Assembly: GCF_000708715.2 (NCBI RefSeq)
Contig: NZ_JENB01000011.1
Location: forward strand, 62,001-126,000
Length of the DNA stretch: 64,000 nucleotides
From: Pseudomonas putida W15Oct28
GTDB taxonomy: Bacteria; Pseudomonadota; Gammaproteobacteria; Pseudomonadales; Pseudomonadaceae
Reading direction: 5' to 3'
Of this stretch, positions 1 to 64,000 are shown piece after piece. The position numbers were made by a program, and so were the translations under genes. The notes under the pieces were generated by a model. It searched no databases and was not told the origin of the DNA. It was given only the letters and a program-made list of their open reading frames with translations. Every line of letters starts with the position of its first letter. Within the stretch, counting starts at the first letter, position 1.

Positions 1-333
1 AAGCCGTACTTCGTGTTCCACGAAGCGTTCGATTACTTCGAGGCTGAATATGGCTTGAAGCACACCGGCGTGTTCAGCGTGGCGTCCGAGGTGCAGCCTG
101 GGGCGCAACATGTGGCAGCCATGCGCAAGCGCCTGCAGGAAGTGGGCAAGACCTGTGTGTTCAGCGAGCCGCCGCTGCGGCCGCGCCTGGCCGAGACCCT
201 GACTGCCGGGTTGCCGGTACACCTGGCTGAGCTGGATGCGTTGGGCGGTACCGACCCGGTGGATGGCAAAGGCTATGAGCGCTTGCTGGAAAAGCTGGGC
301 GGTGATCTGGCGGGTTGCCTGGAGCAGCTGTAA
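1..333 (+). CDS. znuA: Zinc ABC transporter substrate-binding protein ZnuA, C-terminal part
   Basis: The reading frame is open from the first base, so this is the last 110 codons of a gene that starts outside the window. The protein would be the periplasmic zinc-binding component of the ZnuABC importer. The visible part holds a conserved FHEAF segment at the left edge, whose His is a metal ligand in cluster 9 solute-binding proteins, and then the C-terminal lobe, including a FSEPPLRP-type stretch. The ZnuA call rests on family resemblance and on thrB being the neighbour, as in other pseudomonads. Zur regulation is expected for the family, but the promoter is outside the window. Confidence 0.8.
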   Translation, partial: KPYFVFHEAFDYFEAEYGLKHTGVFSVASEVQPGAQHVAAMRKRLQEVGKTCVFSEPPLRPRLAETLTAGLPVHLAELDALGGTDPVDGKGYERLLEKLGGDLAGCLEQL

Positions 334-338
334 GCCTG

Positions 339-433
339 TACCGGCCTCTTCGCGGGCATGCCCGCTCCCACAGGAACAACGATAACTTTCAGGCTTGTGT
401 TATCCCTGTGGGAGCGGGCGTGCCCGCGAAGAA
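339..433. repeat. REP inverted pair
   Basis: Two copies of the roughly 34-base Pseudomonas REP (CCGGCCTCTTCGCGGGC core, ending GCTCCCACAGG) lie head to head, about 30 bases apart, between the convergent ends of znuA and thrB. They could act as a bidirectional 3' mRNA stabiliser or weak terminator. Confidence 0.9.
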
Positions 434-444
434 GCAGATGCGGT

Positions 445-1395
445 CTAGAGGGCGAACGGCAGGTGCAAAGCCACTTGCTGGCGCTGGGCCAGGCGCACTT
501 CGAACTCGCTCGGGTCGTGGATCATCACATCCATCCCGGCAAACGATTCGGCCGCGATCAGGCGCGACAGCCAGAAGCGTACGCAACCTACCCGCAACAT
601 TTCCGGCCACAACTCGGCTTCGGCTGCAGTGAACGGCCGCAGCGCCGCATAGGCCGCCAGCAGTGCCTGGGCACGCGGTACATCCACGGCGCCCTTCTCA
701 TCCAGGCACCAGTCGTTCACGGTGATGGCGATGTCATACAGCATCGGCCCGGAGCAGGCGTTGTAGAAGTCGATCACACCGGTCAGGTGGGTGCCTTCGA
801 ACATCACGTTGTCGCGGAACAGGTCGGCATGCAGGTTGGCCCGTGGCAACGCCAGAATCTGCGCCTTGTGCGCGGTGATTTCATCCAGCGCCGGCTGCAG
901 CAGTGCGGCTTGCTCGGCAGTCAGGCGCGGCAACAGCTCGGCACCGGAGGCCAGCATCCAGTCCAGGCCACGGTCGGTGCGGCGCTCGATGATGTGCTCG
1001 CGGGTGGCCAGGTGAATGTGTGCCAGCAGCTCGCCGACCTGCGCGCAGTGCTGGTTGTTCGGCACCTTGATGTGCTTGCCCGACAGCCGTGGCTGCAGCA
1101 GCGCCGGCTTGCCGCACAACTCGCGCAGGCCATTGCCGTCGCGGTCACGAATGGCATAGGGCACCGGCATGTCGGCGTCGTGCAGAGTGTCGAGCAGTTC
1201 GATGAAGAACGGCATGTCCTCGCTGGGCCCGCGCTCGATCAGCGTCAGGACGAACTCCCCCTGTTCGAGGCTGACGAAGAAATTGCTGTTCTCGGTGCCG
1301 GCGGCAATGCCCTGGAAGTCGAGCAGACGGCCCAGCTCGTACGGCGCCAGAAAGGTTTCCAGCTCAGGCCGGGTCACGGGGGTGAAGACTGACAT
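445..1395 (-). CDS. thrB: Homoserine kinase ThrB (choline-kinase fold)
   Basis: This 316-residue cytoplasmic enzyme phosphorylates homoserine to O-phosphohomoserine in threonine synthesis. It is the aminoglycoside-phosphotransferase-like ThrB of pseudomonads, not the GHMP-type enzyme of enterics. The catalytic HxDxxxxN loop is at residues 189-196 (HADLFRDN) and the metal-binding Asp lies in VIDF at 207-210. The length matches the family. The gene reads in the same direction as the DUF2782 gene 69 bases upstream, with a strong hairpin between them, so the two are probably co-transcribed. An ATG start is used. Confidence 0.93.
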   Translation of the reverse strand: MSVFTPVTRPELETFLAPYELGRLLDFQGIAAGTENSNFFVSLEQGEFVLTLIERGPSEDMPFFIELLDTLHDADMPVPYAIRDRDGNGLRELCGKPALLQPRLSGKHIKVPNNQHCAQVGELLAHIHLATREHIIERRTDRGLDWMLASGAELLPRLTAEQAALLQPALDEITAHKAQILALPRANLHADLFRDNVMFEGTHLTGVIDFYNACSGPMLYDIAITVNDWCLDEKGAVDVPRAQALLAAYAALRPFTAAEAELWPEMLRVGCVRFWLSRLIAAESFAGMDVMIHDPSEFEVRLAQRQQVALHLPFAL

Positions 1396-1415
1396 GATGA
1401 AAAATTGCCCATACG

Positions 1416-1437
1416 GGCACTTCCGCCGGGAAGTGCC
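1416..1437 (-). other. Intercistronic hairpin upstream of thrB
   Basis: GGCACTTCC (1416-1424) and GGAAGTGCC (1429-1437) form a perfect 9-bp stem with a 4-base loop in the 69-base gap between the DUF2782 stop and the thrB ATG. A shorter GCCC-ATAC-GGGC dyad adjoins it. There is no U-tract, so it is more likely a processing or translational control element than a terminator. Confidence 0.5.
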
Positions 1438-1464
1438 GGGTTGATGTGAACGGTGCGCGTCAGA

Positions 1465-1752
1465 TTACCACTCGAAGATCTTCCAGGACGGAATCAGCAT
1501 GTCCGGCTGGTCGGATCGAATGAAATTGGCATCAGTGCCATCAGCGCGTACCAGAAAATAAGGCTTGCCGTTTTTCGGCGTGATCTTGATCGCATACAGG
1601 AACCCGTTCTGGCGGTACTCCTGGATGGTTTTGTCGCCTTCCGTGCGAATGGTCACCTCGGGATCGGCCGAGGGGGCGTCGTCCGCCGCCAGGGTGACGA
1701 CAGGCGTGGTTGCCAATAGGCCGAGCAGTAACAGGCGATTGAGTGTACGCAT
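1465..1752 (-). CDS. DUF2782 small secreted protein
   Basis: This 95-residue protein has an N-terminal signal peptide ([16 protein letters not shown], predicted to be cut after LAA near residue 23) and a compact domain with [19 protein letters not shown] typical of DUF2782. Its role is unknown. It lies between polA (divergent, 75 bases from its start) and thrB (same strand, downstream), an arrangement kept in many pseudomonads. It probably acts in the periplasm. No catalytic motif is visible. Confidence 0.85.
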
Positions 1753-1827
1753 GATAACCTAGTCCCTTTGTCGTCAATGATTCTGGCTATTCTAGCGCCG
1801 GACCCGTCGAAAAGGTTGATTCTGCTC

Positions 1828-4575
1828 ATGAGCCAAGCCCCCCTCGTCCTGGTGGACGGTTCCTCCTACCTGTACCGCGCCTTTCACGCATTGCCGCCGC
1901 TGACCACGTCCAAGGGCATGCCGACCGGTGCGGTGAAGGGTGTGTTGAACATGCTCAAGAGCCTGCGCAAACAGTACCCCGACAGCCTGTTCGCGGTGGT
2001 GTTCGACGCCAAGGGCGGCACCTTCCGCGATGCCATGTTCGCCGAGTACAAGGCCAACCGCCCAAGCATGCCTGACGACCTGCGGGTGCAGGTCGAGCCG
2101 CTGCACGCCAGCGTGAGGGCGCTGGGCTACCCGCTGCTGTGCGTCGAGGGTGTCGAGGCCGACGACGTCATCGGCACCCTGGCGCGCAGCGCTGCTGCCC
2201 AGGGCCGCCCGGTGATCATCTCGACCGGTGACAAAGACATGGCTCAGTTGGTGGACGGGCACATTACCTTGGTCAACACCATGACCGGTAGCGTACTGGA
2301 CGTGGCTGGCGTGCATGAGAAATTTGGCGTCGGCCCGGAACACATCATCGACTTCCTGGCCCTGATGGGCGACAAGGTCGACAACATCCCCGGCGTGCCG
2401 GGCGTGGGCGAAAAAACCGCCGTGGGCCTGCTGACCGGTATCGGCGGCGGCCTCAGCGATCTGTACGCGAACCTGGACAAGGTCCCGACACTGGCCATTC
2501 GTGGCGCCAAGACCTTGCCGGCCAAGCTTGAGGAACACCGCGACGCGGCGTTCCTTTCCTACGAGCTGGCCACCATCAAGGTCGATGTACCGCTGGACGT
2601 TGAAGTGGATGCGCTGGTGTGCGGTGAACCTGACCGCGAAGCGCTGCAGGCGCTGTACACCGAGATGGAGTTCAAGAGCTGGGTTGCCGATGTGCAGCGC
2701 GACGCTGCAAGGGCAGGTACTGAGGTTGCGCCGGTCGCAGAGCCGGCGGCCAAGGTCGAGCCGCAGTACGAAACCATTCTGGACCAGGCCCGTTTCGACG
2801 CATGGCTTGAAAAGCTGCGCCAGGCGCCGCTGTTCGCTTTCGATACCGAAACCACCGGCCTGGATGCCCAGAAGGCGCAGCTGGTGGGCCTGTCTTTCGC
2901 TGTCGCGCCCCATGAGGCGGCTTATGTGCCGTTGGCGCACGACTATGAAGGCGCGCCCGCCCAGCTGGACCGCGAGGCCGTATTGCTGGCCCTGAAACCG
3001 CTGCTCGAAGACCCGGCCAAGGCCAAGGTCGGGCAGAACGCCAAGTACGACATCAACATCCTCGCCAACGGCTCGCCCGCCATCGAAATGCGCGGCGTGG
3101 CCTACGACACCATGCTCGAGTCGTACGTGCTGAACTCCACTGCCACACGTCACGACATGGACAGCCTGGCGCAGAAGTACCTCGACCACACCACCATCGC
3201 CTTCGAGGACATCGCCGGCAAGGGCGCCAAGCAGCTGACCTTCAACCAGATCCACCTGGACAAGGCCGGCCCCTACGCTGCCGAAGACGCCGACATCACC
3301 CTGCGCCTGCACCAAACGCTGCAAGGTCGCCTGGCACAGACGCCGAGCGTGCAGCCGGTGCTGATGGACATCGAGATGCCGCTGGTGCCGGTGCTGGCCA
3401 AGATCGAGCGCCAGGGTGCGCTGGTCGATGCCGCACTGCTGCACGTGCAGAGCGGTGAGCTGGGCGTGAAGATGGCCGAGCTGGAGCTACGTGCCTACGA
3501 GCTGGCCGGTGAAGAATTCAACCTTGGCTCGCCCAAGCAGCTGGGGTCGATCCTGTACGACAAGCTGGGCATGCCGGTGTTGAGCAAGACCGCCAAGGGC
3601 CAGCCGTCCACCGCCGAAGCCGTACTCGACGAGCTGGCCTTGCTCGGCTATCCACTGCCTGAGGTACTGATGCAGTACCGCAGCCTGAGCAAGCTCAAGA
3701 GCACCTACACCGACAAGCTGCCGGGCCAGATCAACCCGCGCACCGGGCGAATCCACACCTCGTACCAGCAGGCTGTGGCAGCCACCGGCCGGTTGTCATC
3801 CAGCGACCCGAACCTGCAGAACATCCCGATCCGCACCGCCGAAGGCCGGCGTATCCGCCAGGCGTTCATTGCCAGCCCGGGCTACAAGCTGCTGGCGGCG
3901 GACTACTCGCAGATCGAGCTGCGCATCATGGCCCACCTGGCCAAGGACGAAGGCCTGCTGCACGCCTTCCGCAACGACCTCGACGTGCACCGGGCCACGG
4001 CGGCGGAAGTGTTCGGTGTGGCCCTGCAAGATGTCACAACCGACCAGCGCCGCAAGGCCAAGGCCATCAACTTCGGCCTGATCTACGGCATGAGTGCCTT
4101 TGGCCTGGCCAAGCAGATCGGCGTCGACCGCAAGCAGTCGCAGGATTACATCGACCGCTACTTCGCCCGCTACCCGGGCGTACTGGCCTACATGGAGCGC
4201 ACCCGCGCCCAGGCCGCCGAGCAAGGCTTTGTCGAAACCCTGTTCGGCCGCCGCCTGTACCTGCCGGACATCAACGCCAAGAACCCGGCCTTGCGCAAAG
4301 GCGCCGAGCGCACGGCGATCAACGCGCCGATGCAGGGTACTGCCGCCGATATCATCAAGCGGGCCATGGTCAATGTGGATAACTGGCTGAGCGAGAGCGG
4401 GCTGGATGCCCGGGTGATCCTGCAGGTACACGACGAACTGGTCCTGGAGGTGCGTGAGGACCTGGTTCAGCAGGTGAAAGATGAAATTCGCCAGCACATG
4501 AGCCAGGCCGCAGAACTGGATGTGCCGCTGCTGGTGGAGGCAGGAATTGGCGCGAATTGGGACGAAGCTCACTGA
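1828..4575 (+). CDS. polA: DNA polymerase I
   Basis: This 915-residue polymerase fills gaps and removes RNA primers in repair and lagging-strand synthesis. The N-terminal 5'-3' exonuclease domain spans about residues 1-290 ([34 protein letters not shown]). The 3'-5' proofreading domain begins with intact acidic residues D339 and E341 (FDTETTGLD). The polymerase domain carries motif A (DYSQIELR, D692), motif B ([14 protein letters not shown]) and motif C ([11 protein letters not shown]869). All three activities should be functional. The ATG at 1828 fits the family N-terminus ([13 protein letters not shown]); an in-frame upstream ATG at 1768 would add 20 atypical residues. The ErsA-type sRNA gene follows. 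Confidence 0.97.
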
Positions 4576-4690
4576 TTGAGCGGGGAAAGCTGTGTAGGAT
4601 CTGCGGCGTAGTGACGCGGATCCTGGCACCGCTCAGTGCCGTGGGTGCTGAAGTTTCATGAAACTATCGCAAATAGTTTTCAGGGCTTCG

Positions 4691-4718
4691 GAACTAAACC
4701 GGTGAAGCGGAACTCAGA
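4691..4718 (+). promoter_or_regulatory. Sigma-22 (AlgU/RpoE-type) promoter of the sRNA
   Basis: GAACTA (4691-4696) and TCAGA (4714-4718), separated by 17 bases, match the envelope-stress sigma factor consensus GAACTT-N16/17-TCTGA. The site lies about 10 bases before the predicted sRNA start, as expected if the sRNA is the AlgU-dependent ErsA. Confidence 0.65.
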
Positions 4719-4724
4719 GTAACT

Positions 4725-4854
4725 GAATGGCTGGTGAAGCCCTTCGATGCTCCTATGTTGTGTTAAGTGTTGGCAGATATCTGGACCCCGCCCTAGCGGT
4801 CCGGACTTGGACCCCGAACTTCCCCCTCCCCATACGAAGTCCGGGGTTTTTTTT
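4725..4854 (+). ncRNA. ersA: ErsA-type envelope-stress sRNA
   Basis: About 130 nucleotides between polA and engB, the locus of ErsA in Pseudomonas aeruginosa (132 nt) and of Spot 42 in enterics. The interval has an AlgU-like promoter, an unstructured C-rich stretch (CTTCCCCCTCCCC) suitable for pairing with G-rich ribosome-binding sites, and a clear intrinsic terminator. The terminator stem is ACCCCG/CGGGGT continued by ACTTC/GAAGT, followed by eight T at 4847-4854. ErsA is known to be AlgU-controlled and to target envelope and exopolysaccharide genes such as algC. The identity is inferred from location, promoter type, size and terminator. Confidence 0.75.
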
Positions 4855-4891
4855 GCCCGCAATTTGCCATTAGGGCGCTGCAGCACCCTCT

Positions 4892-5010
4892 TGTGGGAGC
4901 GGCCTTGTGTCGCGAAAGGGCTGCACAGCAGCCCCAGCAATCTCTGCGACAACGCTAAAATCATGGGGCCGCCTTGCGGCCCTTTCGCGACACAAGGCCG
5001 CTCCCACACA
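4892..5010. repeat. Long inverted repeat, class B (GGAGCGGCCTTGTGTCGCG)
   Basis: Arms GTGGGAGCGGCCTTGTGTCG.. (from 4893) and ..CGACACAAGGCCGCTCCCAC (to 5008) flank an inner G/C hairpin. The same element recurs at 11290, 20661 and 37072, and is a different repeat family from the 34-base REPs. It lies just past the engB stop and downstream of ersA. Confidence 0.85.
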
Positions 5011-5028
5011 AGCGGAGCGGTGCAGGTT

Positions 5029-5661
5029 TCAGGCTACCGGCTTGTCTTCCAGCTCCATCCAGCCCGCCAGCACGCGGTAGGCGTCTTCCACGCCCAGGCG
5101 CTTGGGTGCCGAGAACAGCTGGATGGTCACGCCATCACCCCAACCCTTGCGGATTTCCGACTGCACTTTCAGCAAGGTGTTCTTGCCCGCGCCGTGGGTC
5201 AGCTTGTCGGCCTTGGTCAGCAGGATGTGCATGGGCATGCGGCTGGCCTTGGCCCAGTCGAGCATCATCTTGTCGAAGTCGGTCATCGGGTGGCGCACGT
5301 CCATCATCAGGATCACGCCGCGCAGGCACTCACGGCTGCCCAGGTAGGCTTCCAGGTGTTTCTGCCAGTGCTGCTTGAGCGGGATCGGCACTTTTGCATA
5401 ACCGTAGCCCGGCAGGTCGACCAAACGCCGTTCATCGTCCAGACTGAAGAAATTCAACAGCTGGGTGCGCCCCGGGGTCTTCGAGGTACGCGCCAGGCTG
5501 GCATGGGTCAGGGTGTTGAGGGCGCTGGATTTGCCGGCGTTGGAGCGGCCGGCAAAAGCCACCTCGTAACCCTGGTCTTCCGGGCATTGTTCGACCTTGG
5601 CAGCGCTGAGGGCGAATGTAGCTTTCTGGCAGAGGCCGAGGATGGGGTTCTTGACTTGCAT
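5029..5661 (-). CDS. engB: Ribosome-biogenesis GTPase EngB (YihA/YsxC)
   Basis: This 210-residue GTP-binding protein takes part in large ribosomal subunit assembly. G motifs are in order: G1 GRSNAGKS at 38-45, G2 region TPGRTQ at 62-67, G3 DLPG at 82-85, G4 TKAD at 149-152 and a G5-like SAPK further on. The start at 5661 ([14 protein letters not shown]) matches the family length; the frame stays open upstream but lacks family resemblance there. It is transcribed convergently with polA/ersA and divergently from the cytochrome genes. Confidence 0.95.
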
Positions 5662-5720
5662 GGGATATCCGATGTGGGTGTTGCCTGACTCTGAAGGCTC
5701 GAGCCTGGCAAGCGGTGTCG

Positions 5721-5749
5721 TTTCCGTTTGGATGGCGGAAGTATATAAT
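5721..5749 (+). promoter_or_regulatory. Candidate sigma-70 promoter for the cytochrome genes
   Basis: A perfect TATAAT at 5744-5749 has a weak -35 (TTTCCG) 17 bases upstream, about 115 bases before the first cytochrome ATG, in the engB/cytochrome divergent gap. Confidence 0.45.
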
Positions 5750-5862
5750 GCCCCAGTTTTTGTGTGCTCATTCTCCCAGCGAAGGGGAACGGGCATGGGG
5801 TGTCGAACAATAGCTCGCGCATCAGAACGCAGCGCGGCCCCCAACCCTGAAGGTCGTTCCGC

Positions 5863-6165
5863 ATGGCGAAATGGCTGCTTGCTGTCGGTATGTTCCTGCC
5901 GGTTTTCAGCGCACAGGCTACACAGGATCCCGAGGTGTTGTACAACCGCACGTGTGCGGCCTGTCACACCGGGCAGTTGCCACAGGCGCCCAGACAGGGT
6001 GACCGGGCAGCATGGGAGCCAAGGCTGGCGCAAGGCATGGATGTACTGGTGAAGCACGTGACCCAGGGTTTCAAGGCTATGCCGCCGCGTGGATTGTGCA
6101 TGGACTGCAGTGCCGAGGACTACCGTTTGGTCATCCTTTGGATGAGCGGCAGTCCCGATACATAA
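5863..6165 (+). CDS. Small c-type cytochrome (c5-like)
   Basis: This 100-residue exported monohaem cytochrome has a signal peptide at 1-19 (ending SAQA), haem motif CAACH at 31-35 and a candidate axial Met in KAMPPRG near residue 67. CxxC-like cysteines (CMDC) near residues 73-76 resemble those of cytochrome c5. It probably shuttles electrons in the periplasm with cytochrome c4, encoded 31 bases downstream and likely in the same operon. GAAGG lies about 10 bases before the ATG. Confidence 0.85.
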
Positions 6166-6196
6166 CATTTCACCCTTAGCCGTGTTGGATTAGCTG

Positions 6197-6814
6197 ATGA
6201 ACAAACTAGTCGTGAGTCTGCTGTTGACCCTGGGTGTCGCAGGTGCGGCCACTGCTGCGCAACCTATCAAAGGCGATGCCGCCGCCGGCCAGGCCAAGAC
6301 GGCCGTCTGTGGCGCCTGCCACAACCCCGACGGCAATAGCCTGGCACCGAACTTCCCGAAACTGGCCGGCCAGGGCCCGCGTTACCTTGAAAAACAACTG
6401 CACGATATCAAGTCGGGCAAGCGTACCGTGCTGGAGATGACCGGCATGCTGGCCGCGTTCAGCGACCAGGACCTGGCCGATATCGCCGCCTACTTCTCCA
6501 GCCAGAAAGGCAGCGTGGGCGCCGCCGATCCCAAGCTGGTCGAGCGTGGCAAAGCGCTGTTCAACGGCGGCGACCTGGAAAAAGGCATGCCCGCCTGCAC
6601 CGGCTGCCATTCCCCCAACGGCGCGGGTCTTGCCTTGGCCGGGTTCCCGCACCTGAGCGGCCAGCACTCGCAGTACGTGACCAAGCAGCTCACGGACTTC
6701 CGCGAAGGCAACCGCACCAACGATGGCGATGCCATGACCATGCGCACCATCGCCGGCAAGCTGAGCAACCACGACATCGAGGCGTTGGCCAGCTACATCC
6801 AGGGCCTGCATTAA
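6197..6814 (+). CDS. cc4: Dihaem cytochrome c4
   Basis: This 205-residue periplasmic cytochrome has a signal peptide (MNKLVVSLLLTLGVAGAATA) and two tandem cytochrome c domains with haem motifs CGACH (38-42) and CTGCH (134-138). Cytochrome c4 donates electrons to cbb3-type terminal oxidases and is bilobal, as seen in the internal repeat (NPDGNSLAPNFPKLAGQ against SPNGAGLALAGFPHLSGQ). It is followed by a strong terminator, so the two-cytochrome operon ends here. Confidence 0.95.
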   Translation: MNKLVVSLLLTLGVAGAATAAQPIKGDAAAGQAKTAVCGACHNPDGNSLAPNFPKLAGQGPRYLEKQLHDIKSGKRTVLEMTGMLAAFSDQDLADIAAYFSSQKGSVGAADPKLVERGKALFNGGDLEKGMPACTGCHSPNGAGLALAGFPHLSGQHSQYVTKQLTDFREGNRTNDGDAMTMRTIAGKLSNHDIEALASYIQGLH

Positions 6815-6843
6815 CCTTCTGTTAATGTTGCAGGCCAATGATG

Positions 6844-6869
6844 AAAGGGCGGCCGGGCCGCCCTTTTTT
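6844..6869 (+). terminator. Intrinsic terminator after cytochrome c4
   Basis: The stem AAAGGGCGGCC/GGCCGCCCTTT is followed by a run of T, 30 bases after the stop codon. Confidence 0.9.
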
Positions 6870-6965
6870 CAGTCCGCAGCCGTTACACTACAGAACTCGA
6901 CCCCTTCCCGGCCTGTCTCAGTGCAGGTCGCGTCGTGGCGACCAATGACTGCTCAGGAGTAAAGC

Positions 6966-7598
6966 ATGCGTAAACTGATTCTCAGCGCCGCGCTGGTCGC
7001 TGCCAGCGTATTCGGTATGACTGCCGTCCAGGCCGCCGAGCCTGTTGCTGGCAAGGAATACCTCGAGCTGAGCAACCCTGTTCCGGTTTCCGTGCCTGGC
7101 AAGATCGAAGTGGTCGAGCTGTTCTGGTACGGCTGCCCACATTGCTACCACTTCGAGCCGGTCATCAACCCGTGGGCTGAAAAGCTGCCCGCTGACGTCA
7201 ACTTCAAACGTGTTCCTGCCATGTTCGGTGGCCCATGGGACGCACACGGCCAGATGTTCCTGACCCTCGAAGCCATGGGCGTCGAGCACAAGGTGCATGC
7301 TGCCGTCTTCGACGCCATCCAGAACCAGAAAAAGCGCCTGACCGACCCGCAGGACATGGCCGACTTCCTCGCCACCCAGGGTGTGGACAAGGACAAGTTC
7401 CTTGCCACCTTCAACTCGTTCGCCATCAAGGGCCAGGTCAACCAGGCGAAGGAACTGGCGAAGAAGTACGAAATCACCGGCGTACCGAGCATGGTGGTGA
7501 ACGGCAAGTACCGCTTCGACCTGAGCACCGCTGGCGGGCCGGAAGGCGTGCTGAACGTCGCCGACCAGCTGATCGCCAAGGAGCGCGCCGCCAAGTAG
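6966..7598 (+). CDS. dsbA: Thiol:disulfide interchange protein DsbA
   Basis: This 210-residue periplasmic oxidoreductase introduces disulfides into exported proteins. It has a signal peptide ending VQAA near residue 24, the active site CPHC at 57-60 within ELFWYGCPHCYHF, and the cis-proline loop TGVPSMVV near residue 174. Length and motifs are canonical. It heads a probable operon with the endonuclease/phosphatase gene (12-base gap) and the diguanylate cyclase. The ATG is preceded by AGGAGTAAAGC, a good ribosome-binding site. Confidence 0.96.
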   Translation: MRKLILSAALVAASVFGMTAVQAAEPVAGKEYLELSNPVPVSVPGKIEVVELFWYGCPHCYHFEPVINPWAEKLPADVNFKRVPAMFGGPWDAHGQMFLTLEAMGVEHKVHAAVFDAIQNQKKRLTDPQDMADFLATQGVDKDKFLATFNSFAIKGQVNQAKELAKKYEITGVPSMVVNGKYRFDLSTAGGPEGVLNVADQLIAKERAAK

Positions 7599-7610
7599 GC
7601 GGCGTAACCC

Positions 7611-8465
7611 ATGCCCCGCTTCAGAACCACGCGTGGCATTGGCCTGCACCAGCCGCAGGTCAACGAGCATCACCTGCAGGCTTCTGGCCTGCCCGAGGAT
7701 GGTCGACTGCGGCTGCTCAGCTTCAACATTCAGGTCGGCATCAGCACCGAGCGCTACCGGCATTACCTGACCCGCAGCTGGCAGCACTTGCTGCCGCATA
7801 ACGGGCGTGCCGGCAACCTGCAGAAAATCGGTGATTTGCTGGGCGACTTCGACCTGGTGGCCTTGCAGGAAGCCGATGGTGGCAGCCTGCGCTCAGGTTA
7901 TGTCAACCAGGTCGAGCACCTGGCTCAGCTGGGGGCCTTCCCTTACTGGTACCAGCAACTCAACCGCAACCTCGGGCGTTTCGCCCAGCACAGCAATGGC
8001 GTGCTCAGCCGCCTGAAGCCACATTCGCTCGAAGACCACCCGCTGCCCGGCCCGGCCGGCCGTGGGGCGATCCTGGTGCGTTTTGGTGAAGGCGAAGATG
8101 CGCTGATCGTGGTGATGATGCACCTGGCACTCGGCGCCAAGACCCGCGCCCTGCAACTGGGCTACATCCGCGAGCTGATTGGTGGTTACCGCCACCAGGT
8201 GCTGATGGGCGACATGAATACCCATGCCACCGACCTGCTGGAGCACTCGCCGCTGCGCGATCTGGGCCTTATCGCCCCGCAAGTCGAAGCGACTTTCCCC
8301 AGCTGGCGCCCCCAGCGTTGCCTGGACCATATCCTGCTCAGCCCAAGCCTCACGCTTGAGCGTGTCGAGGTGTTGGCGCGGCCAATTTCCGACCACCTTC
8401 CCGTTGCTGTCGAGATTCGATTGCCTGATGCATTGACTGTGGATACGCTGCCGGTCTTGAGCTAA
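7611..8465 (+). CDS. Endonuclease/exonuclease/phosphatase family protein
   Basis: This 284-residue protein has the metal-dependent EEP (DNase I/ExoIII/sphingomyelinase) fold. The signature residues are visible: LSFNIQ, LQEAD, MMHLALG, GDMNT and SDHLP. It has no signal peptide or membrane segment, so it is probably cytosolic. The substrate (nucleic acid, phospholipid or inositol phosphate) cannot be told from sequence. The gene follows dsbA by 12 bases and is followed by the diguanylate cyclase, as in P. aeruginosa. Confidence 0.85.
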   Translation: MPRFRTTRGIGLHQPQVNEHHLQASGLPEDGRLRLLSFNIQVGISTERYRHYLTRSWQHLLPHNGRAGNLQKIGDLLGDFDLVALQEADGGSLRSGYVNQVEHLAQLGAFPYWYQQLNRNLGRFAQHSNGVLSRLKPHSLEDHPLPGPAGRGAILVRFGEGEDALIVVMMHLALGAKTRALQLGYIRELIGGYRHQVLMGDMNTHATDLLEHSPLRDLGLIAPQVEATFPSWRPQRCLDHILLSPSLTLERVEVLARPISDHLPVAVEIRLPDALTVDTLPVLS

Positions 8466-8492
8466 TTGCCATCACCGTTTGCGGACCCGGGC

Positions 8493-10418
8493 ATGACTGA
8501 AGACGCTGAGCGCTGGAAAGAAAAATACCTTAAAAGCATCGAGCAGCAAGAAAAGCTCGAACGCCGCTGGGACGCCCGTCTCGACCTGCTGCGTCGCGGC
8601 CTGGTGCGCAGCACCCTGGCTGCCGAAGGCAGTGACAAGGTGGTGGACGCGTGCATGAAGGAGATGCGCGAGGTTATCCGCAGCGACAACATGGACGCTG
8701 GCCTCGCCGGGTTGATTCCGCGCCTTGAAAAAGCGGTGCTGGACTCCGAACAGCGCCGGGAAACCCGCATGAACCAGGTCAGCGATGCGCTGACCGCGCT
8801 GGTTGGCCAGCTGCAAGGCCTGCCGCTGCCCAACGATATCTCGCGGCCGCTGAAAAAGCTGGCGAAAAAACTCGATGGTGGCGTTGCCCAGTCCCGCGAC
8901 CTGCCGCCGCTGCTGGGCGAGCTGAGCGGCTTGCAGGGCCTTGCATTGTCGGCCCTCGGCAAACCGGGGGACGAAGCCCGGCCCGGCTTTTTGCAACGCC
9001 TGTTCGGCAGCCGCGAGGATGAGCCACAAAGCGAGCCCGCGCCCGCGCCGGCAGCTGTGCCTGCTGCTGAGGCGCCCCCGGCTGCACAGCGCAGTATCGA
9101 AGCCCCCCAGCCAGACGATGTGGATGCGCTGCAACCGCTTTCAGCCTCTACCGCCGAAACGACGGTAGCGCCCGAACCTGAGCTGGAGGTGTCTGGGCCG
9201 GCGTTGATCGAAACAATTGAAACCCCGGCCGCTCAGCCACTGCCACAGGAAGAAGCGCCCGAGCCGGAAGCGGCCGTCAGCGAACCCTTGGCAGCAGTAC
9301 AGCCCGCACAAACGCTTGAAGAAACCTTCGGCGAAGACGGCCCCTATGCCCTGCCCTACGCGGTAGAGCCGCCCTACAGCCAGGTTGCTGCGCACATCGA
9401 GAAGACCCTGCTCGGCCTGCTCGATGACCTGAGCCTGCCCGAGCGGCACAAGGCCCAGGCGCTGGAAATGCGCGAGCGCGTTGCCCGTGGCCTGAACTGG
9501 TATGAGCTGATCCCGGTGCTGGATGACCTCGCCGTGCTCATGCTGGCGATCACCGACAGTGGCCAGCACGAGTTCGAAACCTACCTGCAGCAACTCAATG
9601 AGCGCCTCGAAGGTTTCCAGAGCCACCTGCACGAGGCGAGCGCCGGCCATGCCGACAACAGCTCCGCTGCTCGCGAACTGGATACCCAGTTGCGCGAGCA
9701 TGTCGATGGGTTGCAAAACAGTGTGCAGGGCGCCGCCGACGTCGACAGCCTCAAGCACATCCTGGACAACCGCCTGGAAGGCCTGCTGATCACCATGGAC
9801 GAGCACAAGCACGAGCGGGATCGCCGCGAGCAAGAGCTGGCGGGGCGCCTGCAAGGCCTGTCCGAACGGGTGGCGAACATGGAGCACGAGGCGCTCGGTT
9901 ATCGCGAGCACCTGGAAGAGCAGCGGCAGAAAGCCCTGCTCGACCCCCTCACCGGCCTGCCCAACCGTGCGGCCTGGAGCGAGCGGGTCGAGCGCGAAAT
10001 AATCGAATGGCAAGAAAACGGCGGCCATCTGGCCATGGCGATCCTCGACCTGGACCACTTCAAGCGCATCAACGACAGTTATGGGCATCTGGCCGGGGAC
10101 AAGGTACTGAAGATTGTCGCCGACCAGTTGCGCAAGCGCCTGCGCGGCCGTGACTTCATCGCCCGTTTCGGCGGCGAGGAGTTCGTCCTGCTGCTGCCGC
10201 AGACGTCGCCGGCAGCCGCTGCCCAGGTGGCGGAAGCAATGCGGGCCACGGTGGAAGCCTGCCCGTTCCACTTCAAGGGTGAGCGGGTGGTGATCACCAC
10301 CTCCATCGGCCTGGGTGCGTTCCGCTCCGGCGAGCGCGGCGACCAGGTGCTCAAGCGCGCCGATGCGGCGCTGTACCGGGCCAAGGAGCTGGGGCGCAAC
10401 CGCGTCGAGCAGAACTAG
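8493..10418 (+). CDS. Diguanylate cyclase, DgcH-like
   Basis: This 641-residue protein is predicted to make c-di-GMP. The N-terminus (about 1-150) is helical and charged, followed by a low-complexity Pro/Ala/Glu linker (about 180-280), a second helical and coiled-coil region (about 310-480) and a C-terminal GGDEF domain. The active-site motif is GGEEF at 560-564. An RxxD product-inhibition site (RGRD) lies five residues before it, so feedback control is expected. There is no transmembrane segment. The position after dsbA matches P. aeruginosa PA5487 (DgcH). ATG 8493 is preferred over an upstream TTG at 8466, although neither has a strong ribosome-binding site. Confidence 0.88.
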   Translation: MTEDAERWKEKYLKSIEQQEKLERRWDARLDLLRRGLVRSTLAAEGSDKVVDACMKEMREVIRSDNMDAGLAGLIPRLEKAVLDSEQRRETRMNQVSDALTALVGQLQGLPLPNDISRPLKKLAKKLDGGVAQSRDLPPLLGELSGLQGLALSALGKPGDEARPGFLQRLFGSREDEPQSEPAPAPAAVPAAEAPPAAQRSIEAPQPDDVDALQPLSASTAETTVAPEPELEVSGPALIETIETPAAQPLPQEEAPEPEAAVSEPLAAVQPAQTLEETFGEDGPYALPYAVEPPYSQVAAHIEKTLLGLLDDLSLPERHKAQALEMRERVARGLNWYELIPVLDDLAVLMLAITDSGQHEFETYLQQLNERLEGFQSHLHEASAGHADNSSAARELDTQLREHVDGLQNSVQGAADVDSLKHILDNRLEGLLITMDEHKHERDRREQELAGRLQGLSERVANMEHEALGYREHLEEQRQKALLDPLTGLPNRAAWSERVEREIIEWQENGGHLAMAILDLDHFKRINDSYGHLAGDKVLKIVADQLRKRLRGRDFIARFGGEEFVLLLPQTSPAAAAQVAEAMRATVEACPFHFKGERVVITTSIGLGAFRSGERGDQVLKRADAALYRAKELGRNRVEQN

Positions 10419-10497
10419 CCTGCAAACACAGACCCACGGTAAGCGCGGCGATGGGGAGCACGTTATACTGTAGCGCTCATTCGCTGAGGCCACTGAC

Positions 10498-11286
10498 GTG
10501 CTTTCCACGCTGAAAAAAACGCTGATTACCTTTTTGCTGTTATCTGTCGCCGGTTGCTCGACGGGCCTGCGCATCGACCGCAGCCACCCCTCGGCCAACC
10601 AGGACAACCGTATCCAGTTCGTTGTCCTGCATTACACCAATGCTTCGCTGGAGCGCTCCCTGGCGCTGCTCACCCATGGTGAGGTCAGCAGCCATTACCT
10701 GATCGGCGACGGCCCGGCGACGGTGTATCAACTGGTGGATGAAAACCGCCGTGCCTGGCATGCCGGTGACAGCCAGTGGCAGGGGCGCACCTGGCTGAAC
10801 TCCTCGTCCATTGGCATCGAGATCGTCAACCCGGGGTTCACCGACACACCGAATGGCCGGGTCTGGCACCCTTACAGCGAAGCGCAGGTCCAGTCGCTGA
10901 TTGCGTTGCTCAAGGACATCGTCAAACGCAACAACATCGAACCGCGGCACATCATTGGCCACAGTGATATCGCCCCGTCCCGCAAGCTGGACCCGGGGCC
11001 GCTGTTCCCGTGGAAGCGCCTTGCCGATGCCGGGCTGGGTATCTGGCCCGATGCCAATGCCGTGGCGCGGCAGCAAGCCTACTTCAGCGTCAACCCGCCG
11101 AGCATTGGCTGGTACCAGCAGGAACTGGCGCGGTTTGGCTATCAAATCGAGCAGACCGGGGTGCTGGATGTTGCCACCCGCCATGTAATCACTGCATTCC
11201 AGATGCGCTTCCGCCCGCAGCGCTTCGACGGCATGCCGGATGCGCAGACGGCGGCGATGCTGCAGGTGCTCAACCGCATGCGCTGA
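10498..11286 (+). CDS. ampDh2: N-acetylmuramoyl-L-alanine amidase lipoprotein AmpDh2
   Basis: This 262-residue outer-membrane lipoprotein cleaves the amide between MurNAc and L-Ala in peptidoglycan. It has a lipoprotein signal with lipobox SVAGC (Cys20), an amidase_2 domain with predicted zinc ligands H45 (LHYTN), H155 and D165 (HIIGHSDIAPSRKLDPG), and a C-terminal peptidoglycan-binding domain (about 195-262). It starts with GTG after a GAGG ribosome-binding site; a TATACT -10 box lies at 10464. Position and architecture match AmpDh2 of P. aeruginosa, one of the AmpD homologues involved in wall recycling and AmpC control. Confidence 0.9.
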   Translation: MLSTLKKTLITFLLLSVAGCSTGLRIDRSHPSANQDNRIQFVVLHYTNASLERSLALLTHGEVSSHYLIGDGPATVYQLVDENRRAWHAGDSQWQGRTWLNSSSIGIEIVNPGFTDTPNGRVWHPYSEAQVQSLIALLKDIVKRNNIEPRHIIGHSDIAPSRKLDPGPLFPWKRLADAGLGIWPDANAVARQQAYFSVNPPSIGWYQQELARFGYQIEQTGVLDVATRHVITAFQMRFRPQRFDGMPDAQTAAMLQVLNRMR

Positions 11287-11289
11287 GCC

Positions 11290-11395
11290 CTGTGGGGGCG
11301 GCCTTGTGTGGCGATAGCCCGGCGACCCAGGCCAAAAGCTGAGATCCCGGGGCTGCTTTGCAGCCCTTTCGCGACACAAGGCCGCTCCTACAAGG
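11290..11395. repeat. Inverted repeat, class B
   Basis: GGGGCGGCCTTGTGTGGCGA and its partner CGCGACACAAGGCCGCTCCT form the arms. The element follows the AmpDh2 stop directly. The left arm has diverged slightly from the 4892 copy. Confidence 0.8.
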
Positions 11396-11473
11396 GTCTG
11401 CGTAAACTTCGGATAAACGCCAAACGGTGAGGGTGATTCTCGATTCAGTTGCTATACCTTAGTTATCAACTGG

Positions 11474-13087
11474 ATGCCTTTGATGTCAGCCATCATCACC
11501 TTGCTGCGCCAAATTTTTTACCGTCCCTGGATGCTGGCCACGTTGGCAGCGCTGGCCAGCGCGGCCCTGTTGCTCTCTGCCAGCATCGGTATTGCCCTGC
11601 AACAGATGAAGCAAAGCGAGAGCGAACAGATGAACGCCCAGGGCGAGCGTTTTCTCGACCGCCTCGAGCAAGTGTTTGGCCAGTTGCGGGAAGGGGTAGA
11701 CCTGTTGCAGGCACAGCCCTTGCGTGGCTGCAGCCCAGCAATGCTGGCGGCCTTGCAGCAGGTTGGCCTGAGTTCGCGGTTCATTTATGAAGCGGCTTAT
11801 GTGGATGGTGATGTCGCGTGCTCCAACCGTGGCGACGAGCGGGCATTCGAACCTTTGCGGCCACCCGACATTCAGGGGCCCACCTACAGCTACTGGTTGA
11901 ACACCACGACCGAACCGAACGAGAACCTGGCTGCGCTCATGCTAGGCCGGGGCCAGTTCGTGGTCTCAACCTCGCGCGGGCACCTGACCGATGTGGTCGA
12001 TCTGCCTCCGGGTGGCAGCCTGGTGGTGGTGCTGGATAACGGTGCCCGGGCCATCCCCGTGCTGGGCCCGCCACAGGTGTGGCCGCCGCCCTCGGCCTGG
12101 TCGACCAGCCACAAGTCGCTACTTGAACTCAGCGACCGCCTGATCTACCGCATGCCGACCAAGTCGCCGGATTACCAACTGGTGCTGATTGCCCCGCGGG
12201 CCAGCCTGCCATTGAGGATGAACGGCATGCTCTGGCTGCTGTTCCCCGGCAGTGTGTTGGCGGCTTGCTGCATTGGTTGGCTGGTGCTGCAATTGATCCT
12301 GCAACGGCGGTCGATGAGCTCGGAGTTGCAGCATGCCTTGCGTCGCGGGGAACTGCAGGTGCTCTACCAGCCGATTTTCGAACTCGACAGCCGTCGCTGC
12401 GTGGGTGCCGAAGCGCTGGTGCGCTGGCGGCGCCCGGACGGCACCCTGACCAGCCCGGACTTGTTCATCCCGTTGGCGGAAAACACCGGGCAGATTCGCC
12501 AGATCACCGACTTTGTCCTGCAGCGTGTGCTCGAACAGCTGGGGCAGTTGCTGCGCTCGCACCCCAAACTGTACATATCGGTGAACCTGGCCGCCTGCGA
12601 TGTAATGGTGCCGCGTATCGGCCGGGTGGCGGCGCGCCTGCTGGCCTTGCATCGGGTGGCGCCCAGCCAGATTGCCTTCGAGGTGACCGAGCGTGGCCTG
12701 GTGGATGTGGTGGTGGCCCGTGACAACCTGCAAGCGTTGCGCGCTTCAGGGCATCAGGTGCTCATCGACGACTTTGGTACAGGCTATTGCAGCCTGGCCT
12801 ACCTGCAGACCCTGCCGGTGGACTGCCTGAAGATCGACAAGGCGTTCATCGACGCGCTGGGCCACGATGCTGCCAGCAGTGGCGTTGCCCCGCATATCAT
12901 CCGCATGGCCCATGACCTTCACCTGCGGGTGATTGCTGAAGGTATCGAGTGTGAAGACCAGGCGGTGCTGCTGAACAGTGAAGGGGTCAATTACGGCCAG
13001 GGCTGGCTGTTTGCCCGGCCGCTGAACGCCAGGCAGTTCGCCGAGCTGGTGACTCGCGGGCAGCTGCCGCGGCGGGTTGAACACTGA
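11474..13087 (+). CDS. CSS-motif EAL-domain c-di-GMP phosphodiesterase
   Basis: This 537-residue inner-membrane protein has a transmembrane helix at about 17-38, then a periplasmic CSS-type sensor domain with paired cysteines (GCSPAM and ACSNRG), a second helix at about 250-275 and a C-terminal cytoplasmic EAL domain. Catalytic motifs are present: EALVRW near 312, NLAACD, EVTERG, IDDFGTGY, KIDKAF and EGIE, so hydrolysis of c-di-GMP is expected. CSS-EAL enzymes are known to respond to the DsbA/DsbB redox state of their periplasmic cysteines, and dsbA lies 4.5 kb upstream. The ATG at 11474 or 11483 may be the start; neither has a clear ribosome-binding site. Confidence 0.87.
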   Translation: MPLMSAIITLLRQIFYRPWMLATLAALASAALLLSASIGIALQQMKQSESEQMNAQGERFLDRLEQVFGQLREGVDLLQAQPLRGCSPAMLAALQQVGLSSRFIYEAAYVDGDVACSNRGDERAFEPLRPPDIQGPTYSYWLNTTTEPNENLAALMLGRGQFVVSTSRGHLTDVVDLPPGGSLVVVLDNGARAIPVLGPPQVWPPPSAWSTSHKSLLELSDRLIYRMPTKSPDYQLVLIAPRASLPLRMNGMLWLLFPGSVLAACCIGWLVLQLILQRRSMSSELQHALRRGELQVLYQPIFELDSRRCVGAEALVRWRRPDGTLTSPDLFIPLAENTGQIRQITDFVLQRVLEQLGQLLRSHPKLYISVNLAACDVMVPRIGRVAARLLALHRVAPSQIAFEVTERGLVDVVVARDNLQALRASGHQVLIDDFGTGYCSLAYLQTLPVDCLKIDKAFIDALGHDAASSGVAPHIIRMAHDLHLRVIAEGIECEDQAVLLNSEGVNYGQGWLFARPLNARQFAELVTRGQLPRRVEH

Positions 13088-13092
13088 GAAAT

Positions 13093-13202
13093 CCTGTGCC
13101 GGCCTCTTCGCGGGCAAGCCCGCTCCCACAGGTATTGCACAAAGCCCAATGCTTGTGGGGGCCTGTGGGAGCGGGCTTGCCCGCGAAGAGGCCGGTACAG
13201 GC
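13093..13202. repeat. REP inverted pair
   Basis: Two 34-base REPs (CCGGCCTCTTCGCGGGC..) face each other, separated by about 30 bases, between the convergent EAL and kinB genes. Confidence 0.9.
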
Positions 13203-13207
13203 GATAC

Positions 13208-14989
13208 TCAAACCGGCAAAGCCATGTAGAACTGGGTGCCCTGCCCCGGGCGGGAAAACACGCCCATGCGCCCGCCATGCAGCTGTACGATCTCCTTGCA
13301 CAACGCCAGCCCCAGCCCTGCGCCACCTTTCTTGCGGCCTACCTGCACGAAGGGCTCGAAGATGCGCCCCTGCTGCCCGTAGGCAATGCCCTCACCATTG
13401 TCCTCGACACTGATGATCACCCGCTCCGCATGCCGTCGTGCATGCAAACGGATACGCCCGCCGTTGGCGGTATGGCGGATGGCGTTGTGCAGCAGGTTGT
13501 CCAGTACCCGGTCCAGCTGGGCGGCATCAGCCCGCAGGCGCGGCAGCGGCGGCTCCAGTTCCTTGGTCAACTCGATCTGCTTGTGTGCCGCCTGCTCGGC
13601 AAAACGCAGTTGCGCCCGCTCCAGCAGTTCGTCGAGGGCGCAGGGGGCCAGGTCGAGTTTCTGCAGCCCGCTCTGGTAACGAGAGAAATTGAGCAGGTCG
13701 TTGATCAGCTGCGTCAGGCGCTGCATTTCTTCGCCGATGGTTTCCAGCAGGTCGTTCTCGCGCGCCTCGGCAGGGAACTTGACCCGCTCGCGCAACAGGC
13801 CGAAGGCCATGTGCATGCCGGTGACCGGGGTGCGCAGCTCATGGGAGGCGCGCAGCACGAACTCGCTGCGCACGCGTTCGAAGGCCCGCTGCTCGGTCAC
13901 ATCGTGCAGCACCATCACCGCGCCAAGGATCGGCCCCTGCGGGTGGCTGACCGGGGTCAGGCTGTAGGTGAGCAGGCGCGCTTCTTCATCGACCTCCATG
14001 TTCAAGTCGTCCGGCGGCCGGTCCAGGCTGCCGCCGCGCAGCACCTGGCGCAGCTGCTGCTCCAGCTCCGGGCGCTGCAGGGCCTCGGCCAGGCTGCTGC
14101 CCACGCGGCTGTCGTTCCAGCCCAGTTGGCGTTGCGCCACCGGGTTGAGGTGCTCCAGGCGGCCCTGGCGGTCGATGATCAGCAGGCCATCGTCGATGCT
14201 GTCGAGCACGGCCTGCAGGCGTTGCTGGCCGGCCAGCAGCTCGTCGACGTTGGTGGCCTGGTGCTTGCGCAAGGCATCGGCCATGAGGCCGAAGCGGCGG
14301 GTCAGCTGGTTCAGCTCGGTGGCCTGGGTGACTGGCAGGGTGACGTCGAAATTACCTTTGCCCAACTGGTCGGCCGCGATGGCCAAGGCTTCGATCGGTT
14401 GGCCGAAGCGTCGGGCGATGTTGTGCGCGGTGACGAAGCCCAGCACCAGCACGACCAGGCCCATCAGGCCAAGGACACCGCTGACCAGCAGGGCGCGGTC
14501 CCGGGTGTGTTCCTCGCTGCGGGTGATGAGCTCCAGGGCCTGCTTGTGGGCGTCGATCAGGTCGGTACGCACCTGGTTGAAGGCCGCCCCCAGCGGTTGG
14601 TCGATACCCATGCTGCGGGCGGGCGCGGGGCTGTCGCGGTACGCCAGGAGGAAGGCCTGGTAGTTACTGCTGGCCTTGCTGAACCCGGTGCGCTCACCGC
14701 CTTGCTCCAGGCCTTGGTTGAGCAGGGTCTGGAAGTTCTCCTGCAGCACCCGCAGGCTCTCCGGGGCCGTGCCTTCGTCAAGGATCAGGGTCAGTTGTTC
14801 GCCAAGGTTCTGCCGTAACTTCAGGCCCACTTCCAGGGCATGGGTAGTCTCACGTACCAGTTGCTGTTGCACCGTGGCCATCTGCAGCACGCTGAACAGG
14901 CCCAGCATAAGCCCGAGCAAGGCCACCGTGACAAGCGCCGAGATGCTGAGGAAAAGCCGCGTGCGCAGCTTCATGGGTGGCCACTTCAT
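13208..14989 (-). CDS. kinB: Sensor histidine kinase KinB
   Basis: This 593-residue inner-membrane kinase is the partner of AlgB. The order is: transmembrane helix at about 12-35, a periplasmic helical sensor, a second helix at about 165-190, a HAMP linker, a PAS domain (LDSIDDGLLIIDRQGRLEHLNP), the HisKA box with phosphorylated H383 (SHELRTP), and an ATPase domain with N box NLLHNAIRHT, G1 VEDNGEGI and G2 GGAGLGLALC. The ATG overlaps the algB stop by four bases, so the two are translationally coupled. In P. aeruginosa KinB controls AlgB phosphorylation and restrains alginate production. Confidence 0.93.
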   Translation of the reverse strand: MKWPPMKLRTRLFLSISALVTVALLGLMLGLFSVLQMATVQQQLVRETTHALEVGLKLRQNLGEQLTLILDEGTAPESLRVLQENFQTLLNQGLEQGGERTGFSKASSNYQAFLLAYRDSPAPARSMGIDQPLGAAFNQVRTDLIDAHKQALELITRSEEHTRDRALLVSGVLGLMGLVVLVLGFVTAHNIARRFGQPIEALAIAADQLGKGNFDVTLPVTQATELNQLTRRFGLMADALRKHQATNVDELLAGQQRLQAVLDSIDDGLLIIDRQGRLEHLNPVAQRQLGWNDSRVGSSLAEALQRPELEQQLRQVLRGGSLDRPPDDLNMEVDEEARLLTYSLTPVSHPQGPILGAVMVLHDVTEQRAFERVRSEFVLRASHELRTPVTGMHMAFGLLRERVKFPAEARENDLLETIGEEMQRLTQLINDLLNFSRYQSGLQKLDLAPCALDELLERAQLRFAEQAAHKQIELTKELEPPLPRLRADAAQLDRVLDNLLHNAIRHTANGGRIRLHARRHAERVIISVEDNGEGIAYGQQGRIFEPFVQVGRKKGGAGLGLALCKEIVQLHGGRMGVFSRPGQGTQFYMALPV

Positions 14990-16332
14990 AGGTTGTACTG
15001 CTTGCGCTTGCGGTACAGGGTGGAAGCGTCGATACCCAAGGTCTTCGCGGCCTGGTCGAGGGTGTCGCTGGCCGCCAGCACGGCGCCGATGTGGGCACGC
15101 TCCAGCTCATCCAGGCTTAGCGCTGCACCCACGCGCGGGGCATTGCCGGCAGGCTGCTCGCCCATGCCCAGGTGGCTGATTTCCACCCGTTCCTGCGGGC
15201 AGATGATGCTGGCCCGCTCTACCACGTTACGCAGTTCGCGAATGTTGCCGGGCCAGCGGTAGTTGAGCAGGGCCGAGCGTGCTTCGTCGCTGAAGCCCCG
15301 GGCGGGGCGGGAGTATTCCTTGACGAAGCGGGCGAGGAAGCGGTCGGCCAGGGTCAGGATGTCCTCGCTTCGCTCGCGCAGGGGCGGCAAGTGCAAGGTA
15401 ATGACATTGAGGCGGTACAGCAGGTCTTCGCGGAAGCGGCTTTCGCGCACCATTTCTTCGAGGTTGAGGTTGGTGGCGGCCAGAATGCGTACATCGGCGC
15501 GCCGGGTAACGGGGTCGCCGACGCGCTCGTATTCCTTGTCCTGAATGAATCGCAGCAACTTTGGTTGCAAAGTCAGGGGAAAATCGCCGATCTCGTCGAG
15601 AAAAAGCGTGCCCCCGTCGGCTTGGCTGACCCGCCCCAGGGTACTTTCGCTGGCGCCTGTGAAGGCGCCGCGGGTGTGGCCGAACAGCTCGCTTTCCATC
15701 AGCTCGGCGTTCAGCGACGGGCAGTTGATGGTCACGCAGGCTTTGCGTGCACGCTTGCTCCAGCCATGGATGGCCCGGGCCAGCTCGCCTTTACCGGTAC
15801 CGGACTCGCCCAGGATGAGGATGTTGGCGTCGGTGGTGGCGACCTGTCGGGCGGTTTCCAGCACTGCCATCATGGCCGGGCTGTGCGAGTCGAGGCCGTC
15901 CTTGGGCTTGCGCACTTCACCTTCCAGTGCCTCCAGCCGCGCGGAAAGCTGGCGCACTTCCAGCTGCTTGGCGGTGGCCAGGCGCAGCTGGTCGGGGCTG
16001 CAGGGCTTGACCAGGTAGTCGGCGGCGCCGGCCTGGATGGCGTCCACCGCCGTGTCGATCGCCGAGTGCGCGGTGACAATCACCACGCGCATCCAGGGTG
16101 CCTGGATGCGCATCTGCGCCAGTACGTCGAGGCCGTTGTCCTCGCCCAGGCGTAAATCGAGAAAGCACAGGTCGAACACCTGGCGCTGCAACAGCGCTTC
16201 TGCCTGGGCAGCGCTGTTGGCCGTGGCCACGCTATAGCCTTCGTCTTCCAGGCAGTAGCGGAAGGTGCGCAGGATCGCGGACTCGTCATCCACCAGCAGA
16301 ATGCGGCCTTGGTTGTCCTGGGCTGATTCCAT
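14986..16332 (-). CDS. algB: Two-component sigma-54 activator AlgB
   Basis: This 448-residue NtrC-family regulator has a receiver domain with phospho-acceptor D59, an AAA+ domain with Walker A GESGTGKG (175-182), the sigma-54 contact loop GAFTGA (222-227) and LFLDEIGD (Walker B), and a Fis-type helix-turn-helix at the C-terminus (DTLDQAAKTLGIDASTLYRKRK). The ribosome-binding site AAGGAG lies just before the ATG. Because the GAFTGA loop is intact, AlgB should drive sigma-54 promoters. Two such promoters lie immediately beyond its start on the other strand. Confidence 0.94.
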   Translation of the reverse strand: MESAQDNQGRILLVDDESAILRTFRYCLEDEGYSVATANSAAQAEALLQRQVFDLCFLDLRLGEDNGLDVLAQMRIQAPWMRVVIVTAHSAIDTAVDAIQAGAADYLVKPCSPDQLRLATAKQLEVRQLSARLEALEGEVRKPKDGLDSHSPAMMAVLETARQVATTDANILILGESGTGKGELARAIHGWSKRARKACVTINCPSLNAELMESELFGHTRGAFTGASESTLGRVSQADGGTLFLDEIGDFPLTLQPKLLRFIQDKEYERVGDPVTRRADVRILAATNLNLEEMVRESRFREDLLYRLNVITLHLPPLRERSEDILTLADRFLARFVKEYSRPARGFSDEARSALLNYRWPGNIRELRNVVERASIICPQERVEISHLGMGEQPAGNAPRVGAALSLDELERAHIGAVLAASDTLDQAAKTLGIDASTLYRKRKQYNL

Positions 16333-16403
16333 TTCCTGCGCTCCTTAAGGATAGATCTTCATATAGTGTGGGAAAAATCGGGCAAGTTGCATGGTCAATT
16401 CTG

Positions 16404-16418
16404 AAGGATTCTGTCCTT
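16404..16418 (+). promoter_or_regulatory. Candidate upstream activator dyad
   Basis: AAGGA-ttctg-TCCTT is a perfect inverted repeat about 75 bases upstream of the -24 element of the sigma-54 promoter, a usual position for an activator site. It could be bound by AlgB. The assignment rests only on position and symmetry. Confidence 0.35.
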
Positions 16419-16489
16419 TGCATGCTAGCCAATGGCCAAACGATGCCTGCAGACCGCGATATTCCAATGATTTGCTTAGAGGCATGCGG

Positions 16490-16504
16490 TGGCACATTGG
16501 TTGC
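16490..16504 (+). promoter_or_regulatory. Sigma-54 promoter upstream of the BON gene
   Basis: TGGCAC-ATTGG-TTGC matches the -24/-12 consensus TGGCAC-N5-TTGC exactly, with GG and GC ten bases apart. The predicted start is near 16516, 27 bases before the BON gene ATG. The gene is divergent from algB. Confidence 0.75.
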
Positions 16505-16542
16505 GACGATTTTCACCTTTTGCCCAAAAAGGATGCACTGCC

Positions 16543-17364
16543 ATGCCCTTTTCCCTGCGTACAGCCGTGTTGGCAGCCACATTGTTGCCAGTATTCACCC
16601 CGGCAATTGCCGACCCTGTGCAGGACGCCCGCCTCGAAGGCGCCCTGCAAACCGCCCTGTCACTGAACCGCATGCTCGACCCGTTCCGCATCAACGTTGA
16701 AGTGGACGGCAAGCAGGCGCGGCTTTCCGGCGAGGTGGAGAACGAGGTTGAACGGCAGCTGGCCGAAGATGTGGCCCGGGCCACCCGGGGCATCGAACAG
16801 GTGGAGAACCAGCTGCAGGTCAATGCCCAACTGGTGGAGCGGCCGCTGGAGCTGCGTGCCTACGCCCAGCGCCTGGAGGACGCCACCCTGGCGGCGGTGA
16901 TCCGTGCCCGGCTGTTGTGGAGCCGCACCACCGAAAAGGCGCCTATAGAAGTGCAAAGCAGTGAGGGCGTGGTGACGTTGCGGGGCAAGGTCGACAGTGC
17001 CGAAGCCAAGGAGCTGGCCGGCGTGGTGGCGCGTACCACCGACGGTGTGCACCTGGTCAACAACCTGGTCAGCCTTGACTCCGCCGCCATGGCCAAGGCC
17101 CGCGAAACCCCGGTAGGGGCGCCAGCCGGTCCGCAGCCAAGCGACAGCTGGATCATCGACAAGATCCAGAACAGTTACCGCTTCAGTCGCAACCTCGATG
17201 GCCTGAACCTGAAAGTGGCCAGCGAAGCGGGCATGGTGCGGCTGTCGGGCGAGGTGGTCAGCGCTGAGCAGAAAACCATCGCCGTGGAGATCGCCCGGCA
17301 GATCATCGGCGTGCGCGGGGTGGATGCCGACCTGCTCAAGGTCGCGACCAAGGTTGAAGGCTGA
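16543..17364 (+). CDS. Triple BON-domain periplasmic protein
   Basis: This 273-residue exported protein has a signal peptide (MPFSLRTAVLAATLLPVFTPAIA) followed by three BON domains at roughly 30-95, 105-170 and 200-270. Each ends in a GxV(x)xLxGxV-type strand and a helix (for example QARLSGEV, GVVTLRGKV, GMVRLSGEV). BON proteins such as OsmY bind envelope phospholipids and protect against osmotic shock. The ATG at 16543 is chosen because AAGGA precedes it and the signal peptide begins there; the frame stays open to 16489, which overlaps the sigma-54 promoter. Control by AlgB/RpoN is inferred from that promoter. Confidence 0.85.
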   Translation: MPFSLRTAVLAATLLPVFTPAIADPVQDARLEGALQTALSLNRMLDPFRINVEVDGKQARLSGEVENEVERQLAEDVARATRGIEQVENQLQVNAQLVERPLELRAYAQRLEDATLAAVIRARLLWSRTTEKAPIEVQSSEGVVTLRGKVDSAEAKELAGVVARTTDGVHLVNNLVSLDSAAMAKARETPVGAPAGPQPSDSWIIDKIQNSYRFSRNLDGLNLKVASEAGMVRLSGEVVSAEQKTIAVEIARQIIGVRGVDADLLKVATKVEG

Positions 17365-17381
17365 TCGTGCAATTCGCACGA
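17365..17381. other. Dyad after the BON stop codon
   Basis: TCGTGC-aattc-GCACGA is a perfect 6-bp inverted repeat starting at the BON stop codon, about 95 bases upstream of the next -24 element. It may be an activator site for the next promoter or a weak terminator. Confidence 0.35.
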
Positions 17382-17435
17382 CCGCAGAGGCGGCATCGTG
17401 CAGGATACGTCCCCGGCAATTGCATCAGTGATCTA

Positions 17436-17448
17436 TAAGTTATTGATT
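17436..17448 (-). promoter_or_regulatory. IHF-type site
   Basis: TAAGTTATTGATT matches YAANNNNTTGATW, the reverse of the IHF consensus, in an A/T-rich tract. It sits about 60 bases upstream of the predicted sigma-54 start, where IHF bends DNA between activator and promoter. Confidence 0.55.
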
Positions 17449-17476
17449 TATAAGGATTTTATAAAAATAAAAAGAC

Positions 17477-17491
17477 TGGCATGCAGGCTGC
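17477..17491 (+). promoter_or_regulatory. Second sigma-54 promoter
   Basis: TGGCAT-GCAGG-CTGC has the invariant GG and GC ten bases apart and is followed by AA. It lies about 60 bases before the first ATG of the small-protein cluster, with an IHF-type site upstream. Confidence 0.6.
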
Positions 17492-17538
17492 AATCACATG
17501 TTCAGGTTTGAACAAAAATTACAGCAGGAGGAGCCGGC

Positions 17539-17829
17539 ATGAACCGCCAATCCGTCAACCGCTCGCAGATCGCCGCACTGCCCCTTCGCCAGATGCTGTC
17601 ACTCGGCATGGCGCTGCTGCTGACCCTGGCCGCCGGCCTCTTTTATTACAGCTGGCAGACGGCCCGCCTGGCGGAGCAAGTGGCAGCGCAAACTGCACTG
17701 TTGACGCAGATTCAGGCAACCCGTGCCAACACCCTGGTCAAGGCCGCTGACCGGCTGACAGCTGGCCAGGCGAGTACCTCACCGGCCACTTTGGAAAATG
17801 TCGTACCACAGGACCGTTGGGTCTTCTGA
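17539..17829 (+). CDS. Small membrane-anchored protein, unknown
   Basis: This 96-residue protein is not recognised. It has a basic N-terminus, one hydrophobic helix at about 22-44 (LGMALLLTLAAGLFYYSW), then a short coiled-coil-like stretch (ARLAEQVAAQTALLTQIQAT) and a polar tail. It has no Cys and no catalytic motif. A good ribosome-binding site (AGGAGGAG) precedes the ATG. It is first in a tight cluster with a DUF1328 protein (42-base gap) and an Ivy-type protein (2-base gap), behind a sigma-54 promoter, so an envelope-stress role is likely. Confidence 0.7.
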   Translation: MNRQSVNRSQIAALPLRQMLSLGMALLLTLAAGLFYYSWQTARLAEQVAAQTALLTQIQATRANTLVKAADRLTAGQASTSPATLENVVPQDRWVF

Positions 17830-18033
<204 letters not shown>

Positions 18034-18035
18034 AG

Positions 18036-18506
18036 ATGGGCAGGATGCTTTCTACAGCCCTGGCTGCCGCCCTGCTGATGGGTGGCAGTGCGGCGGCGAT
18101 GGCGGCCAATGACGGCCAGGTCCGGGTCGACCAGTTGCTCGGCTCGGACCCGGAGTACCGGGAAACCTGGCAGGACACGATCAAGGGCGAGGAACGCCTG
18201 CCCGATTGGGTGGTCAATCTGACCGGCAGTGCCCAGCAGCAGATGTCCGCCGTGAGCGAAGATGGTGACAAGTACCTGGTCGGCCCGCTGTGCGAGTCGC
18301 AGGACAACTGCACCTACAAGCGGCTGATCGTTGCGTTCAGCTGGGACAAGGACGATGCCTACGGGATGCTCGTGGAGGTACCCGAAGGCTTGCCGAGCGA
18401 CAAGTCGCCCACGCGCCACGCGCAGTACCGCTGGCTGGGTGAACCGGACGACGGCATGAAGGCAATGCTGCAGGAGCAGCTCAAGCGTGACCCGAACTGG
18501 TACTGA
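18036..18506 (+). CDS. Ivy-type protein (inhibitor of vertebrate lysozyme family), non-canonical loop
   Basis: This 156-residue exported protein has a signal peptide ending AAAMA (about residue 23) and the Ivy-type body (YRETWQDTIKGEERLPDWV..; CESQDNCTYKRLIVAFSWDK). Ivy proteins inhibit c-type lysozyme through a Cys-bridged loop containing His (CKPHDC in the classical inhibitor). Here the loop is CESQDNC, with the cysteines kept but no His, so inhibition of lysozyme is doubtful. Its place next to algB resembles that of the second Ivy homologue of P. aeruginosa (PA5481). The ATG at 18036 follows the DUF1328 stop by two bases. Confidence 0.82.
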   Translation: MGRMLSTALAAALLMGGSAAAMAANDGQVRVDQLLGSDPEYRETWQDTIKGEERLPDWVVNLTGSAQQQMSAVSEDGDKYLVGPLCESQDNCTYKRLIVAFSWDKDDAYGMLVEVPEGLPSDKSPTRHAQYRWLGEPDDGMKAMLQEQLKRDPNWY

Positions 18507-18594
18507 GCATTTATTGCCGGTACCGATGAAAGGTCACCGACTGTCACGTAATAGAAGCTGAACCTTTCTATATTTCAGCCTTCTATGATGCGCC

Positions 18595-18810
18595 GCCCCG
18601 AGGAGGGGCAGCACATGACCAAGGGGCTGGGCTGTTCTGATTGTTGCAGGATCGGAGTGGCCTAGGGGCACAGGGAGTGCCCCCAGCGATGGGCCGGGTC
18701 AGGAAAGGCGCAATCGGAAGTTTCAGGTCGGCGGTGTCATAGGGATACCTGAACCGACCTGACTTCCGAGGAGCCTTGTAGAAAACGCCTCTTCCCTTGC
18801 GCGTTTTTTG
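18595..18810 (+). ncRNA. Putative structured RNA with GGA loops and terminator
   Basis: No gene fits here, but the + strand folds into several strong hairpins. These are GCCCC-GAGGA-GGGGC (18595-18609), GGGGCA-cagggag-TGCCCC (18665-18683) and a long stem GGAAG..CAGGTCGG / CCGACCTG..CTTCC (18716-18767). The region ends in AAAACGC..GCGTTTTTT (18782-18809), which looks like an intrinsic terminator. About eight GGA trinucleotides occur, some in hairpin loops, as in RsmX/Y/Z RNAs that titrate RsmA/RsmE. No GacA box was seen. It could instead be a 3' UTR of the Ivy transcript. Confidence 0.4.
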
Positions 18811-19250
18811 CCTCAAGACACATTTTGTCTCGACCGCACGTCAATTTTTTTCCACCTCGATGACGCTTCTTCAAGTGTCATTTCCGCCATTCGGATTGTC
18901 GAACAAGCCATCTTCCATCCCCATCCCATACCGTCAAATCTGCCGAAATATGGCGGTTTGGTCTTGTTCGGGATTCCGAACGTTATAAATCAAGCACTTG
19001 CGAGCGCCCTATTTTCGTGCGGACCACTATGCACAATCGGCATGGGGTATGCGTTTCCGGCATTAGATTTCCCCCCCTGCCATCGCAATAGTTGCCGCCT
19101 TTTTCGCTGGCCAGAGCGCCCTGTCGCTCGCCTGCGCTGTCCTTACATGAAGTCGCCGGATGGAATGATTTGCTGCCCGTGACCTGGCCAACGGCTCTGT
19201 CACGGGCGTTCTCGTCCGGTGCCATGACCACTAGAACAAAGGGTAAAGAC
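18811..19250 (+). other. Non-coding leader of gltP
   Basis: No convincing gene is seen in these 440 bases. GCCCGTGAC (19175-19183) and GTCACGGGC (19199-19207) form a perfect 9-bp hairpin about 45 bases before the gltP ATG, and could affect translation or read-through. A TATAAA at 18984-18989 may be a -10 element. The composition is richer in A/T than the flanking genes. Confidence 0.4.
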
Positions 19251-20579
19251 ATGAAGAAGGCAAAACTGAGCCTCGCCTGGCAGATCGTCATCGGTCTGGT
19301 ACTGGGCGTTGCAATCGGCGCGCTGCTGAACCACTTCAGCGCGGAAAAGGCCTGGTGGATCAGTAACGTCCTCCAGCCGGCCGGTGACATCTTCATTCGC
19401 CTGATCAAGATGATCGTCGTCCCGATCGTGATTTCGTCGCTGATCGTGGGTATCGCCGGGGTTGGCGATGCGAAGAAACTGGGCAGCATCGGCCTGAAGA
19501 CCATCATCTACTTCGAAGTGGTGACCACCATCGCCATCGTCGTGGGTTTGGTGCTGGCCAACCTGTTCCACCCGGGCGCCGGTATCGACATGAGCACCCT
19601 GGGTACCGTGGACATCTCCAAGTACCAGGCCACTGCGGCTGAGGTGCAGCATGAGCACGCGTTCATCGAGACCCTGCTGAACCTGATCCCGTCGAACATC
19701 TTCGCAGCGCTGATGCGTGGCGAAATGCTGCCGATCATCTTCTTCTCGGTCATGTTCGGCCTGGGCCTTTCGAGCCTGCAGGCAGAGCTGCGCGACCCGC
19801 TGGTACGCACCTTCCAGGCCGTATCGGAAACCATGTTCAAGGTCACCCACATGATCATGAACTACGCCCCGATCGGCGTGTTCGCCCTGATCGCCGTGAC
19901 CGTGGCCAACTTCGGCTTCAGCTCGCTGCTGCCGCTGGCCAAGCTGGTGCTGCTGGTGTACTTCGCCATCGCCTTCTTCGCCTTCATGGTGCTGGGCCTG
20001 ATTGCACGCGTGTTCGGCTTCTCGGTGATCAAGATCATGCGCATCATGAAAGATGAGCTGATCCTGGCCTACTCCACCTCCAGCTCCGAAACCGTGCTGC
20101 CGCGCGTGATCGAGAAGATGGAAAAGTACGGCGCGCCGAAGTCGATCTGCTCGTTCGTGGTACCGACCGGTTACTCCTTCAACCTTGACGGTTCGACCCT
20201 GTACCAGAGCATCGCGGCCATCTTCATTGCCCAGCTGTACGGTATCGACCTGTCGTGGAGCCAGCAGCTGCTACTGGTGCTGACCCTGATGGTCACCTCC
20301 AAAGGCATCGCTGGCGTACCGGGCGTATCGTTCGTGGTCCTGCTGGCTACCCTGGGCAGCGTGGGCATCCCGCTGGAAGGCCTGGCCTTCATCGCCGGTG
20401 TCGACCGCATCATGGACATGGCCCGTACCGCGCTGAACGTGGTGGGCAACGCCCTGGCGGCACTGGTCATCGCGCGCTGGGAAGGCATGTACGACGCGGC
20501 CAAGGGCGAGAAGTACTACGCCTCGCTGATGGCCGACAAGCAGGAAGCTGCAGTAGCTGGCGAAACTGCCAAGCGCTGA
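19251..20579 (+). CDS. gltP: Glutamate/aspartate:proton symporter GltP (DAACS family)
   Basis: This 442-residue inner-membrane carrier takes up acidic amino acids or C4-dicarboxylates with cations. It has eight predicted membrane helices plus the hallmark re-entrant motifs: SSSETVLPR, GYSFNLDGSTLYQ, TSKGIAGVPGVSF and the substrate-binding VDRIMDMARTALNVVGN. The ATG at 19251 follows AAAGGGTAAAG and gives the usual family length; an upstream in-frame extension is not conserved-looking. A strong terminator follows. Confidence 0.93.
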   Translation: MKKAKLSLAWQIVIGLVLGVAIGALLNHFSAEKAWWISNVLQPAGDIFIRLIKMIVVPIVISSLIVGIAGVGDAKKLGSIGLKTIIYFEVVTTIAIVVGLVLANLFHPGAGIDMSTLGTVDISKYQATAAEVQHEHAFIETLLNLIPSNIFAALMRGEMLPIIFFSVMFGLGLSSLQAELRDPLVRTFQAVSETMFKVTHMIMNYAPIGVFALIAVTVANFGFSSLLPLAKLVLLVYFAIAFFAFMVLGLIARVFGFSVIKIMRIMKDELILAYSTSSSETVLPRVIEKMEKYGAPKSICSFVVPTGYSFNLDGSTLYQSIAAIFIAQLYGIDLSWSQQLLLVLTLMVTSKGIAGVPGVSFVVLLATLGSVGIPLEGLAFIAGVDRIMDMARTALNVVGNALAALVIARWEGMYDAAKGEKYYASLMADKQEAAVAGETAKR

Positions 20580-20601
20580 GCCTGACCGCTGCTTGACCAA
20601 G

Positions 20602-20626
20602 AGCCCCGACTTGTCGGGGCTTTTTG
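20602..20626 (+). terminator. Terminator of gltP
   Basis: AGCCCCGAC-tt-GTCGGGGCT followed by TTTTT, 22 bases after the stop. Confidence 0.95.
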
Positions 20627-20660
20627 TTGTCTGTTGAAGTCTTGTGCCGATCATGAGCCC

Positions 20661-20780
20661 TTGTAGGAGCGGCCTTGTGTCGCGAAAGGGCCGCAGAGCG
20701 GCCCCAGCACCTTGTGCGGCGAAGCTGAAATCTTGGGGGCGCTGCGCACCCCTTTCGCGACACAAGGCCGCTCCTACAGA
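20661..20780. repeat. Inverted repeat, class B
   Basis: TTGTAGGAGCGGCCTTGTGT.. is mirrored by ..ACACAAGGCCGCTCCTACAG, with an inner pair AAAGGGCCGC/GCGGCC. It is nearly identical in design to the 4892 copy. It sits between the gltP terminator and the next start codon. Confidence 0.88.
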
Positions 20781-20839
20781 GGACCGGGCAAGCTTCGGAA
20801 TACGCTATCATTCGGGCATTTTTCAGGGGGAACACACGG

Positions 20840-22069
20840 ATGCTCAACGGCCTTTGGCTTGGCTTTTTCCTGGTGGCGGCGGTGTCCGCCCTGGCCCAAT
20901 GGCTGGTAGGCGGCAACGCCGGCATCTTCGCGGCAATGGTCGAAAGCATCTTCGCCATGGCCAAGCTGTCGGTCGAGGTGATGGTGCTGCTGTTCGGCAC
21001 CCTGACCCTGTGGCTGGGCTTTCTGAAGATCGCCGAGAAGGCCGGTATCGTCGAATGGCTGGCCAAGGTGCTGGGCCCGCTGTTTGCCCGTTTGATGCCG
21101 GAGGTGCCGCCCGGCCACCCTGCCCTGGGCCTGATTACCATGAACTTTGCCGCCAACGGCCTGGGCCTGGACAACGCCGCCACACCGATTGGCCTGAAGG
21201 CCATGCGCGCACTGCAGGAGCTGAACCCCAGCAGCACCACCGCGAGCAACGCGCAGATCCTGTTCCTGGTGCTCAACGCCTCGTCGCTGACGCTGCTACC
21301 GGTAACCATCTTCATGTACCGGGCCCAACAGGGCGCGCCGGACCCGACCATGGTGTTCCTGCCCATCCTGCTGGCCACCAGCGTCTCGACCCTGGTCGGC
21401 CTGCTGTCGGTGGCCGTGATGCAGCGTCTGCGCCTGTGGGACCCGGTGGTGCTTGCCTACTTCATCCCTGGCGCTTTGCTGCTGGGCGGTTTCATGGCGT
21501 TTCTTGGCACGCTGTCGGCCGCCGCGCTGGCCAGCCTGTCATCGATCCTGGGCAACCTCACGCTGTTTGGCGTGATCATGCTGTTCCTGGTGATTGGTGC
21601 CATGAGGCGGGTGAAGGTGTATGAAGCCTTTGTCGAAGGCGCCAAAGAAGGCTTCGACGTGGCCAAGAACCTGCTGCCGTACCTGGTGGCGATGCTGGTG
21701 GCGGTGGGTGTGCTGCGCGCCTCTGGCGCCCTGGAGCTGGCCCTGGACGGTATCCGCCATGCGGTGAACTGGATGGGCCTGGACACCCGCTTCGTCGAGG
21801 GCCTGCCCACCGCGCTGGTCAAGCCGTTCTCCGGCAGCGCAGCGCGGGCCATGCTGATCGAGACCATGCAGACCCAAGGCGTGGACAGCTTCCCGGCCCT
21901 GGTAGCGGCAACGATTCAAGGCAGCACCGAAACCACCTTCTACGTACTGGCCGTGTACTTTGGCGCCGTGGGCATCCAGCGCGTGCGCCACGCGGTGGGT
22001 TGCGCACTGCTGGCCGAGTTGTCCGGGGTGATTGCGGCGATCTTTGTCTGCTACTGGTTCTTCGCCTGA
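20840..22069 (+). CDS. Nucleoside-recognition/gate-domain membrane protein (SpmA-SpmB fusion)
   Basis: This 409-residue inner-membrane protein joins two homologous halves that are separate SpmA and SpmB in Bacillus. The first half has NGLGLDNAATPIGLKAM, the second PFSGSAARAM and GSTETTFYVLAVYFG, all typical of the gate domain also found in nucleoside transporters and FeoB. About ten membrane helices are predicted. In spore formers these proteins affect spore dehydration; the role in a non-sporulating Pseudomonas is unknown. The ATG follows AGGGGGAACACACGG. Its 3' end overlaps the convergent lipoprotein gene by 19 bases. Confidence 0.88.
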   Translation: MLNGLWLGFFLVAAVSALAQWLVGGNAGIFAAMVESIFAMAKLSVEVMVLLFGTLTLWLGFLKIAEKAGIVEWLAKVLGPLFARLMPEVPPGHPALGLITMNFAANGLGLDNAATPIGLKAMRALQELNPSSTTASNAQILFLVLNASSLTLLPVTIFMYRAQQGAPDPTMVFLPILLATSVSTLVGLLSVAVMQRLRLWDPVVLAYFIPGALLLGGFMAFLGTLSAAALASLSSILGNLTLFGVIMLFLVIGAMRRVKVYEAFVEGAKEGFDVAKNLLPYLVAMLVAVGVLRASGALELALDGIRHAVNWMGLDTRFVEGLPTALVKPFSGSAARAMLIETMQTQGVDSFPALVAATIQGSTETTFYVLAVYFGAVGIQRVRHAVGCALLAELSGVIAAIFVCYWFFA

Positions 22070-22686
22070 ACCTTCAGTTGAGCCTGGTTGGCCTGGCCAA
22101 TGGTCCAGCCCACCACCTGCCCCACCAGCTGGTCGCTGGCCTGGCCGAAGCCGGCGACCACCGCTGATACCTGCTTGTCGGCCAGCGGCTGGCGAATCTC
22201 GAAGCGCTTGCTGGCCAGGATACGCTGGGTACGGCCCTGAACCAGACGCGCGTCGTAGCGGATCACCACTTCCACCGCCCCGCCCGGGCGGTATTCACTC
22301 TGAAACGCCTGCAGCTCGCCAGCCAGCTCGTAGTCGGCCTGCAGGTTGCTGTCGTCGGCGCTCAGGCGCTGTACCTGGCCGTCACGCTGGAAACCATCGA
22401 GCAGGCGGTTGCGCAGCAGCACCGGTGCCGTATCACTCCAGCGCGCGCCCTTGTAGCTGCTGACCACATCGCCCTGGGGGATGACGGCAATGCGCGGCCC
22501 GGCCAGCACTTCACTGGCCAGCGGCTTGTTCAGGCGCAAGGACCAGTCCAGCGGCGCCGCCGTGCGGCTAGGCTGGTTTACCGGCAGGCGGTAGAGGTCG
22601 ACGGGTTCGGTCTTGGGCAGGATCGAGCAGGCACTGGCCAGGCTCAGCGCGGCCGCCAGGGCCAGCAGGCGCAACGACGGTTTCAT
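22051..22686 (-). CDS. ABC-type transport auxiliary lipoprotein (PqiC/LetC-like)
   Basis: This 211-residue lipoprotein has a signal peptide with lipobox LASAC (Cys near residue 20) and an ABC_trans_aux domain (PVDLYRLPVNQP.., WSDTAPVLLRNRLLDGFQ, YELAGELQAFQ). Such proteins sit at the outer membrane and partner MCE-domain complexes in lipid transport. It is the last gene of a four-gene operon; its ATG overlaps the MCE stop by four bases. Confidence 0.87.
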   Translation of the reverse strand: MKPSLRLLALAAALSLASACSILPKTEPVDLYRLPVNQPSRTAAPLDWSLRLNKPLASEVLAGPRIAVIPQGDVVSSYKGARWSDTAPVLLRNRLLDGFQRDGQVQRLSADDSNLQADYELAGELQAFQSEYRPGGAVEVVIRYDARLVQGRTQRILASKRFEIRQPLADKQVSAVVAGFGQASDQLVGQVVGWTIGQANQAQLKVQAKNQ

Positions 22687-23621
22687 GGCTGGAACTCCTT
22701 GTTGTTGTCGCGGCCGAGCAGGTAGCCGCTCGGGTCGGCCTCCAGTTGCCGGGAAATGCCTTTGAGCGCGTTGAGGGTTTCGCGCAGCTCGCGAATGGCT
22801 GGGGTGAGCTGGTTCAGGCCCTGGGCGCCGTCGCCGATGGCCTCGCTGTTGTTCTTGAGCAGATTGTTGATGGTTGCCGTGCTTTCAGCCAGCGACTGCA
22901 TGGCTTGCTCGGCACTGCCGATTGCCTGCTTGCCATCGCTGGCCAGCAGGCCGTTGGCATTGCGCATCAGTGCCTGGGTTTCGGCCAGCGTGGCACTGGC
23001 CTGCTTGCCCACCTGCACCAGTTGCTCGATGGCCTGGGCGATGCTGCCGTGCTGGCCGGCGAAGGCGCCCGTGGTCTTGTCGAGGTTGGCCAGGGTGCTG
23101 CTGAGGTGGCCGATGTTGTCCTCGGAGAACATCTGGTTGGCGTTGTGCAGCAGCAGGTTGATGTTGGTGACCAGGTCGCTGCTGTCGTTGAGCAGGCGCG
23201 AGATCGGCGACGGCGAGGCGATGATCACCGGCAGCTTGCCATCCTTGCCTTTCAGTTCCGGGCTTTGCGGGGTGCCGCCGCTGAGCTGGATGAACGAGTT
23301 GCCTGTCACGCCGGCCAGGGTCAGCTTGGCCTGGGTATCTTCCTTAACCGGGGTGTCGCCGCTCAGGCGCACCCGCGCCAGTACCCGGCGCGGGTCCTTC
23401 GGGTCCAGGCGCAGGGTGGATACATCGCCCACCTTGATGCCGTTGTACTGCACCGGGCTGCCGCGCGACAGGCCGGAAACGGCTTCGTTGAACACTACTT
23501 CGTAATCCTTGAAGGCGTCATCGACACTGGACTTGGTCAGCCAAAGGCCGAACAGCATGGCACCAGCCACCACCAGGACGGTGACCAGGCCGATAAGAAC
23601 GTGATGGGCTCGGGTTTCCAT
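22683..23621 (-). CDS. MCE-domain (MlaD-like) periplasmic subunit
   Basis: This 312-residue protein is anchored by one N-terminal helix (about 8-28) and exposes an MCE domain at about 40-115 (VSGLSRGSPVQYNGIKVGDVSTLRL), followed by long helical segments ending in a polar tail. MCE proteins form hexameric rings that carry lipids across the periplasm. The helical C-terminus suggests a needle or tunnel extension rather than the short MlaD type. It is encoded after the ATPase with a 3-base gap. Confidence 0.9.
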   Translation of the reverse strand: METRAHHVLIGLVTVLVVAGAMLFGLWLTKSSVDDAFKDYEVVFNEAVSGLSRGSPVQYNGIKVGDVSTLRLDPKDPRRVLARVRLSGDTPVKEDTQAKLTLAGVTGNSFIQLSGGTPQSPELKGKDGKLPVIIASPSPISRLLNDSSDLVTNINLLLHNANQMFSEDNIGHLSSTLANLDKTTGAFAGQHGSIAQAIEQLVQVGKQASATLAETQALMRNANGLLASDGKQAIGSAEQAMQSLAESTATINNLLKNNSEAIGDGAQGLNQLTPAIRELRETLNALKGISRQLEADPSGYLLGRDNNKEFQP

Positions 23622-23624
23622 TGC

Positions 23625-24416
23625 TCAGCGCTCCTGCCCGGCACGGGTGGCGGCCTGCTCGGCGGCGCGCCCGCGTGGGCCGTGAAAGTATTCTTGAATC
23701 CAGGCGTCGTTGGTCTGTTCGACCTCGGCCAGCGGGCCGGCCACCAGGACCTTTTTCTGCGACAGCACCGCGATGCGGTCGGTAATGGTGTAAAGGGTGT
23801 CGAGGTCGTGCGTGATGAGGAACACCGACAGGCCCAGTGCATCGCGCAGGGTCAGGATCAGCTGGTCGAACGCGGCAGCGCCGATCGGGTCCAGGCCGGC
23901 GGTGGGCTCGTCGAGGAACAGGATGTCCGGGTCCAGTGCCAGGGCCCGGGCCAGCGCTGCCCGCTTGATCATGCCCCCCGACAGCGAGGACGGGTACTTG
24001 TCGGCGGCCGAGATGGGCAACCCGGCCAGGGCCAGTTTCACGCCGGCCAGGTGCTCGGCATCGGCGCGGGACAGCCCGGCGTGTTCGATCAACGGCAAGG
24101 CCACGTTTTCAGTGACGGTCAGCGAAGAAAACAGCGCGCCCTTCTGGAACAGCACGCCGAAGCGCCGTTCGACCAGCGAGCGCTGTTCTTCGCGCAGGCC
24201 CGCAAGGTCCTGGCCGAACACCTTGATCAGCCCTTCATTGGGCCGGCGCAGGCCGATGATGCTGCGCAGCAGTACCGACTTGCCGCTGCCCGAACCACCG
24301 ACCACGGCCAGAATTTCGCCACGGTACAGGTCCAGGTCCAGGTTTTCATGCACAACCTGGCGGCCGAAGCGGTTGCAGATACCGCGGGCTTCGATCACTT
24401 TTTCCCGATCATTCAC
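23625..24416 (-). CDS. MCE-system ABC transporter ATP-binding protein
   Basis: This 263-residue ATPase has Walker A GGSGSGKS, signature LSGGM, Walker B ILFLDEPTAGLDP and the switch His in LITHDLDTL. The LSGGM signature is usual in MlaF-type proteins of lipid transporters. It starts at GTG, overlapping the permease stop by four bases (GTGA), so the subunits are translationally coupled. Confidence 0.93.
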   Translation of the reverse strand: MNDREKVIEARGICNRFGRQVVHENLDLDLYRGEILAVVGGSGSGKSVLLRSIIGLRRPNEGLIKVFGQDLAGLREEQRSLVERRFGVLFQKGALFSSLTVTENVALPLIEHAGLSRADAEHLAGVKLALAGLPISAADKYPSSLSGGMIKRAALARALALDPDILFLDEPTAGLDPIGAAAFDQLILTLRDALGLSVFLITHDLDTLYTITDRIAVLSQKKVLVAGPLAEVEQTNDAWIQEYFHGPRGRAAEQAATRAGQER

Positions 24417-25546
24417 CAGCCCATCTCCATGAAGAACAGGGCGGCCACGGCATCCAGCACGATGACCACGAAAATCGACTGCACCACCGCCGAAGTGGTG
24501 TGTGCGCCCACCGATTCAGCGCTGCCGCTGACCTTGAAGCCTTCGAGGCAGCCGATGGCGGCGATCAGGAAGGCGAAGAACGGCGCCTTGGCCAGGCCCA
24601 CCAGAAAGTGCTGCACGCCGATATCGCTTTGCAGCAGCGACAGGAACATGGCCGGCGAGATATCCAGCGACAAGGCGCATACCACTGCGCCGCCGACGAT
24701 GCCGCAGATCATCGCGACAAAGGTGAGCAAGGGCAGCGTAATCAGCAACGCCAGTACCCGTGGCACCACCAGCAGCTCCATTGGGTTCAGGCCCAGGGTG
24801 CGGATGGCGTCGATTTCTTCGTTGGCCTTCATCGAGCCGATCTGCGCGGTGAAGGCGCTGGCGGTGCGGCCGGCCATGAGGATGGCGGTCAGCAGCACGG
24901 CGAACTCGCGCAGGAACGAGAACGCCACCAGGTCGACGGTGAAAATGGTCGCGCCGAACGCGGCCAGCACCGTGGCACCGAGGAAGGCCACCACCGCGCC
25001 TACCAGGAAGGTCAGCAAGGCGACGATTGGGGCGGCGTCCAGCCCGGTCTCTTCGATATGTGCCACAACCGGGGTGAGGCGCCAGCGGTGCGGTTGCAGG
25101 GCGCGGCGCATCAGGGTCTCGAGGATGACACCGATGAAGCCGAGCAACTGCATGGAGTCTTGCCACAGGGTGCTGACGGCGCGGCCGATACGTTCCAGCA
25201 GCATCAGCAGCACGTTGCGCTCGGGCTCCTTGACCGGGATGCAGTAGTCCTGGACCGAGCAGTAGACGTTCTTGAGCAGTGCACGGCTGGCTTCGGGCAG
25301 GTCTTCGGTACACTGAGACAGGCGCTCGGAGCCGAGCAGCTCGGCCAGCAGCGAGGCCCCGGCGGTGTCCAGGCGGCCCAGTTGGCTAAGGTCGGCGACG
25401 GTGTCGGCAGGGTATTGCGCGCGCAGCTGCTCGCTCTCGCGCCTGAGGCTGGCGTAGTGCGCCAGGGTCCAGTCACCGGTTATGCGCAGGCAGGCCGGTT
25501 GGCTGCTGGCGTCCAGGGTGGCGCTGGGGGTGGTCATAGGCTCCAT
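24413..25546 (-). CDS. MlaE-family permease with N-terminal STAS-like domain
   Basis: This 377-residue permease has a soluble N-terminal domain (about 15-110; ITGDWTLAHYASLRRESEQL, VADLSQLGRLDTAGASLL) resembling a STAS domain, and a C-terminal MlaE permease domain with five or six helices and the conserved EEIDAIRTLGLNPMELLVVPR loop. In the Mla system the STAS protein (MlaB) is separate, so here it is fused. It is the first gene of the lipid-transport operon. The start is 25546 or an ATG nine bases later. This set is not the canonical mlaFEDCB operon. Confidence 0.92.
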   Translation of the reverse strand: MEPMTTPSATLDASSQPACLRITGDWTLAHYASLRRESEQLRAQYPADTVADLSQLGRLDTAGASLLAELLGSERLSQCTEDLPEASRALLKNVYCSVQDYCIPVKEPERNVLLMLLERIGRAVSTLWQDSMQLLGFIGVILETLMRRALQPHRWRLTPVVAHIEETGLDAAPIVALLTFLVGAVVAFLGATVLAAFGATIFTVDLVAFSFLREFAVLLTAILMAGRTASAFTAQIGSMKANEEIDAIRTLGLNPMELLVVPRVLALLITLPLLTFVAMICGIVGGAVVCALSLDISPAMFLSLLQSDIGVQHFLVGLAKAPFFAFLIAAIGCLEGFKVSGSAESVGAHTTSAVVQSIFVVIVLDAVAALFFMEMGW

Positions 25547-25666
25547 GCAATTGACTCGGCGCTAAGGCTTAGGGGCTGATCATAGCGCAGCGGGCATGGG
25601 CTGTTTGGTGATTATGTGCTGTGTGTTGGGGCATTGGGGCGCAGGGGCCAGCGTTTACCCGTTCCA

Positions 25667-25711
25667 TGTGGGAGCTGGCTTGCCTGCGATGGGCTGCGAA
25701 GCAGCCCCTGC
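25667..25711. repeat. Single REP variant
   Basis: ATGTGGGAGCTGGCTTGCCTGCGATGGG.. is a diverged GAGCTGGC-type REP, followed by a GGGCTGCGAAGCAGCCC hairpin that may end the DUF5924 transcript from the right. Confidence 0.7.
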
Positions 25712-25717
25712 TTTCAA

Positions 25718-26740
25718 TTACTGCGCCGGTGCATCGTCGACCACCTTGAAGCGCAGTACGCCGATCACCTGCCCATCCTCGGTCAGCACCCTGACCTGCC
25801 ACTTGCCCACCGGGTTTGGCGGGAAGTTCTGCTTGTGGGTCCAGGCCCGGTAGCCTTCCTTGCGCCCGCCATGGATGTCCAGGGCGATGCGGTCGACCTC
25901 TTTACCGTCCTTCTGCCACACATGGTAGATCCGCTCGTTCAGGCCGCGTGGTGCGTTGATGGCGGTGTAGGCGTACAGGCCACTGCTGCGGATGCGGCTG
26001 GCGGCAATCTCGTCCAGCGACTCACCTGGCTGGCGGTTCAGTACTTCGGTACTCACCGCCACTTCGGTCATCCACAGGGTGGCCGGCGGTACCCAGGAGC
26101 GCAGCAGCCAGCCCCCGGCGCCGACCGACAGGGTGACCAGCACCAACGCCACGGCGCGGCGCCAGTTGTTGATCGGGAAGCTGCTGGCCAGGCTGGGGAA
26201 CGACAGGGCCATGGCCGCGATCAGGGCCAGCTTGAAGCTTTGCGCGGTGGTCAGGTGCAGGATGATCGGCAGCGCAGTCAGCAGGGCGGCGAACAGCGTC
26301 AGGGTATGCAGCGCCAGGAACAGCCAGCGCCGCGGCGCCAGCCACTTGTAGTACAGCGGGTCGATGATCGAAATCAGGCCAGCGGCGCCGAGCAAGCCGG
26401 TGAACACAAGCTGGCTGCTGTTCCAGGTGGTGGTGATGAAGAAGAACGGCAGCACGAAGAACAGCGTTTCCTGGTGGATCATCTGCGTCGCGTAGCGCAA
26501 CAGCGGCTGCGGGATTTCGCGGTTGAAGGTGCGTGCGAACAGGCCGGTGAGGGTGTTTTCCAGCATCAGCCAGACCCAGCTGACCAGCATGAGCACGGCC
26601 ACCCAGCTGGCCAGGCCGGCCTGGCGGTCGACCAGGATGAAGCTACCGATGCCGGAGAGGAAACCGCCGAGCGCGATGATGCCGGGGTAGCGTTTGAGCA
26701 GTTCGATGATGCGCTGGACGATATGGGGGATTTGGGGCAT
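25718..26740 (-). CDS. DUF5924/DUF2914 membrane protein
   Basis: This 340-residue protein has six or seven N-terminal membrane helices (about 18-225, DUF5924-like) followed by a soluble C-terminal DUF2914 domain (about 245-335: IYHVWQKDGKEVDRIALDIHGGRKEGYRAWTHKQNFPPNPVGKW). No function is established. The Trp-rich DUF2914 fold probably faces the periplasm. It is an independent gene between the MCE operon and the M16 peptidase, flanked by REPs. Confidence 0.82.
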   Translation of the reverse strand: MPQIPHIVQRIIELLKRYPGIIALGGFLSGIGSFILVDRQAGLASWVAVLMLVSWVWLMLENTLTGLFARTFNREIPQPLLRYATQMIHQETLFFVLPFFFITTTWNSSQLVFTGLLGAAGLISIIDPLYYKWLAPRRWLFLALHTLTLFAALLTALPIILHLTTAQSFKLALIAAMALSFPSLASSFPINNWRRAVALVLVTLSVGAGGWLLRSWVPPATLWMTEVAVSTEVLNRQPGESLDEIAASRIRSSGLYAYTAINAPRGLNERIYHVWQKDGKEVDRIALDIHGGRKEGYRAWTHKQNFPPNPVGKWQVRVLTEDGQVIGVLRFKVVDDAPAQ

Positions 26741-26773
26741 TAGGGGCTACAACAGAAAGGATGAGGTGGCTGT

Positions 26774-26862
26774 CCGGGCCCCTTCGCGGGCATGCCCGCT
26801 CCCACAGGGTTCGGCGATAACGCGGTCCTTGTGGGAGCGGGCGTGCCCGCGAAAGGGCCGGT
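26774..26862. repeat. REP inverted pair
   Basis: CCCCTTCGCGGGCATGCCCG.. and its mirror ..GCGTGCCCGCGAAAGGGCC face each other between the M16 peptidase stop and the DUF5924 start. Confidence 0.88.
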
Positions 26863-26885
26863 ACTGGCAAAAGGATACCGCCGAT

Positions 26886-28292
26886 TCACCGCTGCCGTGT
26901 AGCACCACTCGGCCGTTCAGGCCCATGTCGCCGCCAGCGCAGCAACCCTGCCGCCAGGATCAGCCCCACCAGCAAGGCGGCCAGCCCGTAAAGCTCGTCA
27001 TAGCCCAGCAACGGCTTCTCGATACGCAGGTAGCCCTCTTCCTTGAGCAGTTCTTTCAATGCCCCGTTGGCCTGCTCCAGGCTGACCTGGCGCAGCTTGC
27101 GCACCGGGTTGGCAAAACGCCCGTCGGTATAGTCGTTCAGCGCCCCCCAGTAATAGTCGGCCAGGGCGCTGTTGCCCTGGGTGCTCCAGCTTTCCTTGGC
27201 CACGCTGGCGTCCTTGATACGGGCGAAGGTGTCCGGGTCCAGGCCTTCCTTGCGCAGGTGCTCGAACAGGGCCTGCATCACCTTTACCGCCTTGTCGATG
27301 TCATCGCGCTCCAGGTCGGCGTTGAGGCTGATCAGGCCGGTGTCACCGAAGCTTTCGCGTTGCACCGAGGGGCCGTAGGACAGCCCGTTGCGCAGGCGTA
27401 GCTGGTCGTACAGCGCCCAGTCCAGGTAGCGCGACAGTATGTCGAGGGTGGCCTGGTGGTCGTTGTCCAGCACCGGCTCGATGAACAGCCAGTGCAGTTT
27501 GACACTATCGCCCAGCCAGCCCCGGGTCAGGTCGCGACGTTGCTCCGCCTGGTGGGTGATGCTTTCCAGGTTGCGGCGCTCCTCCGGTTCGGTGGCTGGC
27601 AGTTCGCCAAAGGTGCGTTCCAGGTAGGCCGGCAGCAGGCGGTCGAGGCCGCCGACCATGATCAGGGTCATGTTGTTGGCGGCGTACCAGCGGTCACGCA
27701 AGGCCTGTACCTGCTCCAGGGTCATGTCGTCGATGTTGGAGCGCTCCGGGCACTTAAGGCCCAGTTCGGTGGCCAGTTGGCCACTGGCGGGGTGGCCGAT
27801 GTCCTGGCGGTCGAGCCAGCGCTGCAGGTGGCCATAATGGCCACCATCCTCGCGCTCGATGATGCGCTTGGCAGTGGCCAGGGCCTTGGCGTCGATGTGG
27901 GTATCGCGGATGACCGCCAGCAGCAGGTCGAGTACCTTGCGCTGGTTGCGCGCCGGGGCTTCGATGACGAAGGTGGTGTCGGCGCTGCTGGTGTAGGCGT
28001 TCCACTCGCCGCCAAGCGCTTGCAGGCGTTCTTCCAGGCCGCCCTCGCCTGTTTCGTCGATGCCGCTGAACAGCAGGTGCTCAAGCAGGTGTGGCAGCTC
28101 TTTCTGCTCGCAATCGAAGTCGTCCAGGCCTACCCCGACCACCAGCCGAATCGCCACATGGTCACGCTCGTAGCCGTTTTTCAGGATGACCTGCAGGCCG
28201 TTGGGCAGCAGGTAGCCCTCAACGCGTGAGCGGTCGAGGGCCAATGAGGGCAGGCTGCAGATCAGCAGGCAAACGAACATCAGGCAACGCAT
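26886..28292 (-). CDS. M16 family metallopeptidase with C-terminal membrane anchor
   Basis: This 468-residue protein has a signal peptide (MRCLMFVCLLICSLPSLA), a pitrilysin-type domain with the inverted zinc motif HLLEH (HxxEH) near residue 68 and downstream glutamates in RIIERED, and an M16C substrate-binding domain. A hydrophobic helix near the C-terminus (LAALLVGLILAAGLLRW), followed by Arg-rich residues, would anchor it in the inner membrane facing the periplasm. A C-terminal anchor is unusual for M16 proteases. The substrate is unknown. It probably shares a transcript with the Na/Pi-type gene 30 bases upstream. Confidence 0.87.
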   Translation of the reverse strand: MRCLMFVCLLICSLPSLALDRSRVEGYLLPNGLQVILKNGYERDHVAIRLVVGVGLDDFDCEQKELPHLLEHLLFSGIDETGEGGLEERLQALGGEWNAYTSSADTTFVIEAPARNQRKVLDLLLAVIRDTHIDAKALATAKRIIEREDGGHYGHLQRWLDRQDIGHPASGQLATELGLKCPERSNIDDMTLEQVQALRDRWYAANNMTLIMVGGLDRLLPAYLERTFGELPATEPEERRNLESITHQAEQRRDLTRGWLGDSVKLHWLFIEPVLDNDHQATLDILSRYLDWALYDQLRLRNGLSYGPSVQRESFGDTGLISLNADLERDDIDKAVKVMQALFEHLRKEGLDPDTFARIKDASVAKESWSTQGNSALADYYWGALNDYTDGRFANPVRKLRQVSLEQANGALKELLKEEGYLRIEKPLLGYDELYGLAALLVGLILAAGLLRWRRHGPERPSGATRQR

Positions 28293-28322
28293 GGGCGAGC
28301 GAGAATCCTCTGGTAGGCAATA

Positions 28323-29981
28323 TCAGGGCAGACGGGCTTCGTCCGGCACGCTGTCGAGCATCAGGCCGCCGGTGTCCGAGCCGCCCAGTACCACATAGGC
28401 ACTGCTGCAGAACAAAGAGTTCAACCGCTTCATGTCGGCGATCAGCTCCAAGTGTAGCGAACTGGTCTCGATACTTTGCACCACCTTACGCTGCAAGCGG
28501 CTGACATGGGCGTGCGCCAGGCGCCGTTCCTGGGCGCGAAAACGGCGTTTTTCCCGCAGCAGCAAGCGGGCGCTTTCCGGGTCGGCACTGAGAAACACCG
28601 TCAGGCCCAGGCGCAGGTTGGCCAGCAATTGCTCCTGCAGGCCGGTGAGCTCCTCCAGGCCTGTCTGGGAAAACTCCCGGCGCTGGCTGGTTTTCTGCTG
28701 CTGGACCTTGCGCAGCATGCGCTCGATCAGGTCGCAGGCCAGCTTGAGGTTGATCGCCAGTTCGATGATCTCTGCCCAACGGCGGTTGTCCTGCTCGCTG
28801 AGGTCTTCGCGCGACATCTGCGCCAGGTACAGCTTGATCGCGCTGTACAGGGCTTCGGCGTCTTCGCCCAGGGCGCGGACCTGCTGTGGCAGCGCGGTCT
28901 GGGTGCCGCGCAGGGCGCCGAGCATGGCTTCGAGCAGGCTGTCGACGATATCGCCCAGGCGCAGGGTTTCGCGGCATGCGTTGGCCAAGGCCAGGCTGGG
29001 CGTTTCCAGTGCCGAGGCGTCGAGGTGGCGTGGGCGCGCTTGCCCGTTGCCGGTTTCGCGCTCGGGCAGCAGGGTATTGCACAGCCGGCCCATGAGTTTG
29101 ACCGTGGGTAGCATGAGCAGGCAGCGCAGCGTGTTGTAGAGCAGGTGGAAGCCGATGACCAGCTCTTGCGGGCTGAAGCTCAGCGAGTCCATCCACGCCA
29201 CCAACGGGTGCAGCACCGGAATGATCAGCAGCAGGCCGAACAGCTTGTACAGCAGGCTGCCCAAGGCCACCCGGCGCCCGGCGGTGTTTTGCATGCTGGT
29301 GCTGATGAAGGCCAGCAAGCCACTGCCGATGTTGGCCCCGACCACCAGGCCGATGGCCACCGGCAGGCTGATGACTTCGGCGCCTGCCAACGTTGCGGTC
29401 AGCAGCACGGCGGCCAGGCTGGAATAGGAAATCATGGCGAACATCGCGCCGACCAGGGCGTCCAGCATGATGTCGCCGGTTAGTGAGGCAAACAGCACTT
29501 TCACGCCTTGGGCATGGGTGATCGGCGCCGCTGCCTGCACGATCAGCTCCAGTGCCAGAATGATCAGGCCAAGCCCGATGCCAACACGGCCCAGTTGGCC
29601 AGCCCTTGTCTGCTTGCGCGAGAGAAAGAAAATCACGCCCAGAAAGATCAGCAGCGGTGACAGCCACGACAGGTCGAAGGTCAGTACCCGGGCCATCAGC
29701 GCGGTACCTACATCGGCACCCAGCATGATCGCCAGGGCTGGGGTCATGGCCATCAGGCCCTGGCCGACGAAGGACGTGACCAACATGGCCGTGGCGTTAC
29801 TGCTTTGCACCATGGCGGTGACCAGAATGCCGGCGATGAACGCCAGCGGGCGCTTGTCCATGTTCTGGCTGATGATGCGCCGCAGGTTCGAGCCGAACAC
29901 CCGCAGGATGCCCGTACGCACGATGTGGGTACCCCAGACCAGAAGCGTCACGGCCGAGAGCAGGTTGAGCAGGGTCAGCAT
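28323..29981 (-). CDS. Na/Pi-cotransporter family protein with PhoU-like domain
   Basis: This 552-residue membrane protein has about nine helices in its first 310 residues with the duplicated QSSNATAMLVTSF and GANIGSGLLAF motifs of the NptA/PhoU family, and a helical PhoU-like cytoplasmic domain at about 335-540. It may move phosphate with sodium or act in phosphate homeostasis. ATG 29981 follows CAGGGGGCC; an in-frame GTG lies 21 bases upstream. Confidence 0.88.
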   Translation of the reverse strand: MLTLLNLLSAVTLLVWGTHIVRTGILRVFGSNLRRIISQNMDKRPLAFIAGILVTAMVQSSNATAMLVTSFVGQGLMAMTPALAIMLGADVGTALMARVLTFDLSWLSPLLIFLGVIFFLSRKQTRAGQLGRVGIGLGLIILALELIVQAAAPITHAQGVKVLFASLTGDIMLDALVGAMFAMISYSSLAAVLLTATLAGAEVISLPVAIGLVVGANIGSGLLAFISTSMQNTAGRRVALGSLLYKLFGLLLIIPVLHPLVAWMDSLSFSPQELVIGFHLLYNTLRCLLMLPTVKLMGRLCNTLLPERETGNGQARPRHLDASALETPSLALANACRETLRLGDIVDSLLEAMLGALRGTQTALPQQVRALGEDAEALYSAIKLYLAQMSREDLSEQDNRRWAEIIELAINLKLACDLIERMLRKVQQQKTSQRREFSQTGLEELTGLQEQLLANLRLGLTVFLSADPESARLLLREKRRFRAQERRLAHAHVSRLQRKVVQSIETSSLHLELIADMKRLNSLFCSSAYVVLGGSDTGGLMLDSVPDEARLP

Positions 29982-30140
29982 GGCGAAGGCCCCCTGTTGC
30001 ACTGGCCCACCGGGCCAAGAAAAGAAACGTGAGCTTTTGAAGAATTTTCAGTGCTCACTCAAAGCTTTAGTTGTTTTACGCAGCTGTCGCCAGCTTCGCA
30101 TGGCAGTCATTTATTTGAAACACATGGGAAATGAATGATT

Positions 30141-30252
30141 GCCTGTGCCGGCCTCTTCGCGGGCTCGCCCGCTCCCACAGGAACTGTATTGCTCTTGAGA
30201 GCGGCGCCGTCCATGTGGGAGCGGGCAAGCCCGCGAAGAGGCCGGCACAGGC
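30141..30252. repeat. REP inverted pair
   Basis: GCCTGTGCCGGCCTCTTCGC.. and ..GCGAAGAGGCCGGCACAGGC are near-perfect mirror copies. The rest of the 330-base gap from 29982 to 30310 holds the upstream region of the Na/Pi gene and the terC terminator, with no coding signal. Confidence 0.92.
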
Positions 30253-30265
30253 AATGTTCAGGCAT

Positions 30266-30292
30266 GAAAAAGGGCCCCGGAGGGCCCTTTGT
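30266..30292 (-). terminator. Terminator of terC
   Basis: AAAGGGCCCTCCGGGGCCCTTTTT on the minus strand: a G/C stem followed by T, about 20 bases after the terC stop. Confidence 0.85.
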
Positions 30293-30310
30293 GTCCTGCA
30301 CTTCCTGGTC

Positions 30311-31081
30311 TTATTGACCCGGAATGTCTTTGCGCAGTTTCACCGGGTCTTGCTCTTTGCCATCTTTGCGGGCCGAGGCGGTGCGCATGCGGATGTTGAT
30401 GGCTTCCACCGCCAGCGAGAAGGCCATGGCGAAGTAGACGTAGCCCTTCGGCACGTGCACGTCGAAAGCTTCGGCGATCAGCACGGTACCCACCACGATC
30501 AGGAACGAAAGTGCGAGCATCTTCAGCGACGGGTGTTTGTCGATGAAATTGCTGATGGCACCGGCGCACAGCATCATCACCAGCACGGCGACAACGATGG
30601 CGGCGATCATCACCGGCACGTGGGAAACCATGCCCACTGCGGTGATCACCGAGTCCAGCGAGAACACGATGTCGATGATGGCGATCTGGATGATGGTGTA
30701 GAAGAACTTGCCACCCGCGCCTTTCGGCTCGTCCGGGTTTTCGTCTTCGCCTTCCAGGCCGTGGTAGATCTCTTGCGAGCTTTTCCACAGCAGGAACAGG
30801 CCACCGAAGAACAGGATCAGGTCACGCCCGGAGATGCCTTGGCCGAACACCACGAACAGGTCGGCGGTAAGGCGCATGACCCAGGTAATCGACAGCAGCA
30901 GCAGGATACGGGTGACCATGGCCAGGGCCAGGCCGAAGATCCGGGTGCGCGGCTGCATGTGCTTGGGCATGCGGCTGACCAGGATCGAGATCATGATGAT
31001 GTTGTCGATACCCAGGACGATCTCAAGCGCGGTGAGGGTAAAAAAGGCAACCCAGATTTCCGGGCTGGTCAGCCATTCCAT
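30311..31081 (-). CDS. TerC family integral membrane protein
   Basis: This 256-residue protein has seven or so helices and the TerC/Alx hallmark motifs LEIVLGIDNIIMISIL and DIVFSLDSVITAVGM, each with a conserved Asp. Related proteins export manganese (Alx/MntX) or act in tellurite resistance. The ATG at 31081 follows GAAGGAAAATAC, a strong ribosome-binding site; the frame stays open 27 bases upstream. It lies downstream of the CitMHS gene on the same strand. Confidence 0.88.
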   Translation of the reverse strand: MEWLTSPEIWVAFFTLTALEIVLGIDNIIMISILVSRMPKHMQPRTRIFGLALAMVTRILLLLSITWVMRLTADLFVVFGQGISGRDLILFFGGLFLLWKSSQEIYHGLEGEDENPDEPKGAGGKFFYTIIQIAIIDIVFSLDSVITAVGMVSHVPVMIAAIVVAVLVMMLCAGAISNFIDKHPSLKMLALSFLIVVGTVLIAEAFDVHVPKGYVYFAMAFSLAVEAINIRMRTASARKDGKEQDPVKLRKDIPGQ

Positions 31082-31156
31082 GTATTTTCCTTCGAGCGGT
31101 AATGGCAACGCGCCCCGGTCAGGGCGCGTCGCGTAGGTGATACGGATACGTATGTA

Positions 31157-32464
31157 TTAAAGACTACTGAACAGCGGGAAAATCCCCATCAGCAGTGCGG
31201 CGAGCATTATGCACAGGCACACCAGCACTGCCCACTTGAGCGTGAAGCGCTGATGATCGCCGAACTCGATACCAGCCAGGGCCACCAGCAGGTAGGTGGA
31301 GGGTACCAGCGGGCTGAGCAGGTGTACCGGCTGCCCGACGATCGACGCACGGGCCATTTCCACCGGGGTGATGCCGTAGTGGCTGGCGGCTTCGGCCAGC
31401 ACCGGCAATACGCCGTAGTAGAAGGCATCGTTGGACATGAAGAAGGTGAACGGCATGCTCACGATCGCGGTGATTACCGCCAGGTACGGGCCCAGCGCTT
31501 CGGGGATGACGGCCAGCAGGCTCTTGGACATGGCGTCGACCATGCCGGTACCCGACAGGATACCGGTGAAGATGCCGGCGGCGAAGATCAGCCCGGTCAC
31601 GGCCAGCACGCTGCCGGCGTGGGCAGCGATGCGGTCCTTCTGCTGCTGCAGGCACGGGTAGTTGACGATCATGGCGATGCTGAAGGCGATCATGAACAGC
31701 ACGGGCAGCGGCAGCACACCGGCGATCAGCGCGACCATCAGGGCGGCGGTCAGGGCACCGTTGAAGTACAGCAGCTTGGGCCGGCGTGCTTCCGGGAATT
31801 GCGAAACGGTGATTTCGCTGTGGTCGACGTCGTCGGTCGGCAGGTGCAGTTCGCCCAGGCGGGCACGTTCACGCTTGCCGTACATGTAGGCAATGGCCAG
31901 GATCGCCAGCACGCCGAACAGCATGGCCGGGATCATCGGCACGAAGATGTCCGAGGGGTCCACATGCAGGGCACTGGCGGCGCGGGCAGTCGGGCCACCC
32001 CAAGGGGTCATGTTCATCACCCCACCGGCCAGGATGATCAGGCCGGCCATGATCCGCGGGCTCATGCCCAGGCGGCTGTACATCGGCAGCATGGCGGCGC
32101 AGCAGATCATGTAGGTGGTGGCGCCGTCACCGTCGAGCGAGACCACCAGGGCCAGCACGGCGGTACCGACCGAGACTTTCAGCGGGTCGCCCTTGACCAG
32201 TTTGAGGATCTTGCGCACGGCCGGGTCGAACAGGCCGGAGTCGATCATCAGGGCGAAGTAGAGGATGGCGAACATCAGCATCACGCCGGTAGGTGCGAGC
32301 TTGCTGATGCCTTCGAGCATCATGGGGCCGATCTTGGCGGAGAAGCCGCCGAACAGGGCGAACAGGATCGGTACCAGGATCAGGGCGATCAAGGCCGACA
32401 GGCGCTTGGTCATGATCAGGTACATGAAGGTGATGACCATGGCAAAGCCGAGGAAGGTCAGCAT
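31157..32464 (-). CDS. CitMHS family citrate-metal transporter
   Basis: This 435-residue, roughly 12-helix carrier resembles Bacillus CitM/CitH, which take up citrate complexed with divalent metals in symport with protons. Typical segments are SLDGDGATTYMICCAAMLPMY, GGVMNMTPWGGPTARAASAL, MPFTFFMSNDAFYYGVLPVL and GQPVHLLSPLVPSTYLL. A GGAG ribosome-binding site lies before the ATG. No two-component regulator is adjacent. The metal partner is not predictable. Confidence 0.9.
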   Translation of the reverse strand: MLTFLGFAMVITFMYLIMTKRLSALIALILVPILFALFGGFSAKIGPMMLEGISKLAPTGVMLMFAILYFALMIDSGLFDPAVRKILKLVKGDPLKVSVGTAVLALVVSLDGDGATTYMICCAAMLPMYSRLGMSPRIMAGLIILAGGVMNMTPWGGPTARAASALHVDPSDIFVPMIPAMLFGVLAILAIAYMYGKRERARLGELHLPTDDVDHSEITVSQFPEARRPKLLYFNGALTAALMVALIAGVLPLPVLFMIAFSIAMIVNYPCLQQQKDRIAAHAGSVLAVTGLIFAAGIFTGILSGTGMVDAMSKSLLAVIPEALGPYLAVITAIVSMPFTFFMSNDAFYYGVLPVLAEAASHYGITPVEMARASIVGQPVHLLSPLVPSTYLLVALAGIEFGDHQRFTLKWAVLVCLCIMLAALLMGIFPLFSSL

Positions 32465-32731
32465 GGCAATACTCCAGGCGTGGCGCGGCGAAAGGAAAGT
32501 CGATTCGGGCGGATCAGCGCGTCAGGCGCTGCACAGGGAGCATGCGGAGGGGTACTGCAGGAAGGCGGGCACAGGAATACATCAGAATCACCATTGTTGT
32601 TGTTGATTGGGCCGGGCGCGGTGTTTACCGGGTGCCCTGGCTGACCGGTCTTGTGCCGGTAGTGGGGGCTATCCTATGAGGACAAGCTTTCAGCCAGCTT
32701 TCGCTGAGGCAAAGGCGACGAGAGGTAGGTG

Positions 32732-33133
32732 ATGCAGAATGTGACCGAAGGGGGCTGCCATTGCGGCGCCTTGCGTTACCGGTTGGAGGGTGACCTGACC
32801 GACATTGCCCACTGCCACTGCACGATTTGCCGCCGGGTAAGCGGCGGGCTGGTGGTGACCTGGCTCACCCTGCCCCGTTCGGGGTTTCAGTGGCTGGTGG
32901 GCGAACCGAACTGCTATGTGGCACCGGCCAGTTGCCGCCGGTACTTCTGTGGGCATTGCGGGGCGCATGTGGCACTGGTAACCACGCACAGCCCGGAAAC
33001 GGTTGATGTGACGGTGGCGACGCTGGATCAGCCCGAGCGGGTCAGGGCCAACCGGCATATCTGGGTGGGCAGCCGGTTGCCTTGGCTGCATCTGGATGAA
33101 CAGCTGCCTTCCGAGGCCGAAGAGAAACTGTAG
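32732..33133 (+). CDS. GFA/CENP-V family zinc protein
   Basis: This 133-residue protein has the Mss4-like fold of glutathione-dependent formaldehyde-activating enzyme homologues. The zinc ligands are visible in order: GCHCGALRY, HCHCTICRR and YFCGHCGAH. Family members bind zinc, and some bind glutathione adducts; the real substrate of most is unknown. The ATG at 32732 follows AGAGGTAGGTG and overlaps a possible GTG three bases earlier. The gene stands alone, divergent from citMHS, with REPs behind it. Confidence 0.85.
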   Translation: MQNVTEGGCHCGALRYRLEGDLTDIAHCHCTICRRVSGGLVVTWLTLPRSGFQWLVGEPNCYVAPASCRRYFCGHCGAHVALVTTHSPETVDVTVATLDQPERVRANRHIWVGSRLPWLHLDEQLPSEAEEKL

Positions 33134-33145
33134 GACTTGTGTTGT

Positions 33146-33254
33146 CTGTACCGGCCCTTTCGCGGGTGAACCCGCTCCCACAGGATTACCGCAGTCTCAG
33201 GAAATGCGAAGTCCCTGTGGGAGCGGGTTTACCCGCGAAGAGGCCGGCACAGGC
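33146..33254. repeat. REP inverted pair
   Basis: CTGTACCGGCCCTTTCGCGG.. and ..CGCGAAGAGGCCGGCACAGG lie between the convergent GFA and DUF4105 genes. Confidence 0.88.
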
Positions 33255-33258
33255 AACA

Positions 33259-35214
33259 TCACAATTGCAGGCCACCGGCAGCTTTATGCAGCGCCCGCAA
33301 ATGCTCGCCGATCTGCTTCACATTGGCCTCGACCGCGGCAATTTCCTTGGCCCGTGATGGCTCCAGCAGCGCCCTCACCTCTTTGTCCAGGCTGGTGCTC
33401 AAGCGCAACAGCTGCGCCTGGCGTTCGCTGCTCACCTGCTCAAGGTGCTTGCGCTCTTCGGGTTGCGGCAGCCCGTAGCCCTTGGCATCGAGCAACTCTG
33501 CCGGGCGGCTGAGGAAACCGCTGTTGGCGAGCATCTGCTTGAGGGTTGCGTCAGCTTTGTTGATGCTGCCATCTTTCAGCGCCGCAGCATTCAGGTAACG
33601 CTGCTTGACCTCGTCCTGGGCCAGCAGCAGTTGCCGGCGCAAGCTGGCCTGTTCCAGTAGCAGCAACGCAGCGCTGGTGCGCAGGTCGGCCTTGGCGAAC
33701 CAGGGGCGGCGCTGTTCGGCATCCTGGGCCAGCCAGTCTTCAACCAGGGTTTGCTTGATCGGCAGCTGTTTCCTCAGTACCTCGAACATGGCCTGGTAGC
33801 GGTCGCGGTAGGAGTCGAAACGGTAGCCCAGGCGCAACGCCTCGCGCGGGTCGTCGAGCACGCTGGTGTCGGCCAGCCCCCTGCCCTTGAGCACGGCCAG
33901 CAAGCCGTTGGGCATGATGCTGTCGAGGTCGTTCAGGCGTGGGTTGGCGGTGCCGCTGCGCAGCAGTTTCAATGACTCCACCGCACAGTTGTTGGACAGG
34001 AACCAATAGTTGCCGTCATAGCCCCAGTGCATCTCGGCGGCCTGACGCACCAGGTTCTCGACTTCATCGCGGTTGAGCTTCAAGGGTACCGAGGCCAAGC
34101 TACGCAGTTCGGTCTTGGTGTATTCATCGATCACCTGGCCCAGCGGCAGTACGAACAAGCGCGAGGGGTAGACACCAATCAGGCCGTCCCAGCTGGACAG
34201 CTGCACGTCGTTGACGAAGGCGCGGTACGACAGCACCAGGCTCTGGTCGAGGTCCAGGCGGCAGTCCGGCCCGCGTGGGCGGCCGGGCTTGCAGATCACC
34301 AGGCGCAGCATGCTGTGGCCCCAGCGGCTGACCAGGTTCTGGTTGGCTTCGGCCAGCAGGTAATCCACTTCATACACCCGCTCGGGGTCGATTTCACCCA
34401 GCGGCTGGCGGGCGAAGTCGCTGCCCGCGTTGATGAACGGCAGGCCCTTGGCGCAGGTGTCCTGCTGGGGTGCCCAGCCGAAGTGCTCGCGCAGGTACTG
34501 GTTCAGCGCCGGGCGGCGGCAGCCGTAGCTCGGGTCGAGGAGGAAGTACTCCATGTTGACCGCGATGTACTCCTTGGGGCTGCTCAGCTCATAGCTGTCT
34601 GGGCTGCGCACGAACTGGCCATTCTGCTGTTCGCGCTCGCCGCGTCGGCCCACGTACTGCTGCCAGCCGGCCAGGTCGAGCAGGCGCGGGTCGTCGCTGA
34701 GGGTGAAGCGGCGCTCGGCCTGGCCGCGGCATTCTTCGGGCAGGCCAATCTTGCCCAGCGTGCCTTGCTGGCGCTTGCAGCGGGCAATCAGCGAGCTTTC
34801 GGCACCGGGCCACAGTCGGGCACGGTCGTAGATATGGGTGAGCTCGTGCAACACGGTGGCCAGCAGCTCTTCACGCACCGTGCCGTGTGGGCGGTTGGTG
34901 CGCTCGCTGGCGGCGCTGCCATCGGTGAGGCTGGGCAGCAGGCGACGGTTGAGTTCGAGGGTGGACACCAGTGATGCCTGGCCGTAGGCGTCGGCAGGCA
35001 TGTTGTCGCTCCAGCTGACCCGTACGCGACGGTCCAACTGTTGCTTGAAGCGCGCAGGCAGCTTGCCCATGGCCTCGTCGAGCAGGGCTTGGGTGGCCTG
35101 GGTTTGTTGTGGGTCGAGGCCGGATGCCTGCAGCTCAAGCTGCAGGTCGGCCAATGCGGGTGTGCCGAGCAGCGTCAGGACGCAGCCGAGCAGCCAGGCA
35201 CGCATGCGGTTCAC
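33259..35214 (-). CDS. DUF4105 protein with HEXXH domain (uncharacterised periplasmic enzyme)
   Basis: This 651-residue exported protein has a signal peptide ending TPALA (about residue 22). An N-terminal half carries a zinc-protease-like HELTH at 123-127 (ATVLHELTHIYD), and a DUF4105 domain at about 275-440 has a candidate catalytic pair H300 (WGHSML) and C410 (SNNCAVESL). A helical C-terminal region (about 480-651) follows. DUF4105 is the domain of the Bacteroides lipoprotein acyltransferase Lnb, which uses a thiol-type active site. Here there is no transmembrane anchor beyond the signal. The GTG start overlaps the stop of a DUF2388 gene (GTGA), so the two are coupled; an ATG nine bases later is the alternative. 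The function is unknown. Confidence 0.82.
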   Translation of the reverse strand: MNRMRAWLLGCVLTLLGTPALADLQLELQASGLDPQQTQATQALLDEAMGKLPARFKQQLDRRVRVSWSDNMPADAYGQASLVSTLELNRRLLPSLTDGSAASERTNRPHGTVREELLATVLHELTHIYDRARLWPGAESSLIARCKRQQGTLGKIGLPEECRGQAERRFTLSDDPRLLDLAGWQQYVGRRGEREQQNGQFVRSPDSYELSSPKEYIAVNMEYFLLDPSYGCRRPALNQYLREHFGWAPQQDTCAKGLPFINAGSDFARQPLGEIDPERVYEVDYLLAEANQNLVSRWGHSMLRLVICKPGRPRGPDCRLDLDQSLVLSYRAFVNDVQLSSWDGLIGVYPSRLFVLPLGQVIDEYTKTELRSLASVPLKLNRDEVENLVRQAAEMHWGYDGNYWFLSNNCAVESLKLLRSGTANPRLNDLDSIMPNGLLAVLKGRGLADTSVLDDPREALRLGYRFDSYRDRYQAMFEVLRKQLPIKQTLVEDWLAQDAEQRRPWFAKADLRTSAALLLLEQASLRRQLLLAQDEVKQRYLNAAALKDGSINKADATLKQMLANSGFLSRPAELLDAKGYGLPQPEERKHLEQVSSERQAQLLRLSTSLDKEVRALLEPSRAKEIAAVEANVKQIGEHLRALHKAAGGLQL

Positions 35215-35531
35215 AGTGCGAGGATGGCTTCGGCCAGTACCTGGTCGCTGGCGCCGCGTGCTTCTGGCACGCGCTCGCGCAGGGTGCTGAAGGCGGCCTC
35301 GAGCTGGGCACCGCGGATGTCGCCATTGCTGGCGACGAAGCTGGCGGCATCGTCGTGGGCTTCGCGCACCACTTTGGAGTCGCGAATCGAGGTGGTGGTG
35401 TCAGAGGTGAAGTCGATCGAGCGGCCAAAGGCACGCACGATGATGTTGCTGGTGGCCACCAGAGTATGTGCCTGGGCCAGGTCGGCCAGCAGCAGCATGC
35501 CGAGGGTAGCGGCAATCAGCGGTTTACGCAT
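35211..35531 (-). CDS. DUF2388 small secreted protein, copy 1
   Basis: This 106-residue protein has a signal peptide (cut near LAQA, residue 21) and the family core DDAASFVASNGDIRGAQLEAAF, ending LAEAILAL. The function is unknown; there is no lipobox, so it is free in the periplasm or secreted. It is the closest of the three copies to the DUF4105 gene and overlaps its start by four bases. It shares the DDAA.FV.S.G.IRG..LE pattern with the two genes upstream, the mark of tandem duplication. Confidence 0.85.
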   Translation of the reverse strand: MRKPLIAATLGMLLLADLAQAHTLVATSNIIVRAFGRSIDFTSDTTTSIRDSKVVREAHDDAASFVASNGDIRGAQLEAAFSTLRERVPEARGASDQVLAEAILAL

Positions 35532-35567
35532 GGAGCATCTCCGAAAAATACAGGGAGTCAGATGTGT

Positions 35568-35861
35568 TTATTGGACGAGAATTGCCTGCACCAGTTCCAG
35601 GTCGCCGACGGCGTGCTGCGAACAATTGTGGCGTAATGATTCCAGCGCGGCTTCCAGCCGCACGCCGCGGATCTGGCCGTCGCTGGCAACGAAGGCAGCT
35701 GCATCGTCGCGCGCCTGGCGAACCAGCTTGCGATCAAACGGTGCAGTGGTGACCTGGCTGGTGACATAGCCGGTGATGACCAGGCTTTGCGTGGTGGTAT
35801 CCATGGCATGGGCACTGGCCATGCCGGCAACGGAGAACAGCAGCGGCAACAGATAACGCAT
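35568..35861 (-). CDS. DUF2388 small secreted protein, copy 2
   Basis: This 97-residue paralogue is the most diverged: the core reads DDAAAFVASDGQIRGVRLEAAL and the C-terminus is LVQAILVQ. It has a signal peptide ending SAHA (about residue 17) and a single Cys in the mature part. The start at 35861 (MRYLLPLLFSVAG) gives a normal signal peptide; the frame is open a further 33 bases. It lies 36 bases upstream of copy 1, so it is probably in the same transcript. Confidence 0.8.
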   Translation of the reverse strand: MRYLLPLLFSVAGMASAHAMDTTTQSLVITGYVTSQVTTAPFDRKLVRQARDDAAAFVASDGQIRGVRLEAALESLRHNCSQHAVGDLELVQAILVQ

Positions 35862-35949
35862 GGGCTCTACAACGGCTGGGAACGTGGGCGGCAAAGGTGG
35901 GTGCGGCTGTGCTGGGGGGGACCAGCACAGCTGAACGGCTCAGCCGGGC

Positions 35950-36267
35950 TCAGAGCGCCAGGATGGCCTGGGCCAGTTGCGCGTCGCTGGCCTGCAGGGC
36001 CGGCATCTGCGAGCGGATGTGCAGGAACGCGCTTTCCAGTTTGGCACCGCGGATGTCGCCTTGGCTGCCAACGAAGCTGGCGGCGTCGTCACGGGCGGCC
36101 TGCACGATCTTGTCGTCTTTGAAGGACGAGGAGATATCGGAAGTGGCATCGGTGGATGCGGCCACTGCGCCAACGACGGCGTCGGTGGTGACAACGAAGC
36201 TGGTGGCGTGTGCGGTGCCGGCCAGGCTCAGCATCAGGGCGGCGCCAATCAGGTATTTACGGGACAT
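35950..36267 (-). CDS. DUF2388 small secreted protein, copy 3
   Basis: This 105-residue paralogue heads the presumed operon. It has a signal peptide ending AHA (about residue 21), the core DDAASFVGSQGDIRGAKLESAF and the C-terminus DAQLAQAILAL. The ribosome-binding site is weak (CCAGGAGTTCACC, close to the ATG). The region upstream carries two AACTGTAC boxes exactly 30 bases apart that recur upstream of the DUF1127 gene. Confidence 0.83.
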   Translation of the reverse strand: MSRKYLIGAALMLSLAGTAHATSFVVTTDAVVGAVAASTDATSDISSSFKDDKIVQAARDDAASFVGSQGDIRGAKLESAFLHIRSQMPALQASDAQLAQAILAL

Positions 36268-36420
36268 GATGGTGAACTCCTGGACTAGGATCGGGTGGTT
36301 CTGCTTATCGGACGCTCATACAGCTCGTCGCGGTACGTTTAACAGCGGCTTTCAACAGACTGTTCAGACAAGCGTATCACGCGCCGTTGTTTGTGGAAGT
36401 TAATGAACGGCACGCCAAAC

Positions 36421-36460
36421 AACTGTACTGGCTATATTCAAAGCCGTTAAAACTGTACCT
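36421..36460. promoter_or_regulatory. Paired AACTGTAC boxes upstream of the DUF2388 operon
   Basis: AACTGTACTGG starts at 36421 and AACTGTACC at 36451, a 30-base spacing (three helical turns), about 155-190 bases upstream of DUF2388 copy 3. The same 11-mer AACTGTACTGG recurs at 36940. The boxes probably mark an operator for an unknown regulator. The rest of the 300-base gap (36268-36570) contains no gene. Confidence 0.5.
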
Positions 36461-36499
36461 ATCAGCCTGAAAACGGCTCTAGCGCGCGGCCTGGAAATA

Positions 36500-36531
36500 A
36501 AAAACCCGTCGCAGTCACCTGCAACGGGTTT
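36500..36531 (-). terminator. Terminator of the DUF1127 gene
   Basis: On the minus strand ACCCGTTGCAG..CTGCGACGGGT is followed by TTTTTT, 40 bases after the stop. Confidence 0.9.
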
Positions 36532-36570
36532 CGGAATTCGCGGTGCCGGCCGAAGCCGGCAAGCCGGAGC

Positions 36571-36786
36571 TTAGCGCCAGAAAGGCTTGCTCAGCTCTTC
36601 GTAACGCTGCGACTCGCTGATACCGGCGTCAGCCAGCAGACGGCCGTCCAGGCGAGCCAGTTGACGGCGGCTGGCCATGCGGCGCTGCCACAGCAGCAGG
36701 GTCGACAGTGCGCGCAGCGGCAGCGAGGCGTTGGATTGCTGGGCGTTGCTTTCAAAAACCAGACCGGAACTGAGGGTACGTTCCAT
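36571..36786 (-). CDS. DUF1127 small protein
   Basis: This 71-residue protein has a C-terminal DUF1127 motif (LLLWQRRMASRRQLARLDGRLLADAGISESQRYEELSKPFW). Short DUF1127 proteins are highly basic, and some affect phosphate or carbon metabolism by binding RNA; the role here is not known. It has its own terminator and a 400-base upstream region packed with ACTGT/ACAGT motifs. The ribosome-binding site GGAAGGATGAAGC precedes the ATG. Confidence 0.87.
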   Translation of the reverse strand: MERTLSSGLVFESNAQQSNASLPLRALSTLLLWQRRMASRRQLARLDGRLLADAGISESQRYEELSKPFWR

Positions 36787-36863
36787 GATGCTTCATCCTT
36801 CCGCTTATGGCGGGATTAGGTAGTGATTTAACTGATGCCAATGATCCTCCTCTGTTGTCCATA

Positions 36864-37070
36864 ACAGTAGATACAGTTCTGTTGAAAGACGATGGCTCAG
36901 TTAACTGTGTAACCCTACTGTTGCACTCGAAAATGGCGCAACTGTACTGGTCTGCACGAATATGGTGCGTTTTCAGGTCGTGAGAGGGTTTTGAACGGCG
37001 AGGACCGGGAGAAAACCGGTACAGTAGAACAGTTTATGTCGGTTTAGATGGCCGAACTGTGCCGCACAGT
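36864..37070. promoter_or_regulatory. Cluster of ACTGT/ACAGT operator-like motifs
   Basis: Within 207 bases upstream of the DUF1127 gene, ACTGT or its complement ACAGT occurs at 36864, 36873, 36904, 36917, 36941, 37021, 37029, 37056 and 37066. Some form direct repeats 8-9 bases apart, and ACTGT-gccgc-ACAGT (37056-37070) is a perfect dyad. By chance about 0.4 would be expected. No gene lies in 36787-37188. Confidence 0.55.
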
Positions 37071-37071
37071 C

Positions 37072-37188
37072 TTGTAGGAGCGGCCTTGCGTCGCGATAGG
37101 GCCGCAGAGCGGCCCCAGAATTGCGATGTCACAGCTGAGTTTGAGGGGGCTGCTGTACAGCCCATCGCGACACAAGGCCGCGCCTGCA
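37072..37188. repeat. Inverted repeat, class B
   Basis: TTGTAGGAGCGGCCTTGCGT.. and ..CGCGACACAAGGCCGCGCCT are the arms. The element abuts the stop codon of the CoA-transferase gene and the ACTGT cluster. Confidence 0.85.
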
Positions 37189-38682
37189 TCAGCTAGCCAG
37201 CATGCGCCCGGTTTCTTCCAGGTTCTCGTGCCAGCTCAGCGCTTCACGCAGGATGTGCGGGGTGTGGCCGCCACGCTGGCAGGCGCGATCGAAGTAATCG
37301 TTCAGCGCAGCGCGGTAGTCTGGGTGCACGCAGTTGTCGATGATCGCCCGTGCCCGCTCGCGCGGCGCCAGGCCACGCAGGTCGGCCAGGCCTTGCTCGG
37401 TGACCAGGATGTCCACATCGTGCTCGGTGTGGTCGACATGGCTGACCATCGGCACCACGCTTGAGATCGCGCCGCCTTTGGCAATCGACTTGGTGACGAA
37501 TACGGCCAGGTGGGCGTTGCGGGCGAAGTCGCCCGAGCCGCCGATGCCGTTCATCATCCGGGTGCCGCACACGTGGGTGGAGTTGACGTTGCCGTAGATA
37601 TCGAACTCCAGTGCGGTGTTGATACCAATGATGCCTAAGCGACGTACCACTTCCGGGTGGTTGGAGATTTCTTGCGGGCGCAGCACCAGTTTGTCCTTGT
37701 ACCGCTCCAGGTTGCCGAACACGTCGGCGTTGCGGCGGCTGGACAAGGTGATCGAGCTGCCCGAAGCGAAGCTCAGCTTGCCGGCGTCGATCAGGTCGAA
37801 GGTGGAGTCCTGCAGTACTTCGGAGTACATGGTCAGGTCTTCGAACGGCGACTCGATCAGGCCACACATCACCGCGTTGGCGATGCTGCCGATACCGGCT
37901 TGCAGCGGGCCGAGCTTGTTGGTCATGCGGCCAGCTTCAACTTCATTCTTGAGGAAGTTGATCAGGTGGTCGGCGATGCCCTGGGTTTCGTCGTCCGGCG
38001 GCAGCACGGTGGACGGCGAGTCCGGCTGGTTGCTGATGACGATGCCGACAATCTTGGCCGGGTCGATCGGGATGGCAGTGCTGCCGATGCGGTCGTCGAC
38101 CTTGACCAGCGGGATTGGCGTGCGGGTCGGGCGGTAGGTCGGGATATAGATGTCGTGCAGGCCTTCGAGGTTGGGGTTGTGCGAGAGGTTGATCTCGACA
38201 ATCACCTGCTTGGCGAAGATCGCGAAGCTGGCCGAGTTGCCTACCGAAGTGGTTGGCACGATGTGGCCTTGCTCGGTGATGGCCACGGCTTCGATAACGG
38301 CGATGTCCGGCAGCTTCAGCTGCTGGTTGCGCAGTTGTTCGACGGTTTCCGACAGGTGCTGGTCGATGAACATCACCTGGCCGTCGTTGATGGCCTTGCG
38401 CAGGGTGCTGTCGACCTGGAACGGCATGCGGCGAGCCAGCACGCCGGCCTCGGTCAGTTGCTTGTCCAGGTCGTTGCCCAGGCTGGCGCCGGTCATCAGG
38501 CTGATTTTCAGTGGCGATTGCTTGGCACGTTCGGCCAGGGCATGCGGTACGGCCTTGGCTTCGCCGGCGCGGGTGAAACCGCTCATGCCGACGGTCATGC
38601 CGTCCTCGATCAGACCAGCGGCATCAGCCGCACTCATTACCTTGCTGTGCAGGGAGGACAAGCGGATACGATCACGGTACAT
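37189..38682 (-). CDS. Acetyl-CoA hydrolase / succinyl-CoA:acetate CoA-transferase family protein
   Basis: This 497-residue enzyme belongs to the class I CoA-transferase group (Cat1/YgfH/SCACT). It should move CoA between short-chain acyl-CoA and acetate, succinate or propionate. Conserved segments include GMSGFTRAGEAKAVP, the catalytic Glu in NTALEFDIYGNVNSTH, and GIGGSGDFARNAHLAVFV. It would be cytoplasmic. A perfect ANR/FNR box lies 105 bases upstream at a class II distance from a plausible -10, so it may be induced at low oxygen, where acetate handling matters. Confidence 0.87.
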   Translation of the reverse strand: MYRDRIRLSSLHSKVMSAADAAGLIEDGMTVGMSGFTRAGEAKAVPHALAERAKQSPLKISLMTGASLGNDLDKQLTEAGVLARRMPFQVDSTLRKAINDGQVMFIDQHLSETVEQLRNQQLKLPDIAVIEAVAITEQGHIVPTTSVGNSASFAIFAKQVIVEINLSHNPNLEGLHDIYIPTYRPTRTPIPLVKVDDRIGSTAIPIDPAKIVGIVISNQPDSPSTVLPPDDETQGIADHLINFLKNEVEAGRMTNKLGPLQAGIGSIANAVMCGLIESPFEDLTMYSEVLQDSTFDLIDAGKLSFASGSSITLSSRRNADVFGNLERYKDKLVLRPQEISNHPEVVRRLGIIGINTALEFDIYGNVNSTHVCGTRMMNGIGGSGDFARNAHLAVFVTKSIAKGGAISSVVPMVSHVDHTEHDVDILVTEQGLADLRGLAPRERARAIIDNCVHPDYRAALNDYFDRACQRGGHTPHILREALSWHENLEETGRMLAS

Positions 38683-38786
38683 GGATTGTTATCTCGGGCT
38701 ACTGAAACTACTGCAGCGCAGTCTAGAGATTTCGCCCATTGCCGTCCCACGACCATGGTCGTATGAGAAGCCTTGAAGTAGAGCCA

Positions 38787-38800
38787 TTGATCCGGATCAA
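38787..38800 (-). promoter_or_regulatory. ANR/FNR box upstream of the CoA-transferase gene
   Basis: TTGATCCGGATCAA is a perfect TTGAT-N4-ATCAA dyad. On the minus strand a -10-like TCATACGA follows 20-22 bases later (38759-38766), matching a class II FNR promoter with a start near 38754, about 70 bases before the ATG. Confidence 0.65.
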
Positions 38801-38804
38801 TAAA

Positions 38805-38842
38805 AGGAAAGCCCCGGCAGCATCTGACCGGGGCTTCCTTTA
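38805..38842 (-). terminator. Terminator of the pnt operon
   Basis: AAAGGAAGCCCCGGT..CCGGGGCTTTCCTTTT is a long stem ending in T on the minus strand, 27 bases after the pntB stop; it is symmetric enough to work both ways. It adjoins the ANR box. Confidence 0.9.
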
Positions 38843-38868
38843 TATCAGTTGGTTTGCAGCAGAGGTTG

Positions 38869-40305
38869 TCACTCCACCGCCTTGACCATGTCTTCGATGA
38901 CCTTCTTGGCGTCACCGAACACCATCATGGTCTTGTCCAGGTAGAACAGTTCGTTATCCAGGCCAGCATAGCCGCTGGCCATGGAGCGTTTGTTGACGAT
39001 GATGGTCTTGGCCTTGAACGCTTCGAGGATTGGCATGCCGGCGATTGGCGACTTGGGGTCGTTCTTCGCCGCCGGGTTGACCACGTCGTTGGCGCCCAGC
39101 ACCAGCACCACGTCGGCCTGGCCGAACTCGGCGTTGATGTCGTCCATCTCGAACACCTGATCGTACGGCACTTCGGCCTCGGCCAGCAGCACGTTCATGT
39201 GCCCGGGCATGCGGCCCGCCACCGGGTGGATGGCGTACTTCACGGTCACGCCGTTGTGGGTCAGCTTCTCGGTCAGTTCCTTCAGCGCGTGCTGGGCACG
39301 GGCCACTGCCAGGCCGTAGCCCGGGACGATGATCACGCTGTCGGCGTTGCTGAGCAGGAAGGTGGCATCGTCGGCCGAACCGGACTTCACCGGGCGCTGC
39401 TCTTTCGAGCCTTGCGCCGCGCTGGCACTGGTATCCCCGCCAAAGCCACCGAGGATGACGTTGAAGAACGAGCGGTTCATCGCCTTGCACATGATGTACG
39501 AGAGGATGGCACCGGACGAACCCACCAGCGAGCCTGCGATGATCAGCATCGAGTTGTTCAGGGAGAAGCCGATACCGGCCGCTGCCCAGCCCGAATAGCT
39601 GTTTAGCATCGACACCACCACCGGCATGTCGGCGCCGCCGATCGGGATGATGATCAGTACGCCCATGACGAAGGCCAGGGCCAGCATCAGGGTGAAGGCG
39701 CTGTAATGACCGGTGAAGGTGAACAGCAGGCCCAGGGCGATGGTGGTCAGGCCGAGGATCAGGTTCAGCTTGTGCTGGCCAGGGAACTGTACCGGAGCGC
39801 CCTGGAACAGGCGGAACTTGTACTTGCCCGACAGCTTGCCGAAGGCGATCACCGAACCTGAGAAGGTAACAGCACCGATGGCCGCGCCCAGGAACAGCTC
39901 CAGGCGGTTGCCGGTGGGGATCGGGTCGCTTATGGCGGCAACGATGCCCATCGACTGCGGTTCCAGCACGGCGGCGATGGCGATGAACACGGCAGCCAGG
40001 CCGATCATGCTGTGCATGAAGGCGACCAGTTCCGGCATCTTGGTCATCTCGACGCGCTTGGCCATGATCGAACCGGCGGTACCACCGACCAGCAGGCCGA
40101 CGATGACGTAGCCGATGCCCGCCGTTGCAAGTTCAGCCCCGAGCTTATAAATGAGGCCAACCGTGGTGAGCATGGCGATGCCCATGCCGATCATGCCGAA
40201 CAGGTTGCCGCGCCGCGAGGTGGTCGGGTGCGACAGGCCCTTGAGCGCCTGGATGAAGCACACCGAAGCGACCAGGTACAGAAGTGTTACCAGATTCATG
40301 CTCAT
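38869..40305 (-). CDS. pntB: NAD(P) transhydrogenase subunit beta
   Basis: This 478-residue subunit has about nine N-terminal helices (residues 1-265) forming part of the proton channel and a C-terminal NADP-binding domain III (VIIVPGYGLAVARAQHAL, YAIHPVAGRMPGHMNVLLAEA, VLVLGANDVVNPAA). With PntAA and PntAB it couples proton flow to hydride transfer from NADH to NADP. It begins two bases after the pntAB stop, with a GAGGGG ribosome-binding site inside the preceding gene. Confidence 0.96.
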   Translation of the reverse strand: MSMNLVTLLYLVASVCFIQALKGLSHPTTSRRGNLFGMIGMGIAMLTTVGLIYKLGAELATAGIGYVIVGLLVGGTAGSIMAKRVEMTKMPELVAFMHSMIGLAAVFIAIAAVLEPQSMGIVAAISDPIPTGNRLELFLGAAIGAVTFSGSVIAFGKLSGKYKFRLFQGAPVQFPGQHKLNLILGLTTIALGLLFTFTGHYSAFTLMLALAFVMGVLIIIPIGGADMPVVVSMLNSYSGWAAAGIGFSLNNSMLIIAGSLVGSSGAILSYIMCKAMNRSFFNVILGGFGGDTSASAAQGSKEQRPVKSGSADDATFLLSNADSVIIVPGYGLAVARAQHALKELTEKLTHNGVTVKYAIHPVAGRMPGHMNVLLAEAEVPYDQVFEMDDINAEFGQADVVLVLGANDVVNPAAKNDPKSPIAGMPILEAFKAKTIIVNKRSMASGYAGLDNELFYLDKTMMVFGDAKKVIEDMVKAVE

Positions 40306-40307
40306 GC

Positions 40308-40622
40308 TTACTTCTGCCCCTCGTTCTTGGCTTTCTTCTTGAACATCTCAAGCATGCGGCGGGTGACCAGGAAGCCACCGAACACATTGACCGCGGCCAG
40401 GGCCACGGCGAGCGTGCCCATCAGCTTGCCGGCAGGGGTCACGGTGAGGGCGGCGGCCAGCATGGCGCCGACGATAACGATGGCAGAGATGGCGTTGGTC
40501 ACGGCCATCAGCGGCGTGTGCAGCGCCGGGGTGACGTTCCACACCACGTGGTAGCCCACATAGATGGCCAGCACGAAGATGATCAGGTTGTAGATGCCAT
40601 GGGAAATCAGCATGTCTTCCAT
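40308..40622 (-). CDS. pntAB: NAD(P) transhydrogenase subunit alpha, membrane part
   Basis: This 104-residue protein has three hydrophobic helices (IFVLAIYVGYHVVW, AISAIVIVGAMLAAALTV, LAVALAAVNVFGGFLVTRRML), corresponding to the membrane end of the alpha chain, which is split into two genes here as in many pseudomonads. It lies between pntAA (11-base gap) and pntB, with ribosome-binding site AAGGAGCACGACA. Confidence 0.94.
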   Translation of the reverse strand: MEDMLISHGIYNLIIFVLAIYVGYHVVWNVTPALHTPLMAVTNAISAIVIVGAMLAAALTVTPAGKLMGTLAVALAAVNVFGGFLVTRRMLEMFKKKAKNEGQK

Positions 40623-40633
40623 TGTCGTGCTCC

Positions 40634-41755
40634 TTAGCCGTTCTTGCGGACGACTTGACCATCACGGCACATGAGGCAGGCCGCGACGATGTCGTCTTCG
40701 AGGTTGATGACCAGCGCGCCGTCTTTGTCGAACAGCAGCTTCATGAAGTCCAGCAGGTTGCGCGCATACAGCGCCGAAGCATCGGCACCCAGCTGGGCCG
40801 GCAGGTTGGTCGGGCCGACGATGGTCACGCCGTTTTCCTTTACCACCTGGTCAGCAACGGTGAGCGGGCAGTTGCCACCCTGGGCTGCAGCGAGGTCGAT
40901 GACCACCGAACCGGGCTTCATCTGCGCGACGGTTTCGGCGCTGAGCAGGGTTGGTGCCTTGCGGCCGGGGATCAGTGCGGTGGTGATGACGATGTCCGCC
41001 TGCCTGGCGCGCTCGTGCACGGCCTGGGCCTGGCGTTGCATCCAGCTGGCCGGCATGGGGCGGGCGTAACCGCCGACGCCTTCGGCGCACTCGCGTTCCT
41101 CATCGGTCTCGTAAGGCACGTCGATGAACTTGGCACCCAGCGACTCGATTTGTTCCTTCACGGCCGGGCGTACGTCGGACGCTTCGATCACCGCACCCAG
41201 ACGCTTGGCGGTGGCGATAGCCTGCAGGCCGGCAACGCCTGCCCCCAGGATCAGCACGCGCGCGGCCTTCACGGTACCGGCGGCGGTCATCAGCATGGGC
41301 ATGAAGCGTGGGTAGTGATGGGCAGCCAGCAGCACGGCCTTGTAACCGGCGATGTTGGCCTGTGACGACAGCACGTCCAGGCTCTGCGCCCGCGAGGTGC
41401 GTGGCGCGGCTTCCAGGGCGAAAGCGGTGATGCCGCGTTCGGCCATCTTGCCGATCAGTTCGCTGTTGAAGGGGTTGAGCATGCCCGCCAGGAGGCTGCC
41501 ACTGTTGATCAGGGCCAGCTCCTGGTCGTTGGGGGCGACCACCTTGAGTACCAATTGGGCGCCGTAGGCATCGGCTGCGCTCCCAAGGGAAGCGCCCACG
41601 GCCTCATAGGCACTGTCCGGAATGCTGGCGTTGAGCCCTGCCCCCCGTTGGACGGTGACCTGATGGCCCTGGCCAATCAGTTTCTTGATGGTTTCCGGGG
41701 TCGCAGCGACCCTTGTCTCACCGGTCTGCGTCTCGAGAGGAACACCAATGTGCAC
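40634..41755 (-). CDS. pntAA: NAD(P) transhydrogenase subunit alpha, NAD-binding part
   Basis: This 373-residue soluble domain I binds NAD(H). Conserved parts are HIGVPLETQTGETRVAATP at the N-terminus, RAQSLDVLSSQANIAGYKA, VLILGAGVAGLQAIATAKRLGA (Rossmann fold) and PGKKAP-like RKAPTLLS. The start is the GTG at 41755, chosen because AGGAG precedes it by eight bases and the family begins MHIGVP; an upstream ATG in frame would add 16 atypical residues. It is the first gene of pntAA-pntAB-pntB. Confidence 0.94.
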   Translation of the reverse strand: MHIGVPLETQTGETRVAATPETIKKLIGQGHQVTVQRGAGLNASIPDSAYEAVGASLGSAADAYGAQLVLKVVAPNDQELALINSGSLLAGMLNPFNSELIGKMAERGITAFALEAAPRTSRAQSLDVLSSQANIAGYKAVLLAAHHYPRFMPMLMTAAGTVKAARVLILGAGVAGLQAIATAKRLGAVIEASDVRPAVKEQIESLGAKFIDVPYETDEERECAEGVGGYARPMPASWMQRQAQAVHERARQADIVITTALIPGRKAPTLLSAETVAQMKPGSVVIDLAAAQGGNCPLTVADQVVKENGVTIVGPTNLPAQLGADASALYARNLLDFMKLLFDKDGALVINLEDDIVAACLMCRDGQVVRKNG

Positions 41756-42191
41756 GACTATTTCTCCTGCGGTGACCTTTTGTCTTTGTAAGAACCAGCA
41801 CACTTCGGATGGTGCGCTGGGGCGGCTGTGGAGCGCCGACCCGCCGAATCCCGGGCGGGCGAAGCATTTTGCAGACGAACCCCCGGGCCTTCAACCGGTT
41901 ATGGAGCGAAACGAAGTTAAAACTACAAGTCACCCTGTGACCGCTTGTCGCAGCGGTAAGGCTGCGCCCCGTCAAACATGGGCTATTGGGAGATTAGGAG
42001 AAAAAATCAAAAATATTTGAGTCAATACGCTTACGGCACGGTGAATGTCGCAAAATAGCCCGCAAAGACGCGTAGTTAGCAGGGTTAAAGGGTTTTTTCA
42101 GACCGGCATAACAGTTTATGGATATGCGACAAATACATATATCTGTAGGTGTTTAAAATAATTGACTACAGGGTCAATTTGTCGCACTTGG
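41756..42191. other. Intergenic region between pntAA and gcdR
   Basis: No gene is seen in these 436 bases. The right half is A/T-rich. AATTGAC-tacagg-GTCAATT (42160-42179) is a perfect 7-bp dyad 12 bases past the gcdR stop, which may terminate gcdR transcripts going left, since TTATTTT follows on the minus strand. The pnt promoter must lie in the left half, but no clear hexamers stand out. Confidence 0.4.
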
Positions 42192-43091
42192 TCAGGTTGT
42201 TGCGGCGTAGGCCTGGGCCTGGCTCACCAGCCAGTCGCGGAATGCGCGCAGCGAGGCCGACTCTACCTTGCGCTCCGGAATCATCAGATAGTAGGCCTTG
42301 TCGCTGATCAGGGCATGCCTGTTAGCGACCACCAACCTACCCTCCCCCAGCTCGCGCTGGATCAGGAACGGCGGAATCAGCGCGATCCCCATTTCATGTA
42401 TCGCCGCCTGGGCGAGCATCGAGAATAGTTCATAACGTGGGCCTGTCATGTCGCGTTCCACATTCATCCCCAAACTGCCGAACCACTGCCGCCAGGCGTA
42501 GGGGCGCGTGCTTTGCTGCAGCAGTGGCAGTTGGGCGATGCGCTGTGCTTCAAGCATGCCCTGCCCGGCCAGCAATGCCGGGCTGCAGACGGGGACCGGG
42601 TTTTCTCCCATCAGCCGGTGCGACTGCGTGCCAGACCAGTCGGCATCACCGAAATAGATCGCGGCATCGAAGGGGGTGTCGGCGAACAGGAATGGCCGGG
42701 TACGGTTGGTGAGGTTGACCGTGACCTCGGGGTGGCGTTGCTGGAAGTCCTTGAGGCGCGGAAGCAGCCATTGGGTACCAAAGGTAGGCACTACGGCCAG
42801 TTCGATCACGCTGGCGCCCTGCTGGCCCATCACCGACAGGGTGTCGCGCTCTACGGCGTCCAGTTGGGCGGCAACCTGGCGGCTGTAGGAAAGGCCGGCT
42901 TCGGTCAGCTTCACGCCGCGGCGCGAACGGCGGAACAGTTCCACATTGAGGAAGGCCTCGAGGCCGCCAATCTGCCGACAAACGGCACCCTGGGTCAGGG
43001 CGAGTTCCTGGGCAGCCTTGGTAAAGCTCTCGTGGCGCGCCGCCGCCTCGAAGCAAACCAGGGCAGCGGTGCTGGGGATCTTGCGGCGCAT
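42192..43091 (-). CDS. gcdR: LysR-type regulator of glutarate catabolism GcdR
   Basis: This 299-residue regulator has an N-terminal winged helix (ALVCFEAAARHESFTKAAQELALTQGAVCRQIGGLEAFL) and a periplasmic-binding-like effector domain. It is divergent from gcdH-gcdG, the arrangement in which GcdR activates glutaryl-CoA dehydrogenase genes in response to glutarate. ATG 43091 follows GTGAGGTTGACGTAC; the frame opens at a GTG 15 bases upstream. Confidence 0.9.
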   Translation of the reverse strand: MRRKIPSTAALVCFEAAARHESFTKAAQELALTQGAVCRQIGGLEAFLNVELFRRSRRGVKLTEAGLSYSRQVAAQLDAVERDTLSVMGQQGASVIELAVVPTFGTQWLLPRLKDFQQRHPEVTVNLTNRTRPFLFADTPFDAAIYFGDADWSGTQSHRLMGENPVPVCSPALLAGQGMLEAQRIAQLPLLQQSTRPYAWRQWFGSLGMNVERDMTGPRYELFSMLAQAAIHEMGIALIPPFLIQRELGEGRLVVANRHALISDKAYYLMIPERKVESASLRAFRDWLVSQAQAYAATT

Positions 43092-43144
43092 GTACGTCAA
43101 CCTCACTCGTCAGGCTGTTTTCAAGGTGTTTTACCGATTTACGA

Positions 43145-43161
43145 AGTGACAAATTATCACT
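43145..43161. promoter_or_regulatory. Candidate GcdR operator
   Basis: AGTGA-caaatta-TCACT is a perfect 5-bp dyad in the 161-base gcdR/gcdH gap, about 92 bases before the gcdH ATG, where a LysR-type activator is expected to bind. Confidence 0.5.
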
Positions 43162-43252
43162 AATGGGTGCGCAATCCTCGTTTGTCCCGGCGGCCGATCA
43201 GGCCTAGGCTCAAAGGCACAAGAAACTGCCCCCTATTTCGAGGATTTCGCTC

Positions 43253-44434
43253 ATGGCCGGTAAAGCAAGCTTCCACTGGATCGACCCGCTGCTGCTGGAT
43301 CAGCAGCTCACTGAAGAAGAGCGCATGGTGCGTGACAGCGCTTATCAGTTCGCCCAGGACAAGCTGGCCCCGCGTGTGCTCGAGGCCTTCCGCCACGAGC
43401 AGACCGACCCGGCGATCTTCCGCGAGATGGGTGAAATTGGCCTGCTGGGTGCCACCATTCCGGAGCAATACGGCGGCAGCGGGCTGAACTACGTGTGCTA
43501 TGGCCTGATCGCCCGTGAGGTTGAGCGTATCGACTCGGGTTACCGCTCGATGATGAGCGTGCAGTCGTCGCTGGTGATGGTGCCGATCAACGAGTTCGGT
43601 ACCGAGGCACAAAAGCAGAAGTACCTGCCCAAGCTGGCCAGTGGCGAGTGGATCGGTTGTTTCGGCCTGACCGAGCCTAACCATGGCTCCGACCCAGGCT
43701 CGATGATCACCCGTGCCAGGAAGGTCGACGGCGGTTACCGCCTGACCGGGAGCAAGATGTGGATCACCAACAGCCCGATCGCTGATGTATTCGTGGTCTG
43801 GGCCAAGGACGATGCAGGGGATATCCGCGGCTTTGTCCTGGAAAAAGGCTGGCAGGGCCTCAGCGCCCCGGCAATCCACGGCAAGGTCGGCCTGCGCGCC
43901 TCGATCACCGGCGAAGTGGTCATGGACAATGTGTTTGTGCCAGAAGAGAACATCTTCCCGGATGTGCGCGGCCTCAAGGGCCCGTTCACCTGCCTCAACT
44001 CAGCCCGTTATGGCATCTCGTGGGGGGCGCTGGGCGCTGCCGAAGCCTGCTGGCACACCGCGCGTCAGTACACCCTGGACCGCCAGCAGTTCGGTCGCCC
44101 TCTGGCTGCCAACCAGCTGATCCAGAAGAAGCTGGCCGACATGCAGACCGAAATCACCCTGGCCCTGCAAGGCTGCCTGCGCCTGGGGCGTATGAAGGAT
44201 GAAGGGACCGCTGCAGTGGAAATTACCTCGATCATGAAGCGCAACTCCTGCGGCAAGGCGCTGGATATCGCCCGCATGGCGCGCGACATGCTGGGTGGCA
44301 ACGGCATCTCCGATGAGTTTGGTGTGGCCCGTCACCTGGTAAACCTGGAGGTGGTCAACACCTATGAAGGGACTCACGACGTGCATGCGCTGATCCTTGG
44401 GCGTGCGCAGACCGGTATCCAGGCCTTCTATTAA
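43253..44434 (+). CDS. gcdH: Glutaryl-CoA dehydrogenase
   Basis: This 393-residue flavoenzyme oxidatively decarboxylates glutaryl-CoA to crotonyl-CoA, in the degradation of lysine, 5-aminovalerate and glutarate. It has the acyl-CoA dehydrogenase fold with [54 protein letters not shown], and the catalytic base E372 in [15 protein letters not shown]. Length and motifs match GcdH. It is followed by the CoA-transferase after 14 bases in one operon. Confidence 0.96.
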
Positions 44435-44448
44435 TAAGGAGCCAGCCC

Positions 44449-45669
44449 ATGGGCGCGCTATCACATCTGCGGGTGCTGGACCTTTCGCGCGTGTTGGCCG
44501 GCCCCTGGTCTGGCCAGATTCTCGCTGACCTGGGCGCTGACGTTATCAAGGTGGAGCGCCCGGGCAGTGGTGACGATACCCGCGCATGGGGGCCGCCCTT
44601 CCTCAAGGATGCCGAGGGGGAGAACACAAGCGAGGCGGCTTACTACCTGTCGGCCAACCGTAACAAGCGTTCGGTGACCATCGACTTCACCCGGCCTGAA
44701 GGGCAGCGCCTGGTGCGTGAGTTGGCGGCGAAGTCCGATATTGTCATCGAGAACTTCAAGGTGGGCGGTTTGGCTGCCTACGGGCTGGACTACCAGAGCC
44801 TGAAGGCGATCAATCCGCGGCTTATCTATTGCTCCATTACAGGTTTCGGCCAGACCGGGCCGTATGCCAAGCGCGCCGGTTATGACTTCATGATCCAGGG
44901 GCTGGGTGGGCTGATGAGCCTGACCGGCAGACCGGAGGGTGAGGAAGGTGCGGGGCCGGTGAAGGTGGGTGTGGCACTTACCGACATCCTTACCGGGCTG
45001 TACGCCACGGTGGCCATGCTTGCCGCCCTTGCCCATCGGGAGCAGACCGGGGTGGGCCAGCATGTGGACATGGCGTTGCTTGATGTACAGGTAGCCTGCC
45101 TGGCGAACCAGGCCATGAACTACCTGACCACGGGCAACCCGCCTCGGCGCCTGGGCAATGCGCACCCTAATATAGTGCCCTACCAGGACTTCCCGACGGC
45201 GGATGGCGACTTCATTCTTACCGTGGGCAACGACAGCCAGTTCCGCAAGTTTGCAGAAGTGGCCGGGCAGCCACAATGGGCGGACGATCCGCGCTTCCTT
45301 ACTAATAAGCAGCGGGTGGCCAACCGGGCCGAGCTGATTCCACTGATTCGCCAGGCCACGGTGTTCAAGACAACCGCCGAATGGGTGGCCCAGCTGGAGG
45401 CTGCGGGGGTGCCGTGCGGGCCTATCAATGACTTGGCGCAGATGTTCCAGGACCCTCAGGTGTTGGCGCGGGGGTTGGCGGTTAACATTCCGCATCCGCT
45501 GGCGGGTAGCGTGCCGCAGGTGGCCAGCCCTATACGGCTGTCGGAGACGCCAGTGGAGTATCGGCGGGCGCCGCCGCTGCTGGGTGAGCACACCGGGGCG
45601 GTACTGGGGGAAGTGCTGGGGCTCGAGGCAGGTGAGGTGCAGCGCTTGCGCGATGCCGGCGTGCTCTAG
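44449..45669 (+). CDS. gcdG: CaiB/BaiF CoA-transferase (glutarate CoA-transferase)
   Basis: This 406-residue class III CoA-transferase probably activates glutarate to glutaryl-CoA for GcdH. It carries LRVLDLSRVLAGPWSGQILADLGADVIKVERPG, VIENFKVG, the conserved Asp-containing HVDMALLDVQ, and GEHTGAVLGEVLGL near the end. AAGGAGCCAGCCC precedes the ATG. The role is inferred from operon position beside gcdH and gcdR. Confidence 0.9.
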   Translation: MGALSHLRVLDLSRVLAGPWSGQILADLGADVIKVERPGSGDDTRAWGPPFLKDAEGENTSEAAYYLSANRNKRSVTIDFTRPEGQRLVRELAAKSDIVIENFKVGGLAAYGLDYQSLKAINPRLIYCSITGFGQTGPYAKRAGYDFMIQGLGGLMSLTGRPEGEEGAGPVKVGVALTDILTGLYATVAMLAALAHREQTGVGQHVDMALLDVQVACLANQAMNYLTTGNPPRRLGNAHPNIVPYQDFPTADGDFILTVGNDSQFRKFAEVAGQPQWADDPRFLTNKQRVANRAELIPLIRQATVFKTTAEWVAQLEAAGVPCGPINDLAQMFQDPQVLARGLAVNIPHPLAGSVPQVASPIRLSETPVEYRRAPPLLGEHTGAVLGEVLGLEAGEVQRLRDAGVL

Positions 45670-45690
45670 AAACGGCTGGTGCTATATAAA

Positions 45691-45727
45691 AGCAGGGAGG
45701 CCGACAGGCCTCCCTGCTTTGCTTTTC
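45691..45727 (+). terminator. Terminator of the gcd operon
   Basis: AGCAGGGAGGCC-gaca-GGCCTCCCTGCT, followed by TTGCTTTT, 21 bases after the gcdG stop. Confidence 0.95.
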
Positions 45728-45730
45728 AGC

Positions 45731-45860
45731 GATATTAAGGTTTCTTGAAATTAAAGGTTGACGGGGTTTCGAATCCCCTTATAATGCGCCCCACTTCCAG
45801 CGACATCGGAACGACAAACTCCTTGAGATTCAACGAGTTAGGTAGTTAAGGTGGTGTTGT
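45731..45860 (+). promoter_or_regulatory. rRNA-operon-type promoter and leader without rRNA genes
   Basis: An A/T-rich stretch like an UP element (45731-45757) leads into TTGACG (45758-45763), a 16-base spacer and TATAAT (45780-45785), then a G/C discriminator (GCGCC) as in stringently controlled rRNA promoters. The predicted transcript carries AACTC-c-TTGA-gat-TCAA-c-GAGTT (45817-45839), a hairpin like the one in Pseudomonas 16S leaders. No 16S gene, boxA or tRNA follows; a REP starts about 25 bases later. The match to rrn leaders is from memory. Confidence 0.6.
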
Positions 45861-45883
45861 AAGGGTAAGTACCAGATCAATTG

Positions 45884-45988
45884 TACTGGCCTCTTCGCGG
45901 GCTTGCCCGCTCCCACAGGTACAGCACCGCCTTTAGTTGCAGCGATGGACCTGTGGGAGCGGGCGAGCCCGCGAAGAAGGCGGCACAG
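45884..45988. repeat. REP inverted pair
   Basis: TACTGGCCTCTTCGCGGGCT.. and ..GGGCGAGCCCGCGAAGAAGG face each other in the gap before the AraC gene. Confidence 0.85.
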
Positions 45989-46048
45989 ATGTCACAGTCA
46001 TTTCCCCCAGCTGTTAGGCTTGTCTGCTCAGAACTACAAGAAACCGCC

Positions 46049-46828
46049 ATGCCGATCATCGGACATCCTCGCGCCATTCCTGCGCTGGACCACTTGCCCA
46101 GGCCCCTCTATGCCCGTGCCGAAAGCCTCGGCGCCGGCTCCTGGACCACCCGCCACCAGCACGACTGGGTGCAATTTTCCTACGCCATCAGCGGCGTACT
46201 GGGCGTATACACCCGGGACGGCAGCTACTTTGCTCCGCCCCAGTGGGGTGTGTGGATCCCTGCCGATGCCGAACACGAAGTGGTCACTTCAATGAAGGCA
46301 GAGATGCGCAGCCTGTACGTGCGCCGCGATGCCTGCCCATGGGCACCGGAGCAATGTCGGGTGCTGGAAGTGACCCCGCTGGCGCGCGAGCTGATCAAGC
46401 AGTTCTGCCTGTTGCCGCCGGACTACCCCGAGGATGACAGCGCCGAGGCGCGTCTGGTGGCGGTGCTGCTCGACCAGCTGCGCACCTTGCCGGAAGTCGG
46501 GTTTTCGCTGCCGCTGCCACGCCACCCTGGGTTGCTGGCCCTGTGCAACGGTTTGATCGCCGCGCCGGACCAGCCGCAGACTTTGCAGCAATGGGCGCGG
46601 GAGCTGGGGTGTTCGGAGAAGACGCTGATGCGGCTGTTCCAGCGCGAGACGGGGTTGAGCTTTCGCAACTGGCGGCAGCGCATGCGGCTGTTGTCGTCGC
46701 TGGCGTTGCTGGAGGCGGGGGAGAATGTGACCGAGGCGGCGCTGGGGTGTGGGTATGACTCCACCTCGGCTTACATTGCGGCCTTCAAGCAGCTGTTTGG
46801 GGCTACCCCTGGCGAGTTGAAACTCTAG
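46049..46828 (+). CDS. AraC-family regulator with N-terminal cupin
   Basis: This 259-residue protein has a cupin-type sensory domain at about 15-110 (TRHQHDWVQFSYAISGVLGVYTRDG, PQWGVWIPADAEHEV) and two helix-turn-helices at the C-terminus (LQQWARELGCSEKTLMRLFQRETGLSFRNWRQRMRL, ENVTEAALGCGYDSTSAYIAAFKQLFG). The target and inducer are unknown: both neighbours run from REPs and no obvious partner gene is adjacent. The ATG at 46049 is the first giving the domain start. Confidence 0.87.
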   Translation: MPIIGHPRAIPALDHLPRPLYARAESLGAGSWTTRHQHDWVQFSYAISGVLGVYTRDGSYFAPPQWGVWIPADAEHEVVTSMKAEMRSLYVRRDACPWAPEQCRVLEVTPLARELIKQFCLLPPDYPEDDSAEARLVAVLLDQLRTLPEVGFSLPLPRHPGLLALCNGLIAAPDQPQTLQQWARELGCSEKTLMRLFQRETGLSFRNWRQRMRLLSSLALLEAGENVTEAALGCGYDSTSAYIAAFKQLFGATPGELKL

Positions 46829-46835
46829 GCATTGT

Positions 46836-46950
46836 TTGCCTGTACCGGCCCTATCGCCGGCAAGCCAGCTCCCACAGGGACTGCACAGCCCCTGAGGGCA
46901 GCGGGGTCCTGTGGGAGCTGGCTTGCCGGCGATAGGGCCGGTACAGGCAA
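46836..46950. repeat. REP inverted pair, GAGCTGGC variant
   Basis: GCCTGTACCGGCCCTATCGC.. and ..GCGATAGGGCCGGTACAGGC are nearly perfect 40-base mirrors separating the convergent AraC and chemoreceptor genes. The core reads CGCCGGCAAGCCAGCTCCC instead of the usual CGCGGGCAAGCCCGCTCCC. Confidence 0.92.
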
Positions 46951-46954
46951 CGCA

Positions 46955-48898
46955 TCAGGTACGGAACCTGCGCACCAGCGAATCCAGCTCATTGGACAGC
47001 CCCGCCAGGCTCTCGGAGTCCTGGCGCGCCGCCTGGGCCAGTTCGGCCACCAGCTGCGCATCGCCGTGGATCTGGCTGATGTGCCGGTTGATGTCCTCGG
47101 CCACCTGGTGCTGTTCCTCGGCCGCCGTGGCGATCTGCGTGTTCATGTCGCGGATCACATCCACCGACTCACGGATTTGCCCGAAGCTGTCGCGGGCCAG
47201 GCCGATACGGCTCACCGACTGCTGCGACACTTCCAGGCTGGCATGCATCTGATCAGCCACTTCGGCGGTGCGGCTGGCCAGGTTGCCCAGCAGGCCGTCG
47301 ATTTCGGCGGTGGAGTCGGCAGTGCGCTTGGCCAGGGCCCGCACTTCGTCGGCCACCACGGCAAATCCGCGGCCCTGCTCACCGGCACGGGCTGCTTCGA
47401 TGGCCGCGTTGAGGGCCAGCAGGTTGGTCTGTTCGGCAATCGAGCGGATGGTGCCGAGGATCGACTGGATGGCGTTGCTGTCACGCTCCAGCTGCTGGAT
47501 CGACTGCGCGGACTGTTCGATTTCGTGGCTCAGGCGGTCGACGCTTTGCACGGCGGCATCGATCTGCTGCTGGCCTTCGCGGGCTTGCTGCTGACCGCTG
47601 TCGGCCGACTGCGCCGCCTGGCTGCAGGACCGGGCCACTTCGTTGGCGGTGGCGACCATTTCGTGGAAGGCGGTGGACACCATGTCCACGGCTTCGCGCT
47701 GGCGGCCAGCGGCCTCGGCCATGTCGCTGGAAACCCGGGTCGAACTGCTGGAGGTGCTGAGGATTTTGCCGGCAGCTGCGCCAATGTGCTGGATCAGGCT
47801 GCGAATGGCACCAAGGAACTGGTTGAACCAGCTGGCCAGTTGCGCGGTTTCGTCGCGGCCACGGATTTCCAGGTTGCGGGTCAGGTCACCCTCGCCCTGG
47901 GCAATGTCTTCCAGGCCGCTGGTGACGCTGTTGATCGGGCGCACGATCAGCTTGGCGAAGGCGGCACCGACCACTGCGAACAGCGCGGCCAGCACCACGG
48001 CGATGACCCCGATCAGCCAGGTCAGCCGGGTGGTGGTCTGCATCACTTCGCTTTGCTCGATCAGGCCGATGAAGGTCCAGCCCAATTGCTCATCGGGGTA
48101 GACGTTGGCCATGTAGCGCACGCCATTGAGCTCGACCTCTACCAGGCCTTTGCCGGCCTTGGCCAGCGCGGCATAGCCGTCGCCGAAGCTGGCCAGCTGC
48201 TTGAAGTTGTGAGCGGCGTCGCGTGGGTCGACCATGACGTTGCCGTTGCTTTCGACCAGCATCAGGTAGCCGCTTTCACCCAGCTTGATCTGTTTGACGA
48301 TCTCGGTCAGGCCTTTGAGCGATACGTCGATGTTGACCACGCCGCCGGGGTTGCCCAACTGGTTGGCCACGGCCCGCACGGTGCTGACCAGTACCGCGTC
48401 GTCGGCGGCCCAGTAGTAGGCGCCGGTACGCACGGTCTTGCCAGGGTTGGCCATGGCCAACTGGTACCAAGGGCGGGTGCGTGGGTCGTAATTGACGAAC
48501 TTCTGCCCGGCCGGCCAGCCCGTGTAGCCGCCGTCGTTCACCCCGTAAGACAGGTAGGCGTAGGCGGGATGCGAGTTGGCCAGGCGGGTCATGAAGTCGA
48601 GGAGCTTGCTGGCCTGCTCGCCCAGTTCGTAGGACGGCGCGGCGCTCGTGTACTTGTTCAGCTCGCTGCCGGTGGCGGCGACCATTGGCTGCGAAGCCAT
48701 GTACTCGACGTTCTGGTTGATGCCCTGGAAGAAGATGTTCATCGCGTTGCTGACCTGGCGAATTTCCCGGCTGCTACCGTCGAGGAATCCGTCGCGGGCT
48801 TCGCCGCGCAGGTTGAGGACCACAAGTGTGGCCACGAGGACGATGGGCAAGCCGGCGATGACCGCGAATGCCCAGGTCAGTTTCTGTTTGATGCTCAT
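46955..48898 (-). CDS. Methyl-accepting chemotaxis protein with dCache sensor
   Basis: This 647-residue receptor has a transmembrane helix at about 9-30, a periplasmic dCache domain at about 35-275, a second helix at about 285-310, HAMP, and a long cytoplasmic coiled coil with the CheA/CheW-binding tip [32 protein letters not shown]. The sensor has YDPRTRPWY, then GAYYWAADD and NIDVSL, resembling the Y..R.WY..D pattern of amino-acid- or amine-binding dCache receptors such as PctA. The ligand must be tested. It has no pentapeptide CheR tether; the C-terminus is LVRRFRT. Confidence 0.92.
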
Positions 48899-49065
48899 CG
48901 ACGCTCCCGGAATTTTTTATTTTCGACACACGAGGCAGGTAGCCAGTACATCGGCAGCATCCGGGTTTTATGAAGCAAAACGCCTGTATTTATTGGATAA
49001 AGTCGCGGTTGGTGACTATTCGGTCGCGTTTGGACGCTTTTGGCATACCAAGCGCTGGTGACTGA

Positions 49066-49476
49066 TCAGTGACAGCAGCCTCCAGCAGCGCCATTGGCCA
49101 GGTCCTTGAGGATCGGGCAGTCCGGGCGGTCGTCCCCCTGGCAATGCGAAACCAGCTCGCCAAGGGTGTCGCGCAGGCTCATCAACTCCTCGATACGCCG
49201 GTTCAGCTCGTCGATGTGCTGCATGGCCAGCGCCTTCACATCGGCGCTGGCACGTTGGCGGTCCTGCCACAGGGTCAGCAGCTTGCCGACCTCTTCCAGT
49301 GAAAAGCCCAGGTCGCGGGAGCGCTTGATGAAGGCCAGGCTGTGCAAGTCTTCTGCCTGGTACAGGCGGTAGCCGCTGTCGCTGCGCGTGGCAGGCTTGA
49401 GCAGGCCGATGGATTCGTAATAACGGATCATCTTGGTGCTAAGCCCGCTGCGGCGGGCGGCCTGGCCGATGTTCAT
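49066..49476 (-). CDS. cueR: Copper-responsive MerR-type regulator CueR
   Basis: This 136-residue activator senses Cu(I), Ag(I) or Au(I). The MerR helix-turn-helix is at 1-40 ([29 protein letters not shown]), with a coiled-coil dimer helix at about 80-110. The metal-loop cysteines C112 and C120 ([12 protein letters not shown]) and S77 are at the positions typical of monovalent-metal CueR proteins. It ends in GGCCH, a possible extra metal site. The ATG overlaps the copA stop by four bases, so the sensor is made from the copA transcript. Confidence 0.93.
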
Positions 49477-51872
49477 GGCGCTTCCTCGTTGGTGCTGGTG
49501 GGTTTCCACGCCTTGAGCCACAGCGCGTTGCTGACCACGCTGACGCTGGACAGGGCCATGGCGGCGCCAGCCAGTACCGGGTTGAGGTAACCCAGTGCAG
49601 CCAGCGGGATACCGATCAGGTTATAGATGAACGCCCAGAACAGGTTCTGGCGGATTTTGGCGTAGGTCTTGCGGCTGATTTCCAGCGCGGCGGGGACCAG
49701 ACGCGGGTCGCCACGCATCAGGGTGATGCCGGCGGCCTGCATGGCCACGTCGGTGCCGCCACCCATGGCAATGCCGATATCGGCGGCCGCCAGGGCCGGG
49801 GCGTCGTTGATGCCATCGCCCACCATGGCGACCACGCCATCCTGCTTCAGCGCGGCCACGGTGGCGGCCTTGTCGGCTGGCAGCACTTCGGCATGCACAT
49901 CGTCGATGCCCAGGGCGTCGGCCACCACTTTGGCGCTGCCGCGGTTGTCGCCGGTCAGCAGGTGGCTGCTGATGTGCCGTGCGCGCAGGGTGTTTATGGC
50001 CTGCGCGGCGCCGGGCTTGAGGCTGTCACCAAAGGCGAACAGGCCCAGCACACGGGGTTGCGTGCCGCGTTCGATCAGCCACGACAGGGTGCGCCCCTCG
50101 GCTTCCCAGGCCTGGGCCTTGGCGGCCAGGTCACCGGGTTGCAGGGCGCTTTCGTCGAGCAAGCGGCGGTTGCCCAGGGCCAGCTCGCGGCCCTCTACAC
50201 GCCCGGCAATGCCGCGCCCGGTCAGCGACTGGCTGTCGGTAACGCTTGGCACATCCAGCCCTTGTTCGGCGCAGGCATCCAGCACCGCCTTGGCGAGTGG
50301 GTGCTCACTGCCGCGCTGCAAGGCGCCGGCCAGGCGGTGCAGGTCGGCGCTGCTGCCCACTTGCGCCTGGCTGTGGACAACCCGCGGGCTGCCGGAGGTA
50401 AGCGTGCCGGTCTTGTCGAAGACCACGCGGTTGACCGCATGGGCCCGCTCCAGGGCTTCGGCGTCCTTGATCAGGATACCGTGGCGGGCGGCAACCCCGG
50501 TGCCAGCCATGATTGCTGCAGGTGTGGCCAGGCCGAGGGCACAGGGGCAGGCGATGACCAGCACGGCAACGGCGTTGATCAGTGCGGTTTCCAGCGGTGC
50601 GCCGGCCAGCCACCAGCCGATCAGGGTGATCAGGGCCAGTACCAGCACGGCCGGGACGAACACCTGGCTGACCCGGTCGACCAGCTTCTGGATCGGCGCC
50701 TTGGCGGCCTGGGCGTCTTCGACCAGGCGGATGATACGGGCCAGTACCGTTTCGGTGCCCAGCGCCTGGGTGCGCACCAGCAACCGGCCTTCGCCATTGA
50801 TGGCGCCCCCGGTGACACTGTCGCCGGGTTGCTTGGGCACCGGCAGGCTTTCGCCGCTGATAAGGGCTTCATCGGCATGGCTGCTGCCGTCTTCGACCAC
50901 ACCATCGACCGGGAAACGCTCGCCGGGCTTGACCAGTACCAGGTCGCCCAGGCGCAGTTGGGCGATGGCCACGTCTTGCTCCTGGCCGTCGACTACACGC
51001 AGGGCGCGTTCCGGGCGCAGTGCCTCAAGGGCGCGGATGGCACTGGCGGTCTGGCGCTTGGCACGGCTTTCCAGGTACTTGCCCAGCAATACCAGGGCAA
51101 TCACCACGGCTGAAGCTTCAAAATACAGGTGTGGGGCCATGCCGGCGGGGGCCTGCGCCCACTGGTACAGGCTCAAGCCATAGCCAGCGCTGGTGCCCAG
51201 GGCCACCAGCAGGTCCATGTTGCCGGCACCGGCGCGCACGGCTTTCCAGGCGGCTATGTAGAAGCGGGCACCGAGAATGAACTGCACGGGCGTGGCCAGC
51301 AGGAACTGCGCCCATGCAGGCAACATCCAGTGCAGGCCGAATGGCTGCACCAGCATTGGCAATACCAGCGGCAGGGCCAACAGCAAGGCTGCGCCGACTG
51401 CGAGGCGCTCTTTGCGCAGGCGGCGCTGGGCCGCGCTTTGGTCGTCCTTGGCCGTTTGCGGCAGGCTGGCGCTGTAGCCAGCCTTGTGCACGGCGTCGAT
51501 CAGCAGGTTGTCGTCGAGGGCCGTGAGCACCTCGAGGTGCGCGCGTTCGCTGGCCAGGTTGACGCTGACCTGCTCGACCCCGGGCAGTTTACCCAGGGCG
51601 CGCTCTACGCGGCCGACGCAGCTGGCGCAGGTCATGCCGCCAATCTGCAGTTCGACGGTACGGGTGGGCACGCCGTAGCCGGCTTCGCGCACGGCATCGA
51701 CCAGGGCGGGCAGGCTGTTGGCCGGGGCCTGGACCCGGGCCTGTTCGGTGGCGAGGTTGACGCTGACCTGTTCAGCGCCGGTGACCTTGCGCAGGGCGCG
51801 CTCGACCCGGCCGGCACAGCTGGCGCAGGTCATGCCGGAGATCGGCAGGTCATAAATGGTGGATGCGGGCAT
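49473..51872 (-). CDS. copA: Cu(I)-exporting P-type ATPase CopA
   Basis: This 799-residue P1B-type pump expels Cu(I) or Ag(I) to the periplasm. It has two heavy-metal domains with CxxC at 16-19 and 82-85 (GMTCASC in both), eight predicted helices, the translocation motif CPC at 442-444, the phosphorylated D486 in FDKTGT, and [20 protein letters not shown]. Ribosome-binding site AAGGAGGAG precedes the ATG at 51872; an in-frame upstream extension is excluded. A CueR box lies upstream and cueR is the next gene. Confidence 0.95.
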
Positions 51873-51904
51873 GGCTCTCCTCCTTGGACAGGCCTCCAGC
51901 ATCA

Positions 51905-51928
51905 ACCTTGCCATGCAGGTAAGGTCAA
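51905..51928 (-). promoter_or_regulatory. CueR-box promoter of copA
   Basis: On the minus strand TTGACC (-35, 51923-51928) is followed by the dyad ACCTTACC..GGCAAGGT (51905-51925), the usual 19-base-spacer CueR promoter design. The -35 overlaps the stop codon of the small upstream gene. Confidence 0.85.
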
Positions 51929-52311
51929 TAGCCCAGGCCGGCTCGCTTCAACTCCAGCCCATATTGCCCCATGGCGATGCGGTATTTGTTGATCTGGCCC
52001 GTCTGCAGGTTCAAACGTGTGCTGCGTTGGTCCTCGATGCCCGGTGCGCAGCCTGGCATCTGCCCTGGCAGCAGGCGCAGGCGCACATCCACCGGGCCGG
52101 GCGGCAGGTTGAACGAGGTGGATTGCTCCTGGAACACACGCCCGGAAAGCTGATCGTTGAGGTAGACGCCGATTTCGCAGTTGGTGGCCACTTCCAGGCG
52201 TTCCCGGGAAATGATCAGTACGCTGTAGTCCGAATTGCCCTCGGCACTGGCCGGTGGCACCGCAGCCAGCGCGCTCAATAGCCCGACGACGCCCAATGCT
52301 GCCCTGAACAT
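51925..52311 (-). CDS. Small secreted protein of the copper cassette, unknown
   Basis: This 128-residue protein has a signal peptide ([23 protein letters not shown]) and a beta-rich domain with two cysteines ([18 protein letters not shown] and GQMPGCAPG) that could form a disulfide. The pattern resembles PEGA/DUF2846-type domains, but I do not recognise the family with confidence. It has an excellent ribosome-binding site (CAGGAGATTCTTC). It is read toward copA, with its stop inside the copA -35, and lies opposite copZ. This position suggests, but does not prove, a role in copper handling. Confidence 0.78.
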
Positions 52312-52397
52312 GAAGAATCTCCTGCTTGCCTGATCGTCAAACGCGAAGCTTGGCCGACGCGGGCGTGGATTTCCACCCCATGTGTTGCTGGCAGGGC

Positions 52398-52421
52398 TTG
52401 ACCTTGCCCCGATGGCAAGCT
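52398..52421 (+). promoter_or_regulatory. CueR-box promoter of copZ
   Basis: TTGACC (-35, 52398-52403) overlaps the dyad ACCTTGCC..GGCAAGCT (52401-52421), matching the copA site on the other strand. CueR therefore probably controls both the pump and the chaperone. Confidence 0.85.
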
Positions 52422-52456
52422 TGAGACTCGTTGAAAACCTGAAGGAGGCAACCCCC

Positions 52457-52654
52457 ATGCAAGTGTTCAATGTACAAGGCATGACCTGCGGCCATTGCGT
52501 GAAAGCCGTGACCCGCGCGGTGCAGGAGCAGGATGCAGCGGCCAAGGTCGAGATCGACCTGGCAGCCAAGCAGGTACGGGTGCAGAGTGACTTGGCGCAG
52601 GAGCAGATCCTTACCGCCATTCGGGATGAAGGTTACCAGGCCGAACTCGCCTGA
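52457..52654 (+). CDS. copZ: Copper chaperone CopZ
   Basis: This 65-residue cytoplasmic heavy-metal domain (MQVFNVQGMTCGHCVKAVTRAV) has metal-binding C11 and C14. It should pass Cu(I) to CopA. The ATG at 52457 follows AAGGAGGCAACCCCC and is 36 bases after the CueR box; the open frame continues upstream but lacks a ribosome-binding site and family resemblance there. Confidence 0.94.
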   Translation: MQVFNVQGMTCGHCVKAVTRAVQEQDAAAKVEIDLAAKQVRVQSDLAQEQILTAIRDEGYQAELA

Positions 52655-52661
52655 AGACTTA

Positions 52662-52750
52662 CCTGTGGGAGCGGGCTTGCCCGCGAACACCGGCATAGCC
52701 GGTGCCATCCACCGCGTTGCCTGATTCGCGGGCACGCCCGCTCCCACAGG
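52662..52750. repeat. REP inverted pair with inner hairpin
   Basis: CCTGTGGGAGCGGGCTTGCC.. and ..CACGCCCGCTCCCACAGG flank an ACCGGCATAGCCGGT hairpin just after copZ. It is probably the end of the copZ transcript. Confidence 0.88.
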
Positions 52751-52872
52751 GACCACGCCAGTTTTAGGGTTTTGAGCGAGACCAAGGCCCAGGTTTGTTG
52801 CAAATGTTTTCATACCGATAGGGTCCACAGCAGGTAGAATCAATCACTTGCTTAGCCTGCTATGGATTCCTG

Positions 52873-54054
52873 ATGAACCTGCGAATGGTGCTCATCCTGG
52901 GTGCACTCAGTGCGTTCGGGCCCTTGGCGATCGACTTCTACCTGCCCGCCTTCCCGGCCATGGCGCAGGCGTTCGCCACCGATGAAAAACACATCCAGGC
53001 CACTTTGGCCGCCTACTTCCTCGGCCTGTCTATCGGCCAGTTGGCCTATGGCCCGGTAGCCGACCGCTTTGGCCGGCGCATACCGCTGATGTTCGGGGTG
53101 ACCCTGTTCACCCTGGCGTCGCTGGCCTGTGCCTATGCCCCCAACCTCGACACCCTGGTGCTGGCGCGCTTCGTCCAGGCATTGGGCGGTTGTGCCGGCA
53201 TGGTGCTGTCGCGGGCCATCGTCAGCGACAAGTGCGACCCGGTGGCCTCGGCCAAAGTGTTTTCGCAACTGATGCTGGTCATGGGCCTGGCGCCGATCCT
53301 GGCACCGATGCTGGGCGGTGTGCTGGTGAACCTGGCGGGCTGGCAGTCGATCTTCCTGGCCTTGAGCCTGTTCAGCGCCGGCTGCCTGCTGGCGGTCAGC
53401 CTTGGCCTGCCGGAAAGCCTGCCTGCGCACATGCCGCGTCAGCCGTTGTCTGGCGCGTTGCGCCAGTACCTGCGGTTGCTTGCTGACCGGGTGTTCCTTG
53501 GCCACGCCTTGACCGGCGGTATCGCCATTGCCGGCATGTTTGCCTACATCGCCGGTTCGCCTTTCGTGTTCATCAAGCTCTATGACGTGCCGGCCGAGCA
53601 CTACGGCTGGCTGTTCGGCACCAATGCCGCCGGCTTTATCCTGGTGGCACAGGTGAATGCGCGTCTGTTGGCCAAGCGTGGGCCGGCGTTTTTGCTGGCG
53701 CGCGGGGTTTGGGTGTACCTGGCGGCAGGCCTTGCACTGTTGGGCGTGGCAGCATTGCAGCCGACCCAGTTGTGGCCGCTGCTGGTACCGCTGTTCATCT
53801 GCATCGCCAGCCTGGGCTGCATCATCCCCAATGCCTCTGCATGCGCCATGAGCGGGCAGGGCGCACGGGCTGGCAGCGCCTCGGCACTGATGGGCTGCCT
53901 GCAGTTCAGCGTCGCCGCAGGGGCGGCGGCACTGGTCGGCCTGCTGCATGATGGCAGTGCGGTACCGATGGCGATGGTGATCAGCTTGTGCGGTGCACTG
54001 GCGGTCAGTGTCGCGCTGCTGACCCGACGCTTGCAGGCCACGCGTCCCGCATAA
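52873..54054 (+). CDS. Bcr/CflA-type MFS drug exporter
   Basis: This 393-residue, 12-helix transporter of the DHA1 family has the N-terminal signature AIDFYLPAFPAMAQAF and motif A GPVADRFGRR, plus motif C-like GLAPILAPMLGGVLV. Substrates of the family include bicyclomycin, sulfonamides and cysteine. It stands alone, its 3' end overlapping a small convergent gene. The ribosome-binding site is weak. Confidence 0.9.
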   Translation: MNLRMVLILGALSAFGPLAIDFYLPAFPAMAQAFATDEKHIQATLAAYFLGLSIGQLAYGPVADRFGRRIPLMFGVTLFTLASLACAYAPNLDTLVLARFVQALGGCAGMVLSRAIVSDKCDPVASAKVFSQLMLVMGLAPILAPMLGGVLVNLAGWQSIFLALSLFSAGCLLAVSLGLPESLPAHMPRQPLSGALRQYLRLLADRVFLGHALTGGIAIAGMFAYIAGSPFVFIKLYDVPAEHYGWLFGTNAAGFILVAQVNARLLAKRGPAFLLARGVWVYLAAGLALLGVAALQPTQLWPLLVPLFICIASLGCIIPNASACAMSGQGARAGSASALMGCLQFSVAAGAAALVGLLHDGSAVPMAMVISLCGALAVSVALLTRRLQATRPA

Positions 54055-54202
54055 GCGGGTGAGGTGCCTGCAGGCGGGTTTCCAGCGTGGCGACGAAGGC
54101 CCGCGCCTCGGCCTCGCTGCGGAAACTGACCACGTGTTGATCGAGCTGGACCTGCCAGGGGCAGGCAGGGTTTCGGCTCGATGCACTGACGACAATTTTC
54201 AT
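54005..54202 (-). CDS. Small hypothetical protein
   Basis: This 65-residue protein (MKIVVSASSRNPACPWQVQL..) has one Cys and no signal peptide. GGAGG lies about nine bases before the ATG, supporting translation. It overlaps the last 50 bases of the MFS gene on the opposite strand, so part of its sequence is constrained by that gene. Function is unknown; it may be a small regulator or a spurious frame. Confidence 0.55.
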   Translation of the reverse strand: MKIVVSASSRNPACPWQVQLDQHVVSFRSEAEARAFVATLETRLQAPHPLMRDAWPASVGSAARH

Positions 54203-54691
54203 CGCGGCAAACCTCCAGAAGGGGGGAGCCGCTCAAGTGTAGCGCTGCCCCTCGTGCCTGCCACGGGCTGCATCAGTGTCCTGACTGACGGTCGACAGGC
54301 GCACTTTCGACACCCTGTTTCCTGCTTTGGGTGTAATGCCCGCAAACCTGCAGAACCTTCGCTTTGTTTCGCGCTATTTGTGAAACATGGCTGTGGGCCA
54401 TATCTGAAATTGCAGCACGTCTTTTTTCATCAAGATGTTTCAGCACCCCTGTATGCGTATATCGGAGCTTTGGCTGACCGGGCTTCGGGCAGTTTTCCGA
54501 GGCCGCGTCACTGCTTGCCATGGGTAGGCATACCCAGTGGCTTTACGCGGTAGGTGCGTCGGCACGTGGCCGTCTGAATGGCGTTTGCTGCGGCTTATAC
54601 TGACGAACCAGGCCAGTGACAGCGAGACGTGCTTCCCTGCCAGGGTTGGCCATCGCATCCACACAGTGAACTTGCAGGGAGTTACAGGGAC
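54203..54691. other. Long non-coding region before the ArsR gene
   Basis: These 489 bases hold no convincing gene. The right half has a TATACT (54597-54602) that could be the -10 of the ArsR-family gene, giving a leader of about 85 bases. No strong terminator or repeat was found. Confidence 0.4.
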
Positions 54692-55405
54692 ATGAACGCA
54701 GCCAGCAGTATCAGCCAGATAGCCAGCCTGATGGCCGACCCCAAGCGCAGTGCCATGTTGTGGGCATTGATCGACGGCACGCCACGGCTGGCCAATGAGC
54801 TCGCGATAATGACCGGCCTGACTTCGTCATCGGCCTGCGCGCACCTTTCGTTGCTGTCGTCGGCCGGTTTGCTCAGGCATGAAGCACGTGGCCGCAAGCG
54901 CTATTTCCGCCTGGCGACACCGCAGGTGGGGGCCGCCGTGGAGGCCCTGGCCAGCGTTCAGCTGGAGAGCGCCAGGGGGGAGCGGGCCAAGGCCCCGGTT
55001 TCACCGCTGCCCATGTCGATGCGCCGGGCACGCCGTTGTGGCGATCACCTGGGTGGGGAACTTGCCAGTGAGCTCTATCACCGCCTGGTGGTGGCCGGCT
55101 GGCTGGAGGGCAGCGGCAGGCAACTGATGGTGAGTGATGAGGGGCGAGCGCAGTTGGCGCTTGTCGGGGTCTATATCGATGCCCTGGCACCGGACCAGCA
55201 ACGCGGTTGTGTGATTTGCCGTTGCACCGAGTGGAACGACCAAGCCCCGCACCTGGGCGGTGTGCTGGGCCAGGCCTTGTTCAGGCTGTTTCTGCAATCT
55301 GGCTGGATGCGTGAGGCAGAGGACACGCGGGCATTGCATATCTCGGCGCTGGGTATCCAGCAGATCAATCGCATAGCCCGCGTGGCGACGTTGCAGGTCG
55401 GTTGA
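54692..55405 (+). CDS. ArsR-family winged-helix regulator with Cys-rich C-terminus
   Basis: This 237-residue protein has an ArsR-type winged helix at about 10-80 (IASLMADPKRSAMLWALIDGTPRLANELAIMTGLTSSSACAHLSLLSSAGLL). It belongs to a longer subfamily with two conserved later motifs: RRCGDHLGGELASELYHRLVVAGWL, usually RTCYDHLAG, and a Cys-x-x-Cys-x-Cys segment (CVICRC) before TEWNDQAPHLGGVLGQALFRL. The cysteines suggest metal or redox sensing, but no ligand is known. Targets are unknown. A GGAG lies 12 bases before the ATG. Confidence 0.8.
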   Translation: MNAASSISQIASLMADPKRSAMLWALIDGTPRLANELAIMTGLTSSSACAHLSLLSSAGLLRHEARGRKRYFRLATPQVGAAVEALASVQLESARGERAKAPVSPLPMSMRRARRCGDHLGGELASELYHRLVVAGWLEGSGRQLMVSDEGRAQLALVGVYIDALAPDQQRGCVICRCTEWNDQAPHLGGVLGQALFRLFLQSGWMREAEDTRALHISALGIQQINRIARVATLQVG

Positions 55406-55424
55406 GCGCAACGCCGTCGTTCAA

Positions 55425-56378
<954 letters not shown>

Positions 56379-56417
56379 TCATCTCAATCAGGTACGGTTG
56401 CCGCCATTCTACAGGGG

Positions 56418-56442
56418 CTGGCCGGGCATTGCGCCCGGCCAG
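56418..56442 (-). other. Hairpin between adenine deaminase and the SDR gene
   Basis: CTGGCCGGGC-attgc-GCCCGGCCAG is a perfect 10-bp stem 16 bases past the SDR stop on the minus strand. No T-run follows, so it may be a Rho-assisted terminator or a 3' stabiliser. Confidence 0.5.
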
Positions 56443-56458
56443 GCTGCGACCCGGTGAA

Positions 56459-57145
56459 TCACCAGACCAAGGGTTCACCCTTGTAGTTGATGAAACGCAG
56501 GCCGCCGTTACCGCTTTGTGCGTTGATCTGGTCGAGCATGCCGCGGGTGCTGGTGAACACGTCGATTTCGGCGTTTTCGCCGCCCATGTCGGTTTTCACC
56601 CAGCCCGGGTGCATGGCCAGCACGCACAGGCCGGGGCGCTGTTGTTCGACCACGAAGCTGTTGATCATCGAGTTCAGCGCTGCCTTGCTGGCCTTGTACA
56701 GGCAGATTTCGCCACCGTCGGGGATGGTTACGCTGCCCAGGACCGAACTCATGAAGGCCAGCACGCCGCTGCCCTCGCGCACCTGGCCGACCAAGCGGCG
56801 GGCCACACGGATCGGCGCCACGGCATTGGTCATGAACAGGTCGCCGATGTCCTTGTTCTGTACCGTCTCCAGTTCTTGCGGCATGGGGCCCATGACGCCT
56901 GCGTTGACGAATACCAGGTCGAACACCTGGCCCTGCAGGCGTTGCTTCAGGCCATCGAGCTGGGCGGTGTCGTTCATTTCCAGCTGTTCGATGCGCACGC
57001 CCGGTACGTCCGCCAGTGCGCCGGGTTGCTGCGGGTTGCGCACGGTGGCGGTGATGTTCCAGCCGTCTTCGTTCAGGCGCTGCACCAGGCCCAGGCCAAG
57101 CCCGCGCGAGGCGCCGATGATAAGTGCGGTTTTTGCGTCAGTCAT
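56459..57145 (-). CDS. Short-chain dehydrogenase/reductase
   Basis: This 228-residue NAD(P)-dependent oxidoreductase has the cofactor motif GASRGLGLG near the N-terminus, NAGVMGP, a catalytic Ser region (FMSSVLGSV) and YKASK. It resembles the C-factor-like SDRs; the substrate is unknown. The ATG at 57145 follows GGAGCGCGTTCAC; the frame stays open to 57205 without resemblance. Upstream lies the DnaA-box region. Confidence 0.87.
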   Translation of the reverse strand: MTDAKTALIIGASRGLGLGLVQRLNEDGWNITATVRNPQQPGALADVPGVRIEQLEMNDTAQLDGLKQRLQGQVFDLVFVNAGVMGPMPQELETVQNKDIGDLFMTNAVAPIRVARRLVGQVREGSGVLAFMSSVLGSVTIPDGGEICLYKASKAALNSMINSFVVEQQRPGLCVLAMHPGWVKTDMGGENAEIDVFTSTRGMLDQINAQSGNGGLRFINYKGEPLVW

Positions 57146-57189
57146 GTGAACGCGCTCCGTGGTCGGTAATAGTGAAAGGTATTTGAGAA

Positions 57190-57486
57190 TAATCCACAGC
57201 GGCACTCACTGCCTGCCCAGGTCTGTATAAAAAATGATCAACGTCGCCTGGGCCTTGCCTGGCCGGGCGATTCATCTGTTGGCGCACGGGTTATCCACAA
57301 GCTGATCCACAGTTATTGTGTGCAAGCTTAGGGCGATGCAGGCGGGCGCGCCTGGCCTCGTGTTGGGGATAACTCGTGGGCTTTCAGCAATTTGCGGCTG
57401 TCATCAAATAGTGATCAAAATATGATCAAAGCTCTGCAGGCCATGAAAACACTAGCGTGCAAGCGACTGCCCCAAGCTTATCCACA
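57190..57486. promoter_or_regulatory. Cluster of DnaA-box-like 9-mers
   Basis: Two perfect TTATCCACA boxes (57291-57299 and 57478-57486) are joined by near matches TAATCCACA (57190), TGATCCACA (57303) and TGGGGATAA (57364, reverse). Two TGATCAAA repeats lie at 57412 and 57423. The 370-base gap 57146-57515 has no gene. A perfect TGTGGATAA also lies at 58148, in the TetR gene. The function could be DnaA titration, or coincidental clustering. Confidence 0.5.
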
Positions 57487-57515
57487 GGCAGGCCCACAGT
57501 TGCTGTGGGCAATGT

Positions 57516-58100
57516 TCAGCGCGCTTCGAGCAGGATACGCCCGCGGCTCAGGTCGGCCAGTTGCTGCTGCAGTGGCCCCAGGTGGGCGTCGCCGAGCGCA
57601 ATCAACAGGTCTACGCCATTGGCAGTGAACTGTTCATCCAGTACCAGGCCGTCAACCTCGGCAAGGCGCAGTTTCACCAGTGCCAGTTCGCTGAAACTGC
57701 AACTGCAGGTGAATTCGCTGCGCTGCACCAGCAGCCGCTTGGGCGCCTGTTGCAGGCACTTGTTGGCCCCGCCGCCATAAGCCCTGGCCAGGCCGCCGGT
57801 ACCCAGCTGGATGCCGCCGTACCAGCGGATCACCAGCACCACGACCTGGTCGCAGTCCTGCGCTTCGATGGCTGCCAGAATCGGCCGGCCTGCGGTGCCG
57901 CCGGGTTCGCCATCATCGTTGCTGCGGTACTGCGCGCCGAGCTTCCAGGCCCAGCAGTTGTGGGTGGCGGCCAGGTCGCTGTGGCGTTCGATGAAACTCA
58001 TCGCTTCGGCGGCACTGCTGATCGGCCCGGCGAGGGTGATGAAGCGGCTTTTGCGGATGTCCTCGCGGTATTCGCAGAGGTCGAGCAGGGTAGAAGGCAT
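57516..58100 (-). CDS. YigZ/IMPACT family protein
   Basis: This 194-residue protein has the N-terminal UPF0029/IMPACT domain (KSRFITLAGPISSAAEAMSFIERH, NCWAWKLG, NDDGEPGGTAGRPILAAI, LVIRWYGGIQLGTGGLARAYG) and a C-terminal ferredoxin-like DUF1949 domain. In eukaryotes IMPACT inhibits GCN2; the bacterial role is unclear. It follows the TetR gene by nine bases and is probably in the same transcript. The stop is followed by a GCCCACAG/CTGTGGGC hairpin. Confidence 0.9.
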   Translation of the reverse strand: MPSTLLDLCEYREDIRKSRFITLAGPISSAAEAMSFIERHSDLAATHNCWAWKLGAQYRSNDDGEPGGTAGRPILAAIEAQDCDQVVVLVIRWYGGIQLGTGGLARAYGGGANKCLQQAPKRLLVQRSEFTCSCSFSELALVKLRLAEVDGLVLDEQFTANGVDLLIALGDAHLGPLQQQLADLSRGRILLEAR

Positions 58101-58109
58101 AAATGACGG

Positions 58110-58772
58110 TTACACAGCCGGCTTGATGCCGCAGCCCTTCAGAATGATGTGGATAAGGTTGTTGCTCGCGTCTTCCATGTCCTGCTTGGTCAGGCGGCTG
58201 CGGCCGGTAACCTGGCAGATCTGGGTCGCGAAGTCGGCGTAGTGCTGGGTGCTGCCCCAGAGCAGGAAGATCAGGTGCACCGGGTCGACCGGGTCCATCT
58301 TGCCAGCGTCTATCCAGGCCTGGAACACGGCAGCCCGGCCACGGAACCACTCGCGGTAGTCGGCACTGAAGTACTCGGTCAGGCAGGTGCCGCCGCTGAT
58401 CACTTCCATGGCGAAAATACGCGAGGCCTGCGGGTTGCGTCGCGAGAACTCCATCTTGGTGCGGATGTACTGGCTCAGGGCTTCCCCTGGGTCGTCCTCG
58501 ACGCTCAAGGCGTTGAAGGTGCTGTCCCACAACTCGATGATGTTGCTGAGCACGGCAATGTACAGGCCCAGCTTGTTGGTGAAGTAGTAATGCAGGTTGG
58601 CCTTGGGCAATTCCGCCTTGAGGGCGATGGTGTTCATGCTGGTGCCCTTGAAACCATGGCGGGCGAACTCGTCTTCGGCGGCCTGGATAATGGCCTGCTC
58701 GTTCTTCTGGCGGATGCGGCCCGCGGGCTTGCCCGAGGCAGAGAGGCGGTGCGCAGGGACTTCTAGGGTCAT
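58110..58772 (-). CDS. TetR-family regulator, RutR-like
   Basis: This 220-residue repressor has a helix-turn-helix at about 25-70 (AIIQAAEDEFARHGFKGTSMNTIALKAELPKANLHYYFTNKLGLY) and a TetR_C RutR-type ligand domain (ISGGTCLTEYFSADYREWFRGRAAVFQAWI, LIFLLWGSTQHYADF). RutR proteins sense pyrimidines or control purine and pyrimidine use; the ligand here is not known. It is the first gene of a unit with yigZ. Its 3' end contains a perfect TGTGGATAA 9-mer. Confidence 0.87.
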   Translation of the reverse strand: MTLEVPAHRLSASGKPAGRIRQKNEQAIIQAAEDEFARHGFKGTSMNTIALKAELPKANLHYYFTNKLGLYIAVLSNIIELWDSTFNALSVEDDPGEALSQYIRTKMEFSRRNPQASRIFAMEVISGGTCLTEYFSADYREWFRGRAAVFQAWIDAGKMDPVDPVHLIFLLWGSTQHYADFATQICQVTGRSRLTKQDMEDASNNLIHIILKGCGIKPAV

Positions 58773-58862
58773 GGACGATTCCGTACGGGTCAGGGGCTGC
58801 GGCTGTCGGACAAGATTACCTGCCTGCGCCGAAGTGACAAGCGTTTGCGGCAGAGACTGGCA

Positions 58863-59780
58863 TCAACGTGTCGCAGCCAGGCTGTCGAGGAAGCTTTCCA
58901 GTACCAGGTTCGGCCGCCGGCCCTTGCGCGTTACCCAGCTCAGGCTCAGGTCATAGAAGCGCTGTTGCGGCTTCAGGGCGCGCAAGCGGCCTTGCTGCAC
59001 CCAGAACATGGCGTAGTGGTCGGGCAGGTAGCCAATGTAGCGCCCGGTGAGGATGAGAAACGCCATGCCTTCGCGGTCCGAAGCACTGGCCGTGCAGTTC
59101 AGCGCCTGGTAATGGGCCTGGATGTCGGCTGGCAGGCGGAAGGTGGGGGTGATGGCTTCCTGGCTGTTGAGGCGGTCGTCGTCGACCTGCTGATCATCGG
59201 CATAGAACAGCGGGTGGCCGACCGCGCAGTACAACAGTGAGCGTTCGCTGTACAACGGCTGGTACTCAAGGCCTGACAGCGGGCTGGTCTGGGGTACCAC
59301 ACCGACATGCAGGCTGCCGTCGAGCACGCCGTGCTCGACCTGGCTGGGGGCGATCATGCGTATCTGGATACGCACATCGGGCCCGCGGTCCTTGAGTTCG
59401 GCGAGGGCATGGGTGATGCGCATGTGCGGCAGGGTGACCAGGTTATCGGTCAGGCCGATGTTCAGTTCGCCTCGCAAGTGCTGGTGCAGGCCGTTCACCT
59501 CGGTGCGAAAGCTTTCCAGCGCGCTGAGCAGTTGCAGTGCCGAATGGTAGACCTCGCGGCCTTCCTCGGTCAGCGAGAAACCGGCGCGGCCGCGCTGGCA
59601 CAGGCGCAGGCCAAGGCGCTGCTCAAGGTCGTTCATTTGCTGGCTGATGGCCGAGCGGCCAATGCCCAGCACGTTTTCGGCGGCCGAAAAGCCACCGCAC
59701 TCGACCACGCTGCGGTAGATCTTCAGCAGGCGGATGTCGAAATCGCTGACTTGGGCGAGTGGATCGGGGCGTCGGCTCAT
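58863..59780 (-). CDS. LysR-type regulator divergent from bauA
   Basis: This 305-residue regulator has an N-terminal winged helix (LLKIYRSVVECGGFSAAENVLGIGRSAISQQMNDLEQRL) and an effector-binding domain. It is divergent from bauA, with a dyad GTCTGAA..TTCAGAC in the gap, so it probably controls beta-alanine and amine catabolism through bauA-mmsA. ATG 59780 or a GTG four codons earlier may start it; neither ribosome-binding site is strong. Confidence 0.85.
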   Translation of the reverse strand: MSRRPDPLAQVSDFDIRLLKIYRSVVECGGFSAAENVLGIGRSAISQQMNDLEQRLGLRLCQRGRAGFSLTEEGREVYHSALQLLSALESFRTEVNGLHQHLRGELNIGLTDNLVTLPHMRITHALAELKDRGPDVRIQIRMIAPSQVEHGVLDGSLHVGVVPQTSPLSGLEYQPLYSERSLLYCAVGHPLFYADDQQVDDDRLNSQEAITPTFRLPADIQAHYQALNCTASASDREGMAFLILTGRYIGYLPDHYAMFWVQQGRLRALKPQQRFYDLSLSWVTRKGRRPNLVLESFLDSLAATR

Positions 59781-59797
59781 CAGTTTAGTCACGGCCT

Positions 59798-59830
59798 GTC
59801 TGAAGATTAGAAATGTTGGCTTTTTCAGAC
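59798..59830. promoter_or_regulatory. Candidate LysR operator for bauA
   Basis: GTCTGAA (59798-59804) and TTCAGAC (59824-59830) form a perfect 7-bp dyad with a 19-base spacer in the gap between the LysR gene and bauA, starting close to the LysR start codon. Confidence 0.55.
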
Positions 59831-59898
59831 TTTATCGCCGTGCCAATTTAGCTGCAACAACATACATCGTTGCCTAATCGTCTTTCGAGGAACCGCCG

Positions 59899-61245
59899 AT
59901 GAACATGCCCGAAACCGCTACCGCCGGTATCGCCAGCCAGCTCAAGCTGGATGCCCACTGGATGCCCTACACCGCCAACCGTAACTTCCACCGCGACCCA
60001 CGGTTGATCGTGGCGGCCGAAGGCAACTACCTGGTCGATGACCAGGGGCGCAAGATCTTCGATGCGCTGTCTGGCCTGTGGACCTGCGGCGCCGGGCACA
60101 CCCGCAAGGAAATCACCGACGCGGTGACCCGTCAGCTGGGTACCCTGGACTATTCACCTGCGTTCCAGTTTGGCCACCCGCTGTCGTTCCAGCTGGCGGA
60201 AAAGATTGCCGATCTGGTTCCAGGCGATCTGAACCACGTCTTCTATACCAACTCCGGTTCCGAGTGCGCCGACACCGCGCTGAAGATGGTGCGTGCCTAC
60301 TGGCGCCTGAAAGGCCAAGCGACCAAGACCAAGATGATCGGCCGTGCCCGTGGCTACCATGGCGTGAACATCGCCGGTACCAGCCTGGGTGGCGTCAACG
60401 GTAACCGCAAGATGTTCGGCCAGTTGCTGGACGTCGACCACCTGCCTCACACCGTGCTGCCGGTGAACGCCTTCTCCAAGGGCATGCCGGAGGAGGGCGG
60501 TATTGCCCTGGCTGACGAAATGCTCAAGCTGATCGAGCTGCACGATGCTTCCAACATCGCTGCGGTGATCGTCGAGCCGCTGGCGGGTTCCGCCGGTGTA
60601 CTGCCGCCGCCGAAGGGTTACCTGAAGCGCCTGCGTGAAATCTGCACCCAGCACAACATCCTGCTGATCTTCGACGAAGTGATCACCGGCTTTGGCCGCA
60701 TGGGCGCGATGACCGGCGCTGAAGCCTTCGGCGTGACCCCGGACCTGATGTGCATCGCCAAGCAGGTAACCAACGGCGCCATTCCGATGGGCGCGGTGAT
60801 TGCCAGCAGCGAGATCTACCAGACGTTCATGAACCAGCCCACGCCGGAATACGCCGTGGAATTCCCGCACGGCTACACCTATTCGGCCCACCCGGTGGCC
60901 TGCGCCGCCGGTATCGCCGCGCTGGACCTGCTGCAGAAGGAAAACCTGGTGCAGTCCGCCGCCGAGCTGGCGCCGCACTTCGAGAAGCTGCTGCACGGCG
61001 TGAAGGGCACCAAGAACGTCGTCGATATCCGTAACTACGGTTTGGCCGGCGCCATCCAGATCGCCGCCCGTGACGGTGATGCCATCGTCCGCCCGTACGA
61101 AGTGGCGATGAAGCTGTGGAAGGCAGGCTTCTATGTACGCTTTGGTGGCGACACCCTGCAGTTCGGCCCAACGTTCAACACCACGCCGCAGGAACTGGAC
61201 CGCCTGTTCGACGCCGTCGGCGAAAACCTGAACCTGATCGACTGA
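59899..61245 (+). CDS. bauA: Omega-amino acid (beta-alanine):pyruvate aminotransferase
   Basis: This 448-residue class III PLP aminotransferase converts beta-alanine and pyruvate to malonate semialdehyde and L-alanine. The cofactor Lys is K288 (CIAKQVTNGAIPMGAV) and the Asp contacting the pyridine N is in LLIFDEVITGFGRMG. GSECADTALKMVRAYWRLKGQ and GYTYSAHPVACAAG are also typical. GAGGAA precedes the ATG. The mmsA dehydrogenase follows after 75 bases and handles the semialdehyde product, forming one catabolic unit. Confidence 0.94.
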   Translation: MNMPETATAGIASQLKLDAHWMPYTANRNFHRDPRLIVAAEGNYLVDDQGRKIFDALSGLWTCGAGHTRKEITDAVTRQLGTLDYSPAFQFGHPLSFQLAEKIADLVPGDLNHVFYTNSGSECADTALKMVRAYWRLKGQATKTKMIGRARGYHGVNIAGTSLGGVNGNRKMFGQLLDVDHLPHTVLPVNAFSKGMPEEGGIALADEMLKLIELHDASNIAAVIVEPLAGSAGVLPPPKGYLKRLREICTQHNILLIFDEVITGFGRMGAMTGAEAFGVTPDLMCIAKQVTNGAIPMGAVIASSEIYQTFMNQPTPEYAVEFPHGYTYSAHPVACAAGIAALDLLQKENLVQSAAELAPHFEKLLHGVKGTKNVVDIRNYGLAGAIQIAARDGDAIVRPYEVAMKLWKAGFYVRFGGDTLQFGPTFNTTPQELDRLFDAVGENLNLID

Positions 61246-61320
61246 TCTTTCCGATTTCGATGCCAGGTGCGTACATATAGATAGCGCGCCTGCTTCTACC
61301 TTCTATATCTGGAGTTTTGC

Positions 61321-62814
61321 ATGAGCATTGTTCAGCACCTGATCCATGGCGAGCTGGTTTCCAAGGGTGAGCGCACCGCCGATGTCTTCAACCCGTCCAC
61401 CGGCCAGGCTGTACGCAAGGTCGAGCTGGCCAGCCGCGCGACCGTGCAGGAAGCGATCGACTCCGCCAAGGCGGCCTTCCCGGCCTGGCGCAACACCCCG
61501 CCGGCCAAGCGCGCCCAGGTGATGTTCCGCTTCAAGCAACTGCTGGAGCAGAACGAAGCCAAGATTTCGCAGATGATCAGCGAAGAGCATGGCAAGACCG
61601 TGGAAGACGCAGCCGGCGAACTGAAGCGCGGCATCGAGAACGTCGAGTTCGCCTGCGCAGCGCCAGAAGTGTTGAAAGGCGAGTACAGCCGCAACGTCGG
61701 CCCGAACATCGATGCCTGGTCCGACTTCCAGCCGCTGGGCGTGGTCGCTGGTATTACCCCGTTCAACTTCCCGGCCATGGTGCCGCTGTGGATGTACCCG
61801 CTGGCCATTGCCTGCGGCAACGCTTTCATCCTCAAACCTTCCGAGCGTGACCCGAGCTCGACCCTGTACATCGCCCAGCTGCTGCTGGAAGCCGGCCTGC
61901 CGAAGGGCATCCTGAACGTGGTGCACGGTGACAAGGAAGCGGTGGATGCGCTGATCGAAGCGCCAGAAGTCAAAGCGCTGAGCTTCGTCGGCTCGACGCC
62001 GATCGCCGAGTACATCTATGCCGAAGGCACCAAGCGCGGCAAGCGCGTGCAAGCCTTGGGTGGCGCCAAGAACCACGCAGTACTGATGCCGGATGCCGAC
62101 CTGGACAATGCCGTCAGCGCACTGATGGGCGCGGCCTACGGTTCGTGCGGCGAGCGTTGCATGGCTATTTCGGTGGCGGTATGCGTGGGCGACCAGGTGG
62201 CCGATGCCCTGATTGCCAAGCTGGAACCGCAGATCAAGGCACTGAAGATTGGTGCCGGCACTTCGTGTGGCCTGGACATGGGCCCGCTGGTAACGGCTGC
62301 TGCCCGTGACAAGGTCGTGGGTTACATCGATGACGGTGTTGCTGCAGGCGCCAGGCTGGTGGTGGATGGCCGCGGCTTGCGTGTGGCCGGCAATGAAGAT
62401 GGCTACTTCGTGGGTGGCACCCTGTTCGACAAGGTGACCCCGGAGATGCGCATCTATAAAGAAGAGATCTTTGGCCCGGTGCTGTGCGTGGTGCGTGTGA
62501 ACAGCCTGGAGCAGGCCATGCAGCTGATCAATGATCACGAGTATGGCAACGGTACCTGCATCTTCACCCGTGACGGTGAAGCGGCACGCCTGTTCTGCGA
62601 CGAGATCGAAGTGGGCATGGTCGGTGTGAACGTGCCGCTGCCGGTGCCGGTGGCTTATCACAGCTTTGGTGGCTGGAAGCGTTCGCTGTTCGGCGACCTG
62701 CATGCCTATGGCCCGGACGGGGTGCGCTTCTATACCCGTCGCAAGGCGATTACCCAGCGCTGGCCGCAGCGTGCCAGCCATGAGGCGTCGCAGTTTGCGT
62801 TCCCTAGCCTTTAA
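61321..62814 (+). CDS. mmsA: (Methyl)malonate-semialdehyde dehydrogenase, CoA-acylating
   Basis: This 497-residue aldehyde dehydrogenase oxidises malonate or methylmalonate semialdehyde to acetyl- or propionyl-CoA. The catalytic Cys is C280 (GERCMAIS). NAD-binding and core motifs are GITPFNFPAMVPLWM, FILKPSERDP, FVGSTPIAEYIY and ALGGAKNHAVLMPDAD, and EEIFGPVLCVVRV follows. The MMSDH subgroup is marked by the lack of the usual general-base Glu, replaced here by the GGAKNH segment. CTGGAG precedes the ATG. It receives the bauA product and also serves valine and inositol breakdown. Confidence 0.94.
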   Translation: MSIVQHLIHGELVSKGERTADVFNPSTGQAVRKVELASRATVQEAIDSAKAAFPAWRNTPPAKRAQVMFRFKQLLEQNEAKISQMISEEHGKTVEDAAGELKRGIENVEFACAAPEVLKGEYSRNVGPNIDAWSDFQPLGVVAGITPFNFPAMVPLWMYPLAIACGNAFILKPSERDPSSTLYIAQLLLEAGLPKGILNVVHGDKEAVDALIEAPEVKALSFVGSTPIAEYIYAEGTKRGKRVQALGGAKNHAVLMPDADLDNAVSALMGAAYGSCGERCMAISVAVCVGDQVADALIAKLEPQIKALKIGAGTSCGLDMGPLVTAAARDKVVGYIDDGVAAGARLVVDGRGLRVAGNEDGYFVGGTLFDKVTPEMRIYKEEIFGPVLCVVRVNSLEQAMQLINDHEYGNGTCIFTRDGEAARLFCDEIEVGMVGVNVPLPVPVAYHSFGGWKRSLFGDLHAYGPDGVRFYTRRKAITQRWPQRASHEASQFAFPSL

Positions 62815-62826
62815 GGTAGGTAACTG

Positions 62827-62864
62827 AAGCGGGGAGGCCGGAAGGCCTCCCCGCTTTGTTTTTG
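62827..62864 (+). terminator. Terminator of bauA-mmsA
   Basis: AAGCGGGGAGGCC-ggaa-GGCCTCCCCGCTT followed by TGTTTTT, 13 bases after the mmsA stop. Confidence 0.95.
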
Positions 62865-62944
62865 GGGTGTTGCTTCGCTGGGTGTCAGGGCGGTGATGGG
62901 GCTGTCTATAGATGGCGTTGGCTTTGAGCCTGCCACAACCCTTG

Positions 62945-63190
62945 CAGCGCCTGTGAGATCGAGCGCCGCCCGCGCGGCGCTTCGCGGGGCAAGCCCGCTC
63001 CCACATTTGTTTCGGGCCAGTCATGCCTGTGCCATTGGCGCGCGTACCCCTGGGTGCACGACGCGATATCGAAGGGGACAAACAAGGGACCGCGCGCTAA
63101 TGGATCAGGATTGATTGGCCCGAAACAAATGTGGGAGCGGGCTTGCCCCGCGAAGCGCCGCGCGGGCGGCGCTCGATCTCATAGGCGCTG
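62945..63190. repeat. Long inverted repeat, 75-bp arms
   Basis: The left arm (62945-63019) and right arm (63116-63190) are inverted copies differing at one base; a 96-base unique spacer lies between. Each arm holds GAGCGCCGCCCGCGCGGCGC, a CGCGGGGCAAGCCCGCTCCC REP-like core, and CATTTGTTTCGGGCCA. No transposase or flanking duplication was seen. The right arm ends in the 5' end of the DUF3422 reading frame. Confidence 0.9.
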
Positions 63191-64000
63191 TGGCAGCCCC
63201 TGCCGCCGGTGCTGGCCGAGGCAATTGCCCCGCAGGCAGCGCAGGTAATCAACGCAGTGCAGGTGCTGGTGCGTGACGAACACGACCTGAACCTGGCCCA
63301 CTACGGCTTCAAGGACCCATGCGGCTCGTGCGTTGGCGGGGGCGATGCGGTGGTGTGGAGCGATTTCCGCCTGACCGAAGATGGCACCAACCGATTCCTG
63401 TTCATCAACCGCCGCCTCAATGCCTACCGCCAGGGCCGCATGATCCGCCGTCTGCTGGAAATCGAGACGTACCGCATGATGGCCTCGCTGACCCTGGCCA
63501 CGGCCAAGGCCCTGAGCCACGAACTGGATACCTTCGACAAGACCTTGGTCAGCCTCTCGGAGCGCAGTGCCGGGGGGGACGGCCATGACTCCAAAGGGCT
63601 GCTGGACGCCATTGCCCACTTGTCACGCCAGGTGGTCAGCCACACGGTCAAGACCCGCCACCGCTTCGGCGCCACACAAGCCTATGCGCAACTGGTGTTC
63701 GAACGCCTGGGCGAGCTGCGCGAAAGCCATGTGGGCGACTGCCAGCGCCTGGGGGTGTTCATCGAACGTCGGTTCAAGCCGACTGTGCGCTATTGCGCGG
63801 CGACCGAGCAGCGGCTGGAGCAATTGGCGAAGAACGTGGCGAACCTGGGCGACCTGTTGCAGGCGCGTGTGCAGGTGGAGATGGAAGAACAGAACGCCGA
63901 GATCCTGCGCAGCCTCAATGCCCGGGCCGATGCCCAGGTGAAAATCCAGCGGGCGGTGGAGGGGCTGTCGATCATTGCCATCACCTACTACCTGCTGAAC
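63185..64000 (+). pseudogene. DUF3422 protein, 5'-truncated (runs off the window)
   Basis: This frame has no ATG near its left end and begins after a TAG (63182-63184) at the edge of the inverted repeat. It encodes LWQPLPPVLAEAIAPQAA.. then GGGDAVVWSDFRLTEDGTNRF, RQGRMIRRLLEIETYRMMASL, RQVVSHTVKTRHRFGATQAYAQLV and a long helical C-terminus, matching DUF3422 (about 420 residues). The first quarter or so is missing, and no remnant lies upstream. A GTG at 63209 could start a short form, but it has no ribosome-binding site. The gene continues beyond base 64000. Confidence 0.6.

Follow-up and report, generated by a model that had tools for sequence, protein, structure and literature searches.

MtfA, the zinc peptidase of family M90, is a cytosolic enzyme, and in the exosortase and rhombosortase systems one processing enzyme serves many exported substrates. 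The DUF4105 domain, named Lnb_N in Pfam, is an N-acyltransferase of Bacteroides that has been displaced by Lnt in three genomic contexts, according to PMC12994826, which also places lipid-targeting effectors among the permuted NlpC/P60 relatives. We analysed a 64-kb window (the whole stretch of DNA under study) of Pseudomonas putida W15Oct28, in which three genes for small exported DUF2388 proteins precede the gene for an exported protein with a DUF7844 and an Lnb_N domain, here called the enzyme. Pfam lists DUF2388 and DUF7844 as families of unknown function, and the literature searches made found no published description of their pairing.

Layout of the locus and architecture of the enzyme

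Rechecking of the coordinates bore out the reading frames, the lengths and the 4-base overlap given in a preliminary description made from the sequence, together with its placing of HELTH at residues 123-127, of WGH ending at H300 and of NNC ending at C410. The features are as follows.

33259..35214, minus strand: enzyme gene, 651-aa exported DUF7844/Lnb_N protein with GTG start (Pfam; signal peptide read from the sequence)
34453..35142, minus strand: DUF7844 domain, residues 25-254, MtfA/M90-like (Pfam, 385.8 bits; PDB profile; zincin rows)
34834..34848, minus strand: HELTH, residues 123-127, predicted zinc site (H123, E124 and H127 invariant in 215/215 rows)
34549..34572, minus strand: E215-E222 segment (EYIAVNME), with E215 the predicted third zinc ligand (aligns with the MtfA glutamate)
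33922..34401, minus strand: Lnb_N (DUF4105) domain, residues 272-431 (Pfam, 89.4 bits)
34315..34323, minus strand: WGH, residues 298-300, with candidate catalytic H300 (identical in 215/215 rows)
33985..33993, minus strand: NNC, residues 408-410, with candidate catalytic C410 (N409 and C410 identical in 215/215 rows)
33262..33897, minus strand: C-terminal helical region, residues 440-651 (helices from a low to medium confidence model)
35211..35531, minus strand: DUF2388 copy 1, 106 aa, exported, 4-base overlap with the enzyme start (Pfam and NCBIfam)
35568..35861, minus strand: DUF2388 copy 2, 97 aa, exported, ATG start (Pfam and NCBIfam)
35950..36267, minus strand: DUF2388 copy 3, 105 aa, exported, first gene of the unit (Pfam and NCBIfam)
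36421..36458, minus strand: two exact GTACAGTT direct repeats 5' of the unit, 30 bases start to start, possible operator
36501..36532, minus strand: terminator-like hairpin between a DUF1127 gene and the DUF2388/enzyme unit (hairpin scan and alignment)

All three of the tandem DUF2388 genes claimed earlier exceeded the Pfam cut-off (101.1-109.6 bits versus 25; PF09498), as well as that of NCBIfam (107.9-135 bits versus 53.85; TIGR02448). For copy 2, a longer TTG frame starting at 35894 is also possible. A sequence check found no cysteine close to the signal peptides of the three proteins, which agrees with their reported lack of lipoboxes.

In the enzyme, Pfam identified DUF7844 (PF25226) over the whole model (385.8 bits, positions 1-230 of 230), a domain not named before, followed by Lnb_N (PF13387; 89.4 bits, cut-off 22.2); residues 440-651 had no family match above cut-off. 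H123, E124, H127, E215, H300 and C410 were invariant in 215 aligned rows reaching down to 26% identity, and both predicted active sites were kept in 27/27 diverse enzyme sequences. The 215-row alignment omits 12 fragment or repeat loci (L002, L041-L043, L046-L049, L051-L054), keeps at least three repeats of one locus (L030/L071, L031/L066, L064/L238) and includes one truncated row (L235); another row set took in 66 of the 80 named loci described below. The arrangement is more than chance, because it is conserved across Pseudomonadaceae and its motif residues are invariant.

Past the signal peptide, the highest Kyte-Doolittle mean in stretches of 19 residues was 1.32, so that no membrane anchor was seen in the enzyme, as the preliminary description had held. 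A lipoprotein nature, considered for C11 in a lipobox-like LLGC, was rejected, that column being Cys in only 56/215 rows. The full-length AlphaFold2 model was poor (mean pLDDT 55) because its alignment was shallow, with sequences 75-95% identical to that of the window. Means over ten residues were 61-94 for residues 21-170, 33-46 for residues 181-240 and 22-56 in the Lnb_N part; the E215 region and the Lnb_N domain are unmodelled in this prediction.

The HELTH motif, likened before to those of zinc proteases, lies in a domain that matched MtfA structures in a PDB profile search (9srw_E, E=8.1e-6; 3dl1_A, E=4.2e-5). We consider DUF7844 a distant relative of MtfA, family M90, on the strength of these profile alignments, in which the Glu half carries the significance and the HExxH half scores just 1.1 bits. 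Both proteins have an HExxH and a downstream Glu segment (PAECFAVLSEYF versus PKEYIAVNMEYF). In contrast to MtfA, the window domain is exported, is fused to Lnb_N and stays below the Pfam M90 cut-off of 26.2 (13.4 bits with the whole enzyme, 16.8 bits with the domain). Weak M90 matches occurred in 26/27 members of the enzyme family, and weak similarity of the zinc domain to SprT-like peptidases in 14/27. The modelled residues 22-130 matched zincins at Z 5.8-8.1, a range about which the tool itself warns, and MtfA was absent among the 50 structural matches listed; Foldseek with the enzyme model gave no match at E≤0.001. An E. coli control gave a sub-cut-off match in the DUF7844 searches, presumably MtfA.

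With Lnb of Bacteroides, the enzyme shares the same Pfam domain across 160 residues and, like the permuted NlpC/P60 group, an invariant His that precedes an invariant Cys; the earlier choice of H300 and C410 as candidate catalytic pair is thereby upheld. The Lnb_N search also matched the Bacteroides control, as expected. A profile search of the PDB from the Lnb_N alignment produced a single match (E=1.7), taken as chance. The enzyme differs from Lnb in its N-terminal zinc-peptidase-like domain, its C-terminal helical part, its pairing with DUF2388 and its lack of a membrane anchor, which the preliminary description implied for Lnb. It is also no stand-in for Lnt, since the host has the Lnt expected of it (G000:C24:17933-19105; 325.4 bits, cut-off 132.9).

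Co-occurrence of DUF2388 and the enzyme

Among 148 Pseudomonadaceae genomes, 128 carried both DUF7844 and DUF2388, 19 carried neither and one carried DUF2388 alone (totals: 128 and 129 genomes, respectively). The single exception (G226, genus g105) is 78% complete. Its genus otherwise comprised two genomes with both families and one, 70% complete, with neither. Genera g100, g104 and g111 together included 26 genomes with both, 12 with neither and none with only one; of the seven g111 genomes that lack both families, three reach a completeness of only 76-85%. The Fisher test on joint presence and absence ignores kinship. In g100 and g111 the DUF2388 gene is single-copy. Where the two genes are adjacent and DUF2388 has no further copy, one deletion can account for their joint loss.

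One to three DUF2388 genes lay directly upstream of the enzyme gene in 127/128 loci, the remaining locus being cut by a contig end; a single upstream DUF2388 gene was present in 26/128, and the DUF2388 and enzyme genes overlapped by 1 or 4 bases in 62/127. The same adjacency was seen in 80/80 named loci, the closest 80 of the 273 relatives found (two titled Pantoea sp., the rest Pseudomonas). Co-conservation across pseudomonads, on which the preliminary description had staked the coupling, thus holds both in gene order and in joint presence and absence, one incomplete genome excepted. The coupling is stronger than had been guessed.

In a sample of the order, DUF7844 was found in 8/194 genomes, all Pseudomonadaceae. 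Elsewhere in the class, another family has the pair as well (G344, G496, G678; 44-46% identity). A distant enzyme relative in G343 keeps both active sites and has no DUF2388 family match beside it; a small exported frame next to it is weakly similar to DUF2388 (local E=0.028). Weak DUF7844 matches in G421 and G398 yielded no full-length relative within the stretches fetched. Three weak sub-cut-off DUF2388 matches appeared in a phylum sample (G629, G705, G710), and the local model found nothing in the region fetched from G705.

DUF2388 genes are more numerous than enzyme genes, with one to eight DUF2388 matches per genome versus one enzyme match in 127/128 Pseudomonadaceae genomes; a second enzyme match, in G286, was below cut-off. 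The W15Oct28 genome has two further DUF2388 matches, and the surrounding 9 kb that were fetched contain no enzyme. According to PMC6034422, a racemase mutant showed an approximately five-fold rise in PP_3743, an unlinked DUF2388 gene. Copies distant from the enzyme may do other work.

Possible functions of the unit

Since DUF2388 and the enzyme are kept or lost together, they very likely form one functional unit, a system of the cell envelope. Our main reading, to which we give a probability of roughly 0.45, is that the exported DUF2388 proteins are dedicated substrates that the enzyme cuts and/or modifies. They would be exported via their signal peptides and then bound, through their conserved core, by an enzyme whose zinc peptidase domain resembles MtfA and whose Lnb_N domain (permuted NlpC/P60, papain-like) is of the acyl-moving kind. 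In the periplasm, the probable location of the whole system, the bound protein would be cleaved at the zinc site, modified at the Cys-His site, or both. Both sites are presumed to be active, and acyl transfer is suggested by analogy with the Lnb_N family. The presence of one enzyme gene versus one to eight DUF2388 genes favours substrates, and we infer this role rather than that of a regulator or cofactor. Conservation of DUF2388 is concentrated in the core (DDAASFVAS.G.IRGA.LE) and the C-terminus (AIL) and marks no obvious cleavage site, a pattern that would suit a binding protein no less than a substrate. The DUF2388 model had a pLDDT of 52.

Sortase-like systems such as exosortase and rhombosortase resemble the unit in that a single processing enzyme and a number of exported proteins share their distribution across genomes. 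They differ from it in enzyme chemistry and in that the DUF2388 sequences read show no C-terminal membrane anchor; processing of DUF2388 is predicted.

It is possible, if rather doubtful, that the DUF2388 proteins instead regulate the enzyme as inhibitors, pro-domain-like caps or chaperones that keep the peptidase in check until it is on site, the true substrate being another envelope component. The DUF2388-first gene order and the frequent stop/start overlap would suit a protein that the enzyme requires as soon as it appears, the core could serve as binding face, and 26/128 loci have a single DUF2388 gene. Such overlaps, however, are also common for genes of substrates and subunits, and up to eight DUF2388 matches per enzyme, some unlinked, are more than an inhibitor needs. 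A stepwise version of the substrate reading, in which DUF2388 is trimmed by the zinc domain before the Lnb_N domain acylates the new end or a side chain, yielding lipid-modified exported proteins without a lipobox cysteine, seems to us unlikely.

The score of the Lnb_N domain, its invariant His and Cys and the acyltransferase role of DUF4105 in Bacteroides would also be consistent with acylation of lipoproteins or other envelope molecules in the manner of Lnb, a second system working alongside Lnt in which DUF2388 has an accessory role; with no anchor in the enzyme, a full-length Lnt in the same genome and no lipobox in the DUF2388 proteins of the window, we regard this as improbable. Just as improbable, in our view, is an NlpC/P60-type cell-wall or lipid hydrolase or peptidase with DUF2388 as its substrate-binding or targeting subunit. 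Lipid-targeting effectors among the permuted relatives and the weak SprT-like similarity of the zinc domain point that way, but Pfam found no wall-binding domain in the enzyme and a structure database search no solved relative of DUF2388 below E=0.6. Mere co-expression in a stress or nutrient response, with no physical or catalytic tie, is very improbable: the conserved upstream repeat and the response of PP_3743 would fit it, whereas adjacency in nearly every locus and in a second bacterial family, and joint absence in several genera, argue against it.

If DUF2388 and the two-site enzyme are treated as a single system, DUF2388 and DUF7844 each acquire a first role that can be tested. If acylation occurs, it would constitute a lipid-modification route outside the Lgt-Lsp-Lnt pathway.

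DUF3015/Lnb_N pairs and upstream elements

The second Lnb_N gene of the W15Oct28 genome (L239) directly follows a small exported DUF3015 gene, and its product carries DUF7843 and DUF7840 where the window enzyme has DUF7844. In a sample of the class, 27/32 DUF3015 matches preceded an Lnb_N domain by at most 1.3 kb, and 25 of the 45 Lnb_N matches had DUF3015 at that distance upstream. The pairs of DUF3015 with DUF7843-Lnb_N-DUF7840 enzymes thus resemble the window locus in that a small exported protein is encoded directly upstream, and in two sampled genomes the small gene is likewise repeated in tandem; the window locus has DUF2388 genes in that place and no DUF3015. A common origin of DUF2388 and DUF3015 is not supported, no homology being detectable (hhalign probability 0.3%).

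Three of the 20 other Lnb_N matches were DUF2388 or DUF2388-like loci (G000, G344, G343). For the remaining 17, 16 regions were fetched, the second match of G365 being left out. Phmmer found an enzyme in 12 of these 16. In one of the 12, L275, it chose a neighbouring DUF3015-type enzyme; in another, L269, a small exported protein of a different type is plausibly encoded next to the enzyme. A small exported partner is thus not visible for many Lnb_N genes, and the small-partner rule is not general among them. The parallel suggests that Lnb_N enzymes often have a dedicated small exported protein as target or partner. Should trimming and acylation both hold, the DUF3015/Lnb_N pairs would form another branch built on the same principle, and acylation of small proteins by Lnb_N enzymes would be an envelope pathway general to Gammaproteobacteria.

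Control of the unit by CbrB was considered and dropped. PMC6296734 lists a CbrB ChIP peak for PP0153, which may be either the DUF2388 or the DUF1127 gene; the gene order of KT2440 would point to the DUF1127 gene. Six sequences inspected upstream of the unit contained no strict sigma-54 pattern, and the looser TGG-N10-GC was missing upstream of DUF1127 in the window. A sigma-70 scan found no promoter-like site for the unit (0 versus 1.2 in shuffles).

The GTACAGTT-type repeat pair was present upstream in 48/209 loci, versus a shuffled mean of 0.02, and was missing upstream of six unlinked DUF2388 genes. The hairpin scan gave two terminator-like sites in the region versus 5.0 in shuffles, which is weak by itself; the hairpin between the DUF1127 gene and the unit is visible in most of 21 aligned sequences.

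Gene layout and co-conservation of DUF2388 and the enzyme

The unit comprises three DUF2388 genes followed by the gene of the exported enzyme:

35950-36267, minus strand: DUF2388 gene (PF09498, TIGR02448)
35568-35861, minus strand: DUF2388 gene (PF09498, TIGR02448)
35211-35531, minus strand: DUF2388 gene, the last before the enzyme (PF09498, TIGR02448)
33259-35214, minus strand: enzyme gene, 651 codons, GTG start; DUF7844 (PF25226), then Lnb_N (PF13387)

The preliminary description, which had reported three tandem DUF2388 genes before a 651-residue protein with a DUF4105 domain, was correct in each item checked: all three small proteins matched both PF09498 and TIGR02448, and the DUF4105 domain was recovered as Lnb_N, preceded by DUF7844. 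The four-base overlap between DUF2388 copy 1 and the enzyme gene agrees with the coordinates, the GTG start sharing four bases with the end of the gene at 35211-35531.

Co-conservation of the two families across pseudomonads, on which the same description depended, was likewise found. DUF7844 was detected in 128 and DUF2388 in 129 of 148 sampled Pseudomonadaceae genomes; 128 carried both, 19 neither and one (G226, 78% complete, with a single unlinked DUF2388 gene) DUF2388 alone, and a Fisher test on this co-occurrence ignores kinship. Joint absence recurs across genera. In genera g100, g104 and g111 together, 26 genomes had both, 12 neither and none only one of the two (three g111 genomes without the pair are only 76-85% complete); in genus g105, two had both, one neither (70% complete) and one, G226, only DUF2388. 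The loci of all 128 DUF7844 genomes were fetched, and 127 showed one to three same-strand DUF2388 genes directly upstream (three in 59 loci, two in 42, one in 26); in the sole exception, L235, the contig ends within the locus. The gap between the enzyme and its nearest DUF2388 gene ranged from -13 to 109 bases, with overlaps of 1 or 4 bases in 62 loci. Among the named loci, the closest 80 of 273 relatives found, DUF2388 adjoined the enzyme in 80/80, overlapping by four bases in 78 and by one base in 2.

In wider samples, DUF7844 occurred in 8/194 genomes of an order sample, all from the window's family, and in 7/274 of a class sample (5 above cut-off), and DUF2388 in 14/200 genomes of a phylum sample (11 above cut-off). 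The two genes are neighbours in another family of the class as well (G344, G496, G678), where the enzyme is 44-46% identical. Genome G343 encodes an enzyme relative with 26% identity and gave no Pfam DUF2388 match; directly 5' of its enzyme lies a 103-residue exported reading frame that shows a weak, suggestive resemblance to DUF2388 (local E=0.028). Part of a 471-residue open frame 3' of the enzyme in a locus of G312 (L074, 7188-8603) also resembles DUF2388 (local E=5.6e-15). We conclude that DUF2388 and the enzyme very probably form one functional unit.

Predicted active sites of the enzyme

Residues H123, E124, H127, E215, E222, H300, N409 and C410 were identical in 215/215 aligned rows. 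The cysteine pairs C232/C254 and C308/C318 were always present, and C146/C162 was present or absent as a pair (211 versus 4 rows); all three thus behave like disulphides, consistent with an oxidising compartment.

Among solved proteins, a profile built from 27 diverse DUF7844 domains matched only the zinc peptidase MtfA of family M90 at E<1 (9srw, E=8.1e-6; 3dl1, E=4.2e-5). The significant part of the alignment covered the Glu segment, PAECFAVLSEYF in DUF7844 against PKEYIAVNMEYF in MtfA; HExxH was also aligned but added little score. At E<=1, 26/27 members gave an M90 match and 14/27 a SprT-like match. Since the profile matches MtfA and the window's domain scores below the M90 cut-off, DUF7844 is, judged by sequence, a distant relative of M90 rather than part of that family.

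The well-modelled N-terminal part of the enzyme (no usable model was obtained for the segment around E215 or for Lnb_N) matched zincin catalytic domains, namely IRAP (Z 8.1), ERAP2 (Z 7.6), aminopeptidase N and leukotriene A4 hydrolase, at Z scores in the range where the tool urges care. Foldseek alone returned no match to the enzyme model at E<=0.001. PMC10318531 places DUF4105 among papain-like families.

The small proteins and their predicted role

Mature DUF2388 proteins have ~75-85 residues, a start rich in Ser/Thr and the core DDAASFVAS.G.IRGA.LE; the C-terminal AIL was identical in 59/59 sequences of alignment A3. No solved relative was found below E=0.6, and the structure model was poor. 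Five copies occur in the window genome and eight in two sampled genomes. Two of the five are unlinked, with no enzyme within the 9 kb fetched around each. Unlinked paralogues include:

L061 4193-4675 (window genome, G000): unlinked DUF2388 gene
L266 1492-1797 (G226): unlinked DUF2388 gene

The genes adjoining these two listed copies, of which the first is one of the window genome's two unlinked ones, we take to be glycine-cleavage genes (in G226, gcvP). As this neighbourhood is shared with another genus, the unlinked paralogue could be a long-standing gene that is retained separately. According to PMC6034422, expression of the DUF2388 gene PP_3743 of P. putida KT2440 was higher in an alr mutant (335 units, against 70).

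A parallel arrangement was found 36 kb beyond the window:

G000:C11:161362-163000 region (L239 588-1073 and 1150-3000): DUF3015 gene, then second Lnb_N gene, DUF7843-Lnb_N-DUF7840

Here too a small exported protein is encoded just before an Lnb_N enzyme, whose accompanying domains are DUF7843 and DUF7840 instead of DUF7844. Of 143 genomes in a class sample, 35 had Lnb_N; DUF3015 was detected in 25, every one of which carried Lnb_N. DUF3015 matches lay <=1.3 kb upstream of a same-strand Lnb_N domain in 27/32 cases (downstream 2, elsewhere 3); 25/45 Lnb_N matches had DUF3015 upstream, and beside many other Lnb_N genes of this sample no small exported partner was seen. One fetched locus (L275, G414:C1:2001000-2008500) has two same-strand Lnb_N matches, at 2002343 and 2004952, 2.1 kb apart. 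Comparison detected no homology between DUF3015 and DUF2388. The strongest hint of a tie between the small protein and Lnb_N activity is that two apparently unrelated small exported families serve the same domain.

One enzyme with a varying number of small proteins per genome, the small proteins encoded first, suggests an enzyme that processes substrates dedicated to it. DUF2388 would be exported, bound by the enzyme through its core, and then cut by the putative zinc site and/or modified at the putative Cys-His site. We assign a probability of about 0.45 to DUF2388 being the dedicated substrates of such a predicted enzyme, its catalytic steps being putative; that the small proteins instead serve it as inhibitor, cap or chaperone seems to us somewhat less likely. 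The unit can be described as an Lnb_N enzyme with a zinc-peptidase-like domain and, putatively, dedicated small exported proteins. No description of this system was found in a partially covered literature searched by family names and locus tags (DUF2388, DUF4105, DUF3015, TIGR02448, DUF7844, PA0539-PA0541, PP_0150-PP_0153, PP_3743).

Flanking sequences

36571-36786, and the gap as far as 37189: the DUF1127 gene, which lies upstream of the unit
36501-36532: terminator-like hairpin between the DUF1127 gene and the unit
36421-36428 and 36451-36458: GTACAGTT direct repeats, two exact copies 30 bases apart, in the gap upstream of the unit
33156-33245: inverted-repeat-like sequence shortly 3' of the enzyme gene, cgggtgaacccgctcccacagg ... 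cctgtgggagcgggtttacccgcg

The sequence 3' of the enzyme gene resembles a P. putida REP pair. Terminator-like sites were fewer in the scan than expected (2 versus 5.0 in shuffles), so support for the hairpin comes from its survival in most of 21 aligned sequences. No sigma-70-like promoter was found by a scan of the unit region. A GTACAGTT-type pair (<=1 mismatch per copy, copies 26-36 apart) was present 5' of the unit in 48/209 loci, against a mean of 0.02 across 50 shuffles; it occurred in 44/80 named loci (the closest 80 of 273 relatives) and in 4/129 others. It is likely that the unit is controlled from a region of its own. For the CbrB ChIP peak published at PP0153, the gene concerned may be DUF1127 rather than DUF2388.
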